Shown in pieces: positions 1-58,553 of a stretch of DNA of 58,553 bases (position 1 is its first letter; each line of letters opens with the position of its first letter). The stretch is taken from assembly GCA_011390785.1 (NCBI GenBank), contig JAABRR010000029.1:1-58553 (forward strand), written 5' to 3'. The DNA is from Sphingobacteriia bacterium (GTDB lineage: Bacteria > Bacteroidota > Bacteroidia > Bacteroidales > UBA7960). Under the pieces are notes generated by a model that saw only the letters and a program-made list of their open reading frames with translations, had not been told where the DNA came from and made no database searches. Made by a program: the position numbers and the translations under genes.

Positions 1-1194
1 AAAAAGTTTGAAAAGGCCGTCCGCGAAACGGGCTACAAAGGTCCGCTGGTGGGTTCATGCTGGCAGGCAGGATCGGGTATTGCCCATTTTTATAACCTCC
101 ATACCGATTATGAAGTAGGAATTATTGACCGGCACAACTACTTTGGCGGAGGTACAGGGCACCGCCTGGTGCCAGGGAATTTCAGAAATCAATCAATGAC
201 CGATATACCTGGCTCCGGATTACTGAGCACCGGTATGCAACAGGTAGCGGATCGTCCGTTTGCCTTGTCAGAATGGATGAGCCTCATTCCCAACGAATGG
301 ATTGCCGAAGGGCCCGTAATTATTGCCACGTACGGCCTTGGATTGCAGGGATGGGGTGCTTCTTATTCGTTTGCCGTAGATTACGATCATTTTACACCTA
401 CTATACATACACCGGGGGTTTACAATGTTACATCACCCACACAACTATCCCTTTATCCAGCCCTTGTTTCCACACTTTATAATGGAGATATACAAATGGG
501 GGATGTGGTTTCGGTACGCAATGTACACATTCCATCCCTGGCCGATGGCAAACTCGGATTCAGCGATTTGCAGCGGCAGGACTGGGACCAGAAAGAGTTT
601 GGGGGTGATCTTCCCACACAGGCAATGGCTTTGGGCAGAGTGGAAGTGAATTTTATCGATGAGTTTGTCCCAACTGATTTTCCTGACTTCTCTGAAATAT
701 CGAAGCCCGGTACCATCCAATCCAATACCGGGCAGCTTACCTGGAATTATTCCGGCGAACATCAAACTGGTAATATCATCATCAATACACCCTCTTTACA
801 AGGGTTTTCCGGTTTTTCTGATCAAAGGGTTTATGAGACAGGCCATCTTTCGCTGAGCATAAACACACCCTTTGCTGTGGTGCTTTTCAGTTCGCCTGAG
901 GCAGGTAAAACACTCGAAGAGTCTGATCGGTGGCTTGTTACCACTGTTGCCCGGGCACGAAATACAGGCATGGTTTACAATGAAGAGATGACTGAACTGC
1001 TGGAAGTGGGTTCGGCACCTATTCTCCTTGAACCGGTTGATTTTTCTGTAACTTTGAAAGGGAAAAGGCCCAAACAGATCAATATTCTCGATCATGGCGG
1101 AAACGCAACCGGTAAATCTTTTCAGCCGACCGGAAATCAAATCGAGATTATGGGTTCACTGCATCAAACCTTGTTTTATGAAATAATTTTTTAA
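1..1194 (+). CDS. C-terminal part of a clan GH-A-type glycoside hydrolase (5' end outside window)
   Basis: The frame is open from base 1, so only the last ~397 residues are visible and the true start lies upstream; the first in-window alternative start is just an internal codon. The visible part looks like the end of a TIM-barrel glycosidase: a strand segment with HNYFGG, then FALSEWMSLIPNEW, where the Glu of SEW sits where clan GH-A enzymes carry a catalytic Glu at a strand end, followed by a helix and QGWGASYSFA. A beta-sandwich C-terminal domain follows, with a conserved-looking SAPILLEPVDFSV segment. It ends 39 bp before a GH78-like gene on the same strand, so the two are probably co-transcribed in a polysaccharide-use locus. 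The GH family cannot be named from this fragment, and substrate is unknown. Confidence 0.7.
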   Translation, partial: KKFEKAVRETGYKGPLVGSCWQAGSGIAHFYNLHTDYEVGIIDRHNYFGGGTGHRLVPGNFRNQSMTDIPGSGLLSTGMQQVADRPFALSEWMSLIPNEWIAEGPVIIATYGLGLQGWGASYSFAVDYDHFTPTIHTPGVYNVTSPTQLSLYPALVSTLYNGDIQMGDVVSVRNVHIPSLADGKLGFSDLQRQDWDQKEFGGDLPTQAMALGRVEVNFIDEFVPTDFPDFSEISKPGTIQSNTGQLTWNYSGEHQTGNIIINTPSLQGFSGFSDQRVYETGHLSLSINTPFAVVLFSSPEAGKTLEESDRWLVTTVARARNTGMVYNEEMTELLEVGSAPILLEPVDFSVTLKGKRPKQINILDHGGNATGKSFQPTGNQIEIMGSLHQTLFYEIIF

Positions 1195-1233
1195 TTTCAA
1201 CATAATTTTAGTTTTCAATACTTTATCATCACT

Positions 1234-4119
1234 ATGACAAAATTAACTTTCAGACTTATTTCGCTGTTCTTCTTTGCTTTCACTTTACATGGGTTTAACC
1301 CTGGCTTTGCGCAAAATCGCCCTGAGGGTGCATCATTTGTATGGACCGATGAACATGGTGAAGGACGAAATTTGCATGCTTTCTTCAGGTATTCCCTTTT
1401 GTTGGATTCAGTTCCGCACAAAGCTGAAATGAATGTGTATGCCGATTCGCGATATATCCTGTCGATTAATGGCGTATCGCTGAGTTATGGGCCTTTACGC
1501 TCATTTATCAACAATCCGGTTTATGACACCTATGATTTGACCGATTACCTGCACAAAGGAGAGAACGTGATTGGGGTAACAGTTCGCAGCAATGGTACCA
1601 ATACCTACCAGTTGATGTTGAGCAGGGCTGGTTTTGTTGCCTGGGGTGAAGTCATTGACGGTGAAACGAGCTATTCTCTGGCTACTCCCGGTAACTGGAA
1701 AGCATTTCAGACTTTTTCGCGTGAGCCGGAAGCACCCAAAATGTCTTTTGCCACCGGCCCCATGGAAATCCATGATGCTTCTCTTGATCCTGAAGGCTGG
1801 AACGAACCCGGATTTGATGATACCGAATGGATAACCCCTGTGTTACTTAATAATCAGAATTACTGGGGAAAGCTTCAACCACGGGATATACCCTTTCTGA
1901 CCCATGATGAAACCGATGCAAAAAGTATTTTATGGAAACGAAGTTTGGCGCAGGATGAAAAGATCTACTCTTTCAGAATAAAAACAAAGGACCAGAAGCA
2001 AGGAGATTTTGGCACACAAAAAAGGGTATTTGCCTATACTTACATTTATTCTCCACAGCGCCAGCGTGTTGATGTGGGAACCTGGTGGGGCGAGTTTTTT
2101 ATCAATGGCGAAGGGCCACTCAACAGAAGAGATACACCCACCGAAATCATCAACCAACAAACCATGACCCTGAATCTGAATCAGGGATGGAACTTCTTTT
2201 TTATAAAATATGATGTGGTTTGGGCATCATGGGAATTTTATCTTGCCGCACCTGAAAATGCTGGTCTGGTTTTCTCTGCTGATCAAAAAATGAATGATGA
2301 CGTTTTGTTTCGCACCGCCGGCCCCTTTACCCAGGCTGTGGAACCCATTGTAAAAGTACAACCCTTACCTTTTAATTCCCCCAATGATCTGCCAGCTTTA
2401 TCTGTAGGTTGGGTAGATAAAACCGCCGCTGATCATGCTCAAAACCCTGCCTGGAATGTAGCATGGAGCAGTTTTGATCAAACGCTTCCCGTTGAACCCT
2501 GGCAAACTCAGGATATTGTAATTGAACCCGATCAGCCCACTGCCCTTGCTTTTGATATGGGAGGGAAAATGCTGGGACGAATATTCATTGAATATGAAGC
2601 CCCTGAAGGAACCCGCTTCGATATTGCTTTTTCAGAAGATCTTAATGTTGACCGTCCGTGGGTGCTCAAGAGGGCGGGCATTTACACCGCTGTGGGACAT
2701 AAATCTTCTGGCAGTTCTACCCGTTTTGAATCCTTCAAACCTTATGGGTTAAGATATCTTCAGGTAAATGTTACGGGTCATGCAGAACAGGTTAAAATCA
2801 AACGGGTTGGTGTTATCAGCCAGTTGTTCCCGTTTGAGCTTACCGGAGATTTCCATAGTTCCGATCCCATTTTTAATGATCTCTGGACGTTAGGATGGCG
2901 CACACTAAGGGTTTGTGCCGAAGACACCTATACCGATACCCCTTTCCGCGAGCGCGGTTTGTATGCAGGTGATGCCCTGCCGCAATATGCCATTACCCTG
3001 GCTGGTAGTGGCGATTCGCGACTGATAAAGAGAAGTCTCGAAGTATTTCAGGATCATTATCGGGAAGTTTTCTATCCAGGTGCAGAAAAGCAGGAAGGCA
3101 CACAAGGTAACCTGGGCGATTTTCCGCTTAAAACACTGGAGTTTTTCCGCTGGTATGTGCAGTATGAGCAGGATACAACTTTTGCCGAAAAATTGTACCC
3201 GTCATACCAGCACATGATGGCTCATTATCAAAAACTGGAAACCATTAATGGGTTGTATATTTTTCCGCAAATATTTATTGAATGGACACAAATGCGTAAA
3301 AGAAATACAGCTAATACTGCAGCCAATGCTTTGATGGTGCGCTCATTCCGAAACATGGTCTGGCTTGCCCGCTATCTGGGTAAAGGGGAAGATGTATTAA
3401 TGTATAGCCGTTTTGCCGATGCCCTTACCAGTGCTATTTTAACCCAATGCTGGGACGAAGAGGTGGGTGCATTTCATGATGGTTTTGCCGATGGTGAAAA
3501 AATTGATCATCATTACCCCATTTCGAGTGCATATCCTGTATTGTTTGGTTTAACCAACGAAACTCACCATGATAAGCTGCGGCCATTTTTTGCAGAAACC
3601 CTTGCCGATATCAAAAATATTGAACGCTCGGGACTGGCAACCCCCTATGGCGGGTATTATGTGCTTGGTGCGTTATACAAAATTGGGGAAGTGGCTACCG
3701 CTGAGCGTTTTATCAGTCAGTACTGGTCGCCCATGGTGTTGAGGGGTAATGATACCTCATGGGAAAACTTCAGCGATCACCGCGATGGAATAGGGCAGGG
3801 AACCCTGAGCCATGCATGGAGTGGTCATCCTACGTACTATTTTTCAACCCAGGCATTGGGTGTGCCTCTTCTCAACGGTTTCGAAGAAAGACCAGGAGAA
3901 GAAATGATTATTACACCCCAGTCGGAAACACTGAATTTTGCCGGAGGCACTGTACCCCGGCCCGAAGGACTGGTAAAGGTAAACTGGCATTTAGCCGGCG
4001 ATCTGCTGTTTGTAGATGTGGAAGCACCCGCAGGCCTGCCATGGAGAGTAGAGCCCCGTGGCCGACTGGCAACCTACAGGCTGGTGGTGAATGGGGTGCA
4101 TATTCATAGCGAAAGATAA
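1234..4119 (+). CDS. GH78-like alpha-L-rhamnosidase-type glycosidase, exported
   Basis: 961 residues. An N-terminal signal peptide ends near GFAQ (about residue 27). An N-terminal beta-sandwich (30-220) has the typical INGVSLSYGPLRS segment of rhamnosidase-like jelly rolls, further beta domains run to ~550, and an (alpha/alpha)6-barrel runs from ~555 to ~880 with a beta-sandwich tail. The active-site block is TDTPFRERGLYAGD; Glu573 aligns with the general-acid Glu of the canonical GH78 DERLGWTGD motif and Asp580 with its last Asp. WTQM and WSGHPTYYFSTQALG fit the substrate-facing loops of the family. Role: probably releases a terminal deoxy-sugar such as L-rhamnose in the periplasm. It is divergent from classical GH78 (no Bac_rhamnosid_N start), so the exact sugar is uncertain. 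Follows the GH-A gene after 39 bp, likely one operon. Confidence 0.82.
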   Translation: MTKLTFRLISLFFFAFTLHGFNPGFAQNRPEGASFVWTDEHGEGRNLHAFFRYSLLLDSVPHKAEMNVYADSRYILSINGVSLSYGPLRSFINNPVYDTYDLTDYLHKGENVIGVTVRSNGTNTYQLMLSRAGFVAWGEVIDGETSYSLATPGNWKAFQTFSREPEAPKMSFATGPMEIHDASLDPEGWNEPGFDDTEWITPVLLNNQNYWGKLQPRDIPFLTHDETDAKSILWKRSLAQDEKIYSFRIKTKDQKQGDFGTQKRVFAYTYIYSPQRQRVDVGTWWGEFFINGEGPLNRRDTPTEIINQQTMTLNLNQGWNFFFIKYDVVWASWEFYLAAPENAGLVFSADQKMNDDVLFRTAGPFTQAVEPIVKVQPLPFNSPNDLPALSVGWVDKTAADHAQNPAWNVAWSSFDQTLPVEPWQTQDIVIEPDQPTALAFDMGGKMLGRIFIEYEAPEGTRFDIAFSEDLNVDRPWVLKRAGIYTAVGHKSSGSSTRFESFKPYGLRYLQVNVTGHAEQVKIKRVGVISQLFPFELTGDFHSSDPIFNDLWTLGWRTLRVCAEDTYTDTPFRERGLYAGDALPQYAITLAGSGDSRLIKRSLEVFQDHYREVFYPGAEKQEGTQGNLGDFPLKTLEFFRWYVQYEQDTTFAEKLYPSYQHMMAHYQKLETINGLYIFPQIFIEWTQMRKRNTANTAANALMVRSFRNMVWLARYLGKGEDVLMYSRFADALTSAILTQCWDEEVGAFHDGFADGEKIDHHYPISSAYPVLFGLTNETHHDKLRPFFAETLADIKNIERSGLATPYGGYYVLGALYKIGEVATAERFISQYWSPMVLRGNDTSWENFSDHRDGIGQGTLSHAWSGHPTYYFSTQALGVPLLNGFEERPGEEMIITPQSETLNFAGGTVPRPEGLVKVNWHLAGDLLFVDVEAPAGLPWRVEPRGRLATYRLVVNGVHIHSER

Positions 4120-4144
4120 AAATTGGTCAATCTTTTTTTCTAAT

Positions 4145-4161
4145 CCTGCAGGGATTGCAGG
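4145..4161 (+). terminator. Small hairpin after the GH78-like gene
   Basis: CCTGCA-GGGAT-TGCAGG forms a 6-bp perfect stem 25 bases after the stop codon of the GH78-like gene. There is no following T-run, so it could be a factor-dependent stop or an RNA 3' end protector rather than an intrinsic terminator. Confidence 0.35.
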
Positions 4162-4189
4162 TTTCTAGCAATAATTTGAAAGGTGTTTG

Positions 4190-4246
4190 TTCGACCCCGA
4201 TTGGGGTCGTAGAATTCTATTTCTCATTTCTGCTATAAACCTTTGA
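4190..4246 (+). repeat. Dispersed hairpin element, GACCCC family, copy 1
   Basis: CGACCCC-GATT-GGGGTCG forms a 7-bp perfect stem (4192-4198 with 4203-4209). It is followed 25 bases later by TATAAACCTTTGA (4234-4246). The same two blocks in the same order, with a 27-base gap, occur on the opposite strand at 22305-22363. This identifies a dispersed intergenic element of about 57 bp rather than a local terminator. Confidence 0.65.
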
Positions 4247-4347
4247 TGCCTTCATCATCGATTGTTAAACTGACATTAAAAACCTTATCAAATCTAAAGT
4301 TTTGGTAATAATACCAGCATCTGATGAAATTAATGGCAGGTTATTTT

Positions 4348-4355
4348 TATTTTTG
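4348..4355 (+). promoter_or_regulatory. Bacteroidota -7 promoter element for the MFS gene
   Basis: TATTTTTG matches the -7 consensus TAnnTTTG and lies 24 bases before the start codon of the MFS gene. No clear -33 TTG is seen at the right distance, so confidence is moderate. Confidence 0.4.
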
Positions 4356-4379
4356 CCGGTTATTTAACCAATTGGCAAA

Positions 4380-5549
4380 ATGAAAAAATACTTTAGCGTA
4401 CTCTCTTCTTTTGTTATCATGCTTTGCCTGGGGGGTGTTTATGCATGGAGTATTATTGCTTCTGAGTTGATGGATACCTATGCCTTTTCAGCTACACAAA
4501 CGCAGGTAATATTTGGATTGGTAATCGCTGTTTTTCCTGCAACCATGATATTTGCCGGCAAATTGGCCAACAAATACGGAAGCAGATTGCTTGCATTGGC
4601 TTCGGGAATATTTTTCGGAATAGGCTATTTGATTTCCAGCTTTTCCGGGGGTAATTTCTACATTATTCTATTTGGGGTAGGTATTTTGGCAGGTATTGGA
4701 ACCGGACTGGGATACCTGGTGGCACTTTCAACACCCGTAAAATGGTTTCCTGAGAAAAAGGGTCTCATGACAGGCGTTGCTGCTGCAGGTTTTGGACTCG
4801 CCGCTTTTGTTTTGTCTTTCTTAATAGAACGGTTTTTAGAGCAGGGTATGGATATCCTGCAAATATTCAAAATCATCGGTGGAGGTTACGGGTTGATCAT
4901 TGTTCTGTTTGCTACGTTTCTTAAAGCCCCAAAAACTATTGAAAAACAAGAAAAAATTGAATCAAAGTCATTCTTATCATCAAAGTTTATAATGCTGTTT
5001 TCGGGTATTTTCTTTGGAACCTTTGCAGGCTTGCTGATCATCGGAAGCCTGAGTTCTATAGGAGCAGAATCCCAAATCGACAACCACATACTGGTGGTTG
5101 GTGTATCGGTTTTTGCTATATCTAATTTTCTGGGCAGGTTAATATGGGGAATTTTAAGCGACCATATTGGTGCAAGTATTGGTATTTTTCTGGCTCTTAC
5201 CTTGCAGGCCTTTTCCATCCTGCTTTTGGATGTTATTCCTCTTACCAACTCCCCCTTTATCATTTTATCTTTCCTTATTGGATTTGGGTTTGGTGGCAAT
5301 TTTGTGCTTTTTGCCAAAGAAACCGCCCATGTGTATGGTGTGAATAATTTGGGAATTATTTACCCTTATGTATTTATGGGATATGCTCTGGCGGGTATTA
5401 TTGGCCCCCAGGCAGGAGGCTTTCTTTTCGATCAGAATCAAAATTATTATGCTGCAATTATCCTGGCATCTGCGATGAGCCTGTCAGGAGCCATTCTTTT
5501 TCTCAGGTATTATTTTATCAACAGAAAAAAAGAAACCCTGGCTCTTTAA
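4380..5549 (+). CDS. MFS transporter, oxalate/formate antiporter (OFA)-like family
   Basis: 389 residues, almost entirely hydrophobic, consistent with 12 membrane helices; the usual MFS length. The N-terminus GGVYAWSIIA and the loop 2-3 region FAGKLANKYGSRLLAL are typical of OFA-family carriers, and GTGLGYLVALSTPVKWFPEK is the helix 5 to loop signature of that family. A second cytoplasmic loop signature, NFLGRLIWGILSDHIG, lies in the C-terminal half. It should move a small organic anion (oxalate, formate, lactate or similar) across the inner membrane. It is flanked by polysaccharide genes, but its own -7 element and 260 bp of upstream repeat-bearing DNA suggest separate transcription. The substrate cannot be read from sequence. 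Confidence 0.82.
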   Translation: MKKYFSVLSSFVIMLCLGGVYAWSIIASELMDTYAFSATQTQVIFGLVIAVFPATMIFAGKLANKYGSRLLALASGIFFGIGYLISSFSGGNFYIILFGVGILAGIGTGLGYLVALSTPVKWFPEKKGLMTGVAAAGFGLAAFVLSFLIERFLEQGMDILQIFKIIGGGYGLIIVLFATFLKAPKTIEKQEKIESKSFLSSKFIMLFSGIFFGTFAGLLIIGSLSSIGAESQIDNHILVVGVSVFAISNFLGRLIWGILSDHIGASIGIFLALTLQAFSILLLDVIPLTNSPFIILSFLIGFGFGGNFVLFAKETAHVYGVNNLGIIYPYVFMGYALAGIIGPQAGGFLFDQNQNYYAAIILASAMSLSGAILFLRYYFINRKKETLAL

Positions 5550-5564
5550 TTGATTCAAACTCCG

Positions 5565-5572
5565 TAACTTTG
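5565..5572 (+). promoter_or_regulatory. -7 promoter element before the methyltransferase gene
   Basis: TAACTTTG matches TAnnTTTG and lies 54 bases before the methyltransferase start codon, just after the MFS stop. No good -33 partner is visible. Confidence 0.4.
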
Positions 5573-5626
5573 AGTCTCCTCTAAAGCAAAAAAATACAAC
5601 GTGGTGGTGATTTAAAACAAATTCGC

Positions 5627-6409
5627 ATGGAAAAAGATAACATGAAAGAAAAGCAATGGTACGAATCGTTGTTTGAAAATTACGGAGACAAATATGATCA
5701 GGAAAGCTTTACCCAGGGTACCCTGGGTGAATGCGACTTTATCGAGGCAGAATTGCAATTTAACAAATCTCTGAAAATACTTGATGTGGGTTGTGGTACC
5801 GGACGTCACACTATAGAGCTTACCCGGCGCGGCTACCAGGTAGTAGGTATAGACCTTTCTGAAAGCCAGCTCGACAAGGCCAGAAAAAAAGCCAAAAAAG
5901 AAAACCTGACCATTGAATTCTATCAGCAGGATGCCCGCAATCTTCCCTACCAAAATGAGTTTGATGTTGCTATCATGCTTTGCGAAGGTGGTTTCCCCCT
6001 GATGGAAACTGACGAAATGAATTTTGAAATACTAAAGAACGTTACCCAATCATTAACACAACAAGGTAAAATCATTTTTACTACTCTCAATGGATTGTTT
6101 CCACTATTTAATTCTTTAGATAAATTTTACATCAGCGAGAACAAGGAAGGAGATGCATCCTATCGCGACAATAATTTCGATTTGATGACCTTTCGCGAAT
6201 ATAACATAACAGAAGTAGTTGATGACGCCGGAAATAAGAAATCTTTGAAATGCAATGAACGATTCTACGTTCCCAGCGAAATAACCTGGCTGCTAAAAAC
6301 GCTGGGTTATAAAAGCATTGACATTCTGGGTGCTAAATTGGGTGCTTTCTCACGAAACGATAAGCTCACCACCGAAGATTTCGAAATGCTGGTAATTGCC
6401 GGCAAATGA
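5627..6409 (+). CDS. Class I SAM-dependent methyltransferase
   Basis: 260 residues. Motif I is ILDVGCGTGRH (residues 51-61) and the motif II acidic residue is in VVGIDLSESQL (about 72-82), both SAM-binding. Motif III region QQDARNLPYQNEFDVAIM follows. This is a Methyltransf_25/11-type Rossmann fold. An N-terminal segment with WYESLFENYGDKYDQESFT is common in small Bacteroidota methyltransferases of unknown substrate. A second Met at residue 6 could also be the start. The cytosolic enzyme transfers a methyl group to an unidentified small molecule or protein. Its neighbours (MFS carrier upstream, convergent susD downstream) do not reveal the substrate. Confidence 0.8.
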   Translation: MEKDNMKEKQWYESLFENYGDKYDQESFTQGTLGECDFIEAELQFNKSLKILDVGCGTGRHTIELTRRGYQVVGIDLSESQLDKARKKAKKENLTIEFYQQDARNLPYQNEFDVAIMLCEGGFPLMETDEMNFEILKNVTQSLTQQGKIIFTTLNGLFPLFNSLDKFYISENKEGDASYRDNNFDLMTFREYNITEVVDDAGNKKSLKCNERFYVPSEITWLLKTLGYKSIDILGAKLGAFSRNDKLTTEDFEMLVIAGK

Positions 6410-6540
6410 TTTCTTCAAAGATTTTTTTCAATAATTGCTTTTGAGAAGGATAATTATATTCTTCAAAATATTGTTTGTAAGCAATTTATTTTAGGATTAA
6501 AAGATATTCCATTTAACTTCAATCGATAATTATAAAAAAC

Positions 6541-6579
6541 TAACGCTGCTCTTTGGCTGTAAGCTTTGGAGCAGCGTTA
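6541..6579 (-). terminator. Intrinsic terminator of the susCD operon
   Basis: TAACGCTGCTC (6541-6551) pairs perfectly with GAGCAGCGTTA (6569-6579), an 11-bp stem with a 17-base loop. Read on the minus strand it lies 50 bases beyond the susD stop and is followed by a T-rich tract (TTAGTTTTTTATAAT). On the plus strand no T-run follows, so it serves the minus-strand genes. Confidence 0.75.
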
Positions 6580-6629
6580 ATAAGAAAAGCTATTACCAAA
6601 CATTTGATAGTTTGGCAAAAGAAGCGTTA

Positions 6630-8429
6630 TCAATACTCAGGCCGTTGTTTTAAAACATTGGGTTGTAAATCTAATTGGCTCTGAGGTAGCGGGAAATACT
6701 TCTTATTATTGGTAAAGCTAACACCCGCTAAAAAAGAGGGTCGGGTTCTTAAATCAGCGGTAGCAAACCCATTTAACACTTCAGCCATACTTTTTCCACC
6801 AATTTGATTGGGTAGATTATCCCAACGGCGAAGATCAAAGAAACGCATGCCTTCAGTAGCAAATTCAAGACGTTGCTCCCATTGAACGGCGCGCATGGCT
6901 TCATTGGCATTGGCAAAAGATTCATAAGGTTCTACTTTATAGTTGGCAGCAGGCTGATCCCAGTCAATATCGCCTTCTTCGCCCCATGGGTAAAAGTCGC
7001 CCGGAAGTTCAGTAACCAATACTTTACCCATAACCATATCAGCAGCGGCTCTTTCTCTTATATCATTTACCAACTCAAGGGCCAGAGGCAAATCATTTTC
7101 AAAAGCAGCTATTTCAGCTCTCCACAAAAGGACGTGGCTGTAGCGGATATATCTGTAATTGTTGGCATTTATACCAGTTTGCCATCCGGTTGTTGTGGAA
7201 AGAGAATATCTTTCCTGCTCTTTCAAGAAAGGCTTGGATGCAGGCAGATATGGGCCGCCATCACCCTGACTTCTTACCCAGGACTGACCACGGTTTACAC
7301 CCCAGTCTTTGTAAGGAATACCTCTACGGCTTACAGTAAAATCAAGGCGTGGGTCAACCAGGTGATCATCAACAACAAAAGTTCCGTCAGAAGCAATTCC
7401 AACATCATTAGCCAGATCACTATCATTAAAAGTATCGAATAGAGGCCAGCCATTTTCATCTACTTTGTAAGCATTCACAAGGTTTTGTGATGGCTGATGG
7501 AAACCACAACACATACCAATATCACCACCATGAGGCCAGTTAAGTCCAATGCCCATTTCAGCATTTAACGATTCGTTGATGTCATTAACATTGGCCTGAA
7601 CTTCAAAAATGGATTCCTTATTGTTATTGGTTTCTATTTCGAAGTTTTGGATAAAACGATCCATTAACGAATATTTTCCACTGCTGATAATATCATTGAG
7701 CAAAGGCTTTGCTTCTGCATATCTTAGGTCTTGCATATAAGCGCGGGCAGCCAGTGCCATGGCAGCATAACTGGTGGCCTTTCCCGGCATAGATTGCGCA
7801 TCAGGCAAATTATCAATGGCAAAAGTAAGATCAGCAATGATATGATCTAACACAGCGCCATCGGGGTTTTCATTACTAACAAGCGTTGGGTCTTCAGTAT
7901 CTTCAGTTAAAATAGGCACATAATCCCCAAAAACCAGCCTTGCTTCAAAATAGAACAATGCTCTTAGAAATCTCAATTCGCCTCTATACTCATTGGCTTT
8001 ATCAGCGGTTATATTTCCCTGGTCTTCGGCTACTTTAACAACTTTAAGCGCCTGGTTTGCCCTGAATACACCCATACCCAGGGTTAGTTTCCATTTATCA
8101 GAAACATAGGGATTGGTTGATCCGGTTCGCCAGCGCTCTATATCGTTAACGGGTTCCTGGTCGCTCTCTTCTGAGCCTTTGTAGGCATCGTCTGAAGCAG
8201 CAGAACCAAATGTCCAGTTTTGAATGGAACCACCCCAGGAAATCTCCCAAAGTGAACTTCCGGGCACTATAGCATAAACTCCGGTTAATAAGGCATCAAT
8301 ACCTTTTTCGTCGTAAAACACTGTTTCTGATGTAGAACCGGGAGGTTCTTTAGACAGAAAGTCTTCTGAGCAGGATTTTAGGGAAAGTGATATAGCAATC
8401 ACTACCAAAACTATTAATATATTTTTCAT
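6630..8429 (-). CDS. SusD/RagB-family outer-membrane glycan-binding lipoprotein
   Basis: 599 residues. The lipoprotein signal has its lipobox LKSC with Cys20. The N-terminal SEDFLSKEPPGSTSETVFYDEKG, the TPR-like helical core (GELRFLRALFYFEARLVFGDYVP, about residues 145-170) and the C-terminal EQRLEFATEGMRFFDLRRW block are hallmark SusD segments. SusD proteins cap the SusC barrel and hand oligosaccharides to it at the cell surface. The gene lies 41 bp downstream of susC on the same strand, the standard susC-susD order, and is followed by a strong terminator. Ligand inferred from neighbours: a rhamnose-containing glycan; not shown by sequence. Confidence 0.95.
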   Translation of the reverse strand: MKNILIVLVVIAISLSLKSCSEDFLSKEPPGSTSETVFYDEKGIDALLTGVYAIVPGSSLWEISWGGSIQNWTFGSAASDDAYKGSEESDQEPVNDIERWRTGSTNPYVSDKWKLTLGMGVFRANQALKVVKVAEDQGNITADKANEYRGELRFLRALFYFEARLVFGDYVPILTEDTEDPTLVSNENPDGAVLDHIIADLTFAIDNLPDAQSMPGKATSYAAMALAARAYMQDLRYAEAKPLLNDIISSGKYSLMDRFIQNFEIETNNNKESIFEVQANVNDINESLNAEMGIGLNWPHGGDIGMCCGFHQPSQNLVNAYKVDENGWPLFDTFNDSDLANDVGIASDGTFVVDDHLVDPRLDFTVSRRGIPYKDWGVNRGQSWVRSQGDGGPYLPASKPFLKEQERYSLSTTTGWQTGINANNYRYIRYSHVLLWRAEIAAFENDLPLALELVNDIRERAAADMVMGKVLVTELPGDFYPWGEEGDIDWDQPAANYKVEPYESFANANEAMRAVQWEQRLEFATEGMRFFDLRRWDNLPNQIGGKSMAEVLNGFATADLRTRPSFLAGVSFTNNKKYFPLPQSQLDLQPNVLKQRPEY

Positions 8430-8470
8430 ATGATAGGAATTTTATGTTTAGATTTTATTTTTATTATATT

Positions 8471-11400
8471 TTACATACTGAGATTTACGCCAAAAACAAA
8501 CATTCTTGAAGTTGGCCATGCCCCTCTGTCGAGACCCATGCTGGTGCCCGATAGATTTATCTCCGGATCCAGTCCACTATATTTTGTTATGGTAAATAAA
8601 TTAGAAACCTGTGCATACACCTTAAGTCTTTGATTTCCGAAGCCAATTCTTTCCATGATGGAACCGGAGAAGGTATAACCCAGACGTAGATTTTTCAATC
8701 TCAGGTATGATCCATCTTCCAAAAATGCGGTAGAAGGATACTGAGAAATGGTGTTCTGATCAAGCATAGGCAAAGTAGCATCTTCATTATTTTCCAGTTT
8801 GGGGCTTCCCCAGGATTCGTACAATGCTTTTTTGCTTAACCCACCGTTAAACATACCGTAATCAATCCAGCGTGTAACGTAGTTAACCACTTCATTACCA
8901 TAACTACCATAAAGAAACACGTTGAGATCCCAGTTTCCATAAGCGAGATCAAAATTCAAACCCCCAACAAAATCAGGGTGAGGACTTCCGATAAAGTCAC
9001 GGTCGTCAGCAGTAATTAAACCATCAGGCACTCCATCGGGGCCACTGATATCTCTGAATTTAAAATGGCCGGGTTGGTTATAATCAGTGTCTTCAAATTG
9101 TGGATGAGCATCTGCTTCAGCCTGAGTTTGAAAAATACCATCAACAGTGTAACCATAAAACATAGGATAGTCAAATCCAACACCAAAGCGTGTATAAACC
9201 ATTTGTCTTTCACTTTGTCCGTTTACAATCAGGTCGGGATCGCCGGTAAGATCAAGTATTTCGTTGCTATAGCGGGAAACGGTAGCAGTAATGCTGTAAG
9301 TAAGATCACCACCCATCGCTCTGTCATTATAGCCCAATTCCAGGTCAAAGCCAGTATTAACCATTTCTCCAATATTTAAAAATGGGGCTGTAACAACACC
9401 ACCTACATCGGGGATAGGCAATTGATATAGCATTCCGGAAGTATTTCTCTGCCACAGATCCAGGCCGAAATCAAGTTTATTGCTAAAAAACGATGCATCG
9501 AGCCCGAGATTATAAGTTGTTGTGGCTTCCCATGAAACGTCCTGGTTACCCAAAGCAGAAGGCTGAAAACCAGGAACAGCAGATGTGTTGGTACCACCAA
9601 GGTCATAAGAAGAACGGTAAGCATCACTACGAAATGTGGTATAGGAATTATACAATCCAATCTGGTCGTTTCCTGACTGCCCCCATCCCAATCTTAGTTT
9701 TAACATATCGAGCCAGTTTTCTGTACCCGACATAAAACCTTCTTCAGAAATGGCCCATGCAGCAGAAAGAGCCGGAAATATACCATATCTTTTATCTGCA
9801 GCAAATCTGGATGATCCATCGCGCCTTACCGTAGCTTCAACAAAGTATTTATAATTTAAATCGTAATTTACCCTTGCAAATTGCGACAATAATGCCCACT
9901 CTTCGGTATTCCCGCTATTATCTCTGTTGGCTTCTCCGGCATCTATCTGCATATAGTTTGGATCTTCTGAAAAGAACTGCCTTCTGCTGGCATTCAGAAA
10001 CCGGTAATAGTTTTCTACAGCTTCTGTACCCAATAAAAATTCAATTCTTTGATTATCGCCAATTTTTGTCTTATAGTTCAATGTATTGGTAAAATTCCAT
10101 TGTAAAGAGAAATTGGAGTTTACATCAAGGCCATTGATACCATTGGGTTCTGAATGTTCGAAGTTGGGAATGATATGACCTTTGTAGTTCCATTGGCCAT
10201 AATTAAACCCCAGTAAAGTTTTAAACGTAAGATTTTCCAATAGATTGACTTCGCCATGGGTGCTGCCCAATAGTCTAACATATTTACCATTGTTGTTTCT
10301 TGAGCGATATAGTCTTGCCACAGGGTTTTCTGCATTACCCATATTGGATGCCCTGGAACCGGCAAAATTACCACCAAGATCATAAACAGGAATGATAGAT
10401 TGCGTGCGGTAAGCATCCGAAATAGGGCTATCTTCAGCGTTGTCAGTAAATCGTCCGTTTTCATCAATGTACACTGCCTGTAGCGATTCGCCCACTTTAA
10501 ACCAATCGTTTAACCGTGCATCAGCATTCATGCGGAAGGTATAGCGATTAAAATTGGTATGTATAATAAAACCATCTTCATTCAAATAACTTCCTGAAAA
10601 GGCATAATTGCTATTTTCTCCGCCGCCGGTAACAGACAGGTCATATTCCTGCATAATACCAGTGCGATAAATCTCATCATACCAGTTGGTACCTTCTTTA
10701 TTGGCTTCAAATATCTGGTAATCCGGATATCTGTATAAACTTGGATCAACAGATGCATCGCCATTCATGGCTCCGGCAGGCAAAATATAATCCGGGATAA
10801 CAGGCGTTGCACCGGAACCATATTGTGCATGTGTAGGTGCCACACCCCTGTTTTTGAAAGATAACCATACTGCTTCGGCATATTCGCTTGTATTCAACAT
10901 ATCATATTGAGTAATAGCCTGGTTTGCACCGGTTTTAACCGAAAAATTGATAGTAGGCTTTTGGTTGAATTGACCACGTTTGGTGGTAATAATTACAACA
11001 CCATTGGCACCCCTTGTGCCGTAAATGGCGGTTGAAGCAGCATCTTTAAGTATAGATATAGACTCTATATCGTTGGGATTTATGTTATTCCCCGGACCGG
11101 TGGGAACACCATCAATAACAAATAGCGGCTCGGAATTATTAATGGTTCCAATACCCCTGATACGGATGATGGCATCTCCCCCAGGCCTGTTGGCCTGTGT
11201 AATGGTAACACCTGAAACCTGCCCCTGTAAACGGCTGACCGCACTGGGAGCGGTAGATTCCATAAGCTGTTGCGACGATACGCTGGAAACTGCACCCGTA
11301 AGTTCTTCTTTCATCCGGGTTCCATAACCAACAACCACCATCTCAGATAACATTTGAATACTGGGCATTAAGGTTACATTAATTTCAGTATTATCTTCTA

Positions 11401-11680
11401 CGTTAATTTCCTCTGTTATAAATCCAACATAAGAATATACCAACACAACATCAGGGCCGCTGACTGACAAGGAATAATTCCCATCCATGTCGGTTGTTGT
11501 TCCTGTAATAGTGCCCTTTACAGAAACAGTAACTCCGGGTAGGGTTGCCCCAAGTTGGTCTGTTACCGTGCCATTTACGGTTCGTTGTTGAGCCAACACA
11601 CCCAATGATGTGCTAAAAAACAAGGCCATTAGCAATAATAATGCATTTAAATTGCATCTACTTAAATGTGTTCTTTTCAT
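8471..11680 (-). CDS. SusC/RagA-family TonB-linked outer-membrane transporter
   Basis: 1069 residues, usual length. A signal peptide ends near VLAQQ (about residue 31). A carboxypeptidase-regulatory-like beta-sandwich (RTVNGTVTDQLGATLPGVTV, about 33-110) is followed by the TonB box region EMVVVGYGT, a plug domain (to ~240, with the SusC-type block ATSAIYGTRGANGVVIITTKRG-like sequence around the conserved DAASTAIYGTRGANG), and a 22-strand barrel ending in LNLSM-type aromatic-terminated strand (VFGVNLSM). There is no N-terminal STN domain, so signalling to an anti-sigma factor is not expected from this protein. It imports oligosaccharides using TonB energy, with SusD downstream. No regulator (ECF sigma, hybrid sensor) lies next to it. 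Confidence 0.95.
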   Translation of the reverse strand: MKRTHLSRCNLNALLLLMALFFSTSLGVLAQQRTVNGTVTDQLGATLPGVTVSVKGTITGTTTDMDGNYSLSVSGPDVVLVYSYVGFITEEINVEDNTEINVTLMPSIQMLSEMVVVGYGTRMKEELTGAVSSVSSQQLMESTAPSAVSRLQGQVSGVTITQANRPGGDAIIRIRGIGTINNSEPLFVIDGVPTGPGNNINPNDIESISILKDAASTAIYGTRGANGVVIITTKRGQFNQKPTINFSVKTGANQAITQYDMLNTSEYAEAVWLSFKNRGVAPTHAQYGSGATPVIPDYILPAGAMNGDASVDPSLYRYPDYQIFEANKEGTNWYDEIYRTGIMQEYDLSVTGGGENSNYAFSGSYLNEDGFIIHTNFNRYTFRMNADARLNDWFKVGESLQAVYIDENGRFTDNAEDSPISDAYRTQSIIPVYDLGGNFAGSRASNMGNAENPVARLYRSRNNNGKYVRLLGSTHGEVNLLENLTFKTLLGFNYGQWNYKGHIIPNFEHSEPNGINGLDVNSNFSLQWNFTNTLNYKTKIGDNQRIEFLLGTEAVENYYRFLNASRRQFFSEDPNYMQIDAGEANRDNSGNTEEWALLSQFARVNYDLNYKYFVEATVRRDGSSRFAADKRYGIFPALSAAWAISEEGFMSGTENWLDMLKLRLGWGQSGNDQIGLYNSYTTFRSDAYRSSYDLGGTNTSAVPGFQPSALGNQDVSWEATTTYNLGLDASFFSNKLDFGLDLWQRNTSGMLYQLPIPDVGGVVTAPFLNIGEMVNTGFDLELGYNDRAMGGDLTYSITATVSRYSNEILDLTGDPDLIVNGQSERQMVYTRFGVGFDYPMFYGYTVDGIFQTQAEADAHPQFEDTDYNQPGHFKFRDISGPDGVPDGLITADDRDFIGSPHPDFVGGLNFDLAYGNWDLNVFLYGSYGNEVVNYVTRWIDYGMFNGGLSKKALYESWGSPKLENNEDATLPMLDQNTISQYPSTAFLEDGSYLRLKNLRLGYTFSGSIMERIGFGNQRLKVYAQVSNLFTITKYSGLDPEINLSGTSMGLDRGAWPTSRMFVFGVNLSM

Positions 11681-12214
11681 GAGTTTTGTTTTAGGTTAAT
11701 AAATCCAGGGTAATTAAAAGGATGTTTTTGTGAAAGATAATTAAGGGTTTATAATTTGGTTGAATTGCACTTATTTATTTGATTTAATTTTTGATAAAAA
11801 AATCAATTGGAATAGTAAAATGAAGCGGAAAAACATACAAACCTTGTAATACAAAAAACTCTAAAAGTCTTTTCTTGATAACAGAAGACTTTATTTGAAA
11901 AATTACCAGATATTTAATAAAAAGTTCTCAGAAATGAATTTGATTTAATATTGTTAATTTCTTAATATGAATAAAAAAAAATACTCACAATTTTAACTCT
12001 TTCAATTTTAACTAGTAACGGGAATTTAAAGATGGAGGTAAAACATTTTGTTTTTAAAATTAGTCAACAAAAGTGTTAATAATATAACGCTAAAGTAACA
12101 ATTAATTAACAACAAACAAGTGATTTGCTAAAATATTTTTTATAAAATTTAAAAATCCTTACTTTTTTTATTTGTATCTCTGTCTTTAGCTGCTTTCAGA
12201 GGATACAAATGGTA
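11681..12214. other. 534-bp AT-rich leader/intergenic region upstream of susC
   Basis: No open reading frame of note. The region is very AT-rich and should hold the susC promoter, but I find no exact TAnnTTTG on the minus strand. Near the rhamnosidase-like gene it holds a 12-bp stem-loop with one bulge (see the separate entry). A long AT-rich leader is usual before susC genes. Confidence 0.5.
12171..12209 (-). terminator. Stem-loop just after the GH78-like gene
   Basis: TTTGTATC plus TCTG (12171-12182) pairs with CAGAG plus GATACAAA (12197-12209), 12 bp with one bulged base and a 14-base loop. It starts 6 bases past the minus-strand stop codon at 12215. There is no T-run after it on the minus strand, so it may be an RNA-stabilising 3' hairpin rather than a classical terminator. 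Confidence 0.45.
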
Positions 12215-14608
12215 CTAAATTTTATTTATTCCACTATTCAGTTCTTTTTCACTATTACCAAAACGATAAGTAGCATTGAGTGCTTCAGGAATGTAAATTG
12301 ACCCCCTGAGCCCACGTCGGGTTTGGCGTAATTCTATCCTGATCTGATCATTTTTCCATGGTAAAGTTGCCTTAAACCATTGCAGGTTGCCAGGATTGGG
12401 TTCTATAACAACACTGCCAAAGCCAGGTTCAGCGATCTGAATTCCGGTAATGATGGTAAAAAATTCATAGGCGGGGTAAGCATTCCATGCGTGGCTGTCA
12501 GAACGGGGATTGATATCAGGATATTCCGGAAAAGTGGTGAAGCCCAGATCGATGAGTTCTTTCCAGGTATTAATATAGTTGAGATACTCGTTTGCCTTGC
12601 CATGTTTAACCAAAGCTTTATGAAAGTAGGCCTGGAATTGGGTGGATGCCTGTAACAGAGATTCATCGTGGTACACTTCACGGAGAAGCTTTTCTGCTTC
12701 TTCCGCATCAATCGCTCCCGTAAGGGCTGCAAAAATACTGGCATGCTGGCTATAGCTGCTTTTATCAGGAACATCGGCCATACGATGACGAGATTCATCC
12801 CAGCACAACCGATAGGTCGCTTTGCCCACCTTGTCAGCAAGCAAGGCATACTCACTGGCTTTATCAATCTGCCCCAGATCGCTGAAAATTTCCCGGGCCA
12901 ATTGCAACCCATAAACATATTGCAAAGTTAGAATGCTGGAGTTTCCTTCACGGGTACCTGTAGGTTCACAGACTGAACCACGTTCCGGCGCCCATGGCCA
13001 TTTTTCGGTACAATCTACAAAATTCCAATGGCTCATGGGCCCCAACATCCATGAATCGTTAATCTTTGCCTGGTACCAGTCTAGAATACCCTGAATATCG
13101 GGCAAAAGTTCTATAACAAATTCTTTATCCGCCGTGTAATTCCAGTAATTGTAAATCATACCAATCCAGGCAATCGAAAAGAAAGGGATGATCTTGGCAT
13201 CAATGCAGGGGGCTGCAGCCAATGTAAGTCCTTCTTCGGTAATACTATATTTTCCCTGCAAGATGGCATTGCGCATCAAACGAGTATCACCTGATAATAA
13301 AACGGTTATCCAATTTGAAATGTTAAGATCGCCAAAATACTGTAACTGCTCGTAATAAGGACAATCTACATAATTCTCGAGAGCACAGGTACGTGCTGTC
13401 CGCCACCCGGCATCAAAGATCTTTTCCAGATAAGGATCACTGGATGCAAAGGATGCCTTTAACTCAAAAGGATACAAATCAGAAATCCCAGAAAAATCAT
13501 TGATAACCAGCTGTTCATTATCTGTTTCTATATCCATTTGAATATAGCGGTAAGTGCGGTTCCAAAGGGTTTGAAATATGCGTTCTTCTCCATCAGGAAG
13601 AAAAATATCGTAATAGCCCCTTATGTGCATGCCTTTAATACTGTCGCGGTGCTGCTTGCTCAAATTATCGTCGAACAAAGCTTCGCTGTAGGTTACTTTT
13701 ATTTGAGAACCTTTACCCCAATCAACAGCAAGCCGGGGGATGGCCACCGTTAGCGTTTTGTTATCAAATAGAATAGTAGCTTTGGAATTTGCAGGAATGG
13801 TTATGGGGCTGGCTCCGCTAAAAAATGATGGATCAACGGTTACCCCTTCGAAACGCGAAACATTATTCAACCGCACCACTGCACCATCCATTTGGGGAGT
13901 AATACGAGGTGTAAGTCCCCACGTATAACCTTTGGTACCCATGCTGGCCGGCTGACCAGGAAACATCTCTTCGGCATAAAGCCAATCAATGTCATCGAAA
14001 CCGGGTTGGTTCCAGTTCCAAATCATTTTTGATGCATCTATCCTTTCTCCAGGTCCCACGCCGGTTGTATGATGAAACTCATCGGGTGAATAATTGAAAA
14101 ATTCCCAGGCAAGCTCCTGGGTTTGCTTCCAGGTATTGCCTGAATTTACTATGGCTTCTTTAGTTGAATTTCCCTGCACCATCAAACCTGTGCGAACGGT
14201 TTTTTGTGCCCACGGAGCTAAATTTCCCCAGTTCCATACCCGCGCAGCCAGCATATTTTTGCCGGGTTTCAGCAAATAGGCAATATTATAGGTTTCGAAA
14301 TTCCAGTGGGCAGGAACCGATTGTGCAGGGCCCCTACCCACAGCAGCACCATTTACATAAAAAACGTATCGATTATCGGCAGAAACGTGTATAATAAACT
14401 CATTACCTACACTATCCAGATCAAAGGTTTTCCTAAAGAGAAACACCCCCTGTACACGCGGATTGTGCTTGGCATCAACATTGGCAATCCAATGGGCAGG
14501 CCACGTTTCATTAAGCAGATCGGGATTTACAGAATACTGCGACTGCTGGGCGTTGAGTTTAAAACCCAACATTAAAAAGACGATGGTAATCAATCTTAAA
14601 TAAGTCAT
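12215..14608 (-). CDS. GH78-like alpha-L-rhamnosidase-type glycosidase, exported
   Basis: 797 residues. A signal peptide ends near LNAQQ (about residue 21). An N-terminal jelly roll (35-150, with YVNGAAVGRGPAQS) precedes a second beta domain and an (alpha/alpha)6-barrel (about 400-730). The active-site block is VDCPYYEQLQYFGDLN; Glu420 matches the GH78 general acid. NFVDCTEKWPW and SHAWNAYPAYEFFTIITGI are barrel loops typical of this subfamily. The C-terminal domain resembles the rhamnosidase C-domain (GFGSVVIEPNPGNLQWFKATLP). It probably acts on L-rhamnosides or related deoxyhexosides in the periplasm. It lies upstream of susC on the same strand, but a 534-bp gap makes a separate transcript likely; a promoter match lies at 14737-14771. 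Confidence 0.83.
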   Translation of the reverse strand: MTYLRLITIVFLMLGFKLNAQQSQYSVNPDLLNETWPAHWIANVDAKHNPRVQGVFLFRKTFDLDSVGNEFIIHVSADNRYVFYVNGAAVGRGPAQSVPAHWNFETYNIAYLLKPGKNMLAARVWNWGNLAPWAQKTVRTGLMVQGNSTKEAIVNSGNTWKQTQELAWEFFNYSPDEFHHTTGVGPGERIDASKMIWNWNQPGFDDIDWLYAEEMFPGQPASMGTKGYTWGLTPRITPQMDGAVVRLNNVSRFEGVTVDPSFFSGASPITIPANSKATILFDNKTLTVAIPRLAVDWGKGSQIKVTYSEALFDDNLSKQHRDSIKGMHIRGYYDIFLPDGEERIFQTLWNRTYRYIQMDIETDNEQLVINDFSGISDLYPFELKASFASSDPYLEKIFDAGWRTARTCALENYVDCPYYEQLQYFGDLNISNWITVLLSGDTRLMRNAILQGKYSITEEGLTLAAAPCIDAKIIPFFSIAWIGMIYNYWNYTADKEFVIELLPDIQGILDWYQAKINDSWMLGPMSHWNFVDCTEKWPWAPERGSVCEPTGTREGNSSILTLQYVYGLQLAREIFSDLGQIDKASEYALLADKVGKATYRLCWDESRHRMADVPDKSSYSQHASIFAALTGAIDAEEAEKLLREVYHDESLLQASTQFQAYFHKALVKHGKANEYLNYINTWKELIDLGFTTFPEYPDINPRSDSHAWNAYPAYEFFTIITGIQIAEPGFGSVVIEPNPGNLQWFKATLPWKNDQIRIELRQTRRGLRGSIYIPEALNATYRFGNSEKELNSGINKI

Positions 14609-14736
14609 CTTACAAAGAGATATTTAGGACCTGCAGAAAAACAGACAGGGCGGTTAACGACTTTACAACAAACTGATTCAGAAGAACATATAATTAATGG
14701 TTTAAATTTCCTTTTCGAATTCTTCAATTTACCCAA

Positions 14737-14771
14737 CAAAAATAAAGGATTTGACCAACCTTTACACAAAA
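14737..14771 (-). promoter_or_regulatory. Promoter of the GH78-like gene (minus strand)
   Basis: On the minus strand TTTTG (14771-14767), a 22-base spacer and TATTTTTG (14744-14737) match the -33/-7 Bacteroidota promoter. It gives a 5' leader of about 120 bases and overlaps the opposite-strand endonuclease IV promoter. Confidence 0.5.
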
Positions 14772-14786
14772 GTTGGGTTATATTTG
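14751..14786 (+). promoter_or_regulatory. Promoter of endonuclease IV gene
   Basis: TTG (14751-14753) and TATATTTG (14779-14786) match the -33 and -7 elements. The predicted transcript starts near 14793, which rules out the TTG at 14751 as a translation start and favours the ATG at 14826. Confidence 0.6.
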
Positions 14787-14825
14787 CGAATTGATCTTTT
14801 AACCATTATATCAAAAAAAAATACT

Positions 14826-15677
14826 ATGGCAGATAAAAAATACATAGGTGCTCATGTAAGTGCTTCTGGTGGTGTTGAAAATGCACCTGTAAATGCAGCA
14901 GAAATTGGGGCAACGGCTTTTGCTCTTTTTACCAAAAACCAGAAACAATGGTTTTCAAAAGCCCTTACCGATGAAAACATAGAAAATTTTAAGGCCAATT
15001 GCGAAAAACTAGGTTTCGGCCCCGATCAGATATTGCCCCACGACAGCTACCTGATCAACCTCGGGCACCCGGAAGAAGATGGATTGCGGAAATCGCGTGC
15101 CGCCTTTCTTGATGAAATGAAAAGAGCCGAATTGCTGGGAATCAAACTGCTCAACTTCCATCCGGGGAGTCACCTGAAAAAAATCACTGAAGATGAGTGC
15201 CTGCAAAAAGTGGCAGAATCCATCAACATTACTCTGGAAAAAACCAAAGATGTAGTAGCTGTGATCGAAAACACAGCTGGTCAGGGAAGCAATGTTGGTT
15301 TTTGTTTTGAACATCTGGCCCGAATAATCGAACTGGTAGATGACAAATCGCGCGTTGGCGTTTGCATTGACACCTGCCATAGCTGGGCAGCCGGATACGA
15401 TTTTGGCTCAGCAGAAGGTTACGAGAAGGTATGGAAAGAGTTTGATCAGATCGTTGGTTTTCAATACCTTAAAGGCATACACCTTAACGATGCCAAAAAA
15501 GAATTGGGAAGCCGTGTTGACCGCCACGCCCCCATTGGCCAAGGATTTATGGGTTATGATACCTTTTCAAGAATTATGAAAGACGACAGACTAAACGGCA
15601 TACCCATTATTCTCGAAACCCCCGATACTGAAAAATGGGCCGAAGAAATTGACTGGTTAAAAGGTGAAATGGAATAA
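14826..15677 (+). CDS. nfo: Endonuclease IV (AP endonuclease)
   Basis: 283 residues from the ATG at 14826, matching the E. coli enzyme (285). A longer frame starts at a TTG at 14751, but that codon is the promoter -33 element. The family motifs are all present: [10 protein letters not shown] at the N-terminus, LLNFHPGSH with metal-binding His, VIENTAGQG with the Glu ligand, [15 protein letters not shown] with Asp and His ligands, [22 protein letters not shown], and PIILETP near the end. The enzyme is a trinuclear-Zn hydrolase that cuts DNA 5' to abasic sites in base-excision repair. It sits alone between a glycosidase and a two-component system, with its own promoter. Confidence 0.95.
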
Positions 15678-15790
15678 AATAACTCTTCCAAAATCATTAT
15701 GAGATCAAAAACATTGACAAGTCAACTCTATTTGTCGATAGGAGCATTTAATCTTCCGAAAAAAAACAGCCTGTAAAAGCAAAGTTATGT

Positions 15791-15798
15791 TAACTTTG
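15791..15798 (+). promoter_or_regulatory. -7 promoter element of the two-component system
   Basis: TAACTTTG matches TAnnTTTG, 24 bases before the histidine kinase start codon. No convincing -33 element is visible. Confidence 0.45.
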
Positions 15799-15821
15799 CC
15801 CGAAAAATAAGCGCAGGTTAC

Positions 15822-17738
15822 ATGTATAGGAAAACAACATTCATTACCGCACTTGTCATTGCTATGTGCTTTAATTTGTTAGCCCAAAACTTTGTCGGTA
15901 AGGAAGAAAGTCTTAAAGTTGAATTTCAAAAGGCACAGGATGAAAACGATGGCCAGAAGCAGATGAAAGCCTATCTTGGTTTGATCAACCTTTACGAGAC
16001 AGAAGGAATGCTGGCAAAGCACGATTCGGTAATCGAGTTACTGCTTCTACTCAGCATCGAATTAAAAGATCTCGACATGGAGCTGGAAGCCTACAACCGC
16101 ATGGGGATATCGCATTATACGAAGGGGGATAATGAAAAGGCCATAAAATATTTCAAGAAAACTTTGGAGATCAATTATTCCCGGAATGACTCGTCTGCCA
16201 TCTCAAACATGATGGAGAACATCGGCATGATCTATCAGTATATCTCTGTTTACGACAGTGCCATGACCTACTATGTCAATTCTATAAGAATACGTGAAAG
16301 GCTCAATCATAAAAGGCTATTCAATTCTTATTGCGATATGGCAACCTTGTATGAAGAAATGGGCGATACAGTAAATCAAAGAAAATATCTTTTACAGGCC
16401 CGTGAAATAATACAGAATTATACGCAACCCATTTATGATAACATGGCCATATGGCACAACTCATGGGGCGATTACCTCAATTTAATCGGAGAGAAAGACA
16501 GCCTTGAGTATCATTATTCCAAAACATATGAATACTCCGAAGCCATCGGCTGGAAAATGGGAATGGCTACTGCAGCAGGCAATCTGGCCGAAGTGTATAG
16601 TGACCGTAGAGATTACCAGCGGTCGTTGACTGAGCATTTCAGGGCCCTGCAACTATCCAAGGAGATGGATTATGTTTTTGGTATTATTGAAGAGTATAAT
16701 TACATTGCCGGCTTATACCGCACCATGAGAAATAACGGTATGTCACGAATATACGCCGATTCTGCACTGCAACAATCCAGAATCCATGGTTACAGTGGGC
16801 TGGAACTGGCAGCACTCAACGAGCTCTATCTGAACAGTAAGGAGCTAAACGATTTCAGGTCAGCTCTTGAATTTCATTTGGAATATACCCAGCTTAATGA
16901 CTCAATTTACGCGGTTGAAAGACAAAACCGGATTGCTGAGTTGGAAACGCAATACGAAACTGAAAAGAAGGACCATCAAATACATCTTTTAGCCGCCGAG
17001 AACCAGATCAAAACACAGCAGATGCAGCTGGGAATGGTTGTGCTGGCATTGCTGATAATGGGATCTTTCGCGACTTATATCTATTTCTTTATGCAAAAAC
17101 GTAACGCTAAGTTTGTAGAATTGGCCCTGCAACACCGGCTAAGTCGTGCACAACTGAATCCCCATTTTCTCTCCAATGCTCTCAGCAGTATCCAAAGGTA
17201 TATTTACGACCAGAAAACCGATACCGCTATTCAATACCTGGGCAAATTCTCCAGTCTAAACAGATCGGTACTAGAGCACACCATGGTTGAGAGCATCAGT
17301 CTCGACCAGGAAATTGAAATGCTCAACAACTATCTCGAATTTGAGCAAATCAGGTTGGGAAATAAATTTGATTTTCAAATACTTACCGATGGCGAATTAG
17401 AAACGGAAATGATATACATTCCGCCATTGTTCATTCAACCTTTCGTGGAAAATGCCGTAAAGCATGGCATGCAGGAAGCGGTAGAAAAGGGTGTGATCAC
17501 TATTCAATTTACCGATCAACAAAACATTATAAAAGTTGAAATATCTGACAATGGGAAAGGGATTAACCCTGATGCTAATCACAATGAAGATACTGGCAAG
17601 GTATCCCGTTCGTTACAGATCATAAAAAAACGAATTGAACTTTTACGGAAAAAACACACCAAACTACCTGATTTTAGAATCAGTAAACATTCAGACAACA
17701 AAGGCACCTTAGTAATTTTATACCTTCCCATAATGTAA
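15822..17738 (+). CDS. TPR-containing LytS-type sensor histidine kinase
   Basis: 638 residues. A signal peptide or first membrane anchor (to about residue 22, LLAQN) is followed by a periplasmic TPR region (about 35-380, with repeats such as MGISHYTKGDNEKAIKYFKK), a coiled coil (NRIAELETQYETEKKDHQ), one membrane helix (about 403-425) and a His_kinase domain (PF06580 type). The phospho-acceptor is His448 in AQLNPHFLSNAL. The HATPase part has FIQPFVENAVKHG (N box) and ISDNGKGI (G1 box). It phosphorylates the response regulator encoded 20 bp downstream. TPR sensors of this kind are common in Bacteroidota; the input signal is unknown. The downstream exported-protein cluster is the likely target. 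Confidence 0.92.
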   Translation: MYRKTTFITALVIAMCFNLLAQNFVGKEESLKVEFQKAQDENDGQKQMKAYLGLINLYETEGMLAKHDSVIELLLLLSIELKDLDMELEAYNRMGISHYTKGDNEKAIKYFKKTLEINYSRNDSSAISNMMENIGMIYQYISVYDSAMTYYVNSIRIRERLNHKRLFNSYCDMATLYEEMGDTVNQRKYLLQAREIIQNYTQPIYDNMAIWHNSWGDYLNLIGEKDSLEYHYSKTYEYSEAIGWKMGMATAAGNLAEVYSDRRDYQRSLTEHFRALQLSKEMDYVFGIIEEYNYIAGLYRTMRNNGMSRIYADSALQQSRIHGYSGLELAALNELYLNSKELNDFRSALEFHLEYTQLNDSIYAVERQNRIAELETQYETEKKDHQIHLLAAENQIKTQQMQLGMVVLALLIMGSFATYIYFFMQKRNAKFVELALQHRLSRAQLNPHFLSNALSSIQRYIYDQKTDTAIQYLGKFSSLNRSVLEHTMVESISLDQEIEMLNNYLEFEQIRLGNKFDFQILTDGELETEMIYIPPLFIQPFVENAVKHGMQEAVEKGVITIQFTDQQNIIKVEISDNGKGINPDANHNEDTGKVSRSLQIIKKRIELLRKKHTKLPDFRISKHSDNKGTLVILYLPIM

Positions 17739-17758
17739 ATTCTCATATCCGATCTGCC

Positions 17759-18505
17759 ATGATAAAAGCTGTAATTATTGATGATGTAAAAGAATTTCGC
17801 AATACCAACCGGCAGTTGCTCAATCAGAATTTTCCTGACATTGAAGTGGTGGGAGAAGCAGATGGCGTTGAAACAGGCATTGAACTGATAACCAGGGAAA
17901 AACCCAACCTGGTTTTGCTTGATATTGAAATCAATGGCGGATCAGGTTTCAACATCCTGCAAAGGGTAAAACCCTGCAATTTCATGGTGATATTCATTAC
18001 TGCCTTTGACGAATTTGCCATTAAAGCCATCAAATTCAGCGCTATAGACTATATTCTGAAGCCGGTAAACGAAGTGGAGTTTTGTGCGGCAGTAGAGCAG
18101 GCCCTTAAAAACCACGAACGCAACAATTCATCAGCACAAATTGAGAACATGGTATCGCAGGTAGAGGCTGTCGATAAGCTCTGCCGCCTGGTTTTACGAA
18201 CCCAGGAGTCTATATTTCTGGTGGAAACACACGAAATTCTTTACTGCGAAAGCGATAACAGTTATACTACCTTTTATCTGCAAGACGGGCAAAGTATTCT
18301 GGTTTCAAAAAGCATAAAGGAATACGAGCAAATGTTGACCCCCTGCAATTTCTTTCGACCTCACCAGCGATTTCTGGTTAACCTGAACAAGGTGACCCGG
18401 GTTGACAAAGCCGAAGGTGGAAATATCATCCTGAAAAACAACAAATCAATCCCCGTTTCCTTTCGCCGCAAGCAGGCATTGTTTGAAGTACTGGCGAAAA
18501 TGTGA
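17759..18505 (+). CDS. LytTR-family response regulator
   Basis: 248 residues. The receiver domain (1-120) has the acidic pair Asp8/Asp9, the phospho-acceptor Asp55 in NLVLLDIEING, a switch Thr in FITAFDE and Lys in ILKPVNE. The C-terminal LytTR DNA-binding domain (about 145-245) contains EILYCESDNSYTTFYLQDG and FFRPHQRFLVNLNKV, both family signatures. LytTR domains bind tandem direct repeats about two helical turns apart. A matching arrangement (12-bp repeat, 21-bp period) occurs 22 bp after this gene, upstream of the lipoprotein gene. Transcribed with the kinase gene (20-bp gap). Confidence 0.94.
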   Translation: MIKAVIIDDVKEFRNTNRQLLNQNFPDIEVVGEADGVETGIELITREKPNLVLLDIEINGGSGFNILQRVKPCNFMVIFITAFDEFAIKAIKFSAIDYILKPVNEVEFCAAVEQALKNHERNNSSAQIENMVSQVEAVDKLCRLVLRTQESIFLVETHEILYCESDNSYTTFYLQDGQSILVSKSIKEYEQMLTPCNFFRPHQRFLVNLNKVTRVDKAEGGNIILKNNKSIPVSFRRKQALFEVLAKM

Positions 18506-18526
18506 CAACCGTTTCCCTTATTTTCT

Positions 18527-18559
18527 TACACTTTCAAACCCACAAACTACACTTTCAAA
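18527..18559 (+). promoter_or_regulatory. Putative LytTR operator: two 12-bp direct repeats
   Basis: TACACTTTCAAA occurs at 18527-18538 and again, perfectly, at 18548-18559, a period of exactly 21 bp. LytTR regulators bind paired direct repeats at about this spacing. The pair lies 30 bp upstream of the -7 element at 18589, a fitting position for an activator site. The repeat does not obviously match the published proteobacterial/Gram-positive LytTR consensus, so assignment to this regulator is inference from position and geometry. Confidence 0.6.
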
Positions 18560-18588
18560 AGTGCCAAAATTAAGGAGTAGATACATCA

Positions 18589-18596
18589 TACTTTTG
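18589..18596 (+). promoter_or_regulatory. -7 promoter element of the beta-helix lipoprotein gene
   Basis: TACTTTTG matches TAnnTTTG, 42 bases before the start codon. No -33 TTG is present at the usual distance, as expected if an upstream-bound activator compensates. Confidence 0.5.
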
Positions 18597-18638
18597 TTGC
18601 AGTTAATCGATTTGATCAATCACTAAAACAAAAAAAGT

Positions 18639-19811
18639 ATGAAATTCTTCCGCTTCAACACCCTGCTTGCACTCATGGCAATAACCATATTTTTTGGTTG
18701 CGATGATAAAAAAGAAAACCCCGTTGGATTACTCTTTGAAATCAACGAAGATATTACAGAAAACACTGTATGGCTTTCGGGCAATATTTATGAAGTATCG
18801 GGCCTAGTTCGTGTAGATGCCGATATCGTAATAGAACCCGGCACTACCATCAGATTTAAGAAAGATGCTGCCCTTGAACTCGCTTACTGGGACGATACTT
18901 ACGCCACTCTCAAAGCCATTGGCACACCCGACAAACCCATCCTTTTCACATCTGCTTCAGCCACACCGGCACCTGGCGATCATGGCGGCATTCGTTTGTA
19001 TAAAGGGGCGTCTGACTGTGAATTTTCCCATTGTATCTTCGAATACGGCGGTAGCGATGAATTCTGTGGCACCGTGTATATGATCGAAACCGAGGCTCGT
19101 TTTTCTGCCAACCAGTTTCGTCATGCCGAAGGAAATGCCATCATACTGAAGGAAAATGCTGAATTTACAGAATTTTCGGGCAACGAGTTTACCAATATTG
19201 AGATGCATCCGGTAACAATTTATCCCTACAGCGCACATACCATTGGTACAGGCAACATCTTCAGCCCCAATTATAGATACGGAATTTACCTGGATGGTGC
19301 AGGGTATGAAATGAACAAAGCCGGCAACTACACATGGGCAGCACACGATGCGCCGTATGTAATCACCGATGAAATAAGAGTCAACGCAGAAGGCAATGGT
19401 GTATCACTAACCATTGAGCCAGGCACAACCCTGAAATTCAGCAACAACGGAAAACTATCTGTGGCATACTGGGAAGGACAAAACGGGAAGCTCATTGCCG
19501 AAGGTACAGCAGATAGCCCCATCATTTTTACCTCCAATGAACCCACAGTGCAAAAAGGCGACTGGGACGGCCTGATCTTTTATGACGGATGCATCGGAAG
19601 CTCGCTTTCGCATTGTCAGATCAACTTTGCAGGCCGTAATGATTACCACGGTGCCTTTCTGCTTTACAATGCCGGTAACAATAGCGTTTCCCTCACCCAT
19701 TCGCGCATAGCACACTCCAAATCGCACGCCATAAGGGTATATCAGTCATCTATGGACTATTCAACGGTGCTGTTTGAAGATAACGATGGTGACGATTACT
19801 CCGAACTATAA
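18639..19811 (+). CDS. Surface or periplasmic lipoprotein with duplicated parallel beta-helix
   Basis: 390 residues. The lipobox is FFGC with Cys21, followed by Asp-Asp. The rest is a right-handed beta-helix type protein made of two similar halves: about 40-215 and 225-388. Each half has an IEPGTT(I/L)(R/K)F segment, then an AYW..(K)L.A.GT...PI(L/I)FTS segment, then a DW/DHG-G-(I/L) turn and a (F/L)SHC(I/Q) coil. The repeat shows an internal gene duplication. No catalytic residues of a known lyase family are recognised, so it may be a binding or structural surface protein. It is the first gene after the putative LytTR site and a terminator-like hairpin follows it. Not a recognised named family member. 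Confidence 0.75.
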   Translation: MKFFRFNTLLALMAITIFFGCDDKKENPVGLLFEINEDITENTVWLSGNIYEVSGLVRVDADIVIEPGTTIRFKKDAALELAYWDDTYATLKAIGTPDKPILFTSASATPAPGDHGGIRLYKGASDCEFSHCIFEYGGSDEFCGTVYMIETEARFSANQFRHAEGNAIILKENAEFTEFSGNEFTNIEMHPVTIYPYSAHTIGTGNIFSPNYRYGIYLDGAGYEMNKAGNYTWAAHDAPYVITDEIRVNAEGNGVSLTIEPGTTLKFSNNGKLSVAYWEGQNGKLIAEGTADSPIIFTSNEPTVQKGDWDGLIFYDGCIGSSLSHCQINFAGRNDYHGAFLLYNAGNNSVSLTHSRIAHSKSHAIRVYQSSMDYSTVLFEDNDGDDYSEL

Positions 19812-19823
19812 TCAAACCCTAAA

Positions 19824-19858
19824 CCGGGCAATCAACCCTGGGTGCCCGGCTGATTTTT
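19824..19858 (+). terminator. Terminator-like hairpin after the lipoprotein gene
   Basis: CCGGGCA (19824-19830) pairs with TGCCCGG (19843-19849), with a 12-base loop, followed by CTGATTTTT. It starts 13 bases after the stop codon and may partly end transcription or set the ratio between this gene and those downstream. Confidence 0.6.
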
Positions 19859-19892
19859 CCTAATCAATTTCACCCATCAAAACCCAACCATC

Positions 19893-20141
19893 ATGAACCT
19901 ATATCTGATCATTGCCGGCATAATAATTCTGATCGTGGTGCTGATAGCCGGTGTCAGAAACCTGATGAAGCAGGGAAGCGACATTACCCTGGCTCTAAGC
20001 AACAATGGCCGAAAAATAAGGGACGCAACACGAAGGGTGAAGGAGATAGAATCGATTGACCCTGGTGAACTTACCGAAACCGATCGCAAAAACCTGGAAA
20101 AATTGAAAAACACTATTGAGAAGCTGAATATCCGACAATAA
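19893..20141 (+). CDS. Small membrane protein with one helix and a coiled-coil tail
   Basis: 82 residues. Residues 4-22 (YLIIAGIIILIVVLIAGVR) are one membrane-spanning helix; the remaining ~60 residues are highly charged and helical, with heptad-like spacing (LEKLKNTIEKLNIRQ at the end). The predicted topology is a short outside N-terminus and a cytosolic coiled coil. No family recognised. It sits between the beta-helix lipoprotein and the Cys-rich secreted protein and is likely part of the same LytTR-linked group. Small size makes it less certain, but the clean signal-anchor composition and placement 80 bp after a gene end support a real gene. Confidence 0.6.
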   Translation: MNLYLIIAGIIILIVVLIAGVRNLMKQGSDITLALSNNGRKIRDATRRVKEIESIDPGELTETDRKNLEKLKNTIEKLNIRQ

Positions 20142-20200
20142 AAGGGCGGAAAATATGGAAAGAATTGTAAAAGTTACCCAATAATCAATTAATCATTGAA

Positions 20201-20324
20201 TCCACTCCGAAAACTTGTTTACGGAAAATTAGTGAAAATTATATTCTTCTAATTGTTTGAATATCAAATACTAAAATTAGTGTCAATTTGTGTAATCTGT
20301 GTACAATAAACTTTTTCGAGTGGA
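20201..20324. mobile_element. MITE-like element with imperfect terminal inverted repeats
   Basis: TCCACTCCGAAAA (20201-20213) is an imperfect inverted match to TTTTCGAGTGGA (20313-20324). The ends enclose about 100 AT-rich bases holding two AAAATTAGTG copies. TTAATCAT occurs on both sides (20189-20196 and 20333-20340), like an offset target-site duplication. No transposase is encoded. It separates the small membrane protein gene from the Cys-rich secreted protein gene. Confidence 0.5.
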
Positions 20325-20356
20325 CTCATCATTTAATCATCTAAAACAAAATCATT

Positions 20357-20977
20357 ATGAACACAAAAAAAGCATTTACAGTATTAGCCATTGGCTTTTT
20401 GCCCCTTACAATCAATGTAATGGCAGGCAATTCTGAAACCCCCGAAGCCAATAGCGAAAAGGAGGTGATCTGGTTTGAATCTAACTGCAATGAAGGAGAA
20501 ACTTATTGCGGAGATGGCGTATTCGAAATGTGCAAAAATGGCGAGTGGGTGGTAGTGGAAGATTGCAATGCCGCAGGAAAAATGTGCGACCCCAATGGTA
20601 CCGGCTGCATAGAGTGTGTGCCCGCAGAATACAACTCCGCTGAAAACGCCCTGCTTATCGAACCCGACACCCGCGTGGAAAGCATACTGTGCACATCAAC
20701 CTGCGAAGACTGGTACAAGATTGAAGTCCCCGCCGGAAAAGCCCTTTATGCATCCATCAGCTGGGATGGTGGCGGCGGAGTGTATCTCGATATGTATGAT
20801 GCCACCGGAACCCAAAGAGTGGCCGGACTTAATGAAGCCATGGAAATAGGTTACAACAATACCGGCGACGTGGCAATCTTTTATCTGAAAGCATCCAACG
20901 ACAGCTCAAGCGCACGTTTTTCGATGTATAGCTTTCAGGCGCAGATAATGGATGAATTTATCCCACGGCAGTTTTGA
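20357..20977 (+). CDS. Secreted Cys-rich protein with a PPC-like C-terminal domain
   Basis: 206 residues. A signal peptide ends near NVMAG (about residue 24). A small Cys-rich module (Cys44, 51, 59, 70, 77, 84, 87) follows the pattern C-G-D-G...C-x-N-G-x-W-V..DC..G..C, seen in small disulfide-bonded modules of secreted bacterial proteins. Two further Cys (112, 116) lead into a beta-sandwich (about 97-200) with DWYKIEVPAGKALYASISWD and VYLDMYDATGTQ, resembling bacterial pre-peptidase C-terminal (PPC) domains. Such domains help extracellular folding or binding; no protease domain is attached here. It belongs to the cluster behind the LytTR system. Function unknown. Confidence 0.75.
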   Translation: MNTKKAFTVLAIGFLPLTINVMAGNSETPEANSEKEVIWFESNCNEGETYCGDGVFEMCKNGEWVVVEDCNAAGKMCDPNGTGCIECVPAEYNSAENALLIEPDTRVESILCTSTCEDWYKIEVPAGKALYASISWDGGGGVYLDMYDATGTQRVAGLNEAMEIGYNNTGDVAIFYLKASNDSSSARFSMYSFQAQIMDEFIPRQF

Positions 20978-21019
20978 TTGCAAATTTCAGAAGCGGAAAA
21001 ATCCATTAATTAAAAGCAA

Positions 21020-21148
21020 AGGCGCATAGCGCCGACACAATGGTTAATCACGTATCGCTTGTATTACGAAAGGCGCATAGCGCCGACATTACGGTAAGAA
21101 AACATTGCCAGCATTACAACAGGCGCGTAGCACTGACATTATCTCGAA
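21020..21148. repeat. Three hairpin repeats with 50-bp period
   Basis: GGCGC-ATA-GCGCC occurs at 21021-21033 and 21072-21084, each followed by GACA; a third, degenerate copy (GGCGC-GTA-GCACT, then GACATTA) starts at 21122. Copies 2 and 3 share about 29 positions including an upstream ATTAC. The period is 50-51 bp. This is a short tandem cluster of palindromic elements between two genes of the exported-protein group. It has no cas genes nearby and decays within three units. Confidence 0.7.
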
Positions 21149-21202
21149 AAAACGTGTCGCTGATCGCCCTAAAAATCAACTCATTTTAAAAATACAATTC
21201 AA

Positions 21203-21922
21203 ATGAAAAACATACTGAAAAACAGCTTAATCCTCGCCATCATGGCAACCATCGTATCCTGCGGAACAACCCAAAAAACCGCTGACAGCGACAACCGGGC
21301 AGAAAGCCGACCAACCAACGCACCGGTCACCATCCTTGTGGAAGGCAATGGTACAATCGCCGATTTTCACCTTGGCAAATACGAAGTTACCCAGGCAGAA
21401 TACCTGAAGGTGATGGGTATTAATCCATCCAAATTCAAAGGCAACAACCTTCCCCTGGAAAGCATCACCTATCAGGATGCACTGGAATATTGCAACAAAC
21501 TGAGTGAAATGGAAGGCTTGACCCCGGTTTATGATCTCACCGCCAATCCTGCAGTGGCTATGGAAGGAGCAAACGGCTACCGGCTGCCCACCAAAGAAGA
21601 GTGGCGCTATGCAGCATCGGGTGGCAGCAAATCAGCCGGATACACCTACAGTGGCAGCAACAACAGCGATGAAGCGGGCTGGCACAAAGGCAATGGCGAT
21701 ATGAAAACCCACCCCGTGGGGAGTAAAAAAGCCAATGAGCTGGGCTTCTTCGATATGAGCGGCAATGTGTATGAATTTAGCTACACAGCAGGGCCCAAAA
21801 TCACCATCCTGGGTGGCTGCTTCGGCGACCCGGAAGAATATATGAAACCCAAAGAATACAACCTTTACAACCCTACCGATAAATCGGAATATGCAGGGTT
21901 TCGGGTGGCGAGGTCAAATTAA
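21203..21922 (+). CDS. Lipoprotein with formylglycine-generating-enzyme (SUMF1) fold, probably non-catalytic
   Basis: 239 residues. The lipobox is IVSC with Cys20. The SUMF1/FGE-sulfatase domain runs from ~48: FHLGKYEVTQAEYLKVMG, NLPLESITYQDALEYCNKLS, GYRLPTKEEWRYAASGG, FFDMSGNVYEFS and the closing YAGFRVAR are all family signatures. In catalytic FGEs two Cys bind Cu(I) in an RGGS..C....C segment; here that place reads LGGCFGDPEEYMKP and lacks the pair, so sulfatase activation is not expected. Non-catalytic copies of this fold often act as ligand-binding or structural exported domains. Last gene of the LytTR-linked group, followed by a terminator. Confidence 0.85.
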   Translation: MKNILKNSLILAIMATIVSCGTTQKTADSDNRAESRPTNAPVTILVEGNGTIADFHLGKYEVTQAEYLKVMGINPSKFKGNNLPLESITYQDALEYCNKLSEMEGLTPVYDLTANPAVAMEGANGYRLPTKEEWRYAASGGSKSAGYTYSGSNNSDEAGWHKGNGDMKTHPVGSKKANELGFFDMSGNVYEFSYTAGPKITILGGCFGDPEEYMKPKEYNLYNPTDKSEYAGFRVARSN

Positions 21923-21954
21923 CAGTCGGCAGAAGAGTTCAATAGTTTTTATTC

Positions 21955-22009
21955 AAATCAGACTCATCAGCAGGTTAAACAGCCCCGGGGTTAGGACAGT
22001 CTGATTTTT
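21955..22009 (+). terminator. Terminator after the SUMF1-fold lipoprotein gene
   Basis: AAATCAGACT (21955-21964) pairs perfectly with AGTCTGATTT (21998-22007), running into TT, so a 10-bp stem with a T-tract. The 33-base loop contains the palindrome CCCCGGGG (21983-21990). It lies 33 bases past the stop codon. Confidence 0.6.
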
Positions 22010-22031
22010 CCTGCGGTCTGTTAGTCTTTGC

Positions 22032-22103
22032 AAACCTTATTTCTTTTTTCAACCTTAGTAGCTTATTGGATTACAGGAAAAATCAAAACCTTATTACCTT
22101 ATT
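22032..22103 (+). repeat. Dispersed AACCTTATT element, copy 1
   Basis: The element begins AAACCTTATTTC, continues with CAACCTTAGTAG after a short T-rich stretch, and ends AAACCTTATTACCTTATT, about 72 bp in total. The same blocks, in order and at the same spacing, occur on the minus strand at 51366-51437, and the first half again at 51479-51523. The middle 25 bp are not conserved. Confidence 0.75.
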
Positions 22104-22118
22104 AACCTATTTTCTATT

Positions 22119-22164
22119 GCGCTGCAGCCAACTGATTTCAATTTCCGGGTTTCTGCTGCAGCGC
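22119..22164. repeat. GCGCTGCAGC inverted-repeat element, copy 1
   Basis: GCGCTGCAGC (22119-22128) and GCTGCAGCGC (22155-22164) form a perfect 10-bp inverted repeat around 26 bases. A related element with degenerate arms lies at 51534-51580. In both places it directly follows an AACCTTATT element, so the two modules travel together. Confidence 0.7.
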
Positions 22165-22288
22165 ATGAGTCTTCAGAAAACTCCTACGATTGAAACTCAT
22201 ATTTCATTTTTTGGTTAAGTAAAACTTTTGGTCGGTGATGGGCCTGGTAATGGGTTTTAATTTAATGTTGTTTCGTCAGTGAAATGGG

Positions 22289-22363
22289 TTTGACTCCTTC
22301 AGAGTCAAATGTTTATAAAAAGCCTTTGGTTTCTAAAACCCTGTGACCCCATTCGGGGTCGAA
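22289..22363 (-). repeat. Dispersed hairpin element, GACCCC family, copy 2, with adjoining hairpin
   Basis: GACCCC-ATTC-GGGGTC (22345-22360) with flanking GAA, and TCAAATGTTTATA (22305-22317), are the minus-strand equivalent of the element at 4190-4246. The second block overlaps another perfect hairpin, TTTGACTC-CTTCA-GAGTCAAA (22289-22309). The sequence identity to copy 1 is confined to the hairpin and the TATAAAC-TTTGA block. Confidence 0.65.
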
Positions 22364-22595
22364 TAAGCTTTACTAAACGAATTTAGTTATAATAAAAAAA
22401 GGTAATACACAAATAATGGTAGCGCAACCCATCTCTTTTCAAAAGAAGAAACAGAACGGTATTGCAACCGATCCCAACCTTTTGGCGAGAGAGCCCAACG
22501 AAGCGAAATTCAGCAAATTAGGCAATCAGGAGCTGAGGTCGTTGAAGTCAAAATTTAGTCAGTCATGTATTCGGTCTTCGGTCTCCGGTCTTCAA

Positions 22596-24521
22596 TTACT
22601 CCCGGGAAACAAGCATCATTTGCATGTTATCGTTTCTTTTCACTTCTTGCATAAATTCAAGGAAATCGGGCCACTGAGCGGGGCTAAATACGCCGCGTTT
22701 TCCGTAAAAATGGCGCATCAGCGTTAAAGTGTTTTTGGTTTGGTTGTGTGAATATTCGATGCTGTAGTAACCGAAAGGGGTATCGGAGATGTAATTGTCG
22801 GGGAGGGAAGCGGGTTGAAAATTACCTGGTAGCTGCCATTCAATAGTGTCTTTGTAGGATTTGTAAAAATCCAGTCGGAAGTCGGTTTTTCGCTCTTTTT
22901 TATTTGATGAAACCTGGGGAGTGTAAGCCATAAGTAACGGCTGAAACAAGAGTCGGTTGCCCACTTTTCTGAAATAATTCTGAATAGAAAAATCTATCTT
23001 TTCTTCAATAAAGGGGTTCGCTTTTTTTTCTTCTGTAAAATTGATATCCAGCAGTTCAAAATTATTTACCGTAACCAGTTGCCGATAATAATCGGTAAGT
23101 TTCTCTTTGCCAAAAAGGGATACCCCGATCAAATCGCTCATAGACAAACCTTCCAGCTTTTTAATTGAGGTGCCTTCTACACTATATTCCTGATTGGCAG
23201 ACAGATGAATATTTGTGGTAACAAGATTATCTTCTGAAACTACAGGTGGGGTACGAACCAGTTCACCTCCTGTTTCGGTAATCACGAGGCTCCAACGGTC
23301 AGAATTGGAAACACCGATGTACCCCATAGGAACAATATTGGCCGTAGTTTCCAGCCAGATGGTATCCTGTGCCAAAGGGACACATAATATTACATGGTTA
23401 AACGAATTAAAGGGAAACTCCGGGTCCACTTCAAAGAATCTTGGGCCAGAATGAATCCATGAATAATGCGAACGAATGCCTGCTTCGGCAAGCAATGCAT
23501 AGGTAAAATTGGCCAGTGCTTTACAATCACCATACTGGTTTTGGACTACATAAGTGGCATCGAAAGGCTGAAAACCGCCTATGCCCAGTTGAATGCTAAC
23601 ATAACGGGTATTTTGCTGCACATATTCGTAAATACCGCGAATGATAGAGAGAGTATCTCCAGGGTAGCGGGCAACGATTTCCTTTACGTCTTCCTGGGTC
23701 TTATCTGGTAGATTCTGCCGGTTTAGATTCAGACTGATGATCCATTTGCCAAAATCATCCCATGTTTTCATGCTGCCCGGATAGCCTCCATATTCAAATT
23801 CTTCAGGACCAATAAGAACTAACGGGAGAACTTCGGCAGCAATGGTCATAAAAGGTTCCAATTGCCAGGCAGGCAAATCGTTTAGTTTCCAGATATACAT
23901 CAGCTTATTTCCGCTGGCCGGGTTAATTTCGGGGGCATTGTTGATAAAGTTATTTTGCTTGTACCTAAACTTAAAATCGCTGGGTACGATGCATGAAAAA
24001 CTGGCATTTTGCAATGATATACCTGTACTGTTAACCGGCATCCAAAATTTGTTGGGATAAAGAAAAGACTCTTCTACGGTGTAGGTAAACTCTACTGTAA
24101 AAGGATACTGATGATAATACAAATCGGTTTGAAGTTCACGGGCATCAGAATAAATAGAAAAACCATCACCGCTATGAACATCCTGAAATTCATTCCTTTC
24201 CAGATCACGTACTTTTTTACCCTGAGCATCATAGATGGCTCCTCCTACATCCTTTATTTTCACAAAAGAATCATGATTCAATTTAAGATCAACAAATCTC
24301 AATCCGCTGTTATTAACTATAGTAATAACCAATTTGCGCGAAAGCCGGGCCTGCTTATTTCGGTGAATTTCCCAGGTTTGGTTGTCTTCCCGTATCACGG
24401 CATCTGCATCTGTAAGCAAGGCAGGATCGATATCACTGACCGGGTAGCGATCATTTGCAAAGGTATGGAAACAGCTAAAAACAAGAAATGATAATAGTAG
24501 AATAGAGAACGGCGACTTCAT
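22596..24521 (-). CDS. Exported DUF3857 / transglutaminase-like protein
   Basis: 641 residues. A signal peptide ends near HTFAN (about residue 23). A DUF3857 beta domain (about 45-230, including DGFSIYSDARELQTDLYYHQYPFTVEFTY) is followed by a transglutaminase-like domain (about 265-420). The catalytic Cys333 is in QYGDCKALANFTYALL and His376 in FNHVIL; the third residue is a Glu-type (WLETT) where Asp is usual. A C-terminal beta domain (DUF2569-like arrangement) completes the protein. Family members are periplasmic or surface proteins of unknown function, found in tandem in Bacteroidota. It lies 8 bp downstream of a paralogue on the same strand, so the two form one operon. Confidence 0.85.
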   Translation of the reverse strand: MKSPFSILLLSFLVFSCFHTFANDRYPVSDIDPALLTDADAVIREDNQTWEIHRNKQARLSRKLVITIVNNSGLRFVDLKLNHDSFVKIKDVGGAIYDAQGKKVRDLERNEFQDVHSGDGFSIYSDARELQTDLYYHQYPFTVEFTYTVEESFLYPNKFWMPVNSTGISLQNASFSCIVPSDFKFRYKQNNFINNAPEINPASGNKLMYIWKLNDLPAWQLEPFMTIAAEVLPLVLIGPEEFEYGGYPGSMKTWDDFGKWIISLNLNRQNLPDKTQEDVKEIVARYPGDTLSIIRGIYEYVQQNTRYVSIQLGIGGFQPFDATYVVQNQYGDCKALANFTYALLAEAGIRSHYSWIHSGPRFFEVDPEFPFNSFNHVILCVPLAQDTIWLETTANIVPMGYIGVSNSDRWSLVITETGGELVRTPPVVSEDNLVTTNIHLSANQEYSVEGTSIKKLEGLSMSDLIGVSLFGKEKLTDYYRQLVTVNNFELLDINFTEEKKANPFIEEKIDFSIQNYFRKVGNRLLFQPLLMAYTPQVSSNKKERKTDFRLDFYKSYKDTIEWQLPGNFQPASLPDNYISDTPFGYYSIEYSHNQTKNTLTLMRHFYGKRGVFSPAQWPDFLEFMQEVKRNDNMQMMLVSRE

Positions 24522-24529
24522 TTTAAAAA

Positions 24530-26557
24530 TTAGTTAGCGGTTTCTTTTGGTTCGATTATAAGTGTTTGCATGTTATCATCAATTTTTTGGCTATAATATC
24601 TGCGGAAACCGGAATAGTTTTGTGTTGGGATAACCCTCAACCCCCGTCTTTCTTCCCACGAAACCTGGTATCCTTTTTCCGTTTCAACAACCGTAAGCTT
24701 ATGATTCCAACGCCCCCATTGCTTTTTAACCTCATCGGGTATAAAAGATAGTTTCATATTATCAGGCAATTCAATGTTAAGGGTGGTTAAAGAGTTCAGG
24801 GTGTTATTAAAGTAAAGAGGATACCCTCGTTCAGCGGCTTGCAGGAGATTCTCATCGTTAGCTTCAAAAAGGAGTGAATTTATGATCATTTCGTCACCAA
24901 TTTTTTGGGCATAGCCAGGTATATGAATATGAGCTGATAATTCAATCGGTCGGTTGTCGATAGCATCATAACTTACACTTTCCTGCGAGATCTCCAGGTT
25001 ATCGTTTCTGAAGTATTTTTGCCAGAATAGTTTTGCATCGTCGATCTTATCGTTTTGCAGGTAAAGGTATCTGCCATATCCAGCCACTTTGAGGGTAACT
25101 ACACCAGTAAGGTCACCGTCATCATTCAGGGTTACATCATAAGTAATTCCCTTCTGGGTTTCGGTGTTTTGATCGAGCGAGAGCCAGGCATTTAATGTTG
25201 GGCTGATTATTCTACCATCTTCATTTATAAGCCGTTGTGGCAGATAACCAGCAATTGGTTTATTTACTGTTGCATCAAGAACAATTATTTGGTCTGGCCC
25301 AATTTCTAAAGCTACAGCCACATAGTTCCATTGGGTTAAAGTGGGAGAATCGCTTACAAGCCTGCCATTTTCTATGGTAGTGGCCAAAACCGGATAGGCT
25401 TTTAGTTTGAGTTTATTGAGGAGTGCCACAAGCAAAAGATTGATTTCGGCAGAATTACCAGCCCCAAGCTCAAGCACTTTTGCCGGAGAATAATCCGTAA
25501 ACAGGGAAGAGTCATCATTCCATTTTACTTTGCTGGAAATTGTTTCGAGCGCATACTGAATTTGCTCTGCCTTCGTTTCCAAAATTTGATCAGGCATTAA
25601 TTCGCCCACAACAGTGCTACAACTGTCGAGATACTTTCCAAAGTATTTATTCTTATACAAATAATCGCTTACATCCTCCCATGATGTTGTGAAATTAACA
25701 GGCTCACTATCAGGATATTGCTCAAACATAAATTCAAAGATTAAACGAGCCTGGTAGTTGCTAACATTGTCCATAAAAGGTTCCGGCTTCAAGGGTTTTA
25801 CGTTGTAGGCAACCCATCTGAAAACATTACTTTGGGCAATGACCCTGTAATAACCATTATCGACCTGCCCATAGGCACTTTCAGTTACCCGAGGTACAAC
25901 CCAACTGTCGGTTTTTTCTTCCTGCTCGATAATGTCAAGTTTAAAAGAGCCGTTATATCTTGACCGGTATGCAAAGAAGGATGGCAAATTCAGTCTGTAT
26001 TCACTGTGTAAAACCGGTATTTCGTGCTGAAATTGCCAGTGGCGCAGCTGGAACAAAAAATCGGAAGTAATCCTGTAGGTTACGTCAATTACCGAACCCA
26101 CCTTAACACCAGGCATGGCAAAAACCAGTTGTTTCATGTTATTCCCTTTATCGCGCACAAAACCATCTTTCAATTTAATCCTTTCACTAAGAACCTTTTC
26201 ATCATCAACGTTGTGAACCCAGGCCTTGAAATTATCAATTTCTTCAGTAGATCCAGCTGATTCATAAAAAGAAATAGAAAAATCACCATAATCCAGTCCC
26301 ACCTCGGTCAAAACTAAAATTCTTACCTGACGCTCAAACTGAAACTGAAAGCCTTTATCTCCATCAAATCCAAAACGACAGTCAGCAGCATCGCCCAAAA
26401 TGATAGCCGGCTCGCCCGGGTACTTTTCCTGGTAAAAGGCAAGGTCCATTTCTTCAGGTTTAATCTTTCCGGGTTTGAAAGGAAAATCGTCTGCCTTAGC
26501 AGGCATAGCAAAGCAAAAAATTAACAGAATAGTCAACAGTTTGAATTTCATAAGCAT
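24530..26557 (-). CDS. Exported DUF3857 protein with inactive transglutaminase-like domain
   Basis: 675 residues. A signal peptide ends near PAKAD (about residue 22); Met3 is an equally good start. The DUF3857 domain (about 50-240, with ERQVRILVLTEVGLDYGDFS and MPGVKVGSVIDVTYRI) precedes a transglutaminase-like region (about 320-420). At the place of the catalytic Cys the sequence is GAGNSAEINLLL, with Ser369, so the cysteine chemistry is lost although the fold (KLKLKAYPVLATT, PTLTQWNYVAVALE) is kept. It is the first gene of a two-gene operon with the Cys-intact paralogue and may form an active/inactive pair. A minus-strand TATTTTTG at 26638-26631 is a likely -7 element. Confidence 0.85.
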   Translation of the reverse strand: MLMKFKLLTILLIFCFAMPAKADDFPFKPGKIKPEEMDLAFYQEKYPGEPAIILGDAADCRFGFDGDKGFQFQFERQVRILVLTEVGLDYGDFSISFYESAGSTEEIDNFKAWVHNVDDEKVLSERIKLKDGFVRDKGNNMKQLVFAMPGVKVGSVIDVTYRITSDFLFQLRHWQFQHEIPVLHSEYRLNLPSFFAYRSRYNGSFKLDIIEQEEKTDSWVVPRVTESAYGQVDNGYYRVIAQSNVFRWVAYNVKPLKPEPFMDNVSNYQARLIFEFMFEQYPDSEPVNFTTSWEDVSDYLYKNKYFGKYLDSCSTVVGELMPDQILETKAEQIQYALETISSKVKWNDDSSLFTDYSPAKVLELGAGNSAEINLLLVALLNKLKLKAYPVLATTIENGRLVSDSPTLTQWNYVAVALEIGPDQIIVLDATVNKPIAGYLPQRLINEDGRIISPTLNAWLSLDQNTETQKGITYDVTLNDDGDLTGVVTLKVAGYGRYLYLQNDKIDDAKLFWQKYFRNDNLEISQESVSYDAIDNRPIELSAHIHIPGYAQKIGDEMIINSLLFEANDENLLQAAERGYPLYFNNTLNSLTTLNIELPDNMKLSFIPDEVKKQWGRWNHKLTVVETEKGYQVSWEERRGLRVIPTQNYSGFRRYYSQKIDDNMQTLIIEPKETAN

Positions 26558-26630
26558 TTGAATATAAAAAGATTAAAACACCCCAATGTTTCCAGGATCA
26601 TAACTATAAGTATCGAAAATCGTAATTCGC

Positions 26631-26638
26631 CAAAAATA
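26631..26638 (-). promoter_or_regulatory. -7 promoter element of the DUF3857 operon
   Basis: On the minus strand TATTTTTG matches TAnnTTTG, 74 bases before the start codon. No -33 element at the standard distance. Confidence 0.35.
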
Positions 26639-26824
26639 AATATATTTTTCATAAGTAAAAATAATTTAACAAAAAGTAAATTCTGTATAATGGATTTAAT
26701 TTTTGAGAAACTGAAAACGCACTCTTAAAAAATTTAGTATTTATATTAACGCTTAATGTGGTAATAATAATTAAAAATTATAATTTTACCCGTCAACCTA
26801 ATAACTTACTAAAAGCAAACCACT

Positions 26825-28435
26825 ATGAATCAACGTACATCTTTATTGCTTGCTGCAGGAGTAGTTGCAACTATGGCATCATGTAATCAAAAAAAGGAAA
26901 CAGAAAAAGGGCCTCCCAACATTCTTTTCATCATGTCTGATGATCATGCCTACCAGGCCATCAGCGCCTACCAGGATCATCTGATTCAAACACCCAATAT
27001 CGATAGACTGGCCAAAGAAGGGATATTGTTTACGAATGCCTGTGTTACCAACTCTATTTGTGCACCTTCGCGGGCGGTGATTCTAACGGGTAAGCATAGC
27101 CATATCAACGGTAAGATTGATAACCATTCGCCCTTTGATACTACCAATGTTACATTTCCACGTTTATTTCAGCAGGCTGGCTATCAAACCGCTATGTTTG
27201 GGAAATTACATTTTGGCAATAATCCCAGCGGGGTAGATGTTTTTAAAATACTTCCCGGACAAGGTAATTATATCAATCCTGAGTTTATCACCAATGATGG
27301 CAACATAACGGTAGAAGGCTACACTACCGATGTAATTACTGATTTTACACTCGACTGGTTTAAAAATCAGCGTGATGCAGATAAACCTTTCCTTACATTC
27401 TATCTTCATAAAGCCCCGCATCGTCCGTGGTGGCCACACTGGGAAGATTTTGAAGAGTGGAGCAAAAAAACATTTCCTGAGCCCGAAACTTTATTTGACG
27501 ATTATTCCAACCGTGGTACGGCTGCCAAAACTGCTGAGATGAATCTCTTGCACCATATGAGATATAGCCACGACAGCAAGATACGACCTTCAACACTGGA
27601 AGAAATGGGTGATGTGAAGCCCCATGTTCCACCATATGAATGGGGTTTTAGCGGGCCCTACGAAAATCGCGTAAATGATGTCCAGCGTGCTTATTATGAG
27701 CCGGTGCTTGATAGCCTGAACAACTGGTTCAAGGCCAATTGGCCCGGTATGACTGACGAGGAGAAAATGAGTTGGAAATACCAGCGCTATATGCAGGATT
27801 ATCTTGCTACAATTGCTTCTGTTGACGAAAATGTGGGGCGTGTTCTCGATTATCTTGATGAAAGTGGTTTGGCCGATAATACCATTGTAGTTTACACTTC
27901 CGACCAGGGGTTCTACCTCGGAGAGCATGGCTGGTTTGATAAGCGCTTTATTTATGACGAATCCTTCAAAACTCCCCTTTTGATACGCTGGCCGGGCACG
28001 ATAGAACCAGGTTCTGTTTCTACCAAAATGGTGCAGAATCTCGATTTTGCCCAAACCTTTCTTGAAGCTGCGGGTTTGGAGCAAACCGGCGATATGCAGG
28101 GAGAAAGCATCATGCCTATACTTAACGGCAACGAAGAAGAGTTTACCCGCGAAGCGGTCTATTATCATTACTATGAATATCCATCAGTACACATGGTAAA
28201 ACGTCACTATGGTATTGTTACTGAAGAGTATAAGCTGGCTCATTTCTATTATGATGTTGATGAATGGGAATTGTACGATCGTAAAAATGATCCCAATGAA
28301 GTTAGAAATGTTTATAATGACCCTGAATATGCTGATGTTGTAGCGAAATTAACTGCAGAACTTGCCGACATGCGGGCCTACTATGGCGATAGTGAAGAGT
28401 TGGATCAGAAATACATCTTACAGTATCGACAATAA
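26825..28435 (+). CDS. Type I (formylglycine-dependent) sulfatase lipoprotein
   Basis: 536 residues. The lipobox is MASC with Cys19 in a typical lipoprotein signal. The S1-family sulfatase motifs follow: NILFIMSDDHAYQAIS with the metal-binding Asp pair, TPNIDRLAKEG, NSICAPSRAVILTGKHS with the modifiable Cys79 in CxPSR context, MFGKLHFG, and TIVVYTSDQGFYLGEHGWFDKR with the second metal Asp. The enzyme removes sulfate esters from a carbohydrate in the periplasm or at the surface. It needs a maturase, and none is seen in the window (the SUMF1-fold lipoprotein lacks catalytic Cys and the radical activase at 51656 belongs to a glycyl radical enzyme). Convergent with the GH78 rhamnosidase, suggesting a sulfated rhamnan as substrate. 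Confidence 0.93.
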   Translation: MNQRTSLLLAAGVVATMASCNQKKETEKGPPNILFIMSDDHAYQAISAYQDHLIQTPNIDRLAKEGILFTNACVTNSICAPSRAVILTGKHSHINGKIDNHSPFDTTNVTFPRLFQQAGYQTAMFGKLHFGNNPSGVDVFKILPGQGNYINPEFITNDGNITVEGYTTDVITDFTLDWFKNQRDADKPFLTFYLHKAPHRPWWPHWEDFEEWSKKTFPEPETLFDDYSNRGTAAKTAEMNLLHHMRYSHDSKIRPSTLEEMGDVKPHVPPYEWGFSGPYENRVNDVQRAYYEPVLDSLNNWFKANWPGMTDEEKMSWKYQRYMQDYLATIASVDENVGRVLDYLDESGLADNTIVVYTSDQGFYLGEHGWFDKRFIYDESFKTPLLIRWPGTIEPGSVSTKMVQNLDFAQTFLEAAGLEQTGDMQGESIMPILNGNEEEFTREAVYYHYYEYPSVHMVKRHYGIVTEEYKLAHFYYDVDEWELYDRKNDPNEVRNVYNDPEYADVVAKLTAELADMRAYYGDSEELDQKYILQYRQ

Positions 28436-28514
28436 AACTTTAAGGCGAAGCTAAAAATCGCATCTTAATCTTTTTACAATTTGTGATTTATCGCAATGTG
28501 ATGCTCAGAAATCA

Positions 28515-31500
28515 TTAATTCAGAGCCTTTAACCTATTGTTAAGTTTCTCTTTATCAATATCTTTGGAAACAATATCCAGGGGTAATGATTTGAGTCCTT
28601 TCTCAAGTGAGAAGTTCATTATCTGACTCAACCATAGTGAGTTATAAATACCTGGAAGTTCTTCTGCCAGAATTTGCCGTGCTTTTTCATCAGCCATCAG
28701 CACAGCAGTTTTGGTTTCCAGACTAAAGGGCAGGTATCCGTCAGCTCTATGAGTTTCTGCCTCCCAATACCAGTCAGGAAAATTTTCAACAGAGTAAGTA
28801 AAATGGTAATTCCCCGATCCAACTTTTATTGAAACACTTCCGTCCTCTTCTTCAATTTTACTATTTGGAAGAGCTTCAGTAAGTAAAAGATTTCCTGATT
28901 TTATCATATTTAGCCTGGCAAATGGTAAAACAACGGTTGCCGTGGTATTGGCAGGTATGGTTGTTTCAAGAATGAATTGGCCATTTTTAACCATCCATTC
29001 AGAATGGATAGTTCCGTAAAGAGTCTTACGGGATGCCCTGGCATGGGTGAGGCCACCGCCAGGATTGGGTGCTACCAATATTGACCTGTATCCGGGTTCT
29101 GCGGCTTTGATACCGGCTACAGTTTCATAAAACCACAATCCAATGGCACCATAGGCATAGTGGTTTAAGGAGTTCATTCCTGCATTTTGGAAAGTGCTGT
29201 CAGATTTGATTCCATCCCAGCGTTCCCAGATTGTGGTAGCTCCCATGGTCACGGGGTAAAGCCATGATGGATATTGGGTTCGCTGCATCAGCTGATAGGC
29301 TTCTTTCTGATAATCCAACCGGCTAAGGGTAGGGTTGAGATAGGGTGTGCCGAGAAATCCCGTTGTAAGATGCCCGTGACGACGTACTTCATTGACAAAA
29401 TATTGAGCCGTGTTACCCCTAAGATCATCGGGTACAAGACCAAAGTTTAATGCCAGCAGGTAAGCTGTTTGTGTATCGGAGCTCAGACGACCATTGGGTG
29501 TAATAAATTCATTGCGAAAGGCGGTTTTGATTCTCTCAAGCAGAATGTTGTAGTAGTTAACATCATCGGGTTTATTCAGTATTTTTGCAATCTTAAGCAT
29601 AAGGGATGTGGAGCCGGCATAAAAGGCAGTGGCAATAAGATCAGTATGGGTGTGGGCTCCCTGGTAGTCTGATCGGTAAATCGTGGCGTATGCCAGCCAG
29701 TCACCAAAGTGGTAATCGCCATTCCACACGTGTGGATCCCCAAAGCGGGCTGCCCTTGTTCCCATATAGCTGATCCATTTTTTCATGCTTTCATACTGCA
29801 TTTCCAGAATACGGGTATCACCATATGCCTGGTACAATGACCAGGGAACAAAAACTGATGCATCAGCCCAGCCGGCAGCACCAACAGCACTTTCTCCCAA
29901 TACGTTGGGTATAACATGCGGTACTGCACCGTTTTCTAGTTGGTCTGCTCTCAGATCGGCCAGCCAACGAGTCAAAAAACCGGCTGTAAACATATTGGAA
30001 TTGGCTGTGGAGACAAAAACCTGGATATCGCCTGTCCATCCCAAACGTTCATCGCGTTGGGGGCAATCTGTAGGTACATCCAGAAAGTTGCCTTTCTGAC
30101 CCCATACAATATTGTGCTGCAATTGATTAATTAAGGGGTTAGAACAGTCGAAATGTCCCGTAGGCTCCATATCAGAATGGATGGCTATGGCAGTGAAGGC
30201 ATCTTTATCTTCAAAATTGCCGGGATAGCCGCTCACAGCAACGTATCTGAAACCCTGGAAAGTAAAAACCGGCTCCCATATTTCTGTTTGTTCTCCTCTT
30301 AAAATGTAGACATTGGTTTGATCAGCACTTCTTAAATTTCCCGTATAGAAATTGCCATATTTGTCAAGTGTTTCAGCATGTCTGATCTTAACTTTGGACC
30401 CCTTATCTCCCTGCACCTTTAATCTGACATAGCCTACAAGGTTTTGCCCAAAATCAATAACAGTATCGCCTTGCGGCGTTACAAAAGCAGAGACCGGTTG
30501 AATTTCCTGAATTTTCTTTACCGGGGGTGCTTGTGGAGTAACAAGATCCAGACTTTTTTCGGGCATACCGATACAGAACTGCCAGTCAGTGTCAACATAA
30601 CCGGCTCGGCTCCAACCTTCTTTTTCAAGTCTTGCATCGTAGTATTCCCCATTATAAATATCTGATTTTAAAACAGGTCCTGTTGTTGCTTTCCACGTTG
30701 GATCAGTAGATATTATTTGGGTATCACCATTGGAGTAGGTAATAGTTATCATTGCCTTTAATGCCAGTTTATCACCATAATAGTTTTTTTGTGTTCCCCA
30801 GCCGATATATCCCCGGTACCAGCCATCTCCCAGCATAAAGCCAATAGCATTATTGCCTGAATGGAGCATTTCTGTGATATCATAGGTTTGATATTGTATT
30901 CTGCTTGCATATGCTGTCCATCCCGGTGTGAAGAGTTGATCTCCTACTTTTTTGCCGTTTAGCTCTGCCTGATACAATCCAAGACTGGTGGCATACAATC
31001 TTGCAGAAGCTATCCTGCCACGTGTAGAAAAGTCCTTTCGAATCATGGCAACAGGCTCTGATTTTGTTTTGTCTTCTTCCCATGGTATACCAATCCATTG
31101 CCCTGTCCACTCATCCTGGTTTAAGATACCCGTTTCAAACCACGCCGTTTCGCTCCATGCTGATTGACGGCCATGATTATCCCAGATCCTAACACGCCAG
31201 AAATAGCGGGTGGTTGATTGTAACTCATTTCCATCATAAGCCACATGAATGGATTGGGCAGAGGGGAATCTATCTGTATCCCAAACGATCGACCTGCGAC
31301 TAAAGTTATTTTGAGTTGCAACCTGAATCTGGTAATGGGTTTGAAGTGTGTTGGGAACCGGCGTCTCTGACAACCAGTAAAACCTTGGAGCCAATTGGTC
31401 AATCCCCAGTGGATTTTTCATGTATTCAGTCATTAGTTCCACTGGCAATAACTGATTACGTCCCTGTTGGGCCTGGCTTTGAGCAATACCTGAGATAAGT

Positions 31501-31538
31501 ATCAGGTGTATTGCCGCCATAATAAATTGTCTTTTCAT
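28515..31538 (-). CDS. Alpha-L-rhamnosidase, GH78, full domain set
   Basis: 1007 residues. A signal peptide ends near SQAQQ (about residue 23). Domain order is that of classical Bacteroides GH78 enzymes: a fibronectin-like segment (LMTEYMKNPLGIDQLAPRFYW), Bac_rhamnosid_N (about 180-330), a concanavalin-like domain (about 340-450), the (alpha/alpha)6-barrel (about 460-810) and a C-terminal beta-sandwich. The active-site block is PTDCPQRDERLGWTGDIQ, with Asp496 and the general acid Glu497. It also keeps the downstream NHYAYGAIGLWFYETVAGI block. The enzyme hydrolyses terminal alpha-L-rhamnose. About 130 extra residues at the C-terminus are not part of the usual family. No promoter match is seen in the 44 bp between this gene and the upstream sheath gene, so they may be co-transcribed. 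Confidence 0.93.
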   Translation of the reverse strand: MKRQFIMAAIHLILISGIAQSQAQQGRNQLLPVELMTEYMKNPLGIDQLAPRFYWLSETPVPNTLQTHYQIQVATQNNFSRRSIVWDTDRFPSAQSIHVAYDGNELQSTTRYFWRVRIWDNHGRQSAWSETAWFETGILNQDEWTGQWIGIPWEEDKTKSEPVAMIRKDFSTRGRIASARLYATSLGLYQAELNGKKVGDQLFTPGWTAYASRIQYQTYDITEMLHSGNNAIGFMLGDGWYRGYIGWGTQKNYYGDKLALKAMITITYSNGDTQIISTDPTWKATTGPVLKSDIYNGEYYDARLEKEGWSRAGYVDTDWQFCIGMPEKSLDLVTPQAPPVKKIQEIQPVSAFVTPQGDTVIDFGQNLVGYVRLKVQGDKGSKVKIRHAETLDKYGNFYTGNLRSADQTNVYILRGEQTEIWEPVFTFQGFRYVAVSGYPGNFEDKDAFTAIAIHSDMEPTGHFDCSNPLINQLQHNIVWGQKGNFLDVPTDCPQRDERLGWTGDIQVFVSTANSNMFTAGFLTRWLADLRADQLENGAVPHVIPNVLGESAVGAAGWADASVFVPWSLYQAYGDTRILEMQYESMKKWISYMGTRAARFGDPHVWNGDYHFGDWLAYATIYRSDYQGAHTHTDLIATAFYAGSTSLMLKIAKILNKPDDVNYYNILLERIKTAFRNEFITPNGRLSSDTQTAYLLALNFGLVPDDLRGNTAQYFVNEVRRHGHLTTGFLGTPYLNPTLSRLDYQKEAYQLMQRTQYPSWLYPVTMGATTIWERWDGIKSDSTFQNAGMNSLNHYAYGAIGLWFYETVAGIKAAEPGYRSILVAPNPGGGLTHARASRKTLYGTIHSEWMVKNGQFILETTIPANTTATVVLPFARLNMIKSGNLLLTEALPNSKIEEEDGSVSIKVGSGNYHFTYSVENFPDWYWEAETHRADGYLPFSLETKTAVLMADEKARQILAEELPGIYNSLWLSQIMNFSLEKGLKSLPLDIVSKDIDKEKLNNRLKALN

Positions 31539-31582
31539 AGTTTTGATATTTGGAATTAATGTGCAGTATGAATTATTCTATA

Positions 31583-33094
31583 TTATGTATTTTTTATTTC
31601 CTGGGTAATCTTTAAAATAGTGAATTCTGCCGGTCTTACCAATGACATTCCCATTTCAACGATCATCCTTCCTTCATTAATATCAGTAGCAGTCATTGTT
31701 TGCCCAAGTCCAACCCGAACAAAGAAAACTTCCCTGGGAACAGCACCTGCCAGAGCACCGGCATGCCATTGGGTTATGAAAAAGTTTTCTATCAATGCTC
31801 TTGCTTTGGTCCAGGTATTGGCATCGTTGGGTTCAAAAGCGTAAATTCCCAAAGCTTTTTTTACGCTTTCTCTCACCATATTAAAATAAAGGCGAATATT
31901 GATGTATTTCCATTCAGGATCATTCCCTGCCATTGTGCGAGCTCCCCAAACCAAATTACCAAGGCCGGGAAATAGTCTTATTGCGTTGATGGACTTACCC
32001 GATCTGCTAACGGTCATTTCACGTTGTCCTTGTTGATCAATTTTTACCATTAAATCCACTACAGAATTCAAACTTACATTGGCCGGAGCTTTCCATACAC
32101 CACGACTATTATCTACCATAGCATAAATGCCTGCCATAGCAGAAGATGGAGGGAGAATGACTTTGAAACTGTCCATCTCACTTTTTATGATTTGATACAA
32201 TGGATAATAGGAATGGTATAGAGATTCCTGAGGATTCTCAATTTCGTTTTGGCCGGGTGCCGGGTATTTTCTGAGTACTTTAACTGTATTAAGCGGTTTA
32301 TGGTTGCAAGAAACCGGGATAAGATTTTCATCAGCATGCCAGGGTAGGCTTGTTTGAAGCCAGGGGAAGTAAACGGCTCCGAATGATAGATTGTTATTCC
32401 CGATTCCGGTTCGGAAATTTTCAGCCAGAGTGCCTTTACCGGTAGCGTAATTCATGTCTATCCTGCCTGCTTTAAAATCTGTTTTTTGCAGTTGATTGGA
32501 AAGGTTGAGATAAACATCTGCAATAACAATCCTGTCCATAAGATCTGCAGACTGTTTAAGAGCGCGGGTATACAGATTATAAAAATCGGTTTCAGAAAGG
32601 GAAGGAGCATCTGGGAAAAGTATGATGGTGGGATCATCTTCAACACGAACAGCTTCCAAAGCTTTTTCCATAGCCTTTGCATTGGAAAAAACAGCATTTT
32701 CATATTTGCCACATGAAACAATATAGCAAGACCTGCCCCCATTATTAAAGTACATTTGCAGGCAATAATACATGCGAAATTGCAGGCTATCAAATGGATC
32801 GTTGATGGGCCCATCCAGTATGAAATTTCCGCTTGTATCCCTATTAATTAAAATACCATCAGAAGGGTTGTTGCCATTGGTAAATTGAGTTTGAGGAGCG
32901 GAACCAAAAATCTGAATATATTCTAAAAGAGATGTAATCCGCCGGGGTTTATTCACCAGCAAGTTTCCATTCCATGTATCATTTTCGGTATATCCAATAA
33001 AAGCGGGTATAGAAGTCTCAACCGGGATTACTTTAGGTGGGGAAAGAGATTTTTCGTTAATATAAATGCCTGGAGTTCGGTATTTTTTTGCCAT
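31583..33094 (-). CDS. Orphan contractile-tail sheath protein (phage tail sheath family)
   Basis: 503 residues. The N-terminus RTPGIYINEKSLSPP and the following SIPAFIGYTE are the classic start of T4-type/eCIS sheath proteins. The C-terminal part has VWGARTMAG, KYINIRLYFNMVRESVKKAL, FEPNDANTWTKARALIENF, LAGAVPREVFFVRVG and MSLVRPAEFTILKI, all sheath C-domain signatures. Sheath proteins polymerise around a tube and contract to inject. No tube, baseplate, spike, tape-measure or ATPase gene lies within the window, so this is isolated. It has its own -7 element and is followed 44 bp later by the GH78 rhamnosidase on the same strand. It could be a scavenged sheath, a partner of an eCIS encoded elsewhere or a repurposed structural protein. 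Confidence 0.9.
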   Translation of the reverse strand: MAKKYRTPGIYINEKSLSPPKVIPVETSIPAFIGYTENDTWNGNLLVNKPRRITSLLEYIQIFGSAPQTQFTNGNNPSDGILINRDTSGNFILDGPINDPFDSLQFRMYYCLQMYFNNGGRSCYIVSCGKYENAVFSNAKAMEKALEAVRVEDDPTIILFPDAPSLSETDFYNLYTRALKQSADLMDRIVIADVYLNLSNQLQKTDFKAGRIDMNYATGKGTLAENFRTGIGNNNLSFGAVYFPWLQTSLPWHADENLIPVSCNHKPLNTVKVLRKYPAPGQNEIENPQESLYHSYYPLYQIIKSEMDSFKVILPPSSAMAGIYAMVDNSRGVWKAPANVSLNSVVDLMVKIDQQGQREMTVSRSGKSINAIRLFPGLGNLVWGARTMAGNDPEWKYINIRLYFNMVRESVKKALGIYAFEPNDANTWTKARALIENFFITQWHAGALAGAVPREVFFVRVGLGQTMTATDINEGRMIVEMGMSLVRPAEFTILKITQEIKNT

Positions 33095-33116
33095 TTTATT
33101 CTAATAAAGTTTAATA

Positions 33117-33124
33117 CAAAGTTA
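33117..33124 (-). promoter_or_regulatory. -7 promoter element of the sheath gene
   Basis: Minus-strand TAACTTTG matches TAnnTTTG and lies 23 bases before the start codon; a TTTG (33152-33149) lies 24 bases further upstream. Confidence 0.5.
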
Positions 33125-33396
33125 TTTGAATAATATTAAGTATACTGTCAAATGAATTTTACTGGCTGAAATCATATAAGTTTGTATTTATATTTAATCT
33201 AATAGCAGTTGTTAAAATAATTTCTGCAAGAAAACTCAAGAATTTTTCTGGTGCCTGATAAGAAAGCGTCAAGTGCAACGCAGCAATGGGCGTTTTCTTG
33301 TAACCGCTAAATCGCTTTTTGTCCTAAATGCATATAAAGGGTATCTGCTGTTACAAAGTATACTGCAAACAATATCATCAGAATTAGATATTTCTT

Positions 33397-33404
33397 TATC
33401 TTCG
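33397..33404 (+). promoter_or_regulatory. -7-like element of the deacetylase gene
   Basis: TATCTTCG, a TAnnTTTG variant also seen before the nikR-like gene (TACCTTCG), lies 40 bases before the start codon. Confidence 0.35.
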
Positions 33405-33443
33405 TAATCTGGAAAACTAAACCAACCCTTTAATCTACCTGCC

Positions 33444-34316
33444 ATGAAAACAATCCAAAACAAAGTTTTTTTAACTTTATTATCAATAATCATGTTGCTT
33501 GTTTCATCCCTCAGCATCCAATCCCAGGAAAGCAATACCGTAAATCTTCTTATCCGTGCTGATGATATTGGCTCATCGCATGCCGCCAACCGCGCCTGTA
33601 TTGATTCCTATACCAATGGCATTGTCCGTTCGGTGGAAGTGATGGTTAATTGCTCCTGGTTTCCCGAAGCGGTAAAAATGCTCAAAGAGCATCCCGGCTA
33701 TGATGTGGGTGTGCACCTGATGCTTACCAGTGAGTGGGACTATGTTAAATGGCGCCCCCTCACCCAGGCTCCCAGTCTGGTGGATGAAAACGGTTACTTC
33801 TTCCCTATGGTTTGGCCCAATGACAATTACCCACCCGAACGAAGCCTGCGCGGAGCCAATTGGAAAATTGAAGAGATAGAACAAGAATTAAGGGCACAGA
33901 TAGAGCTGGCAATCAGGCATATTCCCCAGGTAAGTCACCTGTCTACCCACATGGGGTTTAGCAGCATGGATCCTGCAGTGGGAGAACTTGTTGACAATTT
34001 GGCCAGAGAATACAATTTGCATATTGACCTGCAAGATCATGATATGAAACGGATGCCCGGCTGGAAACGCGAGCAATCGCTGGAGGAGAAGATTGATACT
34101 TTTGTTGAGAACCTAAAAAATCTCACACCGGGAAATTATCTTTTTGTGGAGCATCCTGCCTACGATGAACCAGAAATGCGCGCTACTTTCCATACCGGTT
34201 ATGATATGGTGGCACAGGAAAGAGATCATGTAACCCGTATTTTTACCAGCCCCAAAGTGCTTCAGGCCATTGAGGACAAAGGCATTGTTCTGGTTGGGTA
34301 TGATGATTTTAGATAG
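33444..34316 (+). CDS. YdjC/ChbG-family carbohydrate deacetylase, exported
   Basis: 290 residues. A signal peptide runs to about residue 28 (SIQSQE). The family signatures are LLIRADDIGSSHAAN (Asp and His metal ligands and catalytic Asp), GIVRSVEVMVNCSWFPEAV, YDVGVHLMLTSEWD (His ligand) and QVSHLSTHMGF (second His). Family members deacetylate amino sugars or acetylated sugars, such as chitobiose. The usual cytosolic enzymes have about 250 residues, so the N-terminal signal is an extra. Its neighbours (rhamnosidase, sulfatase, ThuA lipoprotein) suggest that it removes O- or N-acetyl groups from a polysaccharide. Exact substrate unknown. Confidence 0.85.
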   Translation: MKTIQNKVFLTLLSIIMLLVSSLSIQSQESNTVNLLIRADDIGSSHAANRACIDSYTNGIVRSVEVMVNCSWFPEAVKMLKEHPGYDVGVHLMLTSEWDYVKWRPLTQAPSLVDENGYFFPMVWPNDNYPPERSLRGANWKIEEIEQELRAQIELAIRHIPQVSHLSTHMGFSSMDPAVGELVDNLAREYNLHIDLQDHDMKRMPGWKREQSLEEKIDTFVENLKNLTPGNYLFVEHPAYDEPEMRATFHTGYDMVAQERDHVTRIFTSPKVLQAIEDKGIVLVGYDDFR

Positions 34317-34336
34317 AAGAGAGGAGATGGCCGTGA

Positions 34337-34371
34337 GGACTTTCCATCTTCCAGAGGAAATGGAAACGTCC
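34337..34371. terminator. Structured hairpin after the deacetylase gene
   Basis: GGAC-TTTCCAT (34337-34347) pairs with ATGGAAA-c-GTCC (34360-34371), 11 bp with one bulge and a 12-base loop, 20 bases after the stop codon. There is no T-run, so it may be an RNA-stabilising or factor-dependent structure. Confidence 0.45.
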
Positions 34372-34469
34372 GGATGACCGTGGCACGACTCTGGCTAACT
34401 AGATTGGATGATTAAACTTAAATCTATACTAATACAAAAGTAAATTCTTATAGACAAAGTAAAGAAAGG

Positions 34470-35192
34470 ATGAAAAGGATAATCTTAATTGCTTCAATGT
34501 CAATAATAATCGTCAGTTGTATGCAATCTAAAAAAGGTAACCTAAGAATACTTATTGTCGCCGGTGGTCATGGCTATGATACCCTGGCTTTCAACCAAAC
34601 TTTTAGTGCCATGGAAGGTTTGACATTAGAATTTGCCATGCAACCCGATGCCAATGCAATGATTGCCAATGGCGAAGCGGATCATTTTGATGCAATAGTA
34701 TTTTATGACAGCTGGAAACATATCTCTGATGAAGAAAAAGATGGGTACTGGCATTTGCTGGATAAGGGAATAGGAATGGTATTTATGCACCATGCCCTGG
34801 TTTCATATCAAAACTGGCCTGAGTTTACCTACATTATTGGGGGGAAATACAACCTGCCTCGTTTTGATGGCGACACCAGCAATCTTTCGGATTACAAACA
34901 TGATATCGAACTTCAGGTAGTTGCCAATCCCGACCATCCTATTACCAAAGGCATTGGCAATTTCGATATTTTTGATGAAGGCTATATGAATCTGGATGTA
35001 ATTCCCACTGTTACTCAAATCTTAACAACAAACCATGAGTATTCCGACTTCACCATTGGCTGGGCACATACTGCAAACAATTCCCGTGTTGTGTATCTTT
35101 TGCCAGGCCATGCAAAGGAAGGCTTGCACAATCCAGATTATATAAAAATTATTGAGAATTCCATCCATTGGGTGACAGGAAAAATTGATTAA
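34470..35192 (+). CDS. ThuA-domain lipoprotein
   Basis: 240 residues. The lipobox is IVSC with Cys17. The remainder is one ThuA (glutamine-amidotransferase-like) domain: LRILIVAGGHGYDT, FDAIVFYDSWKHISDEEK, GMVFMHHALVSYQNWPEFTYIIGGKY and GWAHTANNSRVVYLLPGHAKEG are its signatures. ThuA proteins occur with Gfo/Idh oxidoreductases and sugar-use genes in Bacteroidota and Planctomycetota and are linked to disaccharide processing, but the reaction is not settled. It follows the deacetylase gene after 153 bp on the same strand. Confidence 0.88.
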   Translation: MKRIILIASMSIIIVSCMQSKKGNLRILIVAGGHGYDTLAFNQTFSAMEGLTLEFAMQPDANAMIANGEADHFDAIVFYDSWKHISDEEKDGYWHLLDKGIGMVFMHHALVSYQNWPEFTYIIGGKYNLPRFDGDTSNLSDYKHDIELQVVANPDHPITKGIGNFDIFDEGYMNLDVIPTVTQILTTNHEYSDFTIGWAHTANNSRVVYLLPGHAKEGLHNPDYIKIIENSIHWVTGKID

Positions 35193-35207
35193 ATAAATCA
35201 TTCATTG

Positions 35208-35240
35208 TTTTGATTTGTACTTTTCATTCTAATATATTTG
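35208..35240 (+). promoter_or_regulatory. Promoter of the CoA-binding protein gene
   Basis: TTTTG (35208-35212), a 20-base spacer and TATATTTG (35233-35240) match both Bacteroidota promoter elements at ideal spacing, 28 bases before the start codon. Confidence 0.7.
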
Positions 35241-35268
35241 CATTTCAATTATCTGAAATTTAGGCAAC

Positions 35269-35721
35269 ATGAAAACAACAAAAGCACAAATCGACAATTT
35301 CCTGGCGCAACCACACATTGCGATAGCCGGGTACTCCACCAATCCGAAGAAATTTGGAGCCATGGTATTTACCAACCTAAAAGAGAAGGGTTACAATGTG
35401 TATCCTGTTAATCCCGCTGGCGGCACTACCTCCGATGGGCAGGTTGTTTATGAAAGCATTGACACCCTGCCTGCCGATGTAAAGGCATTGTATGTGGTTA
35501 CAAAGCCCGCAGTTTCTTCTACACTGGTGCAATCAGCACTGGAAAAAGGATTTACCCATTTCTGGATACAACAAATGTCGGATAATGCTGAAGTACTTGA
35601 ATTGCTAAAGGATATCCCCACTAAAGTGACCAAAGAGTGCATCTTTATGCATACCAACCCTACCGGAATACATAAGTTTCATTGGTGGCTGGCCAAGGTT
35701 TTTGGCAGGCTACCCGCATAG
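35269..35721 (+). CDS. CoA-binding domain protein (YccU-like)
   Basis: 150 residues, a single Rossmann-type CoA_binding domain. IAIAGYSTNPKKFGAMVFTNLKEKGYNVYPVNP is the nucleotide/CoA-binding start (GxSxxxxxxG pattern), followed by SIDTLPADVKALYVVTKPAVSSTLVQSALEKG and IFMHTNPTGIHKFHWW at the end, typical of the family. Its role in metabolism is not defined; the family is widespread as stand-alone proteins. It has its own promoter and is followed by the tag gene 44 bp later. Confidence 0.87.
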   Translation: MKTTKAQIDNFLAQPHIAIAGYSTNPKKFGAMVFTNLKEKGYNVYPVNPAGGTTSDGQVVYESIDTLPADVKALYVVTKPAVSSTLVQSALEKGFTHFWIQQMSDNAEVLELLKDIPTKVTKECIFMHTNPTGIHKFHWWLAKVFGRLPA

Positions 35722-35764
35722 TAAAAAACACAAGTTTTCTTGCAGTAACTAAATAGGAAGAATA

Positions 35765-36343
35765 GTGGAAAAAGTAAGATGTCCCTGGTGCGGCTCCGAT
35801 CCGCTATATGTAAAATACCACGATGAAGAGTGGGGAGTACCCGTTCATGACGAGCGGCAACATTTCGAGTTTCTCATACTTGAAGCCATGCAGGCAGGCC
35901 TGAGCTGGTTTACCGTATTGAAAAAGCGGGAAAACTTCCGCCTGGCCTTTGATAATTTTAATCCTGAGAAAGTAGCGTTTTATGATGAGCAAAAGGTGCA
36001 GCAGCTTTTGGGCAATCCGGGCATTATCCGCAACCAGCTGAAAATTCGGGCATCCATCAACAATGCAGCCCGCTTCCTGAAAGTGCAGAAAGAATTCGGA
36101 AGTTTCGACACCTACATCTGGTTGTTTACAGGAGGTAAACCCATTTTAAATAAGTGGGAAGAATTAAGTCAGGTACCTGCCAAAACCCCACTTTCCAACC
36201 AAATCAGCAAAGACCTTATTAAGCGGGGATTCAAGTTTGTGGGAAGCACCATCATTTACGCACACATGCAGGCCATTGGGATGGTAAACGATCATTTGGT
36301 GGGGTGTTTCAGGTACGGCGAAGTAGGACTTTCCAAACCTTAG
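35765..36343 (+). CDS. tag: DNA-3-methyladenine glycosylase I
   Basis: 192 residues from a GTG start, which gives the standard N-terminus VRCPWCGSDPLYVKYHDEEWG; AGGAAG lies just before it as a possible ribosome site. The Zn-binding Cys pair is in CPWC, the partner His in YAHMQAIGMVNDHLVGCFRY at the C-terminus. The catalytic Glu is in the QAGLSWFTVLKKRENFR block, which binds the flipped base. The enzyme removes 3-methyladenine from DNA in base-excision repair. An anomaly: its stop codon lies in a CCTTAG-type hexamer repeat. Confidence 0.94.
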   Translation: MEKVRCPWCGSDPLYVKYHDEEWGVPVHDERQHFEFLILEAMQAGLSWFTVLKKRENFRLAFDNFNPEKVAFYDEQKVQQLLGNPGIIRNQLKIRASINNAARFLKVQKEFGSFDTYIWLFTGGKPILNKWEELSQVPAKTPLSNQISKDLIKRGFKFVGSTIIYAHMQAIGMVNDHLVGCFRYGEVGLSKP

Positions 36344-36367
36344 CCTTAACCTTAACCTAAACCTTCT
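36338..36367. repeat. Tandem hexamer repeat at the tag stop codon
   Basis: CCTTAG-CCTTAA-CCTTAA-CCTAAA-CCTTCT: about five imperfect copies of a 6-bp unit. The first copy contains the stop codon of the tag gene. Confidence 0.7.
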
Positions 36368-36386
36368 TCCTTAAAAATAAAATCCC

Positions 36387-36394
36387 TACCTTCG
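36387..36394 (+). promoter_or_regulatory. -7-like element of the nikR-like gene
   Basis: TACCTTCG, a TAnnTTTG variant, 28 bases before the start codon; it overlaps the palindrome TTCGTG-C-CACGAA (36391-36403), which could also serve as an operator. Confidence 0.4.
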
Positions 36395-36421
36395 TGCCAC
36401 GAAATTTAAAAACATGCTACC

Positions 36422-36823
36422 ATGACTCTAAAACGTTTTGGCGTTTCATTGGAAGATGATTTGCTTAAAGACCTGGACAAGATTGTTGAAAAGCAGCGAT
36501 TTCCCAATCGGTCGCAGGCCATTCGTTCACTCATTCATAAAAACAAAGTAGAACAATTTTGGGAAGGCGACGAGATTGTTTTGGGCGCGGTAGTACTGGT
36601 TTATGATCACAACAAAAAAGAACTTCATAAGCAGGTAAGTGCTTTGCAGCATGAATATCATTGTTTATTGCTTACGGGTCAACATGTGCATATCAATAAA
36701 AATAACAGAATGGAAATCATTGCTTTAAAGGGTAAGGCTAACCGAATTACCAATCTCTTCAATAAATTAAAAGCCGTTAAAGGCATTAAACATGCTGAAC
36801 TGGTGAAAACGGGCATAGATTAA
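36422..36823 (+). CDS. nikR: NikR-like metal-responsive regulator lacking the Cys ligand
   Basis: 133 residues, the usual NikR length. The N-terminal ribbon-helix-helix is KRFGVSLEDDLLKDLDKIV and PNRSQAIRSLI; the C-terminal ACT-like domain has GAVVLVYDH and GIKHAELVKTG. The Ni(II) site of E. coli NikR uses His76, His87, His89 and Cys95. In the aligned block here (QHEYHCLLL.. QHVHINKNNRMEIIALKG) the three His are kept but Cys95 is replaced by Arg. The metal or the affinity may thus differ. It represses genes when metal is bound; two GTAACAC boxes lie just downstream, before the TonB receptor gene. The nikR symbol is used for the family only. Confidence 0.85.
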   Translation: MTLKRFGVSLEDDLLKDLDKIVEKQRFPNRSQAIRSLIHKNKVEQFWEGDEIVLGAVVLVYDHNKKELHKQVSALQHEYHCLLLTGQHVHINKNNRMEIIALKGKANRITNLFNKLKAVKGIKHAELVKTGID

Positions 36824-36836
36824 TTTTTTTGCCCTT

Positions 36837-36866
36837 TTAGTAACACGAAAAAATAATTAGTAACAC
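36837..36866 (+). promoter_or_regulatory. Putative NikR operator: two TTAGTAACAC direct repeats
   Basis: TTAGTAACAC occurs at 36837-36846 and 36857-36866, a 20-bp period. GTAACAC resembles the half-site I recall from comparative-genomic NikR motifs of Deltaproteobacteria, which form inverted rather than direct pairs. The repeats lie 15-44 bp before the TonB receptor start, a fitting place for repression. Confidence 0.5.
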
Positions 36867-36880
36867 AATAAATTTATTTT

Positions 36881-38737
36881 ATGAAAAACTTTTCAGGTTT
36901 CACTGCATTTTTAATTGCTGCATTAATATCTGCTTCTGTGTTAGCACAAAACTCTGCTGAAATGCGGGAAGATACCCTTCAAATAGAAGAAGTGGTAGTA
37001 ACCGCTTCGCGCAATGAAGTTGCCAGACGAAATGTTCCGGTAACTATAAGCACTATTAGCAGGCAACAGATTGAAATGAGCAACGAATCAGCTGTTTTAC
37101 CGGTCTTAAGTCACCGGATACCGGGCATGTTTGTAACAGAGCGTGGTGTAACGGGCTTTGGCGTGGGGAGTGGTTCTGCCGGACAAGTTAGCATGCGTGG
37201 TGTGGGTGGAACGGCTCCCAACAGCCAGGTTTTGGTATTGATAGATGGTGCTCCACAATTTCAGGGGTTGTTTTCACACCCGCTGCCTGATGCCTACGTT
37301 TCTTCAGATGTAGAAAAAGTGGAAGTAATAAGAGGGCCGGCTTCCATATTGTATGGTTCGAATGCCATGGCCGGAGCTATAAATATTATTACGCGCAAGC
37401 AGCAAAGAGAAGGCTTTGCGGGCAATGCAAGGGTTTCTTACGGCTCGTACAATACACAAAAATTTATGGGAAACGGGGGCTTTAAAAAAGGGAAATTCGA
37501 TGTATTTGCATCCATCAATCACGACAGAACCAACGGACATCGGGATACATCCGATTTCAATATCGTGAATGGGTATGTAAAGGCCGGATATCAGGTAAAT
37601 AACAATATCTCGCTTTCGGCAGATTTTAGTCTGGCCGATTTCAAAGCCGATGATCCCGGTCCTGTTCAAAATCCAGCTCTTTTTGGTATCGATATAACAA
37701 GGGGAAAGGCATCTTTCGCAGTAAAAAACAACTACGACAAATTCCAGGGGGGGCTTACAGCCTTTTATAATTTTGGCACCCATGAGTTTACCAATGACTG
37801 GGTTTCAGAAGACTACCATGCCGGGGTAAGTTTATTCCAGGGGTTTGGGTTGTTTCAGGGTAATAGGGTTACTGTAGGGCTCGATTACAAAACAGTTGGC
37901 GGAATTGCGAATAGTGGAGCGCCCGGGGCGGCAGATGTCTGGCATACTTCTGAAGATTTTGCCGGGTATGTTTTTGCACAACAATCGCTTCTTAACAGGT
38001 TGATTGTAAGTGCAGGGGTAAGACTGGAGAACAATTCACTTTTTGGAACCGAGATTGTTCCACAGGCGGGTCTTTCCTATATGGCTTCAGAATCTGTTAC
38101 CCTGAAAGGCTCGTATTCCAAAGGATTCAGAAGTCCGTCGTTGATGGAATTGTATCTTTTTGCTCCCAATCCGGAGCTAAAGCCTGAGCGCATGAACAAT
38201 TATGATTTGAGTGCCGGCTACAAATCGCCAAACGGCAGGTTTAGCGCAGAATTGGTAGTATTTATGCTCGATGGTGATAACGTAATTCTCGTAAGGCCAA
38301 ATGATGCACCGCCACCGCCTGTAAAGAGACAAAATGTTGGCACATTTTCAAACAACGGAGTCGAAATGGAAGTGAAATTACGTGCCACCCAACAATTTGC
38401 TTTCGCAGCCAATTATAGTTACATAAATACCGATGTTCCCAGGTTAGCTGCCCCTGAACATCAGCTGTTTGCCGAAGCTATTTATACGAACCGTAAAATA
38501 CGGGCTAATTTATCTATGCAGCAAATTTCCGGATTGATTACCTTGTTGCCGGATGAAACCACGTCTGCCCTTGAAGAAAGCTATACACTTCTCAACCTGA
38601 TGGTTTCCTACCGGTTTACCAAAAACATTGAAATATTCGCTTCAGGCAAAAACCTGTTGGATCAGCAATACACCATTAATTATGGCTACCCCATGCCGGG
38701 AATGAATTTTATGACCGGGTTGAATGTGAGCTTCTAA
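36881..38737 (+). CDS. TonB-dependent outer-membrane receptor, possibly for nickel or a metallophore
   Basis: 618 residues. A signal peptide ends near SVLAQN (about residue 23). A TonB box (EEVVVTASRNE, about 36-46) leads into a plug domain (to ~170, with GSAGQVSMRGVGG and SILYGSNAMAGAINIITRK) and a 22-strand barrel ending in MTGLNVSF. It lacks the SusC-type N-terminal beta domain and the SusC length. Such receptors of ~620 residues import chelated metals, vitamins or small siderophores. It follows the NikR-like gene by 57 bp with two putative operator repeats in between, so nickel (or another divalent metal) import is a reasonable inference, by analogy with NikR-controlled TonB receptors in Helicobacter. 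Confidence 0.85.
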   Translation: MKNFSGFTAFLIAALISASVLAQNSAEMREDTLQIEEVVVTASRNEVARRNVPVTISTISRQQIEMSNESAVLPVLSHRIPGMFVTERGVTGFGVGSGSAGQVSMRGVGGTAPNSQVLVLIDGAPQFQGLFSHPLPDAYVSSDVEKVEVIRGPASILYGSNAMAGAINIITRKQQREGFAGNARVSYGSYNTQKFMGNGGFKKGKFDVFASINHDRTNGHRDTSDFNIVNGYVKAGYQVNNNISLSADFSLADFKADDPGPVQNPALFGIDITRGKASFAVKNNYDKFQGGLTAFYNFGTHEFTNDWVSEDYHAGVSLFQGFGLFQGNRVTVGLDYKTVGGIANSGAPGAADVWHTSEDFAGYVFAQQSLLNRLIVSAGVRLENNSLFGTEIVPQAGLSYMASESVTLKGSYSKGFRSPSLMELYLFAPNPELKPERMNNYDLSAGYKSPNGRFSAELVVFMLDGDNVILVRPNDAPPPPVKRQNVGTFSNNGVEMEVKLRATQQFAFAANYSYINTDVPRLAAPEHQLFAEAIYTNRKIRANLSMQQISGLITLLPDETTSALEESYTLLNLMVSYRFTKNIEIFASGKNLLDQQYTINYGYPMPGMNFMTGLNVSF

Positions 38738-38754
38738 GTAATTTGGTTCTACTA

Positions 38755-38825
38755 CCATTTCAATGGAAATGGCTTGGCCTTTAAAACGGGGCCGGATTTT
38801 ATACGGGACAGTTCAAGCCCTGTCC
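38755..38825. repeat. Two small hairpins after the TonB receptor gene
   Basis: CCATTTC-AATG-GAAATGG (38755-38772), a 7-bp stem, and GGACAG (38806-38811) with CTGTCC (38820-38825), a 6-bp stem. Both lie in the 212-bp space between convergent genes and may act as bidirectional stops; neither has a clear T-run. Confidence 0.4.
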
Positions 38826-38949
38826 TTACCATATTATAATTTATTATTACATTGCCTGTCAAGCCCGGCGAAGACACAGAGGGGTTATGTCTTTTATTTC
38901 GTGCCTGCTCAATCGTGTAATGTCAAAAAAAGTCTCCGAGGTTCTGGTT

Positions 38950-40122
38950 TTATATTTCTACTTCGGCCCCATACCTTTCGGCCGATAAATACCCGGCATA
39001 AACTATGGCAATTGTGTCAGCAGCGAGTTCGCTGTTGCTTTCTACCGGCTCACCAAATGCAACAGAACGGTAAAATGCATCCATCTCATGCTGATAGCCA
39101 TTAAACCAACTTTCGTCGGGCGACATGAAAGACCAACCTTGTTTGGTAGCGGTTTTTTCAACTAGGTATATATCTTTAAAATTGTCATCCACCGGATTAA
39201 AGGTCTGCATGGCATTATTAGGGCCCATATTGCAAATAGTGCGGTGGTTTGATGCATGTACTTCAAGGTAGTTTTTTACACCCCCCTGCAACAATTCGCT
39301 GGCCACAATATCAGCAAAGGTGCCATCTTCAAAAACTATATGAAGGGATACATAGTCTTCAACATCTTTATAAAGATTTTTAAGCTGGCCTTCATCCTTA
39401 TAATTTTTCATCCTTGTAAGGGCATGAGTGCGGGCCGAAACGGTTTTCGGGCGAATGGGTTTTCCAAAACGGGTTTGTCCTTCTACACGCTTTAGATAAA
39501 TGGCTGCTGAAATGGGGTGACAGCCTTTGCCCATCAATGAACCTCCACCTGATTTTTGCCAGTTGCCATAATCAAGCGAATGAGAACCCGAATGTGATTG
39601 TTGCGCCTGCATCCATAAAATCTGTCCGCTGCTCTTTTCAATTACTTCTTTCTCTTTCTGGATAACCGGCGAATAAATCCAATTTTCGGCATACATGATC
39701 AAACCTTTGCTTTCTTTTTCGGCTTCCAACATTCTATTTATACTTTCTCTCGAGTGCTTAAGACCATCAATTCGTGGAAAGGTGTCCCCATTAAAGCTCT
39801 TAGTACCATCTCCAAAATATCCTGTGAAAGGTTTTTCCACAATTACGTGCTTATCCTTTTTGAGCACATCAATAACCAGTTTTTCGTGGGTAGAAGGCGG
39901 AGTACAAATATGAATTACATCGCAGTCATCGATCAACTTATTGGGGTCAAGATAGGTTTTTATCCCTGTATCACTTGCAAATGCTTTGAGTCTATCCTGA
40001 TTTGGTGAATATGCACCACCAATATCAATGTTTACACTATGAATTTTTTGTAATGCACTAAGGTGAAACCCGGCTGCAAAACCTGATCCCAGCAAACCTG
40101 CCTTTATGGAATTTTTCTTCAT
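38950..40122 (-). CDS. Gfo/Idh/MocA-family oxidoreductase
   Basis: 390 residues. The N-terminal Rossmann domain starts KAGLLGSGFAAGFHLSAL (dinucleotide-binding GxGxxx) and includes CTPPSTHEKLVIDVLKKDKHVIVEKP, where the Lys of EKP is the conserved catalytic/cofactor residue. The C-terminal alpha/beta domain has GGSLMGKGCHPISAAIYL; the usual Asp of the DxGxH motif is Gly here while the His is kept. Members oxidise or reduce sugars and inositols with NAD(P), or exchange a sugar hydroxyl group. No twin-arginine or Sec signal is seen, so it is cytosolic. Its neighbours (TonB receptor, ammonium operon) are not informative, but a role in sugar use fits the region. Confidence 0.88.
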   Translation of the reverse strand: MKKNSIKAGLLGSGFAAGFHLSALQKIHSVNIDIGGAYSPNQDRLKAFASDTGIKTYLDPNKLIDDCDVIHICTPPSTHEKLVIDVLKKDKHVIVEKPFTGYFGDGTKSFNGDTFPRIDGLKHSRESINRMLEAEKESKGLIMYAENWIYSPVIQKEKEVIEKSSGQILWMQAQQSHSGSHSLDYGNWQKSGGGSLMGKGCHPISAAIYLKRVEGQTRFGKPIRPKTVSARTHALTRMKNYKDEGQLKNLYKDVEDYVSLHIVFEDGTFADIVASELLQGGVKNYLEVHASNHRTICNMGPNNAMQTFNPVDDNFKDIYLVEKTATKQGWSFMSPDESWFNGYQHEMDAFYRSVAFGEPVESNSELAADTIAIVYAGYLSAERYGAEVEI

Positions 40123-40225
40123 AATTTTTGAAAATGAGATAAAATTGAGTTGATTAACCTTGAATATGATGATTTAACCATCTTAAACCGCAAAATAACG
40201 AAAGTTTTTAAACATTATCCCGGTA

Positions 40226-40321
40226 TAAAACATAAAACTATTTTTTAAAACATAAAATTAAACTATGTAGTGCATAAAAAATGGGGGTTAAAAACAAAAA
40301 AGATGATAAAAAATAGTTTTA
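40226..40321. promoter_or_regulatory. Operator-like repeat structure upstream of the ammonium operon
   Basis: TAAAACTATTTTTTA (40233-40247) and TAAAAAATAGTTTTA (40307-40321) form a perfect 15-bp inverted repeat 59 bp apart. Within it TAAAACATAAAA is directly repeated at 40226-40237 and 40246-40257 (20-bp period). The half-site AAACTAT occurs at 40235 and 40260 and inverted at 40313. All lie upstream of the -7 element at 40358. The arrangement suggests a regulator binding several sites, perhaps with DNA looping. Confidence 0.5.
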
Positions 40322-40357
40322 AGTATAAAATAATAGGGGTGTATAAAAATAAATGTA

Positions 40358-40365
40358 TACTTTTG
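40358..40365 (+). promoter_or_regulatory. -7 promoter element of the ammonium operon
   Basis: TACTTTTG matches TAnnTTTG, 38 bases before the start codon of the barrel gene. No TTG at the -33 position, consistent with an activator-dependent promoter. Confidence 0.55.
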
Positions 40366-40403
40366 TCCCGCAATTAAAATTTTAACAACAAAAATTAAAC
40401 GCT

Positions 40404-41168
40404 ATGAAAAAACAAAAATTGATTTTGATTTGCCTTGGAATTTTCTTTTTTCTCTCATCTTCGGTTTTGGTTGCACAAGATAATGAAGGAGGAGAAAGTA
40501 ACTTTTCAATTGGTGTTGATGGTGTAAGCCGTTATGTATGGAGGGGATTGAATCTTGGTGGTAGTTCGCCCCACCTTCAGCCCTGGGTTGAGTATGCTTT
40601 TGGCGAAAGTGGTTTGGCCATTGGTGCCTGGGGTTCCTACTCTTTGGGTTTAAATGCAGGAGCAGAAGCAGATCTTTATCTATCTTATTCTCCGGTCGAC
40701 TGGTTGAATTTCACCCTTACTGACTATTTCTTTCCGGCTGATCAGCCCTTTGAAAGAAGTGACTATTTCAACTATGATAGTGATGAAACCGGTCATACTT
40801 TAGAAGCTATGTTGACCATTGGTGGGTTTGAAACTCTACCACTTTACCTGACCTTCGCCATGAATGTTTATGGTGCTGATGGTACCGATGAAAACGGGGA
40901 CAATTACATGGCTAAATATTTAGAAGTAGGTTACAGTGGATCTTCTAAAAACCTGGATTATGATTTATTCGCAGGATTTGCCCTTGATGATCCCAATACA
41001 GATGCCGGTGGCGCTGGTTGGTATGCTGATAAGCCAGGAATGATTAATCTTGGTGTTACCTTTTCCAAAGAAATGAAAATTGCTGATGTTGCAATTCCTG
41101 TTTTTTCTTCTCTGATATTCAATCCGGAAGCAGGTAACATGTATATCGTATTTGGAGTGTCTTTTTAA
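40404..41168 (+). CDS. Outer-membrane beta-barrel (TorF-like porin) of the ammonium operon
   Basis: 254 residues. A signal peptide ends near VLVAQD (about residue 25). The rest consists of alternating amphipathic strands with aromatic girdles (SRYVWRGLNLGG, HLQPWVEYAFG, VDWLNFTLTDYFF), ending in the C-terminal aromatic MYIVFGVSF, as in outer-membrane barrels. The start SRYVWRG is typical of Gcw_chp/TorF-type putative porins. It precedes the P-II gene by 31 bp in the same operon as the ammonium channel. It probably lets a small nitrogen compound cross the outer membrane, which is an inference from context. Confidence 0.8.
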   Translation: MKKQKLILICLGIFFFLSSSVLVAQDNEGGESNFSIGVDGVSRYVWRGLNLGGSSPHLQPWVEYAFGESGLAIGAWGSYSLGLNAGAEADLYLSYSPVDWLNFTLTDYFFPADQPFERSDYFNYDSDETGHTLEAMLTIGGFETLPLYLTFAMNVYGADGTDENGDNYMAKYLEVGYSGSSKNLDYDLFAGFALDDPNTDAGGAGWYADKPGMINLGVTFSKEMKIADVAIPVFSSLIFNPEAGNMYIVFGVSF

Positions 41169-41199
41169 AAACAAAGTATAAATAAAACAAACAGAATCT

Positions 41200-41547
41200 A
41201 TGAAAAAAATTGAAGCCATCATCAGAAAGTCAAAATTTGATGAAGTAAAAAAAGCTCTTCATGAGTCTGGAATTGATTTCTTTTCCTTCTGGGAAGTAAC
41301 CGGAGTTGGAAAAGCCCGTGAGAGCCGGGTATACAGAGGTATAGCATACGATACAAGTTCTATTGAAAGGCTGTTTCTCTCTATTGTGGTTCGCGATATA
41401 AATCTTGAACCTACCATTAAAACCATTATGAAATCTGCCAAAACAGGTGAAGTGGGTGATGGGAAAATCTTTGTCTACGATATTGATGAATCTTATCGCA
41501 TTCGCACCGAAGAAAAGGGAGATGAATCATTGTATGTAAAGGAGTAA
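41200..41547 (+). CDS. glnK: P-II nitrogen regulatory protein
   Basis: 115 residues. IEAIIRKSKFDEVKKALHE is the P-II start. The T-loop region reads ARESRVYRGIAYDT; Tyr46 and Tyr51 positions of the canonical YRGAEY motif are kept (YRGIAY) but the following residues differ. The B-loop TGEVGDGKIFVYDI and C-loop RIRTEEKG are standard. P-II binds ATP/ADP and 2-oxoglutarate and blocks the Amt channel when nitrogen is rich. The T-loop is short and lacks the usual GHTEL stretch, which could alter partner choice. It is 22 bp upstream of amtB, the classical linkage. Confidence 0.92.
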   Translation: MKKIEAIIRKSKFDEVKKALHESGIDFFSFWEVTGVGKARESRVYRGIAYDTSSIERLFLSIVVRDINLEPTIKTIMKSAKTGEVGDGKIFVYDIDESYRIRTEEKGDESLYVKE

Positions 41548-41569
41548 TAAACCACAAAAACAGTTTAAT

Positions 41570-42838
41570 ATGGAAGATACTATTACAACAACTACTGAAA
41601 TAACTGCTGAAATGCTTGATGCCTTATCTCATTCTATTAATAATGTTTGGGTATTGGTTGCTGCCATTCTGGTTATGTTTATGCAGGCTGGGTTTGCCAT
41701 GGTGGAAGCAGGTTTTACAAGAAGGAAGAATACTGCCAATATCATGATGAAAAACCTTATGGACTTTTCTATCGGAGCCCTAATTTATTGGACCATTGGA
41801 TACTCCCTAATGTATGGTGAGTCAATCATGGGTTTCATTGGCGGTTTTGATCTTGCCTTTTTTACCAGTGATGGGATAGGTGACTATGCTGATAATACTG
41901 ATATTCTTTTCCAGACCGTGTTTGCAGCAACAGCTGCTACCATTGTTTCAGGTGCCATGGCTGAAAGAACCAAATTTCACGCTTATTTGATTTTTTCTGT
42001 GTTCATAACGCTGATTATTTATCCTGTTTCCGGCCATTGGCTCTGGGGTGGTGGTTGGTTGAGTGAGTTGGGCTTTATTGATTTTGCCGGCTCTACCATT
42101 GTTCACTCTGTTGGTGCGTGGGTTGGTTTAGCAGGTGCTATTATTATTGGCCCACGTTTGGGTAAATATGTAAACGGTAAGCGTATTCCAACAGCTATAC
42201 CCGGACATAATCTCGCTTTTGGAGCCTTAGGTGTATTCATCCTTTGGTTTGGATGGTTTGGTTTCAATGCAGGGAGTCAGTTAGGCGCTGCAGGTGCCGA
42301 GAACACTGTTGCTATTGGTCACATTGCACTTACCACCAACCTTTCTGCTGCGGCTGGTGCTGTTGCCGCTATGCTAACAGCTTATGCACGCTATAAAAGG
42401 CCCTCGCTCAGTTTATCTCTCAACGGCGCACTGGCAGGTTTGGTCGCTATTACCGCAGGTACTGCGGCTGTTTCACCGGGAGGTGCTGTTATTATCGGTT
42501 TGATGGCCGGTGTTATACTTGTGTTTAGTGTTGAATTTCTTGACCAAAAACTAAAAGTTGATGATCCTGTGGGCGCTATTTCTGTGCACGGCGTAGTGGG
42601 TGCTTTTGGTACCCTCATGGTTGGTGTTTTTGCCGTTGATGGCGGTTTGCTATATGGCGGTGGATTTGCACAGCTCGGAATTCAGGCCATTGGCGTTGTA
42701 GCAGTTTTTGGCTGGGCATTTGTTATGGGCCTTATCCTGTTCAGTATATTGAAAGGTACCAACAATCTGCGTGTTTCTAAACGTATCGAAGAAGAAGGTC
42801 TTGATATTTATGAGCACGGTGAAAGTGTTTATAATTAA
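41570..42838 (+). CDS. amtB: Ammonium transporter (Amt/MEP/Rh)
   Basis: 422 residues, 11 predicted membrane helices. WVLVAAILVMFMQAGFAMVEAGF is helix 1 with the family start, and NIMMKNLMDFSIGALIYWTIGYSLM the next. The family signature DFAGSTIVHSVGAWVGLAGAI carries the first pore His (HSVG), and VDDPVGAISVHGVVGAFGTLMVG carries the second (HGVVG). The channel conducts NH3/NH4+ across the inner membrane. It ends the barrel/P-II/Amt operon and is followed by a strong intrinsic terminator. Confidence 0.96.
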   Translation: MEDTITTTTEITAEMLDALSHSINNVWVLVAAILVMFMQAGFAMVEAGFTRRKNTANIMMKNLMDFSIGALIYWTIGYSLMYGESIMGFIGGFDLAFFTSDGIGDYADNTDILFQTVFAATAATIVSGAMAERTKFHAYLIFSVFITLIIYPVSGHWLWGGGWLSELGFIDFAGSTIVHSVGAWVGLAGAIIIGPRLGKYVNGKRIPTAIPGHNLAFGALGVFILWFGWFGFNAGSQLGAAGAENTVAIGHIALTTNLSAAAGAVAAMLTAYARYKRPSLSLSLNGALAGLVAITAGTAAVSPGGAVIIGLMAGVILVFSVEFLDQKLKVDDPVGAISVHGVVGAFGTLMVGVFAVDGGLLYGGGFAQLGIQAIGVVAVFGWAFVMGLILFSILKGTNNLRVSKRIEEEGLDIYEHGESVYN

Positions 42839-43142
42839 TTATATTATTTTTCCAAAATTAGTTTTTCGCAAAACTTCCAAAACCACAGTAACCACAATTG
42901 CAGCCGCACAGAGAAATCTGTGCGGCTTTTTTCTATTTTCAGAGATGAGTTGCTGGCCAAGAATTTTTAAACATTCTCATTCTGTTTACCCAATAAAAAG
43001 TAGATATATCACAAGACAAAATAAAATCTTTTACCGAATACCATTGATCATGAACATGAATTTATTTACAGAGTCTAGTGAAATTAAAGTACTTTCGATG
43101 ATTAGATTCCTTATACATTATTATACAATTAAACTTTAAATT
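42839..43142. other. 304-bp intergenic region after amtB
   Basis: It contains the amtB terminator near its start. The remaining ~210 bp are AT-rich; a weak overlapping frame (starting inside amtB) runs through it but has no coding features. No exact -7 element is seen before the next gene. Confidence 0.5.
42903..42932 (+). terminator. Intrinsic terminator of the ammonium operon
   Basis: GCCGCACAGA-GAAA-TCTGTGCGGC is a perfect 10-bp GC-rich stem with a GAAA tetraloop, followed by TTTTTT. It lies 64 bases after the amtB stop. Confidence 0.93.
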
Positions 43143-44666
43143 ATGAATAATTTATTCACCTTGCTATTCATCAGCTTAATAACAGTAACCATAATAAGTT
43201 GCAGCATGAAAAATGAAACTAATTACGGATTTATCGATCAGTCCACCGATGTTGGTGATGTGAAATACCCTGGTAAAACAGAGTATAACCCTGAAAACGA
43301 AAAATACACAATTACAGGCAGCGGAACCAATATGTGGCTCAATACCGATGAATTCCATTTTGCATGGAAAAAGGTAACCGGTGATGTTTTGCTATATACC
43401 CTCGTCGATTTTACCGGAACCGGCGTGGACGAACACCGAAAGGCGGGCCTCATCATCCGCAAAAATCTTAACCCCGGATCACCTTATGTTAGCGCTTCCT
43501 ACCATGGAGACGGACTGGTAAGTATGCAATACCGGTTGGAAGAAAATGGAGAAACTGCAGAAATAAAACATTCCGATAGTTTTACCAATGTGCTTCAGCT
43601 TGCCTACAACAATGGCAAAGTAACCATGCATGCCTGCAAAATGGAAAGCCCCCTGACTGAAACCGGAAAAATCAGCTTCAATCCGGGTGATGGATATTAT
43701 GTGGGTTTGTTTGTTTGTTCGCATAATGCAGATGTATCGGAAACAGCCGTTTTCAGCAATACACGGTTTGTAGTACCCGTAACCGATGATTTTGTTGCCT
43801 ATCAAGATTTTGCCGGCAGCCGTGTTGAATTGCTTGATGTAGAAACAGGAGCACGTAAACTCATTTATGAAACCAACGATAACCTGGAAGCCCCCAACTG
43901 GGCACCTGATGGCAACTCCCTGATACTGAACGGACGGGGAATCCTTTACAAACTGGATATTAATGGCGATACTATTATGCCCATCAATACAGGCTTTGCC
44001 ACCTCCCTCAACAACGACCATGGAATTTCACCTGATGGCACCCAACTGGTTATCAGCCATCATGTTGATGATCTTCCAGCCGGGCAAAACTCAATTCTTT
44101 TCACACTTCCCCTGGAAGGTGGCGAACCAACAAGAATAACCGAAAAGGGTCCATCCTACTGGCACGGCTGGTCGCCCGATGGCAAGTATCTTATTTACAC
44201 TGCCAACCGCAACGATCAATGGGATATTTACCGCATTCCTGCCATAGGGGGCGAAGAAGAGCAGCTAACCAATTCTCCGGGCCTCGACGATGGATCAGAC
44301 TATTCAGCAGACGGGCAACATATATGGTTTAACAGCGTAAGAAGCGGAAGCATGGAAATCTGGCGAATGAATGCGGATGGCTCTAACCCGGTTCAAATCA
44401 CCGACGATGAATACCAGAATTGGTTTCCCCATGAATCACCCGACGGGTCAAAAATCATATTCCTTTCCTATCTTCCCGATGTAAGCCCGGGAGACCATCC
44501 CTATTACAAGCAGGTAATGCTTCGAATAATGGATAAAGAAGAGTTGAAACCAAGGGTAATCGCCCACCTTTATGGCGGACAAGGCACGATCAACGTTCCG
44601 TCGTGGTCGCCAGACAGCAGGCGGGTTGCTTTTGTAAGTAATCATTTACATAAGGTTGAGCCATGA
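43143..44666 (+). CDS. Lipoprotein with laminin-G-like domain and TolB-type PD40 propeller
   Basis: 507 residues. The lipobox is IISC with Cys20. An N-terminal beta-sandwich (about 40-210: FHFAWKKVTGDVLLYTLVDF, HRKAGLIIRKNL) resembles DUF1349/concanavalin-like domains that bind carbohydrate. The C-terminal half has five or six PD40 repeats (WAPDGNSLIL, ISPDGTQLVIS, WSPDGKYLIYTA, YSADGQHIWF, ESPDGSKIIFLS, WSPDSRRVAFVS), a TolB-type propeller. Probably an exported carbohydrate- or protein-binding protein. The stop overlaps the next start by 4 bases (ATGA at 44663-44666), so the two are translationally coupled. Confidence 0.83.
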   Translation: MNNLFTLLFISLITVTIISCSMKNETNYGFIDQSTDVGDVKYPGKTEYNPENEKYTITGSGTNMWLNTDEFHFAWKKVTGDVLLYTLVDFTGTGVDEHRKAGLIIRKNLNPGSPYVSASYHGDGLVSMQYRLEENGETAEIKHSDSFTNVLQLAYNNGKVTMHACKMESPLTETGKISFNPGDGYYVGLFVCSHNADVSETAVFSNTRFVVPVTDDFVAYQDFAGSRVELLDVETGARKLIYETNDNLEAPNWAPDGNSLILNGRGILYKLDINGDTIMPINTGFATSLNNDHGISPDGTQLVISHHVDDLPAGQNSILFTLPLEGGEPTRITEKGPSYWHGWSPDGKYLIYTANRNDQWDIYRIPAIGGEEEQLTNSPGLDDGSDYSADGQHIWFNSVRSGSMEIWRMNADGSNPVQITDDEYQNWFPHESPDGSKIIFLSYLPDVSPGDHPYYKQVMLRIMDKEELKPRVIAHLYGGQGTINVPSWSPDSRRVAFVSNHLHKVEP

Positions 44667-45709
44667 AAAAATTGTTTTTAGCAGTTTTTCTGCCGTTGCT
44701 TATCCTTTTTTCATCCTGCCAGAAGGAAAGCCGGCCAAGAGTATTTGTTTTTACCGATATCAATATCGATTCAGGCGATCCAGACGATCGCCAGTCGTTG
44801 ATACATCTTTTGTGGTATGCCGATGAACTGCAAATAGAAGGCATTGTTCCCGATCGGTGGCAGGCCAAAGGTTACGAAGCCTGTATGATGGCTCTCAAAG
44901 CCTACTCAAAGGATTACCAGTTGTTCAGTTTCAATGAAAAGGGATTTACCGATCCACGGAAAATAGAAGAACGGATAGCTAAAGATCTTGATCAGGCAAT
45001 TGAATTATTTCACCAGGCTGCTTCCAGCTCAAACGATCCATTGTATGTTCTCATCTGGGGTAATATGGCCAATTTCGGCAAAGCCCTAAAGGCTCATCCT
45101 GAACTGGCCAACAACATAAGGGTCATCTCCATAGGTACTCACCTGATGATGGAAGCATACCGCCCACATATACCCCCTGGCTGGGAAGTTACAGAAAAAC
45201 CATGCGAGCAATCCAACTGGAATGGCGGGGAAAGAAACGATATTTACAACGATGATCGATTCAAAAACATGTGGTGGCTGGAGATAAACTGGACCTACGA
45301 AGGGATGTTTTCGGGTGATGAACCCAGTGAAATGTATCAAAAACTATTAGCTTACGGAGCAATGGGAGAGCATATGATTGAAGTGACCAAAAACGAACCC
45401 TGGGCCCGCTATTTCAGGGTTGGAGATACCCCGTCGGTACTTTACGTTATCGATCCCCGTCAAAATTTAGATGACCCTACCCAAAGCAGCTGGGCGGGAA
45501 GATTCATAAAACCCTTTCCATCAGAAAGACCCAACTATTATACCGATGAAAATGGTCCGGTAGAATGGGACTACCAGAATCCCTGCAATACCTGGGAGAA
45601 CCATGTAGCCCTAAATCAGCATGCCCGCAGCACCCTCGAGAACGAAAGACCTGATATGTATGAATCATTGCTGGAAAAGCTGGATCAAATAACGGGCATC
45701 AGGCAATAA
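44663..45709 (+). CDS. Nucleoside-hydrolase-like (DUF1593) lipoprotein
   Basis: 348 residues. The lipobox is FSSC with Cys19. VFVFTDINIDSGDPDDRQSL is the Asp-rich metal site of the inosine-uridine hydrolase fold, as in DUF1593 proteins, with YVLIWGNMANFGKAL and RVISIGTHLM later. DUF1593 proteins often carry cellulose-binding annotation and occur near plant or algal polysaccharide genes; their reaction is not settled. Translationally coupled to the upstream propeller lipoprotein, suggesting joint function at the outer membrane or in the periplasm. Confidence 0.8.
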   Translation: MKKLFLAVFLPLLILFSSCQKESRPRVFVFTDINIDSGDPDDRQSLIHLLWYADELQIEGIVPDRWQAKGYEACMMALKAYSKDYQLFSFNEKGFTDPRKIEERIAKDLDQAIELFHQAASSSNDPLYVLIWGNMANFGKALKAHPELANNIRVISIGTHLMMEAYRPHIPPGWEVTEKPCEQSNWNGGERNDIYNDDRFKNMWWLEINWTYEGMFSGDEPSEMYQKLLAYGAMGEHMIEVTKNEPWARYFRVGDTPSVLYVIDPRQNLDDPTQSSWAGRFIKPFPSERPNYYTDENGPVEWDYQNPCNTWENHVALNQHARSTLENERPDMYESLLEKLDQITGIRQ

Positions 45710-45913
45710 TCTGATCCGTAACAGGGCCTAAATACTTATCCAGAAAACCCGTATCTGATTTTTTGGTTTCCTCGCAAAGTTGCAATGAAGAAATAGATAT
45801 TCGCTAATTACTCACTTTGGGGTTTATCTGTGATCCGATCAGGAATATTTCAACATTAACACACATTCAAACGTTACATTACCTGTTTAATAGTAACCAC
45901 ACCTTTCCTTTTT

Positions 45914-47686
45914 ATGAGCAATGAAGATCTGAAGAAAAACATAACACTATCGGGTTTACGCAAATTATTTAAGCTTTACCATTACATGAAGCCCTACAAA
46001 TGGGAATATGCCCTGGGGTTATTGTTCCTGTTGGGATCGAGCGGTGCCAGCCTGGTATTTCCAAAATTGCTGGGCGAATTGGTAGATTATGGCAACCAGG
46101 GAATTCTGGGCGAGCAGATCAACCGTATAGCGCTCATACTAATTGTGGTGTTGGTGGTTCAATCGGTATTTTCCTATTTTCGAATATTTCTGTTTGTGCG
46201 GGTGGCAGAAAAAACCCTTGCCGACTTGCGCCAAAGCACCTTCAACCATTTGATAAGACTTCCCATGAAGTTTTTTCAACAAAGGCGCGTGGGCGAACTC
46301 AACAGCCGGATATCTTCAGACATTACCCTTTTGCAGGATGCACTTACCTCCACTCTGGCGGAGTTTATCAGGCAACTCATCATCATTATTGGGGGTGTAA
46401 GTTTAATGGTAATGACATCTTACAAACTCACCCTTTTTATGCTGGCCATTTTGCCGGTTGTTGTTCTCCTGGTAGGATTTTTCGGGCGGTATATACGCAG
46501 GCTCAGCAAACTGGCTCAGGCACAGGTAGCAGATTCAAACACCATTGTAGAAGAAACCTTACAGGGCATACAAAGTGTAAAAACCTTTACCAACGAGTTT
46601 TTCGAAATGGGCCGCTATCGCATTAAAACCAAAGAGATTGCCCAAACAGGAATTAAAAACGGCAAATTGAGGGGGGCTTTCACTTCCTTCATTATATTAG
46701 GATTGTTCGGAACCATGGTGGCAGTAATCTGGAAAGGCAGTACCCTGCTTGCCAGTGGCGATATTGCAGCCGGCGAACTATTCTCCTTTGTTATCTACAC
46801 TGTTTTTATTGGTGGCACTATTGGTGGATTAGCCGATGTTTTTGCCCGGCTTCAGAAATTTATTGGTGCCACCGAAGACCTGCTCGAAATCTTTAACGAA
46901 GTTCCCGAACCGGTTGAAGACCTGTCAAAAGGAAAAAGCAATCTGGCATTGCAGGGCGGTGTAAAGTTGAACCATCTCCACTTTAGTTACCCCAACCGAA
47001 CTGATTTTGAAGTGATCAGGGAAATAAATGCCAATATTCTGCCCGACTCGCTGGTAGCCCTGGTAGGACCCAGTGGAGCTGGCAAATCCACCCTTGTTTC
47101 ATTGCTCCTCAGGCTGTATGACCCTACATCAGGCAACATTTTCTTTGATGAAACCGACAGCCGCAATATTCCTGTTTCGGTGTTAAGAAGCCAAATGGCT
47201 ATTGTACCGCAGGATATTTTCCTTTTCGGGGGCACTATTCGCGAAAATATTGCCTACGGAAACACCAATGCCACTGACCAAATGATTGAAGATGCTGCCC
47301 GTAAAGCCAATGCCTGGGAGTTTATCAGTAGTTTTCCTTCCAGATTGGATACCCTGGTGGGCGAACGGGGTACACAACTTTCAGGTGGCCAGCGCCAGCG
47401 CATCGCCATAGCACGTGCTGTACTAAAAGACCCCAAAATACTGATCCTTGACGAAGCCACATCCTCCCTCGATTCAGAAAGCGAACGCCTGGTGCAGGAT
47501 GCGCTCGAAAAGCTGATGAAAGGGCGTACATCCATCGTAATTGCCCACCGGCTTTCCACCATCCGCAAAGCCGACCTGATACTCGTAATCGATAATGGCC
47601 GGGTGGTAGAACAAGGCACCCATCACGATCTGTTAAACTCAGAAGTGGGCCTGTACCGAAATCTGAGCGAGTTGCAGTTTCAGTAG
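45914..47686 (+). CDS. ABC exporter, fused permease and ATPase
   Basis: 590 residues. A six-helix type I exporter membrane domain (about 20-320) precedes an ATPase domain (about 345-585). Walker A is GPSGAGKSTLVSLL, the Q-loop PQDIFLF, the signature LSGGQRQRIAIARA, Walker B ILILDEATSSLD and the H-loop IAHRLST. Similar to MsbA/lipid or multidrug exporters. As a homodimer it moves lipids, drugs or peptides outward across the inner membrane; the cargo is not given by context. No partner genes. Confidence 0.92.
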   Translation: MSNEDLKKNITLSGLRKLFKLYHYMKPYKWEYALGLLFLLGSSGASLVFPKLLGELVDYGNQGILGEQINRIALILIVVLVVQSVFSYFRIFLFVRVAEKTLADLRQSTFNHLIRLPMKFFQQRRVGELNSRISSDITLLQDALTSTLAEFIRQLIIIIGGVSLMVMTSYKLTLFMLAILPVVVLLVGFFGRYIRRLSKLAQAQVADSNTIVEETLQGIQSVKTFTNEFFEMGRYRIKTKEIAQTGIKNGKLRGAFTSFIILGLFGTMVAVIWKGSTLLASGDIAAGELFSFVIYTVFIGGTIGGLADVFARLQKFIGATEDLLEIFNEVPEPVEDLSKGKSNLALQGGVKLNHLHFSYPNRTDFEVIREINANILPDSLVALVGPSGAGKSTLVSLLLRLYDPTSGNIFFDETDSRNIPVSVLRSQMAIVPQDIFLFGGTIRENIAYGNTNATDQMIEDAARKANAWEFISSFPSRLDTLVGERGTQLSGGQRQRIAIARAVLKDPKILILDEATSSLDSESERLVQDALEKLMKGRTSIVIAHRLSTIRKADLILVIDNGRVVEQGTHHDLLNSEVGLYRNLSELQFQ

Positions 47687-47949
47687 AAACAACGTTTTGT
47701 AGAAAAGAATAGCTGCTCACAAACTAAAGAGAATTCTGGATGCTTTTTTTGATGGGCTTTTCAGGTTTTTCTATATTCATGGGTCATTAATAGGTAAGTT
47801 ATTGCATAAAAATTTCTAAATTCGCTACTTTTTCAATCGGGCCAGCAGTGAGCTCTTATTTATTAATGCTAAACGGCCTTTAATGGAAGTATCTGAGATA
47901 GTAAAATAATATCTTAGACTGTGAAATTTTATCCATAAAAACCAATCTA

Positions 47950-49596
47950 ATGATCAAAAGTCCACTTCAAAAAGCACGTGCGGGCTATCAACCCAAATTA
48001 CCCCAAACCCTTATTGGTTCAGTAAAAATTATGGAAGAAGGTAATTCCGAGCCCAAAACAGACAAGGAAGAAATCAAAAGCCTGTTTCCCCATACATACG
48101 GAATGCCTTTACTGGTTTTCCAGGAATCGGATGAACAAAAAAGCTTTAAGCCCATCAATGTGGGCATCATCCTGTCAGGCGGACAGGCCCCTGGTGGGCA
48201 TAATGTGATTTCAGGACTGTTCGATGGATTGAAAAAACTAAACAGCGATAGTAAACTCTATGGATTTCTGGGCGGCCCTTCGGGGCTGGTAAACAATCAA
48301 TACCAGGAGCTTACCGCTGATATTATTGATGAATACCGCAATACCGGGGGATTTGATATCATTGGTTCAGGCCGCACCAAGCTTGAAGAAAAAGAGCAAT
48401 TCGACAAAGGGTTGGTGAATTGCAAAAAGCTTGGAATCAATGCGCTTGTGGTTATTGGTGGCGACGATTCCAATACCAATGCATGCGTATTGGCCGAATA
48501 TTACAAAGCCATTGGAGCAGGCATACAGGTAATCGGTTGCCCAAAGACGATTGATGGAGATTTAAAAAATAAGATGATCGAAGTTTCTTTCGGCTTCGAT
48601 ACCGCCTGCAAGGTCTATTCCGAGCTTATCGGAAATATTCAGCGCGATGCCTATTCTGCAAAAAAGAACTGGCACTTTATAAAACTGATGGGCCGTTCTG
48701 CATCACACATTACCCTGGAGTGCGCCCTGCAAACCCAACCCAATATTGCTCTTATTTCAGAAGAAGTAGAAGCAAAAGAAATGACGCTGATTCAGGTAGT
48801 AGATTCCATTGCCGATACCATTGTAAAGCGTGCCAACAATGGCGATAATTTCGGAACAGTATTGATCCCCGAAGGAATTATTGAGTTTATCCCTCAGTTC
48901 AAAAATCTCATACAGGAACTCAATGACCTATTGGCCAAATACAACGATGAATTCCTAAGTCTTGAGACAGATCAGGAAAAACGGGAGTTTTTAGCAGTTA
49001 AGCTCTCAAGGGAATCAGAAAACCTTTATGATAATCTTCCCAACGACATTTCCGACCAGCTAATTCTGGATCGCGACCCACATGGGAATGTAATTGTGTC
49101 AAGAATCGAAACAGAAAAGCTACTTGTTAAAATGGTGGAAAAACGTCTCAAGATATACAGGCAGGAAGGTGCTTACAAAAGCAAATTCACTCCACAAAAC
49201 CATTTCTTTGGCTATGAAGGCCGGTGTGCTGCACCATCCAACTTCGACACCAACTATTGCTATGCCCTGGGTTCAACAGCTGCTATTCTTATTACAAATG
49301 AGAAAACAGGCTACATGACATCCGTAAGAAACCTGGTTGCCAATGCCGAAGACTGGGTTTGTGGCGGAACACCCATTACCGGCATGATGAACCTGGAGAA
49401 ACGCCATGGCGAAATGAAACCTGTTATCAAAAAAGCGCTGGTGGAACTGGATGGTGCACCGTTTAAGTTTTTCGCCGGGCATCGTGATAACTGGGCCATC
49501 AATTCCAAATATATTTTCCCGGGCCCAATCCAGTATTTCGGACCGGCAGAAGTATGTGATGCACCATCAAAAACACTGGTATTGGAAAATCAATAA
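47950..49596 (+). CDS. pfp: Pyrophosphate-dependent 6-phosphofructokinase
   Basis: 548 residues, the long plant-beta-like form. [16 protein letters not shown] is the phosphate-donor loop, GGDDSNTNA (Asp172, Asp173) is the PPi-specific replacement of the GGDGT of ATP-PFKs, and CPKTIDGDL is the F6P/catalytic motif with the base Asp. [15 protein letters not shown] is the F6P-binding segment. The enzyme interconverts fructose-6-phosphate and fructose-1,6-bisphosphate with PPi, saving ATP, which is frequent in Bacteroidota and anaerobes. Its stop codon is 8 bp from that of the convergent araC-type gene. Confidence 0.95.
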
Positions 49597-49604
49597 TACA
49601 TGAC

Positions 49605-50474
49605 TTACCCAACCTCCCCGCGCGCTCCCGGATTTACAATGCTCAGGTTCAGCAACCTGTATTTCCCGGGCGACTGGCCATATTTGGCTTTGAACAGGCG
49701 GTTAAAATAAGAGGGATTTTCGAAGCCGGTTTCAAAAACAATCTGGCCAACGGGATGGGTAGTATTTCGCAATTGTTTGGCGGCTTCCAGCAGGCGGATG
49801 TTGTTGATGAATTCGCTGGGGGTGATGCTGAGATATTTTTTCAGAGACCTCGTTAAATGCTCCTGTGTTTTGCCCGAAAGTTCAATAAAGCGTGGAATCC
49901 CCTTTTGGTAATTCTGCGGTTTTTCCATTTGATGGCAGGCAGCTGATAGCCAATGCGGTAAGGAATTACCCGATTGCGAAGGCTTTTTGTTAAGAATCAC
50001 CAAAGCTTGTATCAGCAGCGCCCGGAAAAGGAATTGCAGCTCAATCGTGCTGGCCAATCCTGCTAGTTTGAAAATATTTTCAAAAACAGCCAGCAGGGCA
50101 CTCAGCGAGTTATTGTCAGGCAATACTTTGCGCTCCGTCACTGGCAGCGATTCAAAACCCGGACATTGCAGGTAATTCCTGGCCTGTTCATACTCTCCTA
50201 TAGTGAATGCAACATTGGTAATGATGGCCGGTATACCTTCTGGAGTTGACTGGAAGTAGTGATGGTCGGTGGGATGGATGAAACATATCTCTCCCGGTTT
50301 CAACAAATATTTTTCATCGTTGTGATAATGGATTAGCTCTCCCTGTCGCAATATAAAGAACTCATAGAAATCGTGGGTATGTGTTCCCGTTTTTTGTGTT
50401 CCAGAGAAAACAGTGTCTGCAATAAAGAACCCGGAGCCGGAGTCAAATATGTCAATATAATTTAAGTTATCCAT
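49605..50474 (-). CDS. AraC-family transcriptional regulator with cupin sensor domain
   Basis: 289 residues from the ATG at 50474. A frame extended to a TTG at 50507 exists, but that codon belongs to the -7 promoter element TATATTTG (50512-50505), so ATG is preferred. An AraC-type cupin domain (about 10-120) contains THTHDFYEFFIL and KPGEICFIHPTDHHYF, whose His residues suggest sugar or metal sensing. The C-terminal helix-turn-helix pair is TQEHLTRSLKKYLSITPSEFI and VGQIVFETGFENPSYFNRLFKAKYGQSP. It is divergent from the PhyH dioxygenase gene with ~140 bp between start codons, so it probably controls that promoter and perhaps the glycyl radical genes beyond. Confidence 0.9.
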   Translation of the reverse strand: MDNLNYIDIFDSGSGFFIADTVFSGTQKTGTHTHDFYEFFILRQGELIHYHNDEKYLLKPGEICFIHPTDHHYFQSTPEGIPAIITNVAFTIGEYEQARNYLQCPGFESLPVTERKVLPDNNSLSALLAVFENIFKLAGLASTIELQFLFRALLIQALVILNKKPSQSGNSLPHWLSAACHQMEKPQNYQKGIPRFIELSGKTQEHLTRSLKKYLSITPSEFINNIRLLEAAKQLRNTTHPVGQIVFETGFENPSYFNRLFKAKYGQSPGKYRLLNLSIVNPGARGEVG

Positions 50475-50504
50475 AAGGAAGATGCTGTCTGATTGATTCA
50501 ATTG

Positions 50505-50512
50505 CAAATATA
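50505..50512 (-). promoter_or_regulatory. -7 promoter element of the araC-type gene
   Basis: Minus-strand TATATTTG matches TAnnTTTG. Its last three bases are the TTG that a naive gene call would take as the start codon. Confidence 0.6.
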
Positions 50513-50554
50513 TGTCATTTAAAGATCAATATAGTGCAAAAACTGTCAATCGGG

Positions 50555-50588
50555 TTGTTTTTTTATGAGATGCCCAACAGTAAATTTG
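50555..50588 (+). promoter_or_regulatory. Promoter of the PhyH dioxygenase gene
   Basis: TTG (50555-50557, in GTTGTTTT) and TAAATTTG (50581-50588) match the -33/-7 elements with near-ideal spacing; the start codon follows 25 bases later. Direct TGTCA boxes (50513, 50544) upstream are possible AraC contacts. Confidence 0.65.
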
Positions 50589-50613
50589 TATTAAACTTTA
50601 AAACATTACAGAC

Positions 50614-51345
50614 ATGAACACTATTGATGCAAAATTTTACCAGGATAACGGCTATTATCTTTTCAAGAAACCCTTGCTAAACCAGGAGAAGTTTCAGACC
50701 CTCACCAATATTTTCGAAGAACTCGTTAGCAGCTCCGAAGGGTTAAGGGGAGACGAACATGATACACCACATTTTAAGGATAAGCGTTTGCTTGATATTC
50801 TTCGTTCGGAAGAAGTACTGGATGTTGTGCAGCAAGCCATTGGTCCCAATATCGGTTTATGGAGCAGTCATTTCATCAGCAAGGAGCCATTTATTGGACG
50901 CAAAACCCCGTGGCACGAAGACAGCGCCTATTGGAACGGTCGTTTCGACCGGCTTGACAAGATCGTGACCATCTGGCTGGCGCTGGATAATTCAACCCTT
51001 GAAAATGGTTGCATGGGTGTTGTTCCCGGTAGCCATAATAATGGCTTCTCTGATTATGTGGAGGTGGATTCAGCAACCAATACCTTTGGCAGCGAAATCA
51101 GGCAGGATCAGGTTGATATTGACAAAGTGGTTTGGTTTGAACTCAACAAGGGCGAATGTTCGTTGCATGATGGCCGTATCATTCACGGGGCCAATGCCAA
51201 TACCAGCCCCTATCGTCGTTGCGGTTACACCATGCGGTATTTTAGCCTGGATATGAAACTCGATCAGGAGCATCCCGGTAACAAAACGCATAAAATCTTC
51301 TGGTGCCGGGGTGAAAATATTAGAGGAAACCCACTTATTGTTTAG
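50614..51345 (+). CDS. PhyH-type Fe(II)/2-oxoglutarate dioxygenase
   Basis: 243 residues. The 2-His-1-carboxylate iron site is WHEDSAYWNG (His101, Asp103) and IIHGANANTSPYRR (His191), with Arg201/202 for 2-oxoglutarate. NGCMGVVPGSHNNG is the usual core block of phytanoyl-CoA-dioxygenase-like enzymes. It hydroxylates an unidentified small molecule with O2. Divergent from an AraC regulator, and upstream of a glycyl radical enzyme pair on the same strand, 311 bp away. The link of an O2-using enzyme with an O2-sensitive one is unusual. Not a real phytanoyl-CoA hydroxylase by context. Confidence 0.9.
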   Translation: MNTIDAKFYQDNGYYLFKKPLLNQEKFQTLTNIFEELVSSSEGLRGDEHDTPHFKDKRLLDILRSEEVLDVVQQAIGPNIGLWSSHFISKEPFIGRKTPWHEDSAYWNGRFDRLDKIVTIWLALDNSTLENGCMGVVPGSHNNGFSDYVEVDSATNTFGSEIRQDQVDIDKVVWFELNKGECSLHDGRIIHGANANTSPYRRCGYTMRYFSLDMKLDQEHPGNKTHKIFWCRGENIRGNPLIV

Positions 51346-51365
51346 GTTTTTTATTGTATTGAAAA

Positions 51366-51437
51366 ATAAGGTAATAAGGTTTGTTTCTATCATTGTATCA
51401 TGATTACTACTAAGGTTGCAAAACGAAAATAAGGTTT
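51366..51437 (-). repeat. Dispersed AACCTTATT element, copy 2 (inverted)
   Basis: On the minus strand it reads AAACCTTATTTTCG, GCAACCTTAGTAG and finally AAACCTTATTACCTTATT, 72 bp with the same block order as the copy at 22032-22103. Confidence 0.75.
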
Positions 51438-51478
51438 TATTTGTACGATGATTCAACGGTAATAATTCCAGATATTTC

Positions 51479-51523
51479 AAAACCTTATTTCTGAAAATCA
51501 ACCTTAGTAGCCAAATGATACAG
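51479..51523 (+). repeat. Dispersed AACCTTATT element, partial copy 3
   Basis: AAAACCTTATTTCTG, CAACCTTAGTAG and ATACAG match the first half of copy 1; the second half is missing. It faces copy 2, forming a large inverted arrangement. Confidence 0.65.
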
Positions 51524-51533
51524 ATAAAAAAAA

Positions 51534-51580
51534 GCACTGCAGCAGATTCGTAATCAAGGCATTGATGGTATTTGCAGCGC
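51534..51580. repeat. GCGCTGCAGC-type inverted-repeat element, copy 2
   Basis: GCACTGCA (51534-51541) pairs with TGCAGCGC (51573-51580) with one mismatch, around 31 bases. Similar in arm sequence, length and position to the element at 22119-22164. Confidence 0.6.
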
Positions 51581-51589
51581 AACAACACA

Positions 51590-51597
51590 TAATTTTG
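51590..51597 (+). promoter_or_regulatory. -7 promoter element of the glycyl radical activase gene
   Basis: TAATTTTG matches TAnnTTTG, 59 bases before the start codon and just after the repeat hairpin. Confidence 0.45.
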
Positions 51598-51655
51598 ATC
51601 AAACAAATAATCAATCCTTAACCAATACAAATCCTTTCAATATTACAATTAATAA

Positions 51656-52558
51656 ATGACTGGCACCATCTTCGACATACAACGCTTTGCCCTTCACGAC
51701 GGCCCGGGAATACGAACCACCGTATTCCTGAAGGGCTGCCCGTTGAGTTGCTCATGGTGCTGCAATCCCGAATCTCAAAACCCGGCACCCCAGCTGGGTT
51801 ATGATGAAAACAAATGCACCCATTGCCTGAAATGTTCCACCGTTTGCCCAACGGGGGCATTAACGGAAATGGATTCCAGCCTTAGCATCGATTTCTCCCT
51901 CTGCAATACCTGTGGTAATTGTGTGGATGAATGTCCTGAATCGACATTAAAGATCTTTGGTTATGAAGATGATAGCGAAAATATTATCAATCAGGTAGCC
52001 AGAGATAAGGCATATTTTGATAACTCTGGCGGCGGGCTTACCCTTTCGGGTGGTGACCCGCTGTTTCAACCCGAATTTGCCCTTGATCTGCTTAAAAAAG
52101 CAAAAGCATTGAATATCAACACCTGCATCGAAACATCCGCTTTTGCCAGTCAGGATGTCTTTGAAAAGCTGTTGCCCTGGGTCGATTATTTCTATATTGA
52201 TTATAAAGTAACTGGTAATGAGCAGTATAAACGATTTGCCGGAATTTCATTAGTACCCGTGCTTGCAAATCTTGATTTCCTGTGTCGCAACAATGCCCAT
52301 GTAGCGCTGAGGTGCACCATTATACCCGGTGTTAATGACAATGATGACCACTTCAAAGCCATTGCCGGACTGAGCAAGAAATATAATGCCATACGTCAGG
52401 TGCATATTTTGCCTTACCACCGGTATGGTGAATCGAAGTACAAACAGATAGGGATGAAAGTGCCTGAACTGGCAACAGGGGCGGTGAGTGATGAAATGGT
52501 GAATTTGTGGCTGGTTAAGATAAGAGAGTTCGGTGGAAGAGATGTTGTGAAGGGATGA
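51656..52558 (+). CDS. Glycyl radical enzyme activating enzyme (radical SAM, with two ferredoxin clusters)
   Basis: 300 residues. The radical SAM cluster motif Cys28-x3-Cys32-x2-Cys35 sits in FLKGCPLSCSWC after GPGIRTTVF. Two 4Fe-4S ferredoxin motifs are inserted (Cys54/57/60/64 and Cys83/86/89/93), the arrangement of CutD/HpdA/GRE-type activases rather than of the shorter PflA. GGGLTLSGGDPLFQ and the C-terminal VHILPYHRYGESKY are family blocks. It reduces SAM to a 5'-deoxyadenosyl radical and takes an H atom from the Gly of its partner, here the enzyme encoded 200 bp downstream (Gly755). Confidence 0.94.
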   Translation: MTGTIFDIQRFALHDGPGIRTTVFLKGCPLSCSWCCNPESQNPAPQLGYDENKCTHCLKCSTVCPTGALTEMDSSLSIDFSLCNTCGNCVDECPESTLKIFGYEDDSENIINQVARDKAYFDNSGGGLTLSGGDPLFQPEFALDLLKKAKALNINTCIETSAFASQDVFEKLLPWVDYFYIDYKVTGNEQYKRFAGISLVPVLANLDFLCRNNAHVALRCTIIPGVNDNDDHFKAIAGLSKKYNAIRQVHILPYHRYGESKYKQIGMKVPELATGAVSDEMVNLWLVKIREFGGRDVVKG

Positions 52559-52604
52559 TTTATTTAACACGACATTGGGGTTGAAGCCTCTAATCATTAT
52601 CAGT

Positions 52605-52702
52605 TTGCTTATCCGTTCCGTTTGCGGAACGGCAATAGATAAAAGCAACTGATCAGAATTAGAAGCACTCACTTATCCATTGCTGTCAGTTTAAACTGAC
52701 GG
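52605..52702. repeat. Two hairpin elements between activase and glycyl radical enzyme genes
   Basis: CCGTTCCG-TTTG-CGGAACGG (52613-52632) is an 8-bp perfect stem, extended outward by imperfect TTGCTTATC / GATAAAAGCAA arms. GTCAGTTTAAACTGAC (52685-52700) is a 16-base perfect palindrome. Both hairpins are preceded by CTTATCC, suggesting two copies of one element with divergent stems. They may also adjust expression of the second gene. Confidence 0.6.
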
Positions 52703-52758
52703 AATCAAATGACAAAAATTTCTGGGCTTTAGCTTCATTAACCATAAAAATCAAAAGA

Positions 52759-55092
52759 ATGCCTGACCCAATTTCCACTTCTTTTTCAACCAAAGCCGGT
52801 GTGCTTCCCAACACCCCCGTCAATTCTGTTTTCCCCCATCACAACAAAAACAGATTTACCAACGATCCTAACGGTACGGTTGCAATTCTGAAAAAATTCA
52901 CCGAAACCTATCAGAAATATACCGATGGCCCGAAAGGACTGCGCGAGGTGGAATGCCTTCGGGTGCAGTATCCCATCTATTTTTGCGATATAGATGAGCA
53001 TGATTTGTTCGCCGGTCGCGATGCCTATCCGGCCATAGGTTTTGGCGCACAGGCACATACTTTCTTCGGATATTACATGCAGGAAGAGGAGCTCGATAAA
53101 TTGCTTCATCATAAGGAACTGGATCCGGAAAATGCCAAAGTAATTGAAGAACTTCGCCGGTTTTGGCAACAGGAAAGCGACGCCATAAAAACACGAAATG
53201 CCTACCCCGAAAAGATGCGGCAGGTGCTGGATTCCGACGCCTGGTTTTCCGAACCCATCATTGGAGCGCCTTTGTATCGCATGTCGGGGACACAAATCGA
53301 TTTTGACAAGCTCGTAAGGCTGGGAATACCGGGTTTGCTGAATGAAATCAGGAGTTATAAAAACCGATGCGAAGCAAACACGGAATCCTGGCAGCTATAT
53401 GAAAATATGGAACATGCACTTGCTTTGTTTTCTGAAGTGGCTGTTTTTTATGCAGATATGGCCGCCAAAATGGCAAAAACAGCGTCGTCGGCAAGACAAA
53501 ACGAGCTGTTGCAAATGGAAGTCGGCTTGCGAAACATTGCCGTTGCTGCGCCCGGAAATTTCAGGGAAGCCATACAGCTGGTTTTTCTTTACGCCGACAT
53601 TAGCGGAACCTTCAACTATGGCCGTATGGACGAATACCTGGGCGATTTGTATGTAAAGGATTTGGAATCGGGGCTGATGGATGAAGAAGAAGCCATCAGG
53701 CTTTTATCCAACCTTTGGTACCTGATGGATGGTAAGGGCCATATCTGGGATTGCCGGGTCATTATTGGCGGAAAGGGTAGGCGCAACGAAATCAACGCAA
53801 ACCGGGTTGCCAGAGTAATCATGGAAGCCACTAAACGGGTGAAAGGGATCGTTCCCCAGACCACCCTGCGCTTTTACTATGGCCAGGACCCTGATCTCTA
53901 CAAAATGGCACTGGATGTGATCGCAACCGGAAATCCCTATCCCATGCTCTATAACGATGATGTAAATATTCCATCTGTAATGAATGCCTTTGATCTGCTA
54001 TATGATGAAGCCATTCATTACCTTCCCTTTGGTTGTGGTGAATATGTGATTTATCATAAAAGTGTGGGTACCCCCAGCGGAGTAATCAATCTGCTGCAGG
54101 CACTGCTGGTCACATTGCACAAAGGCGTCAATCCTACATCGGGCAAGGTTATGGGTTTGCCAGGCAGTGAGTTGGGTAAGGTCGAAACATTCGACGATCT
54201 TTTCAATGCCTACAAAAAACAGGTTGAGTTATACGTAGAACAACTAGCCTGGCAGGAAAAACTGGAGTATGATATGGCCGGAACATCAGCCAACTATTTG
54301 TTTTTGAGCATGCTCTATGATGATTGTATTTCAAGCGGAAAGGGAATATTCAGTGGGGGCGTTCGTTACCTGGGTGGCACCATCGAAAGCTATGGCAATA
54401 CCAATGTGGCCGATTCGCTGGTGACTGTTAAGAAACTGGTTTTTGATGATAAAAAACTTACCCTGGATGAATTGATTACAATTCTGGATCACAATTTCGA
54501 AGGATTTGAAAAGGAGCATCGTCGGATGTTGGATTGTCCCAAATTTGGCAATGATGACGATTATGCCGATCAAATCAGGGTGGAAGTCGATCAACATCTC
54601 AACCATTTTGCCCGCAGTATGGGCCCAAAAGTAGGATTGTATTCTTACCTCAACGTGATCATAAACAACAGCGCCAATACTACCATGGGTTTGCTCACCG
54701 CAGCATCTCCCGACGGACGAAAAGCTTTCACTGCAATGGCCAATGCCAATGCCGCTTCGGGCGGAGCTGATAAAAATGGCCTTACTGCCTATCTCAATTC
54801 CATCGTAAAACCTGATACAACCATCCATGCCGGCGCCGTGCAAAACCTGAAGCTTTCCAGAGAACTACTTACGACCTATCGCAGTCAAACGGAATCGCTT
54901 CTGCAAACTTACTTCGAAAAAGGTGGAGCGCAATTAATGATCAACTGCCTTAACCGCACCGATCTGGAAAACGCCATGAAAGAGCCTGAAAAATATCAAA
55001 GCCTGATTGTACGAGTGGGTGGCTTCAGTGCGCGGTTTGTTGACCTATCAAAAGAAGTGCAGCTGGAAATTTTGGGTAGAACGATGTATTGA
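52759..55092 (+). CDS. Glycyl radical enzyme of the PFL-like superfamily, unusual active-site loop
   Basis: 777 residues, the usual size. The glycyl radical site near the C-terminus is VRVGGFSARFVDL, with the radical on Gly755. The thiyl Cys is Cys426 in LPFGCGEYVIYHK. Known relatives differ there: PFL has adjacent Cys (CCVSP), choline lyase, glycerol dehydratase and HPA decarboxylase have GCVEP. Here Glu428 is kept but Val and Pro are replaced by Gly and Tyr. The enzyme cleaves or eliminates from an unidentified substrate by radical chemistry under anoxia. A Glu two residues after Cys is typical of eliminases such as dehydratases and decarboxylases. Its activase lies directly upstream; an AraC regulator and a PhyH dioxygenase are the nearby partners. 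The function is not known. Confidence 0.92.
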   Translation: MPDPISTSFSTKAGVLPNTPVNSVFPHHNKNRFTNDPNGTVAILKKFTETYQKYTDGPKGLREVECLRVQYPIYFCDIDEHDLFAGRDAYPAIGFGAQAHTFFGYYMQEEELDKLLHHKELDPENAKVIEELRRFWQQESDAIKTRNAYPEKMRQVLDSDAWFSEPIIGAPLYRMSGTQIDFDKLVRLGIPGLLNEIRSYKNRCEANTESWQLYENMEHALALFSEVAVFYADMAAKMAKTASSARQNELLQMEVGLRNIAVAAPGNFREAIQLVFLYADISGTFNYGRMDEYLGDLYVKDLESGLMDEEEAIRLLSNLWYLMDGKGHIWDCRVIIGGKGRRNEINANRVARVIMEATKRVKGIVPQTTLRFYYGQDPDLYKMALDVIATGNPYPMLYNDDVNIPSVMNAFDLLYDEAIHYLPFGCGEYVIYHKSVGTPSGVINLLQALLVTLHKGVNPTSGKVMGLPGSELGKVETFDDLFNAYKKQVELYVEQLAWQEKLEYDMAGTSANYLFLSMLYDDCISSGKGIFSGGVRYLGGTIESYGNTNVADSLVTVKKLVFDDKKLTLDELITILDHNFEGFEKEHRRMLDCPKFGNDDDYADQIRVEVDQHLNHFARSMGPKVGLYSYLNVIINNSANTTMGLLTAASPDGRKAFTAMANANAASGGADKNGLTAYLNSIVKPDTTIHAGAVQNLKLSRELLTTYRSQTESLLQTYFEKGGAQLMINCLNRTDLENAMKEPEKYQSLIVRVGGFSARFVDLSKEVQLEILGRTMY

Positions 55093-55104
55093 TTGAAGAT
55101 TTGT

Positions 55105-55254
55105 AATAGGTTGGAGGTCTGGGGTCCGAAGTCCAAAGTATAAAGTATGAAGTTAAAGATTCTTTCCAGTTTCCAACTTACAAATTCCAGATTGTGAATT
55201 GTAGATTACCAGTTACCAGTCACCACTCACCAATTACACATTACAGACTAAAAA
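55105..55254. repeat. Degenerate low-complexity tandem region
   Basis: About 150 bp made of imperfect 5-9 base units: GTCCGAAGTCCAAAGTATAAAGTATGAAG at the left, then ACCAGTTACCAGTCACCA-type units on the right. No coding features. The left part is the reverse complement in style of the cggtcttcggtctccggtcttc tract at 22570-22590. It fills the space between convergent genes. Confidence 0.5.
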
Positions 55255-56361
55255 TTATTCAATTTGAACGTTATAAATGCCTTTAATCAACACTTTTTCA
55301 TCCGGAAGTTGAACTAGTAATTCAACAAAATTATTGGTTTTTCGTCCGGTTTCTATTTTAACAGGTTTGAAGAAGTATGCTTCATTGGTTTCATTCTCAA
55401 GGGCCAGTAAATAAGAATCATTTTCTGAATATAGAACAGCAGTTTCAGGAACAGACAGTGCCGAATCGGAAGTAACATACACATCCCCTTCAACAAATTG
55501 GTTGTTCACAAGATTACCTTTGTTCTTAATTTCTGCAAAGCCTTCAATTGATTTGGATTCGTGCATAATTGTGCGGCCCACAGAACTAATCGATGCTTCA
55601 TAGGGATCAGTTGCGTTTCCACCCAAAAAGAAAACTACACGTTGACCCTGTTCAATTTTATTGATGTTTTGTTCAAAAAAGGACAGACGTAACTGATAAG
55701 ATTGATCATCAATAATATCTGCAATTTTTTGTTGTGGTTCAACGTATTGCCCAATGGCTGCATCGATAGCTGCAACAAAACCCCTGATGGGCGATTTGAT
55801 AAAAAAGGATGAATAAAATTCGCCGGTTTCTATTTTCGTAACATCAAGGCCCATGGTTTCAAGTTTGATTTTCAACCCGTTATACCTGGCATTTTCACCC
55901 AGATAATTGCTCTGAGCCAGCAGGTAATCCTTTTCGGTGGTAATATTCTGTTCGTATAATTCTTTGGCCCGCAAAAACTCACTTTTCAACCTTTCGAGCA
56001 GGGCATAAGATTCAGCATAGTCTTTCTGCGTTTCCACAAATTCGTTTCCGGCAACTTCAAAAAGAAGAGAACCCTTATTGATGTTCTGACCCGGTTTAAC
56101 GATAATATTTTTAATCATTCCCGGAATGGGTAAACTAACCTGCGCCTGTCCGGTAACAGCAGGAATGATGGTTCCGGTAAAATGAACCATTTCGGCAAAT
56201 TCGTTAACACCAGGTTCACCTATTTCCATTCCTTCGGCTTCAAATTGGGCTTTGGTGATTTCAATTAAATCTGTTTCAGCAATGGTTTCCTGTTCGGTGT
56301 TGTGGTTACAGGAAAAAATAGACATGCTAAGGGCCAGGGCTATAATTTTATATGCTTTCAT
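55255..56361 (-). CDS. RND efflux periplasmic adaptor (CzcB/CusB-like)
   Basis: 368 residues. The lipobox is IFSC with Cys18 in a lipoprotein signal. FTGTIIPAVTGQAQVSLPIPGMIKNIIVKPGQNINKG is the biotinyl-lipoyl-like half, followed by a coiled-coil hairpin (about 115-175), FIKSPIRGFVAAIDAAIGQYVEPQQ (second half) and a beta-barrel domain. It joins the inner-membrane pump to the outer-membrane factor. It lies 8 bp downstream of the fused pump gene on the same strand. Heavy-metal or divalent-cation export is the usual role of the CzcA-type partner. Confidence 0.9.
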   Translation of the reverse strand: MKAYKIIALALSMSIFSCNHNTEQETIAETDLIEITKAQFEAEGMEIGEPGVNEFAEMVHFTGTIIPAVTGQAQVSLPIPGMIKNIIVKPGQNINKGSLLFEVAGNEFVETQKDYAESYALLERLKSEFLRAKELYEQNITTEKDYLLAQSNYLGENARYNGLKIKLETMGLDVTKIETGEFYSSFFIKSPIRGFVAAIDAAIGQYVEPQQKIADIIDDQSYQLRLSFFEQNINKIEQGQRVVFFLGGNATDPYEASISSVGRTIMHESKSIEGFAEIKNKGNLVNNQFVEGDVYVTSDSALSVPETAVLYSENDSYLLALENETNEAYFFKPVKIETGRKTNNFVELLVQLPDEKVLIKGIYNVQIE

Positions 56362-56369
56362 CGTTTTCG

Positions 56370-58553
56370 TTATTTCGAGTAATAAAGTATTTCTAATGCT
56401 ATTTGATTGTATTTCTGTACGTTATCGAAGTATTCGAGTTGAATCTGAATGGCTGTTTCGTAGCTGTTTACAAATTGAAAAAAGTCAATTTCACCCAGCT
56501 GATACGACTTTAAGGCGGTACTCATGATCTCATCCATAAGGGGTTTTCCTGATGAATTGTAATTTTCGAGCAAAGCATCAAATGTATTAAAGTTGCTGAT
56601 CAATTCGTTGAGTCGATAGTTGATCTGGCTTATCTGATTATCAGCAAAGTGGCTGTGTGCGTCCACCGATATTTTTGCTGCCTGCACCCGGGCTCTGTCG
56701 CTTCTCAGAAACAAGGGTATAGCCATACCCACCGCAAAGCCATGGTAGAATTTTCCATTTTCATAGCTGTTGGACCCCAGGAAGTAATTCAATGAAAAGT
56801 CGGGTGTCATCTTATTTCTTTCAACACGTACAAGAGAATTGTAATATTCCCTTTCCCAATTCAACAGATCATAAATTGGCAGTGAATCGGGTATTGATGC
56901 CACCTGTGGAAGAAGCTCAAGAGTAAGGGGAATTGAAAAATCAGCATCATAATTCATCAATATTTTCAACTTGCTGTAAGCATTTTCAATATCTGTTTTC
57001 AGGCTGGATAGCTGAATGGATACCTGGCTTTTTTTTGCCTGGATATTCAGTACGTTGAGCCTGCTTATGTCTCCTTTTTCGGCTCTTGTTACAGAATTTC
57101 CGAGCAACACGGAGTAAAGGCTGTCAAGGGTAAAAAACATTTCCTGTCTGTTTAGCAATACCTGGTAGTTGAAATACGCACTGGCAACCTGTTTGATCAA
57201 TTCACTTTTCTGTATATCAAGGGTTGCTTCAGAAATGGAAACCTCAATTTGCTTCGTTTTACTTTCTGCCCTGTAAAGTGTTGGAAAACTAAAACTTTGC
57301 TCAATGCTGAATACCTGCAACGGATACCCCTGTTCGGCAATGTTGTTTTGATCGGTGCTATATTCAAATATTGTTTTATCGGGAGAAAATGCAGTACGGG
57401 TAAGTGCTTTGCTTTCATCTACCCTAAGCCCATACGCAGCTATTTCCTTATTGTTCTGCAAGGCAGTATCGATTACATCGTTCAGGGAAAGTGTACTGTT
57501 TTGACCGTAGGATAGCGCAACCGGACTAAAAACCAGGATCAGAATAAGCATCGTTTTGGAACGGATAAAGCGCAAGGGGAAAAACTTAATCCCTTTTACA
57601 TTGTAAAATATTTCAAAAAGCAGGGGAAGTGCGATCATGGTTAACATGGTGGATGTAAACAAACCTCCGATTACTACTGTAGCCAGCGGTCGTTGAACCT
57701 CTGCCCCGGCGCCGGTTGAAATAGCCATTGGTAGAAAGCCCATGGCAGCAGCTCCTGCAGTCAGCAAAACAGGACGTAACCGGTTTTTGGTTCCCTGCAT
57801 GATCAATTCTCGGATATTGGTCATACCCTGGTGTTGAAGTTCTTTCAGATGTTCAATAAGAACAATACCATTGAGTACAGCAATACCAAAGAGCGCAATA
57901 AAACCTATGCCTGCAGAAACGCTGAAAGGCATTCCGCGCATCCATAATAATAAAACGCCACCAACTGTTGCGAGCGGTATGGCTGTAAAAATCATGATGG
58001 CGTCTTTCAATGACTTAAAGGCAAAATGCAGAAATATAAAAATTAGCAGCAAAGCCACCGGCACTGCTATCATTAATCGGTTGGTTGCGTTTTGCAAATT
58101 CTCAAACTGCCCACCATATTCAATATAGTTGCCAGGCGCCATATTTACATTGCTATCTATAAGATCGCGGATATCATCTATTACCGATTTTAAGTCGCGG
58201 TTTCTTACATTAACACTTACCACCACCCTGCGACGTGTATTATCGTGAGATATTTTGGCAGGGCCTTTTGTGTACTGAATTTCAGCCAGTTCAGAAAAAG
58301 GGATCATTTGACCTGTTGATACCGGTACCTGAAGCTGACGAATATCTTCAATATCGGTGCGGTTCTGGTTATCAAAGCGCAACACCATATCGAAGCGCTT
58401 TTCGCCTTCAAAAACAACCCCGGCAATTTTACCCCCAAATGCTGTGGACAGGAAATCGTTCAATGTGCTAATATCGACGCCATAGTAGGCAATCTTACTT
58501 CTGTTATAATCAACCCTTATTTGTGGTAAACCCTCTGTTTTTTCCATGATGAT
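56370..58553 (-). CDS. CzcA/CusA-type RND pump fused to a TolC-like outer-membrane factor (5' end outside window)
   Basis: The frame continues through the window edge, so the first visible codons are internal; ~727 residues are visible, counted below from the Met at 58547. Residues 1-~325 are the C-terminal half of an RND pump (VEYGGQFENLQNATNRL-type periplasmic loop, GIGFIALFGIAVLNGIVLIEH, NRLRPVLLTAGAAAMGFLPMA, RPLATVVIGGLFTSTMLTM). At residue 333 MLILILVFSPVALSYGQ looks like a retained signal peptide, followed without a stop by an outer-membrane efflux protein domain (345-725: LNDVIDTALQNNKEIAAYG, PDFSLNYFLGSNSYENG). Such fusions occur in Bacteroidota CzcA genes. A Met at 57551 could also start a separate outer-membrane factor. 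Confidence 0.9.
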   Translation of the reverse strand: MIMEKTEGLPQIRVDYNRSKIAYYGVDISTLNDFLSTAFGGKIAGVVFEGEKRFDMVLRFDNQNRTDIEDIRQLQVPVSTGQMIPFSELAEIQYTKGPAKISHDNTRRRVVVSVNVRNRDLKSVIDDIRDLIDSNVNMAPGNYIEYGGQFENLQNATNRLMIAVPVALLLIFIFLHFAFKSLKDAIMIFTAIPLATVGGVLLLWMRGMPFSVSAGIGFIALFGIAVLNGIVLIEHLKELQHQGMTNIRELIMQGTKNRLRPVLLTAGAAAMGFLPMAISTGAGAEVQRPLATVVIGGLFTSTMLTMIALPLLFEIFYNVKGIKFFPLRFIRSKTMLILILVFSPVALSYGQNSTLSLNDVIDTALQNNKEIAAYGLRVDESKALTRTAFSPDKTIFEYSTDQNNIAEQGYPLQVFSIEQSFSFPTLYRAESKTKQIEVSISEATLDIQKSELIKQVASAYFNYQVLLNRQEMFFTLDSLYSVLLGNSVTRAEKGDISRLNVLNIQAKKSQVSIQLSSLKTDIENAYSKLKILMNYDADFSIPLTLELLPQVASIPDSLPIYDLLNWEREYYNSLVRVERNKMTPDFSLNYFLGSNSYENGKFYHGFAVGMAIPLFLRSDRARVQAAKISVDAHSHFADNQISQINYRLNELISNFNTFDALLENYNSSGKPLMDEIMSTALKSYQLGEIDFFQFVNSYETAIQIQLEYFDNVQKYNQIALEILYYSK

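Follow-up and report, generated by a model that had tools for sequence, protein, structure and literature searches.

What might an oxygen-dependent oxygenase and a glycyl radical enzyme (GRE) have in common that would place their genes in one row? The question is raised by a locus in a 58,553-nucleotide contig of a Sphingobacteriia bacterium (the whole stretch analyzed, hereafter the window), for which a sequence-only reading had suggested either that one substrate is handled by an oxic and an anoxic enzyme or that there is a switch between the two.

Organization of the Locus

The row consists of three uninterrupted open frames, all on the plus strand, in the order PhyH, activase, GRE. They encode a predicted PhyH Fe(II)/2-oxoglutarate (2OG) oxygenase (50614..51345), a radical-SAM GRE activase with two Fer4 (4Fe-4S) stretches (51656..52558) and a 777-residue GRE (52759..55092). 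Divergent from them, on the minus strand, is the gene for an AraC-family regulator with a cupin ligand domain (49605..50507, likely ATG start at 50474; Pfam AraC_binding, 1.7e-13, and HTH_18, 3.8e-21). Pfam matches thus bear out both neighbors of the GRE named in the sequence-only reading, with the AraC gene lying outside the interval 50614–55092 that it covered. The activase between PhyH and the GRE had not been named there. It matches the radical SAM and Fer4 families of Pfam and scores 327 bits against TIGR02494 (cut-off 174), reaching no activase equivalog cut-off among the 25 matches listed. In a scan of all 78 loci (no GRE was read in L106), 62 relatives were well flanked, and 49 of these have an activase gene no more than 3 kb from the GRE. 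An Rfam search of positions 45000–58553 returned no match above the gathering score.

Classification of the Glycyl Radical Enzyme

The GRE matches the PFL-like and Gly_radical families of Pfam (7.5e-104 and 4.2e-21; PF02901 and PF01228 both above cut-off) and carries the hallmarks of the superfamily, a barrel Cys loop, GCGE, with Cys426, and a C-terminal RVGGF loop of the RVxG[YF] type with Gly755. The Gly-Cys-Gly-Glu-Tyr active site reported earlier is confirmed: Cys426 lies in YLPFGCGEYVI and Glu428 is retained, the codons for G425-C426-G427-E428-Y429 occupying 54031..54045 (counted from the reading frame) and that of the radical glycine, aligned with RVAGY/RVSGY of other GREs, 55021..55023. 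The predicted structure (pLDDT 91.7) adopts the GRE fold and, among the 50 Foldseek matches listed, has query TM-scores of 0.79–0.85 to solved GREs at 19–26% identity.

The GCGE motif is present in 73 of 77 related loci and in none of 38 other GREs and so is not a chance occurrence; in the motif scan, another GC motif was read in two of the 77 and none in a further two. GREs of this type form a separate, monophyletic clade in a 106-row tree (SH-aLRT 0.94; built with 27 of 30 reference loci, after removal of duplicates and of rows shorter than 690 aa) and in a 42-row tree picked from the same rows (SH-aLRT 100), with R174, R333, R341, N343, H433, E543, N637, and N664 as clade-specific residues. 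Among the matches listed, the window GRE falls below every NCBIfam cut-off, the best score being 329.4 bits against the 678.2 demanded by TIGR01774 (PFL2/glycerol dehydratase); clade member L039 reaches 339.6 bits with this model and L094 gives no match at 1e-100. Scores against the CutC, HypD, HpsG/HpfG, HPAD, IAD, and PflD (PRK09983) equivalogs are at most 272 bits, where 1000–1150 are required, whereas reference rows L119 (HypD), L127 (CutC), and L134 (HpfG) pass their own cut-offs. The active site of pyruvate formate-lyase is a Cys-Cys pair in CCVSP. As the earlier reading had held, the window loop differs from it, with a single Cys in GCGE and 73.9 bits against the 994 of TIGR01255.

By sequence comparison the window GRE belongs to a deep clade and stays below the cut-off of each NCBIfam model listed for it, which upholds the suggested subfamily apart from characterized classes. 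It resembles the PFL2/glycerol-dehydratase-type eliminases (acting on glycerol or 1,2-propanediol, CutC, HypD, HpsG/HpfG) in the barrel fold, in a Cys loop whose Glu stands two positions after the Cys, in the C-terminal Gly loop and in an activase with ferredoxin-like motifs. It differs from them in having GCGE rather than GCVE/GCIE, RVGGF rather than RVAGY, shorter loops, and the clade-specific Arg, His, and Glu residues. Titles and abstract openings of the openly licensed PMC literature, in which absence carries little weight, yielded no paper on the GCGE clade, on a GRE–PhyH pair, or on a GRE with anhydroglucitol.

The PhyH Oxygenase and Its Linkage to the GRE

PhyH is recognized by Pfam (1.7e-30; 107 bits, cut-off 22) and its predicted structure (mean pLDDT 78.8) has the 2OG-oxygenase fold. 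H101, D103, and H191, which we take to form the HxD...H facial triad, and R202, presumably the 2OG arginine, are invariant across the alignments. The triad, the arginine, and the fold are shared with PhyH-family Fe/2OG oxygenases such as EctD, EvdO2, and H11 proline hydroxylase, whereas identity to these is at most 24% among the Foldseek matches listed; the window protein belongs to a subfamily of its own, whose members are 39–47% identical to it. A structure search for a hint of the substrate gave only distant relatives among the matches listed (ThoJ, SnoN, proline hydroxylases, and EvdO2; 17–24% identity). Two dissimilar PhyH types, 17–20% identical to each other, are linked to such GREs. 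The PhyH of Ignavibacteria differs in type from that of the window and can be as far as 31 kb away from the GRE.

The sequence-only reading had set two tests, separation from the characterized GRE classes and linkage of PhyH in relatives, and both come out in its favor. Of the 20 GRE genomes that possess a PhyH gene, 12 have it no farther than 10 kb from the GRE, including five of the 11 single-PhyH genomes (binomial 8e-10), and it lies immediately ahead of the GRE in L096 and L097. No PhyH lies within that distance in 54 of 62 well-flanked GRE loci, and the genomes of the two nearest relatives searched, G005 (73% GRE identity, on a contig that begins just ahead of the activase) and G008, contain none. 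The counts given here are not phylogenetically independent. The PhyH searches left out L061, the duplicate genomes L029, L063, and L085, and L101 and L103–L106, and counted G089=G453 and G282=G455 once each. Neighborhood clustering used 65 of 78 loci, without L056, L058, L066, L074, L084, L085, L092, and L100 and, as low-scoring or fragmentary, L101 and L103–L106. Genes close to relatives include those for sugar ABC transporters, glycoside hydrolases, lactonase, AKR, GFO/IDH, and sugar kinases. Among the 21 type-a PhyH genomes, the PhyH neighborhood was read in all but G923, with one copy each taken from G777 and G727, which have a second; several of the contigs are short. There and in Ignavibacteria, length-based gene calls misplace genes in GC-rich DNA, and profiles corrected only the calls for AraC, PhyH, GRE, and activase. 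Three of these 20 neighborhoods share a recurring sulfatase-like gene cluster.

The AraC Regulator and Its Putative Operator

A profile built from GRE-side AraC proteins ranks the window AraC first in its genome (236.5 bits; runner-up 66.5). Close relatives of the window PhyH in 17 genomes lacking a GCGE GRE mostly adjoin the same AraC type, and in 14 of these 17 genomes it is the PhyH-side AraC that heads the profile ranking. In G887, G764, and G796 the module AraC is not top-ranked, and in G797 and G923 the profile found none. Where PhyH and GRE lie on separate contigs, in G841, the two best-scoring AraC genes adjoin PhyH and GRE, respectively. PhyH as a random neighbor was rejected on this ranking together with the linkage in 12 of 20 genomes. 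The make-up of the module varies: this AraC type lies within 2.5 kb of the GRE in only 21 of 62 GRE loci, and others carry a different AraC or a LacI.

A 43-bp operator derived from GRE-side loci (training set without L139, which has a 7-base spacing, and L049) recurs in nine of 16 AraC–PhyH gaps (L161, L180, L183, and L192 not scored). In the window AraC–PhyH gap the full operator is not significant (p 0.395) and only one candidate half-site is found, ATCAATATAGTGCAA (50525..50539, plus strand), which departs from the GRE-side half-site consensus at two positions; the window holds two such matches (50525 and 42068) where 0.26 are expected. Alignment of the window and L144 intergenic regions was no better than shuffles (59 of 300 equally good). 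An FNR/CRP-type box, TTGATNNNNATCAA, was also considered and set aside, with 84 matches (at most two mismatches, none perfect) across the whole window against 61 expected; one two-mismatch match, at 51589, falls in the PhyH–activase gap. Shared control of GRE and PhyH by one regulator family is supported at the level of sequence.

Oxygen and Respiratory Type

A haem-copper oxidase (COX1) is encoded in all 17 genomes with both enzymes, in all 17 with PhyH only and in six of 40 with the GRE only, being missing from the other 34. The search covered 59 of 77 GRE genomes; the 18 omitted were GRE-only, namely G621, G636 (sub-threshold PhyH), and 16 clostridial genomes from gut or rumen. Both enzymes are encoded, for instance, in a genome listed as Melioribacter roseus, and the GRE alone in Ruminiclostridium cellobioparum termitidis. 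The pattern is partly expected, because PhyH would be useless in anaerobes whatever its role. Relatives generally carry the enzyme that suits their oxygen supply, which suggests two unrelated chemistries for degrading one and the same, probably sugar-related, nutrient.

Proposed Function and Alternatives

Gene identities, the GRE clade, linkage, the shared regulator family, and the operator in relatives together favor, with somewhat better than even probability, a reading in which a single regulator controls two enzymes for the same carbohydrate-derived substrate, a radical eliminase for anoxic and an oxygenase for oxic conditions. The oxic/anoxic pair proposed earlier is likewise favored by AraC kinship, the operator in relatives, and the oxidase distribution; we infer the shared substrate, along with the AraC ligand and both reaction types. 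The four genes would form one catabolic module, devoted to a single compound of carbohydrate origin, which the AraC-cupin protein may sense, driving the PhyH–activase–GRE row. Without oxygen, the activase would generate the Gly755 radical; Cys426, as a thiyl radical, would abstract a substrate hydrogen, Glu428 would accept a proton from the adjacent hydroxyl, and a leaving group would be expelled, most likely through C–O cleavage to give a carbonyl that could then be open to aldo-keto reductases or dehydrogenases. Known GRE eliminases work by such thiyl-radical, proton-transfer, and leaving-group steps. With oxygen, PhyH would hydroxylate the same substrate using Fe(II), 2OG, and O2, offering an alternative entry to metabolism.

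That the two enzymes share only a regulon is rather unlikely. The AraC protein would then sense a common glycan fragment while PhyH and GRE act on separate glycan products, as the assorted glycoside hydrolases around the GRE and the Ignavibacteria PhyH inside a sugar ABC-transporter operon might suggest; yet in the neighborhoods inspected, the AraC–PhyH pair of GRE-less genomes has no recurring co-directional partner, and PhyH-only and GRE-only states track respiratory type. An ordinary small-diol dehydratase of the glycerol/propanediol type in a sugar locus, joined by PhyH through chance or hitch-hiking, is improbable: glycerol dehydratase 1r8w is the solved structure that profile matching ranks highest and Glu428 is retained, but PhyH linkage, AraC ranking, and the sugar-type context point elsewhere. 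Alignment shows, moreover, that the positions of glycerol dehydratase H164 and D447, presumably functional residues, are not conserved and that the H281-S282 loop is six residues shorter in the window GRE. Consecutive steps, PhyH hydroxylating before the GRE eliminates in cells moving between oxic and anoxic zones, would accord with the gene order here and with the position of PhyH shortly before the GRE in L096 and L097, but are very improbable given that GREs occur in PhyH-less genomes and PhyH in genomes without such a GRE, so that each enzyme is evidently used alone.

The preferred shared-substrate reading has a special case that is a long shot: the substrate would be an unphosphorylated 1,5-anhydrohexitol-like sugar, with ring opening by the GRE and hydroxylation at C1 by PhyH. 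The guess stems from the ordinary hexose that C1 hydroxylation would yield and from GREs solved with phosphorylated 1,5-anhydrohexitols, the PDB titles naming YbiW with 1,5-anhydroglucitol-6-phosphate (8id7) and a PflD with 1,5-anhydromannitol-6-phosphate (8id0). GFO/IDH reductases and sugar kinases lie near relatives of the window GRE. In Escherichia coli, ybiU (PF07350, which we take to have a 2OG-oxygenase fold) lies one gene past ybiV from ybiW, and the AraC-type yijO lies near pflD. Against it, the window GRE is only 22–25% identical to the YbiW/PflD GREs and falls in a separate clade; pflD has PTS genes nearby whereas relatives of the window GRE have ABC transport and glycosidases. YbiU was dropped as a candidate PhyH homolog, hhalign giving no significant match.

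Implications

Unrelated oxygen-dependent and radical enzymes carry out one metabolic step in the HemF/HemN and class I/III ribonucleotide reductase pairs, from which PhyH and GRE would differ in acting in catabolism and under an AraC regulator. On a broader view, to which we give slightly less than even weight, a GRE class unassigned in the NCBIfam models and papers searched may be interchangeable with unrelated Fe/2OG oxygenases from two or more subfamilies, the anoxic and the oxic partner breaking one and the same unreactive bond in a substrate of carbohydrate origin. A single AraC family, with a single 43-bp operator, would command the GRE in strict anaerobes, both enzymes in facultative organisms, and PhyH in aerobes. 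GREs are prime targets for new anaerobic chemistry, but predicting their substrates is difficult, as is working with the enzymes. Should PhyH turn over the same compound, an easy aerobic assay could reveal what the GRE acts on, and the pair would offer a clear case of one regulator over two unrelated enzymes swapped by oxygen, a natural experiment on the rewiring of metabolism for O2.

Genes of the window locus

The PhyH gene (50614-51345), the radical-SAM activase gene (51656-52558) and the gene of a 777-aa glycyl radical enzyme (GRE; 52759-55092), each delimited as an open frame with a Pfam match, lie on the same strand, and the AraC-cupin gene (49605-50507, likely start 50474) diverges from this row, so that both neighbours named in the sequence-only reading are in place. 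The active-site loop that it described is also read in the GRE, where GCGEY holds Cys426 and Glu428 is retained; the radical glycine is Gly755, within RVGGF. The window GRE is the sole PFL-like protein found in the 4.8 Mb genome, in which PhyH is matched exactly once and haem-copper oxidase twice. The PhyH-activase gap (51345-51655) is taken up by a long inverted-repeat element (RNA fold -66.4 kcal/mol, z -4.9), which may be a small mobile repeat, because a 74-bp stretch 77% identical to it occurs at 22032-22103. The activase-GRE gap contains an inverted repeat with arms of 20 nt (52586-52666).

A deep GRE clade

Among the NCBIfam models listed, the window GRE falls under the cut-off of every one of 12, scoring 329 bits against TIGR01774 (cut-off 678) and at most 272 bits against full-length GRE equivalogs (cut-offs 994-1150). 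Its AlphaFold model (pLDDT 91.7) has a normal GRE fold, and it is 19-26% identical to solved GREs in the best 50 structure matches. Relatives were gathered by scanning genome contigs with two peptide patterns, which gave 78 loci, 77 of them GRE-positive by profile. GCGE was read in 73 of the 77, followed by Y (56), I (11), F (4), L (1) or M (1). By record title the carriers are Bacteroidetes, Ignavibacteria, Clostridia, Anaerolineae, Spirochaetes, Planctomycetes, Verrucomicrobia, Lentisphaerae, Bifidobacteriaceae, Propionibacteriaceae, Cloacimonadota, Neomarinimicrobiota, KSB1 and Kryptoniota; within a sample of the window's phylum the clade is present in 8/395 genomes at 1e-100, the window's own included.

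A FastTree of 106 rows groups the 68 clade rows, each with GCGE, as a single clade (support 0.94); the motif is absent from all 38 other GREs. A quick IQ-TREE run of 42 rows separates the clade, with SH-aLRT 100, from other GREs including HypD (L119), CutC (L127), HpfG (L134), YbiW and PflD. Residues specific to the clade (≥90% inside, ≤15% elsewhere) include R174, R333, R341, N343, G427, H433, E543, N637, N664 and G754. By sequence, then, the GCGE GREs form a deep clade, and the proposed subfamily apart from characterised classes is upheld by this split and by the unreached NCBIfam cut-offs. At two loci (L079:8969-12211 and L081:8894-12208) the GRE frames are 1080 and 1104 aa, about 300 aa beyond the others, through either fusion or a mis-set start. 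Published analyses found numerous GREs that are abundant in the gut and have no known function (PMC11574389), and a GRE network covering 14,228 sequences has been described (PMC6181972).

Among 62 clade loci with at least 1.5 kb of flank on each side, 49 have an activase no more than 3 kb from the GRE, 21 a module-type AraC (≥60 bits) within 2.5 kb, and eight a PhyH within 10 kb. Annotation of cluster representatives and chosen genes identified sugar ABC transporters, LacI and AraC regulators, glycoside hydrolases (GH1, GH2, GH3, GH4, GH38, GH42, GH92, GH106 and GH130), aldose epimerase, lactonase, GFO/IDH, AKR, Zn-ADH, and FGGY, ROK and PfkB kinases. These sugar-type neighbours therefore indicate a carbohydrate context; no single sugar recurred among those annotated. 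A class II aldolase gene (L003:3527-4303) lies downstream of, and oriented toward, a GRE 73% identical to the window's.

Linkage of PhyH to the GRE

PhyH (PF05721) was found in 20 of 77 distinct GRE-bearing genomes, once under the family cut-off. The expected linkage in relatives was recovered: 12 of the 20 have PhyH no farther than 10 kb from the GRE; it is 31 kb away in one (G182) and was not seen near the GRE in seven. Of the 11 genomes with just one PhyH over the cut-off, five have it inside this 10-kb limit; the binomial probability, with the target taken as 20 kb out of 4.5 Mb, is 8e-10. PhyH occurs in 126/395 sampled genomes of the window's phylum and in 6/7 of the GRE carriers among them, the window's own excluded (Fisher 0.005). 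Its placement varies (ahead of or behind the activase, ahead of the GRE, or inside an ABC operon), and two unlike PhyH types, 17-20% identical to each other, occur near GREs. The second type is found at Ignavibacteria-type loci (L139, L140, L141 and L143) in an operon for sugar ABC transport that also has lactonase and AKR genes, plus GH92 in three of the four; this PhyH is close to the GRE except in G182, where 31 kb separate them. Three genes at L097:8217-12358 overlap or leave almost no gap, those of PhyH, of a 325-aa NHL-propeller-like protein and of the GRE; an activase was not found within 3 kb. In E. coli MG1655 (857500-863500) ybiV and then ybiU come after ybiW (GRE), and the PF07350 (Gig2-like) protein of ybiU presumably has a 2OG-oxygenase fold, so that this may be a parallel neighbourhood of GRE and oxygenase.

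A probable shared regulator and candidate operator

The window PhyH type, marked by H101/D103/H191 and R202, is a sharp family (>300 bits versus <180 for the rest, among the matches listed). Searches of 198 Planctomycetota and 194 Verrucomicrobiota genomes (the phyla of L097 and L057) detected it in 21 genomes besides two seed genomes, four with a GCGE-type GRE and 17 without; two of the 17 have C-terminal matches alone, to some other GRE. In 20 PhyH neighbourhoods a GRE and/or activase directly adjoins PhyH in three, and 18 have a module-type AraC, which adjoins PhyH in 17.

A profile built from nine AraCs of GRE loci lacking PhyH in the flank covered, seven of them from genomes without any PhyH match, was run on whole genomes. 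The PhyH-side AraC was the top AraC match in 14 of the 17 PhyH-only genomes, and these 14 have 5 to 59 AraC matches apiece; it ranked third in G887, and no AraC was found in two. In G841, with PhyH and GRE on separate contigs, the two best AraCs are the PhyH-side and GRE-side ones. Against this, the module AraC ranks only second in G764 and fifth in G796, where both enzymes occur together. In an AraC tree 37 module AraCs split from eight others (99/97), with E. coli ChbR loosely among the former. PhyH-only rows, one GRE-only row (L062, also a profile row) and four rows of both-enzyme genomes form a clade (100/99), to which taxonomy contributes because its members are planctomycete and verrucomicrobial.

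Ten AraC-GRE gaps, picked with a pattern first spotted by eye, have in common TATCAATATAGCACAA-N8-TATCATTAAAAAACAAGA, a pair of direct repeats spaced by about 22 bp, an arrangement known from AraC-family sites; leave-one-out p is 0.002 for each, the lowest value possible. Applied to 16 AraC-PhyH gaps, both strands included, the resulting matrix reached p ≤0.05 in nine (Fisher 3e-13; random pieces, 2/48), including 8/14 gaps of PhyH-only genomes, and one of the nine (L185) has a negative score; these p-values are optimistic because some AraC-PhyH gaps were viewed before the pattern was chosen. The window AraC-PhyH gap has a single clear half-site (50525-50539), and its score for the full motif is not significant.

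Respiratory type and proposed function

Haem-copper oxidase (PF00115) is present in 17/17 genomes with a GRE and PhyH near it (farther off in G182 and G841), in 17/17 PhyH-only genomes, in 5/6 where PhyH was not observed close to the GRE, and in 6/40 GRE-alone genomes (Fisher 7e-10 versus the first group). Strict anaerobes would be without an O2-using enzyme anyway, and this pattern has its weight from occurring together with the shared AraC and operator. General background is provided by the known radical mechanism of GREs, by the parts that residues play in glycerol dehydratase and in 2OG oxygenases, and by the HemF/HemN pair.

In neighbourhoods of genomes without the GRE no recurring co-directional partner of the AraC-PhyH pair was seen, which suggests that a single step may be enough for entry into central metabolism; a sulfatase-like cluster close to the pair (3/20 loci) is the sole repeat noticed there. 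As a guess, the substrate could be an unphosphorylated anhydrohexitol. PMC12965863 has a passage on anhydroglucitol. Because the two enzymes are under shared control and replace each other by respiratory type, they are best read as one substrate met by two chemistries, where we infer the common substrate and both reactions: without O2 the GRE would perform a radical elimination on it, and with O2 PhyH would carry out its 2OG-dependent hydroxylation.
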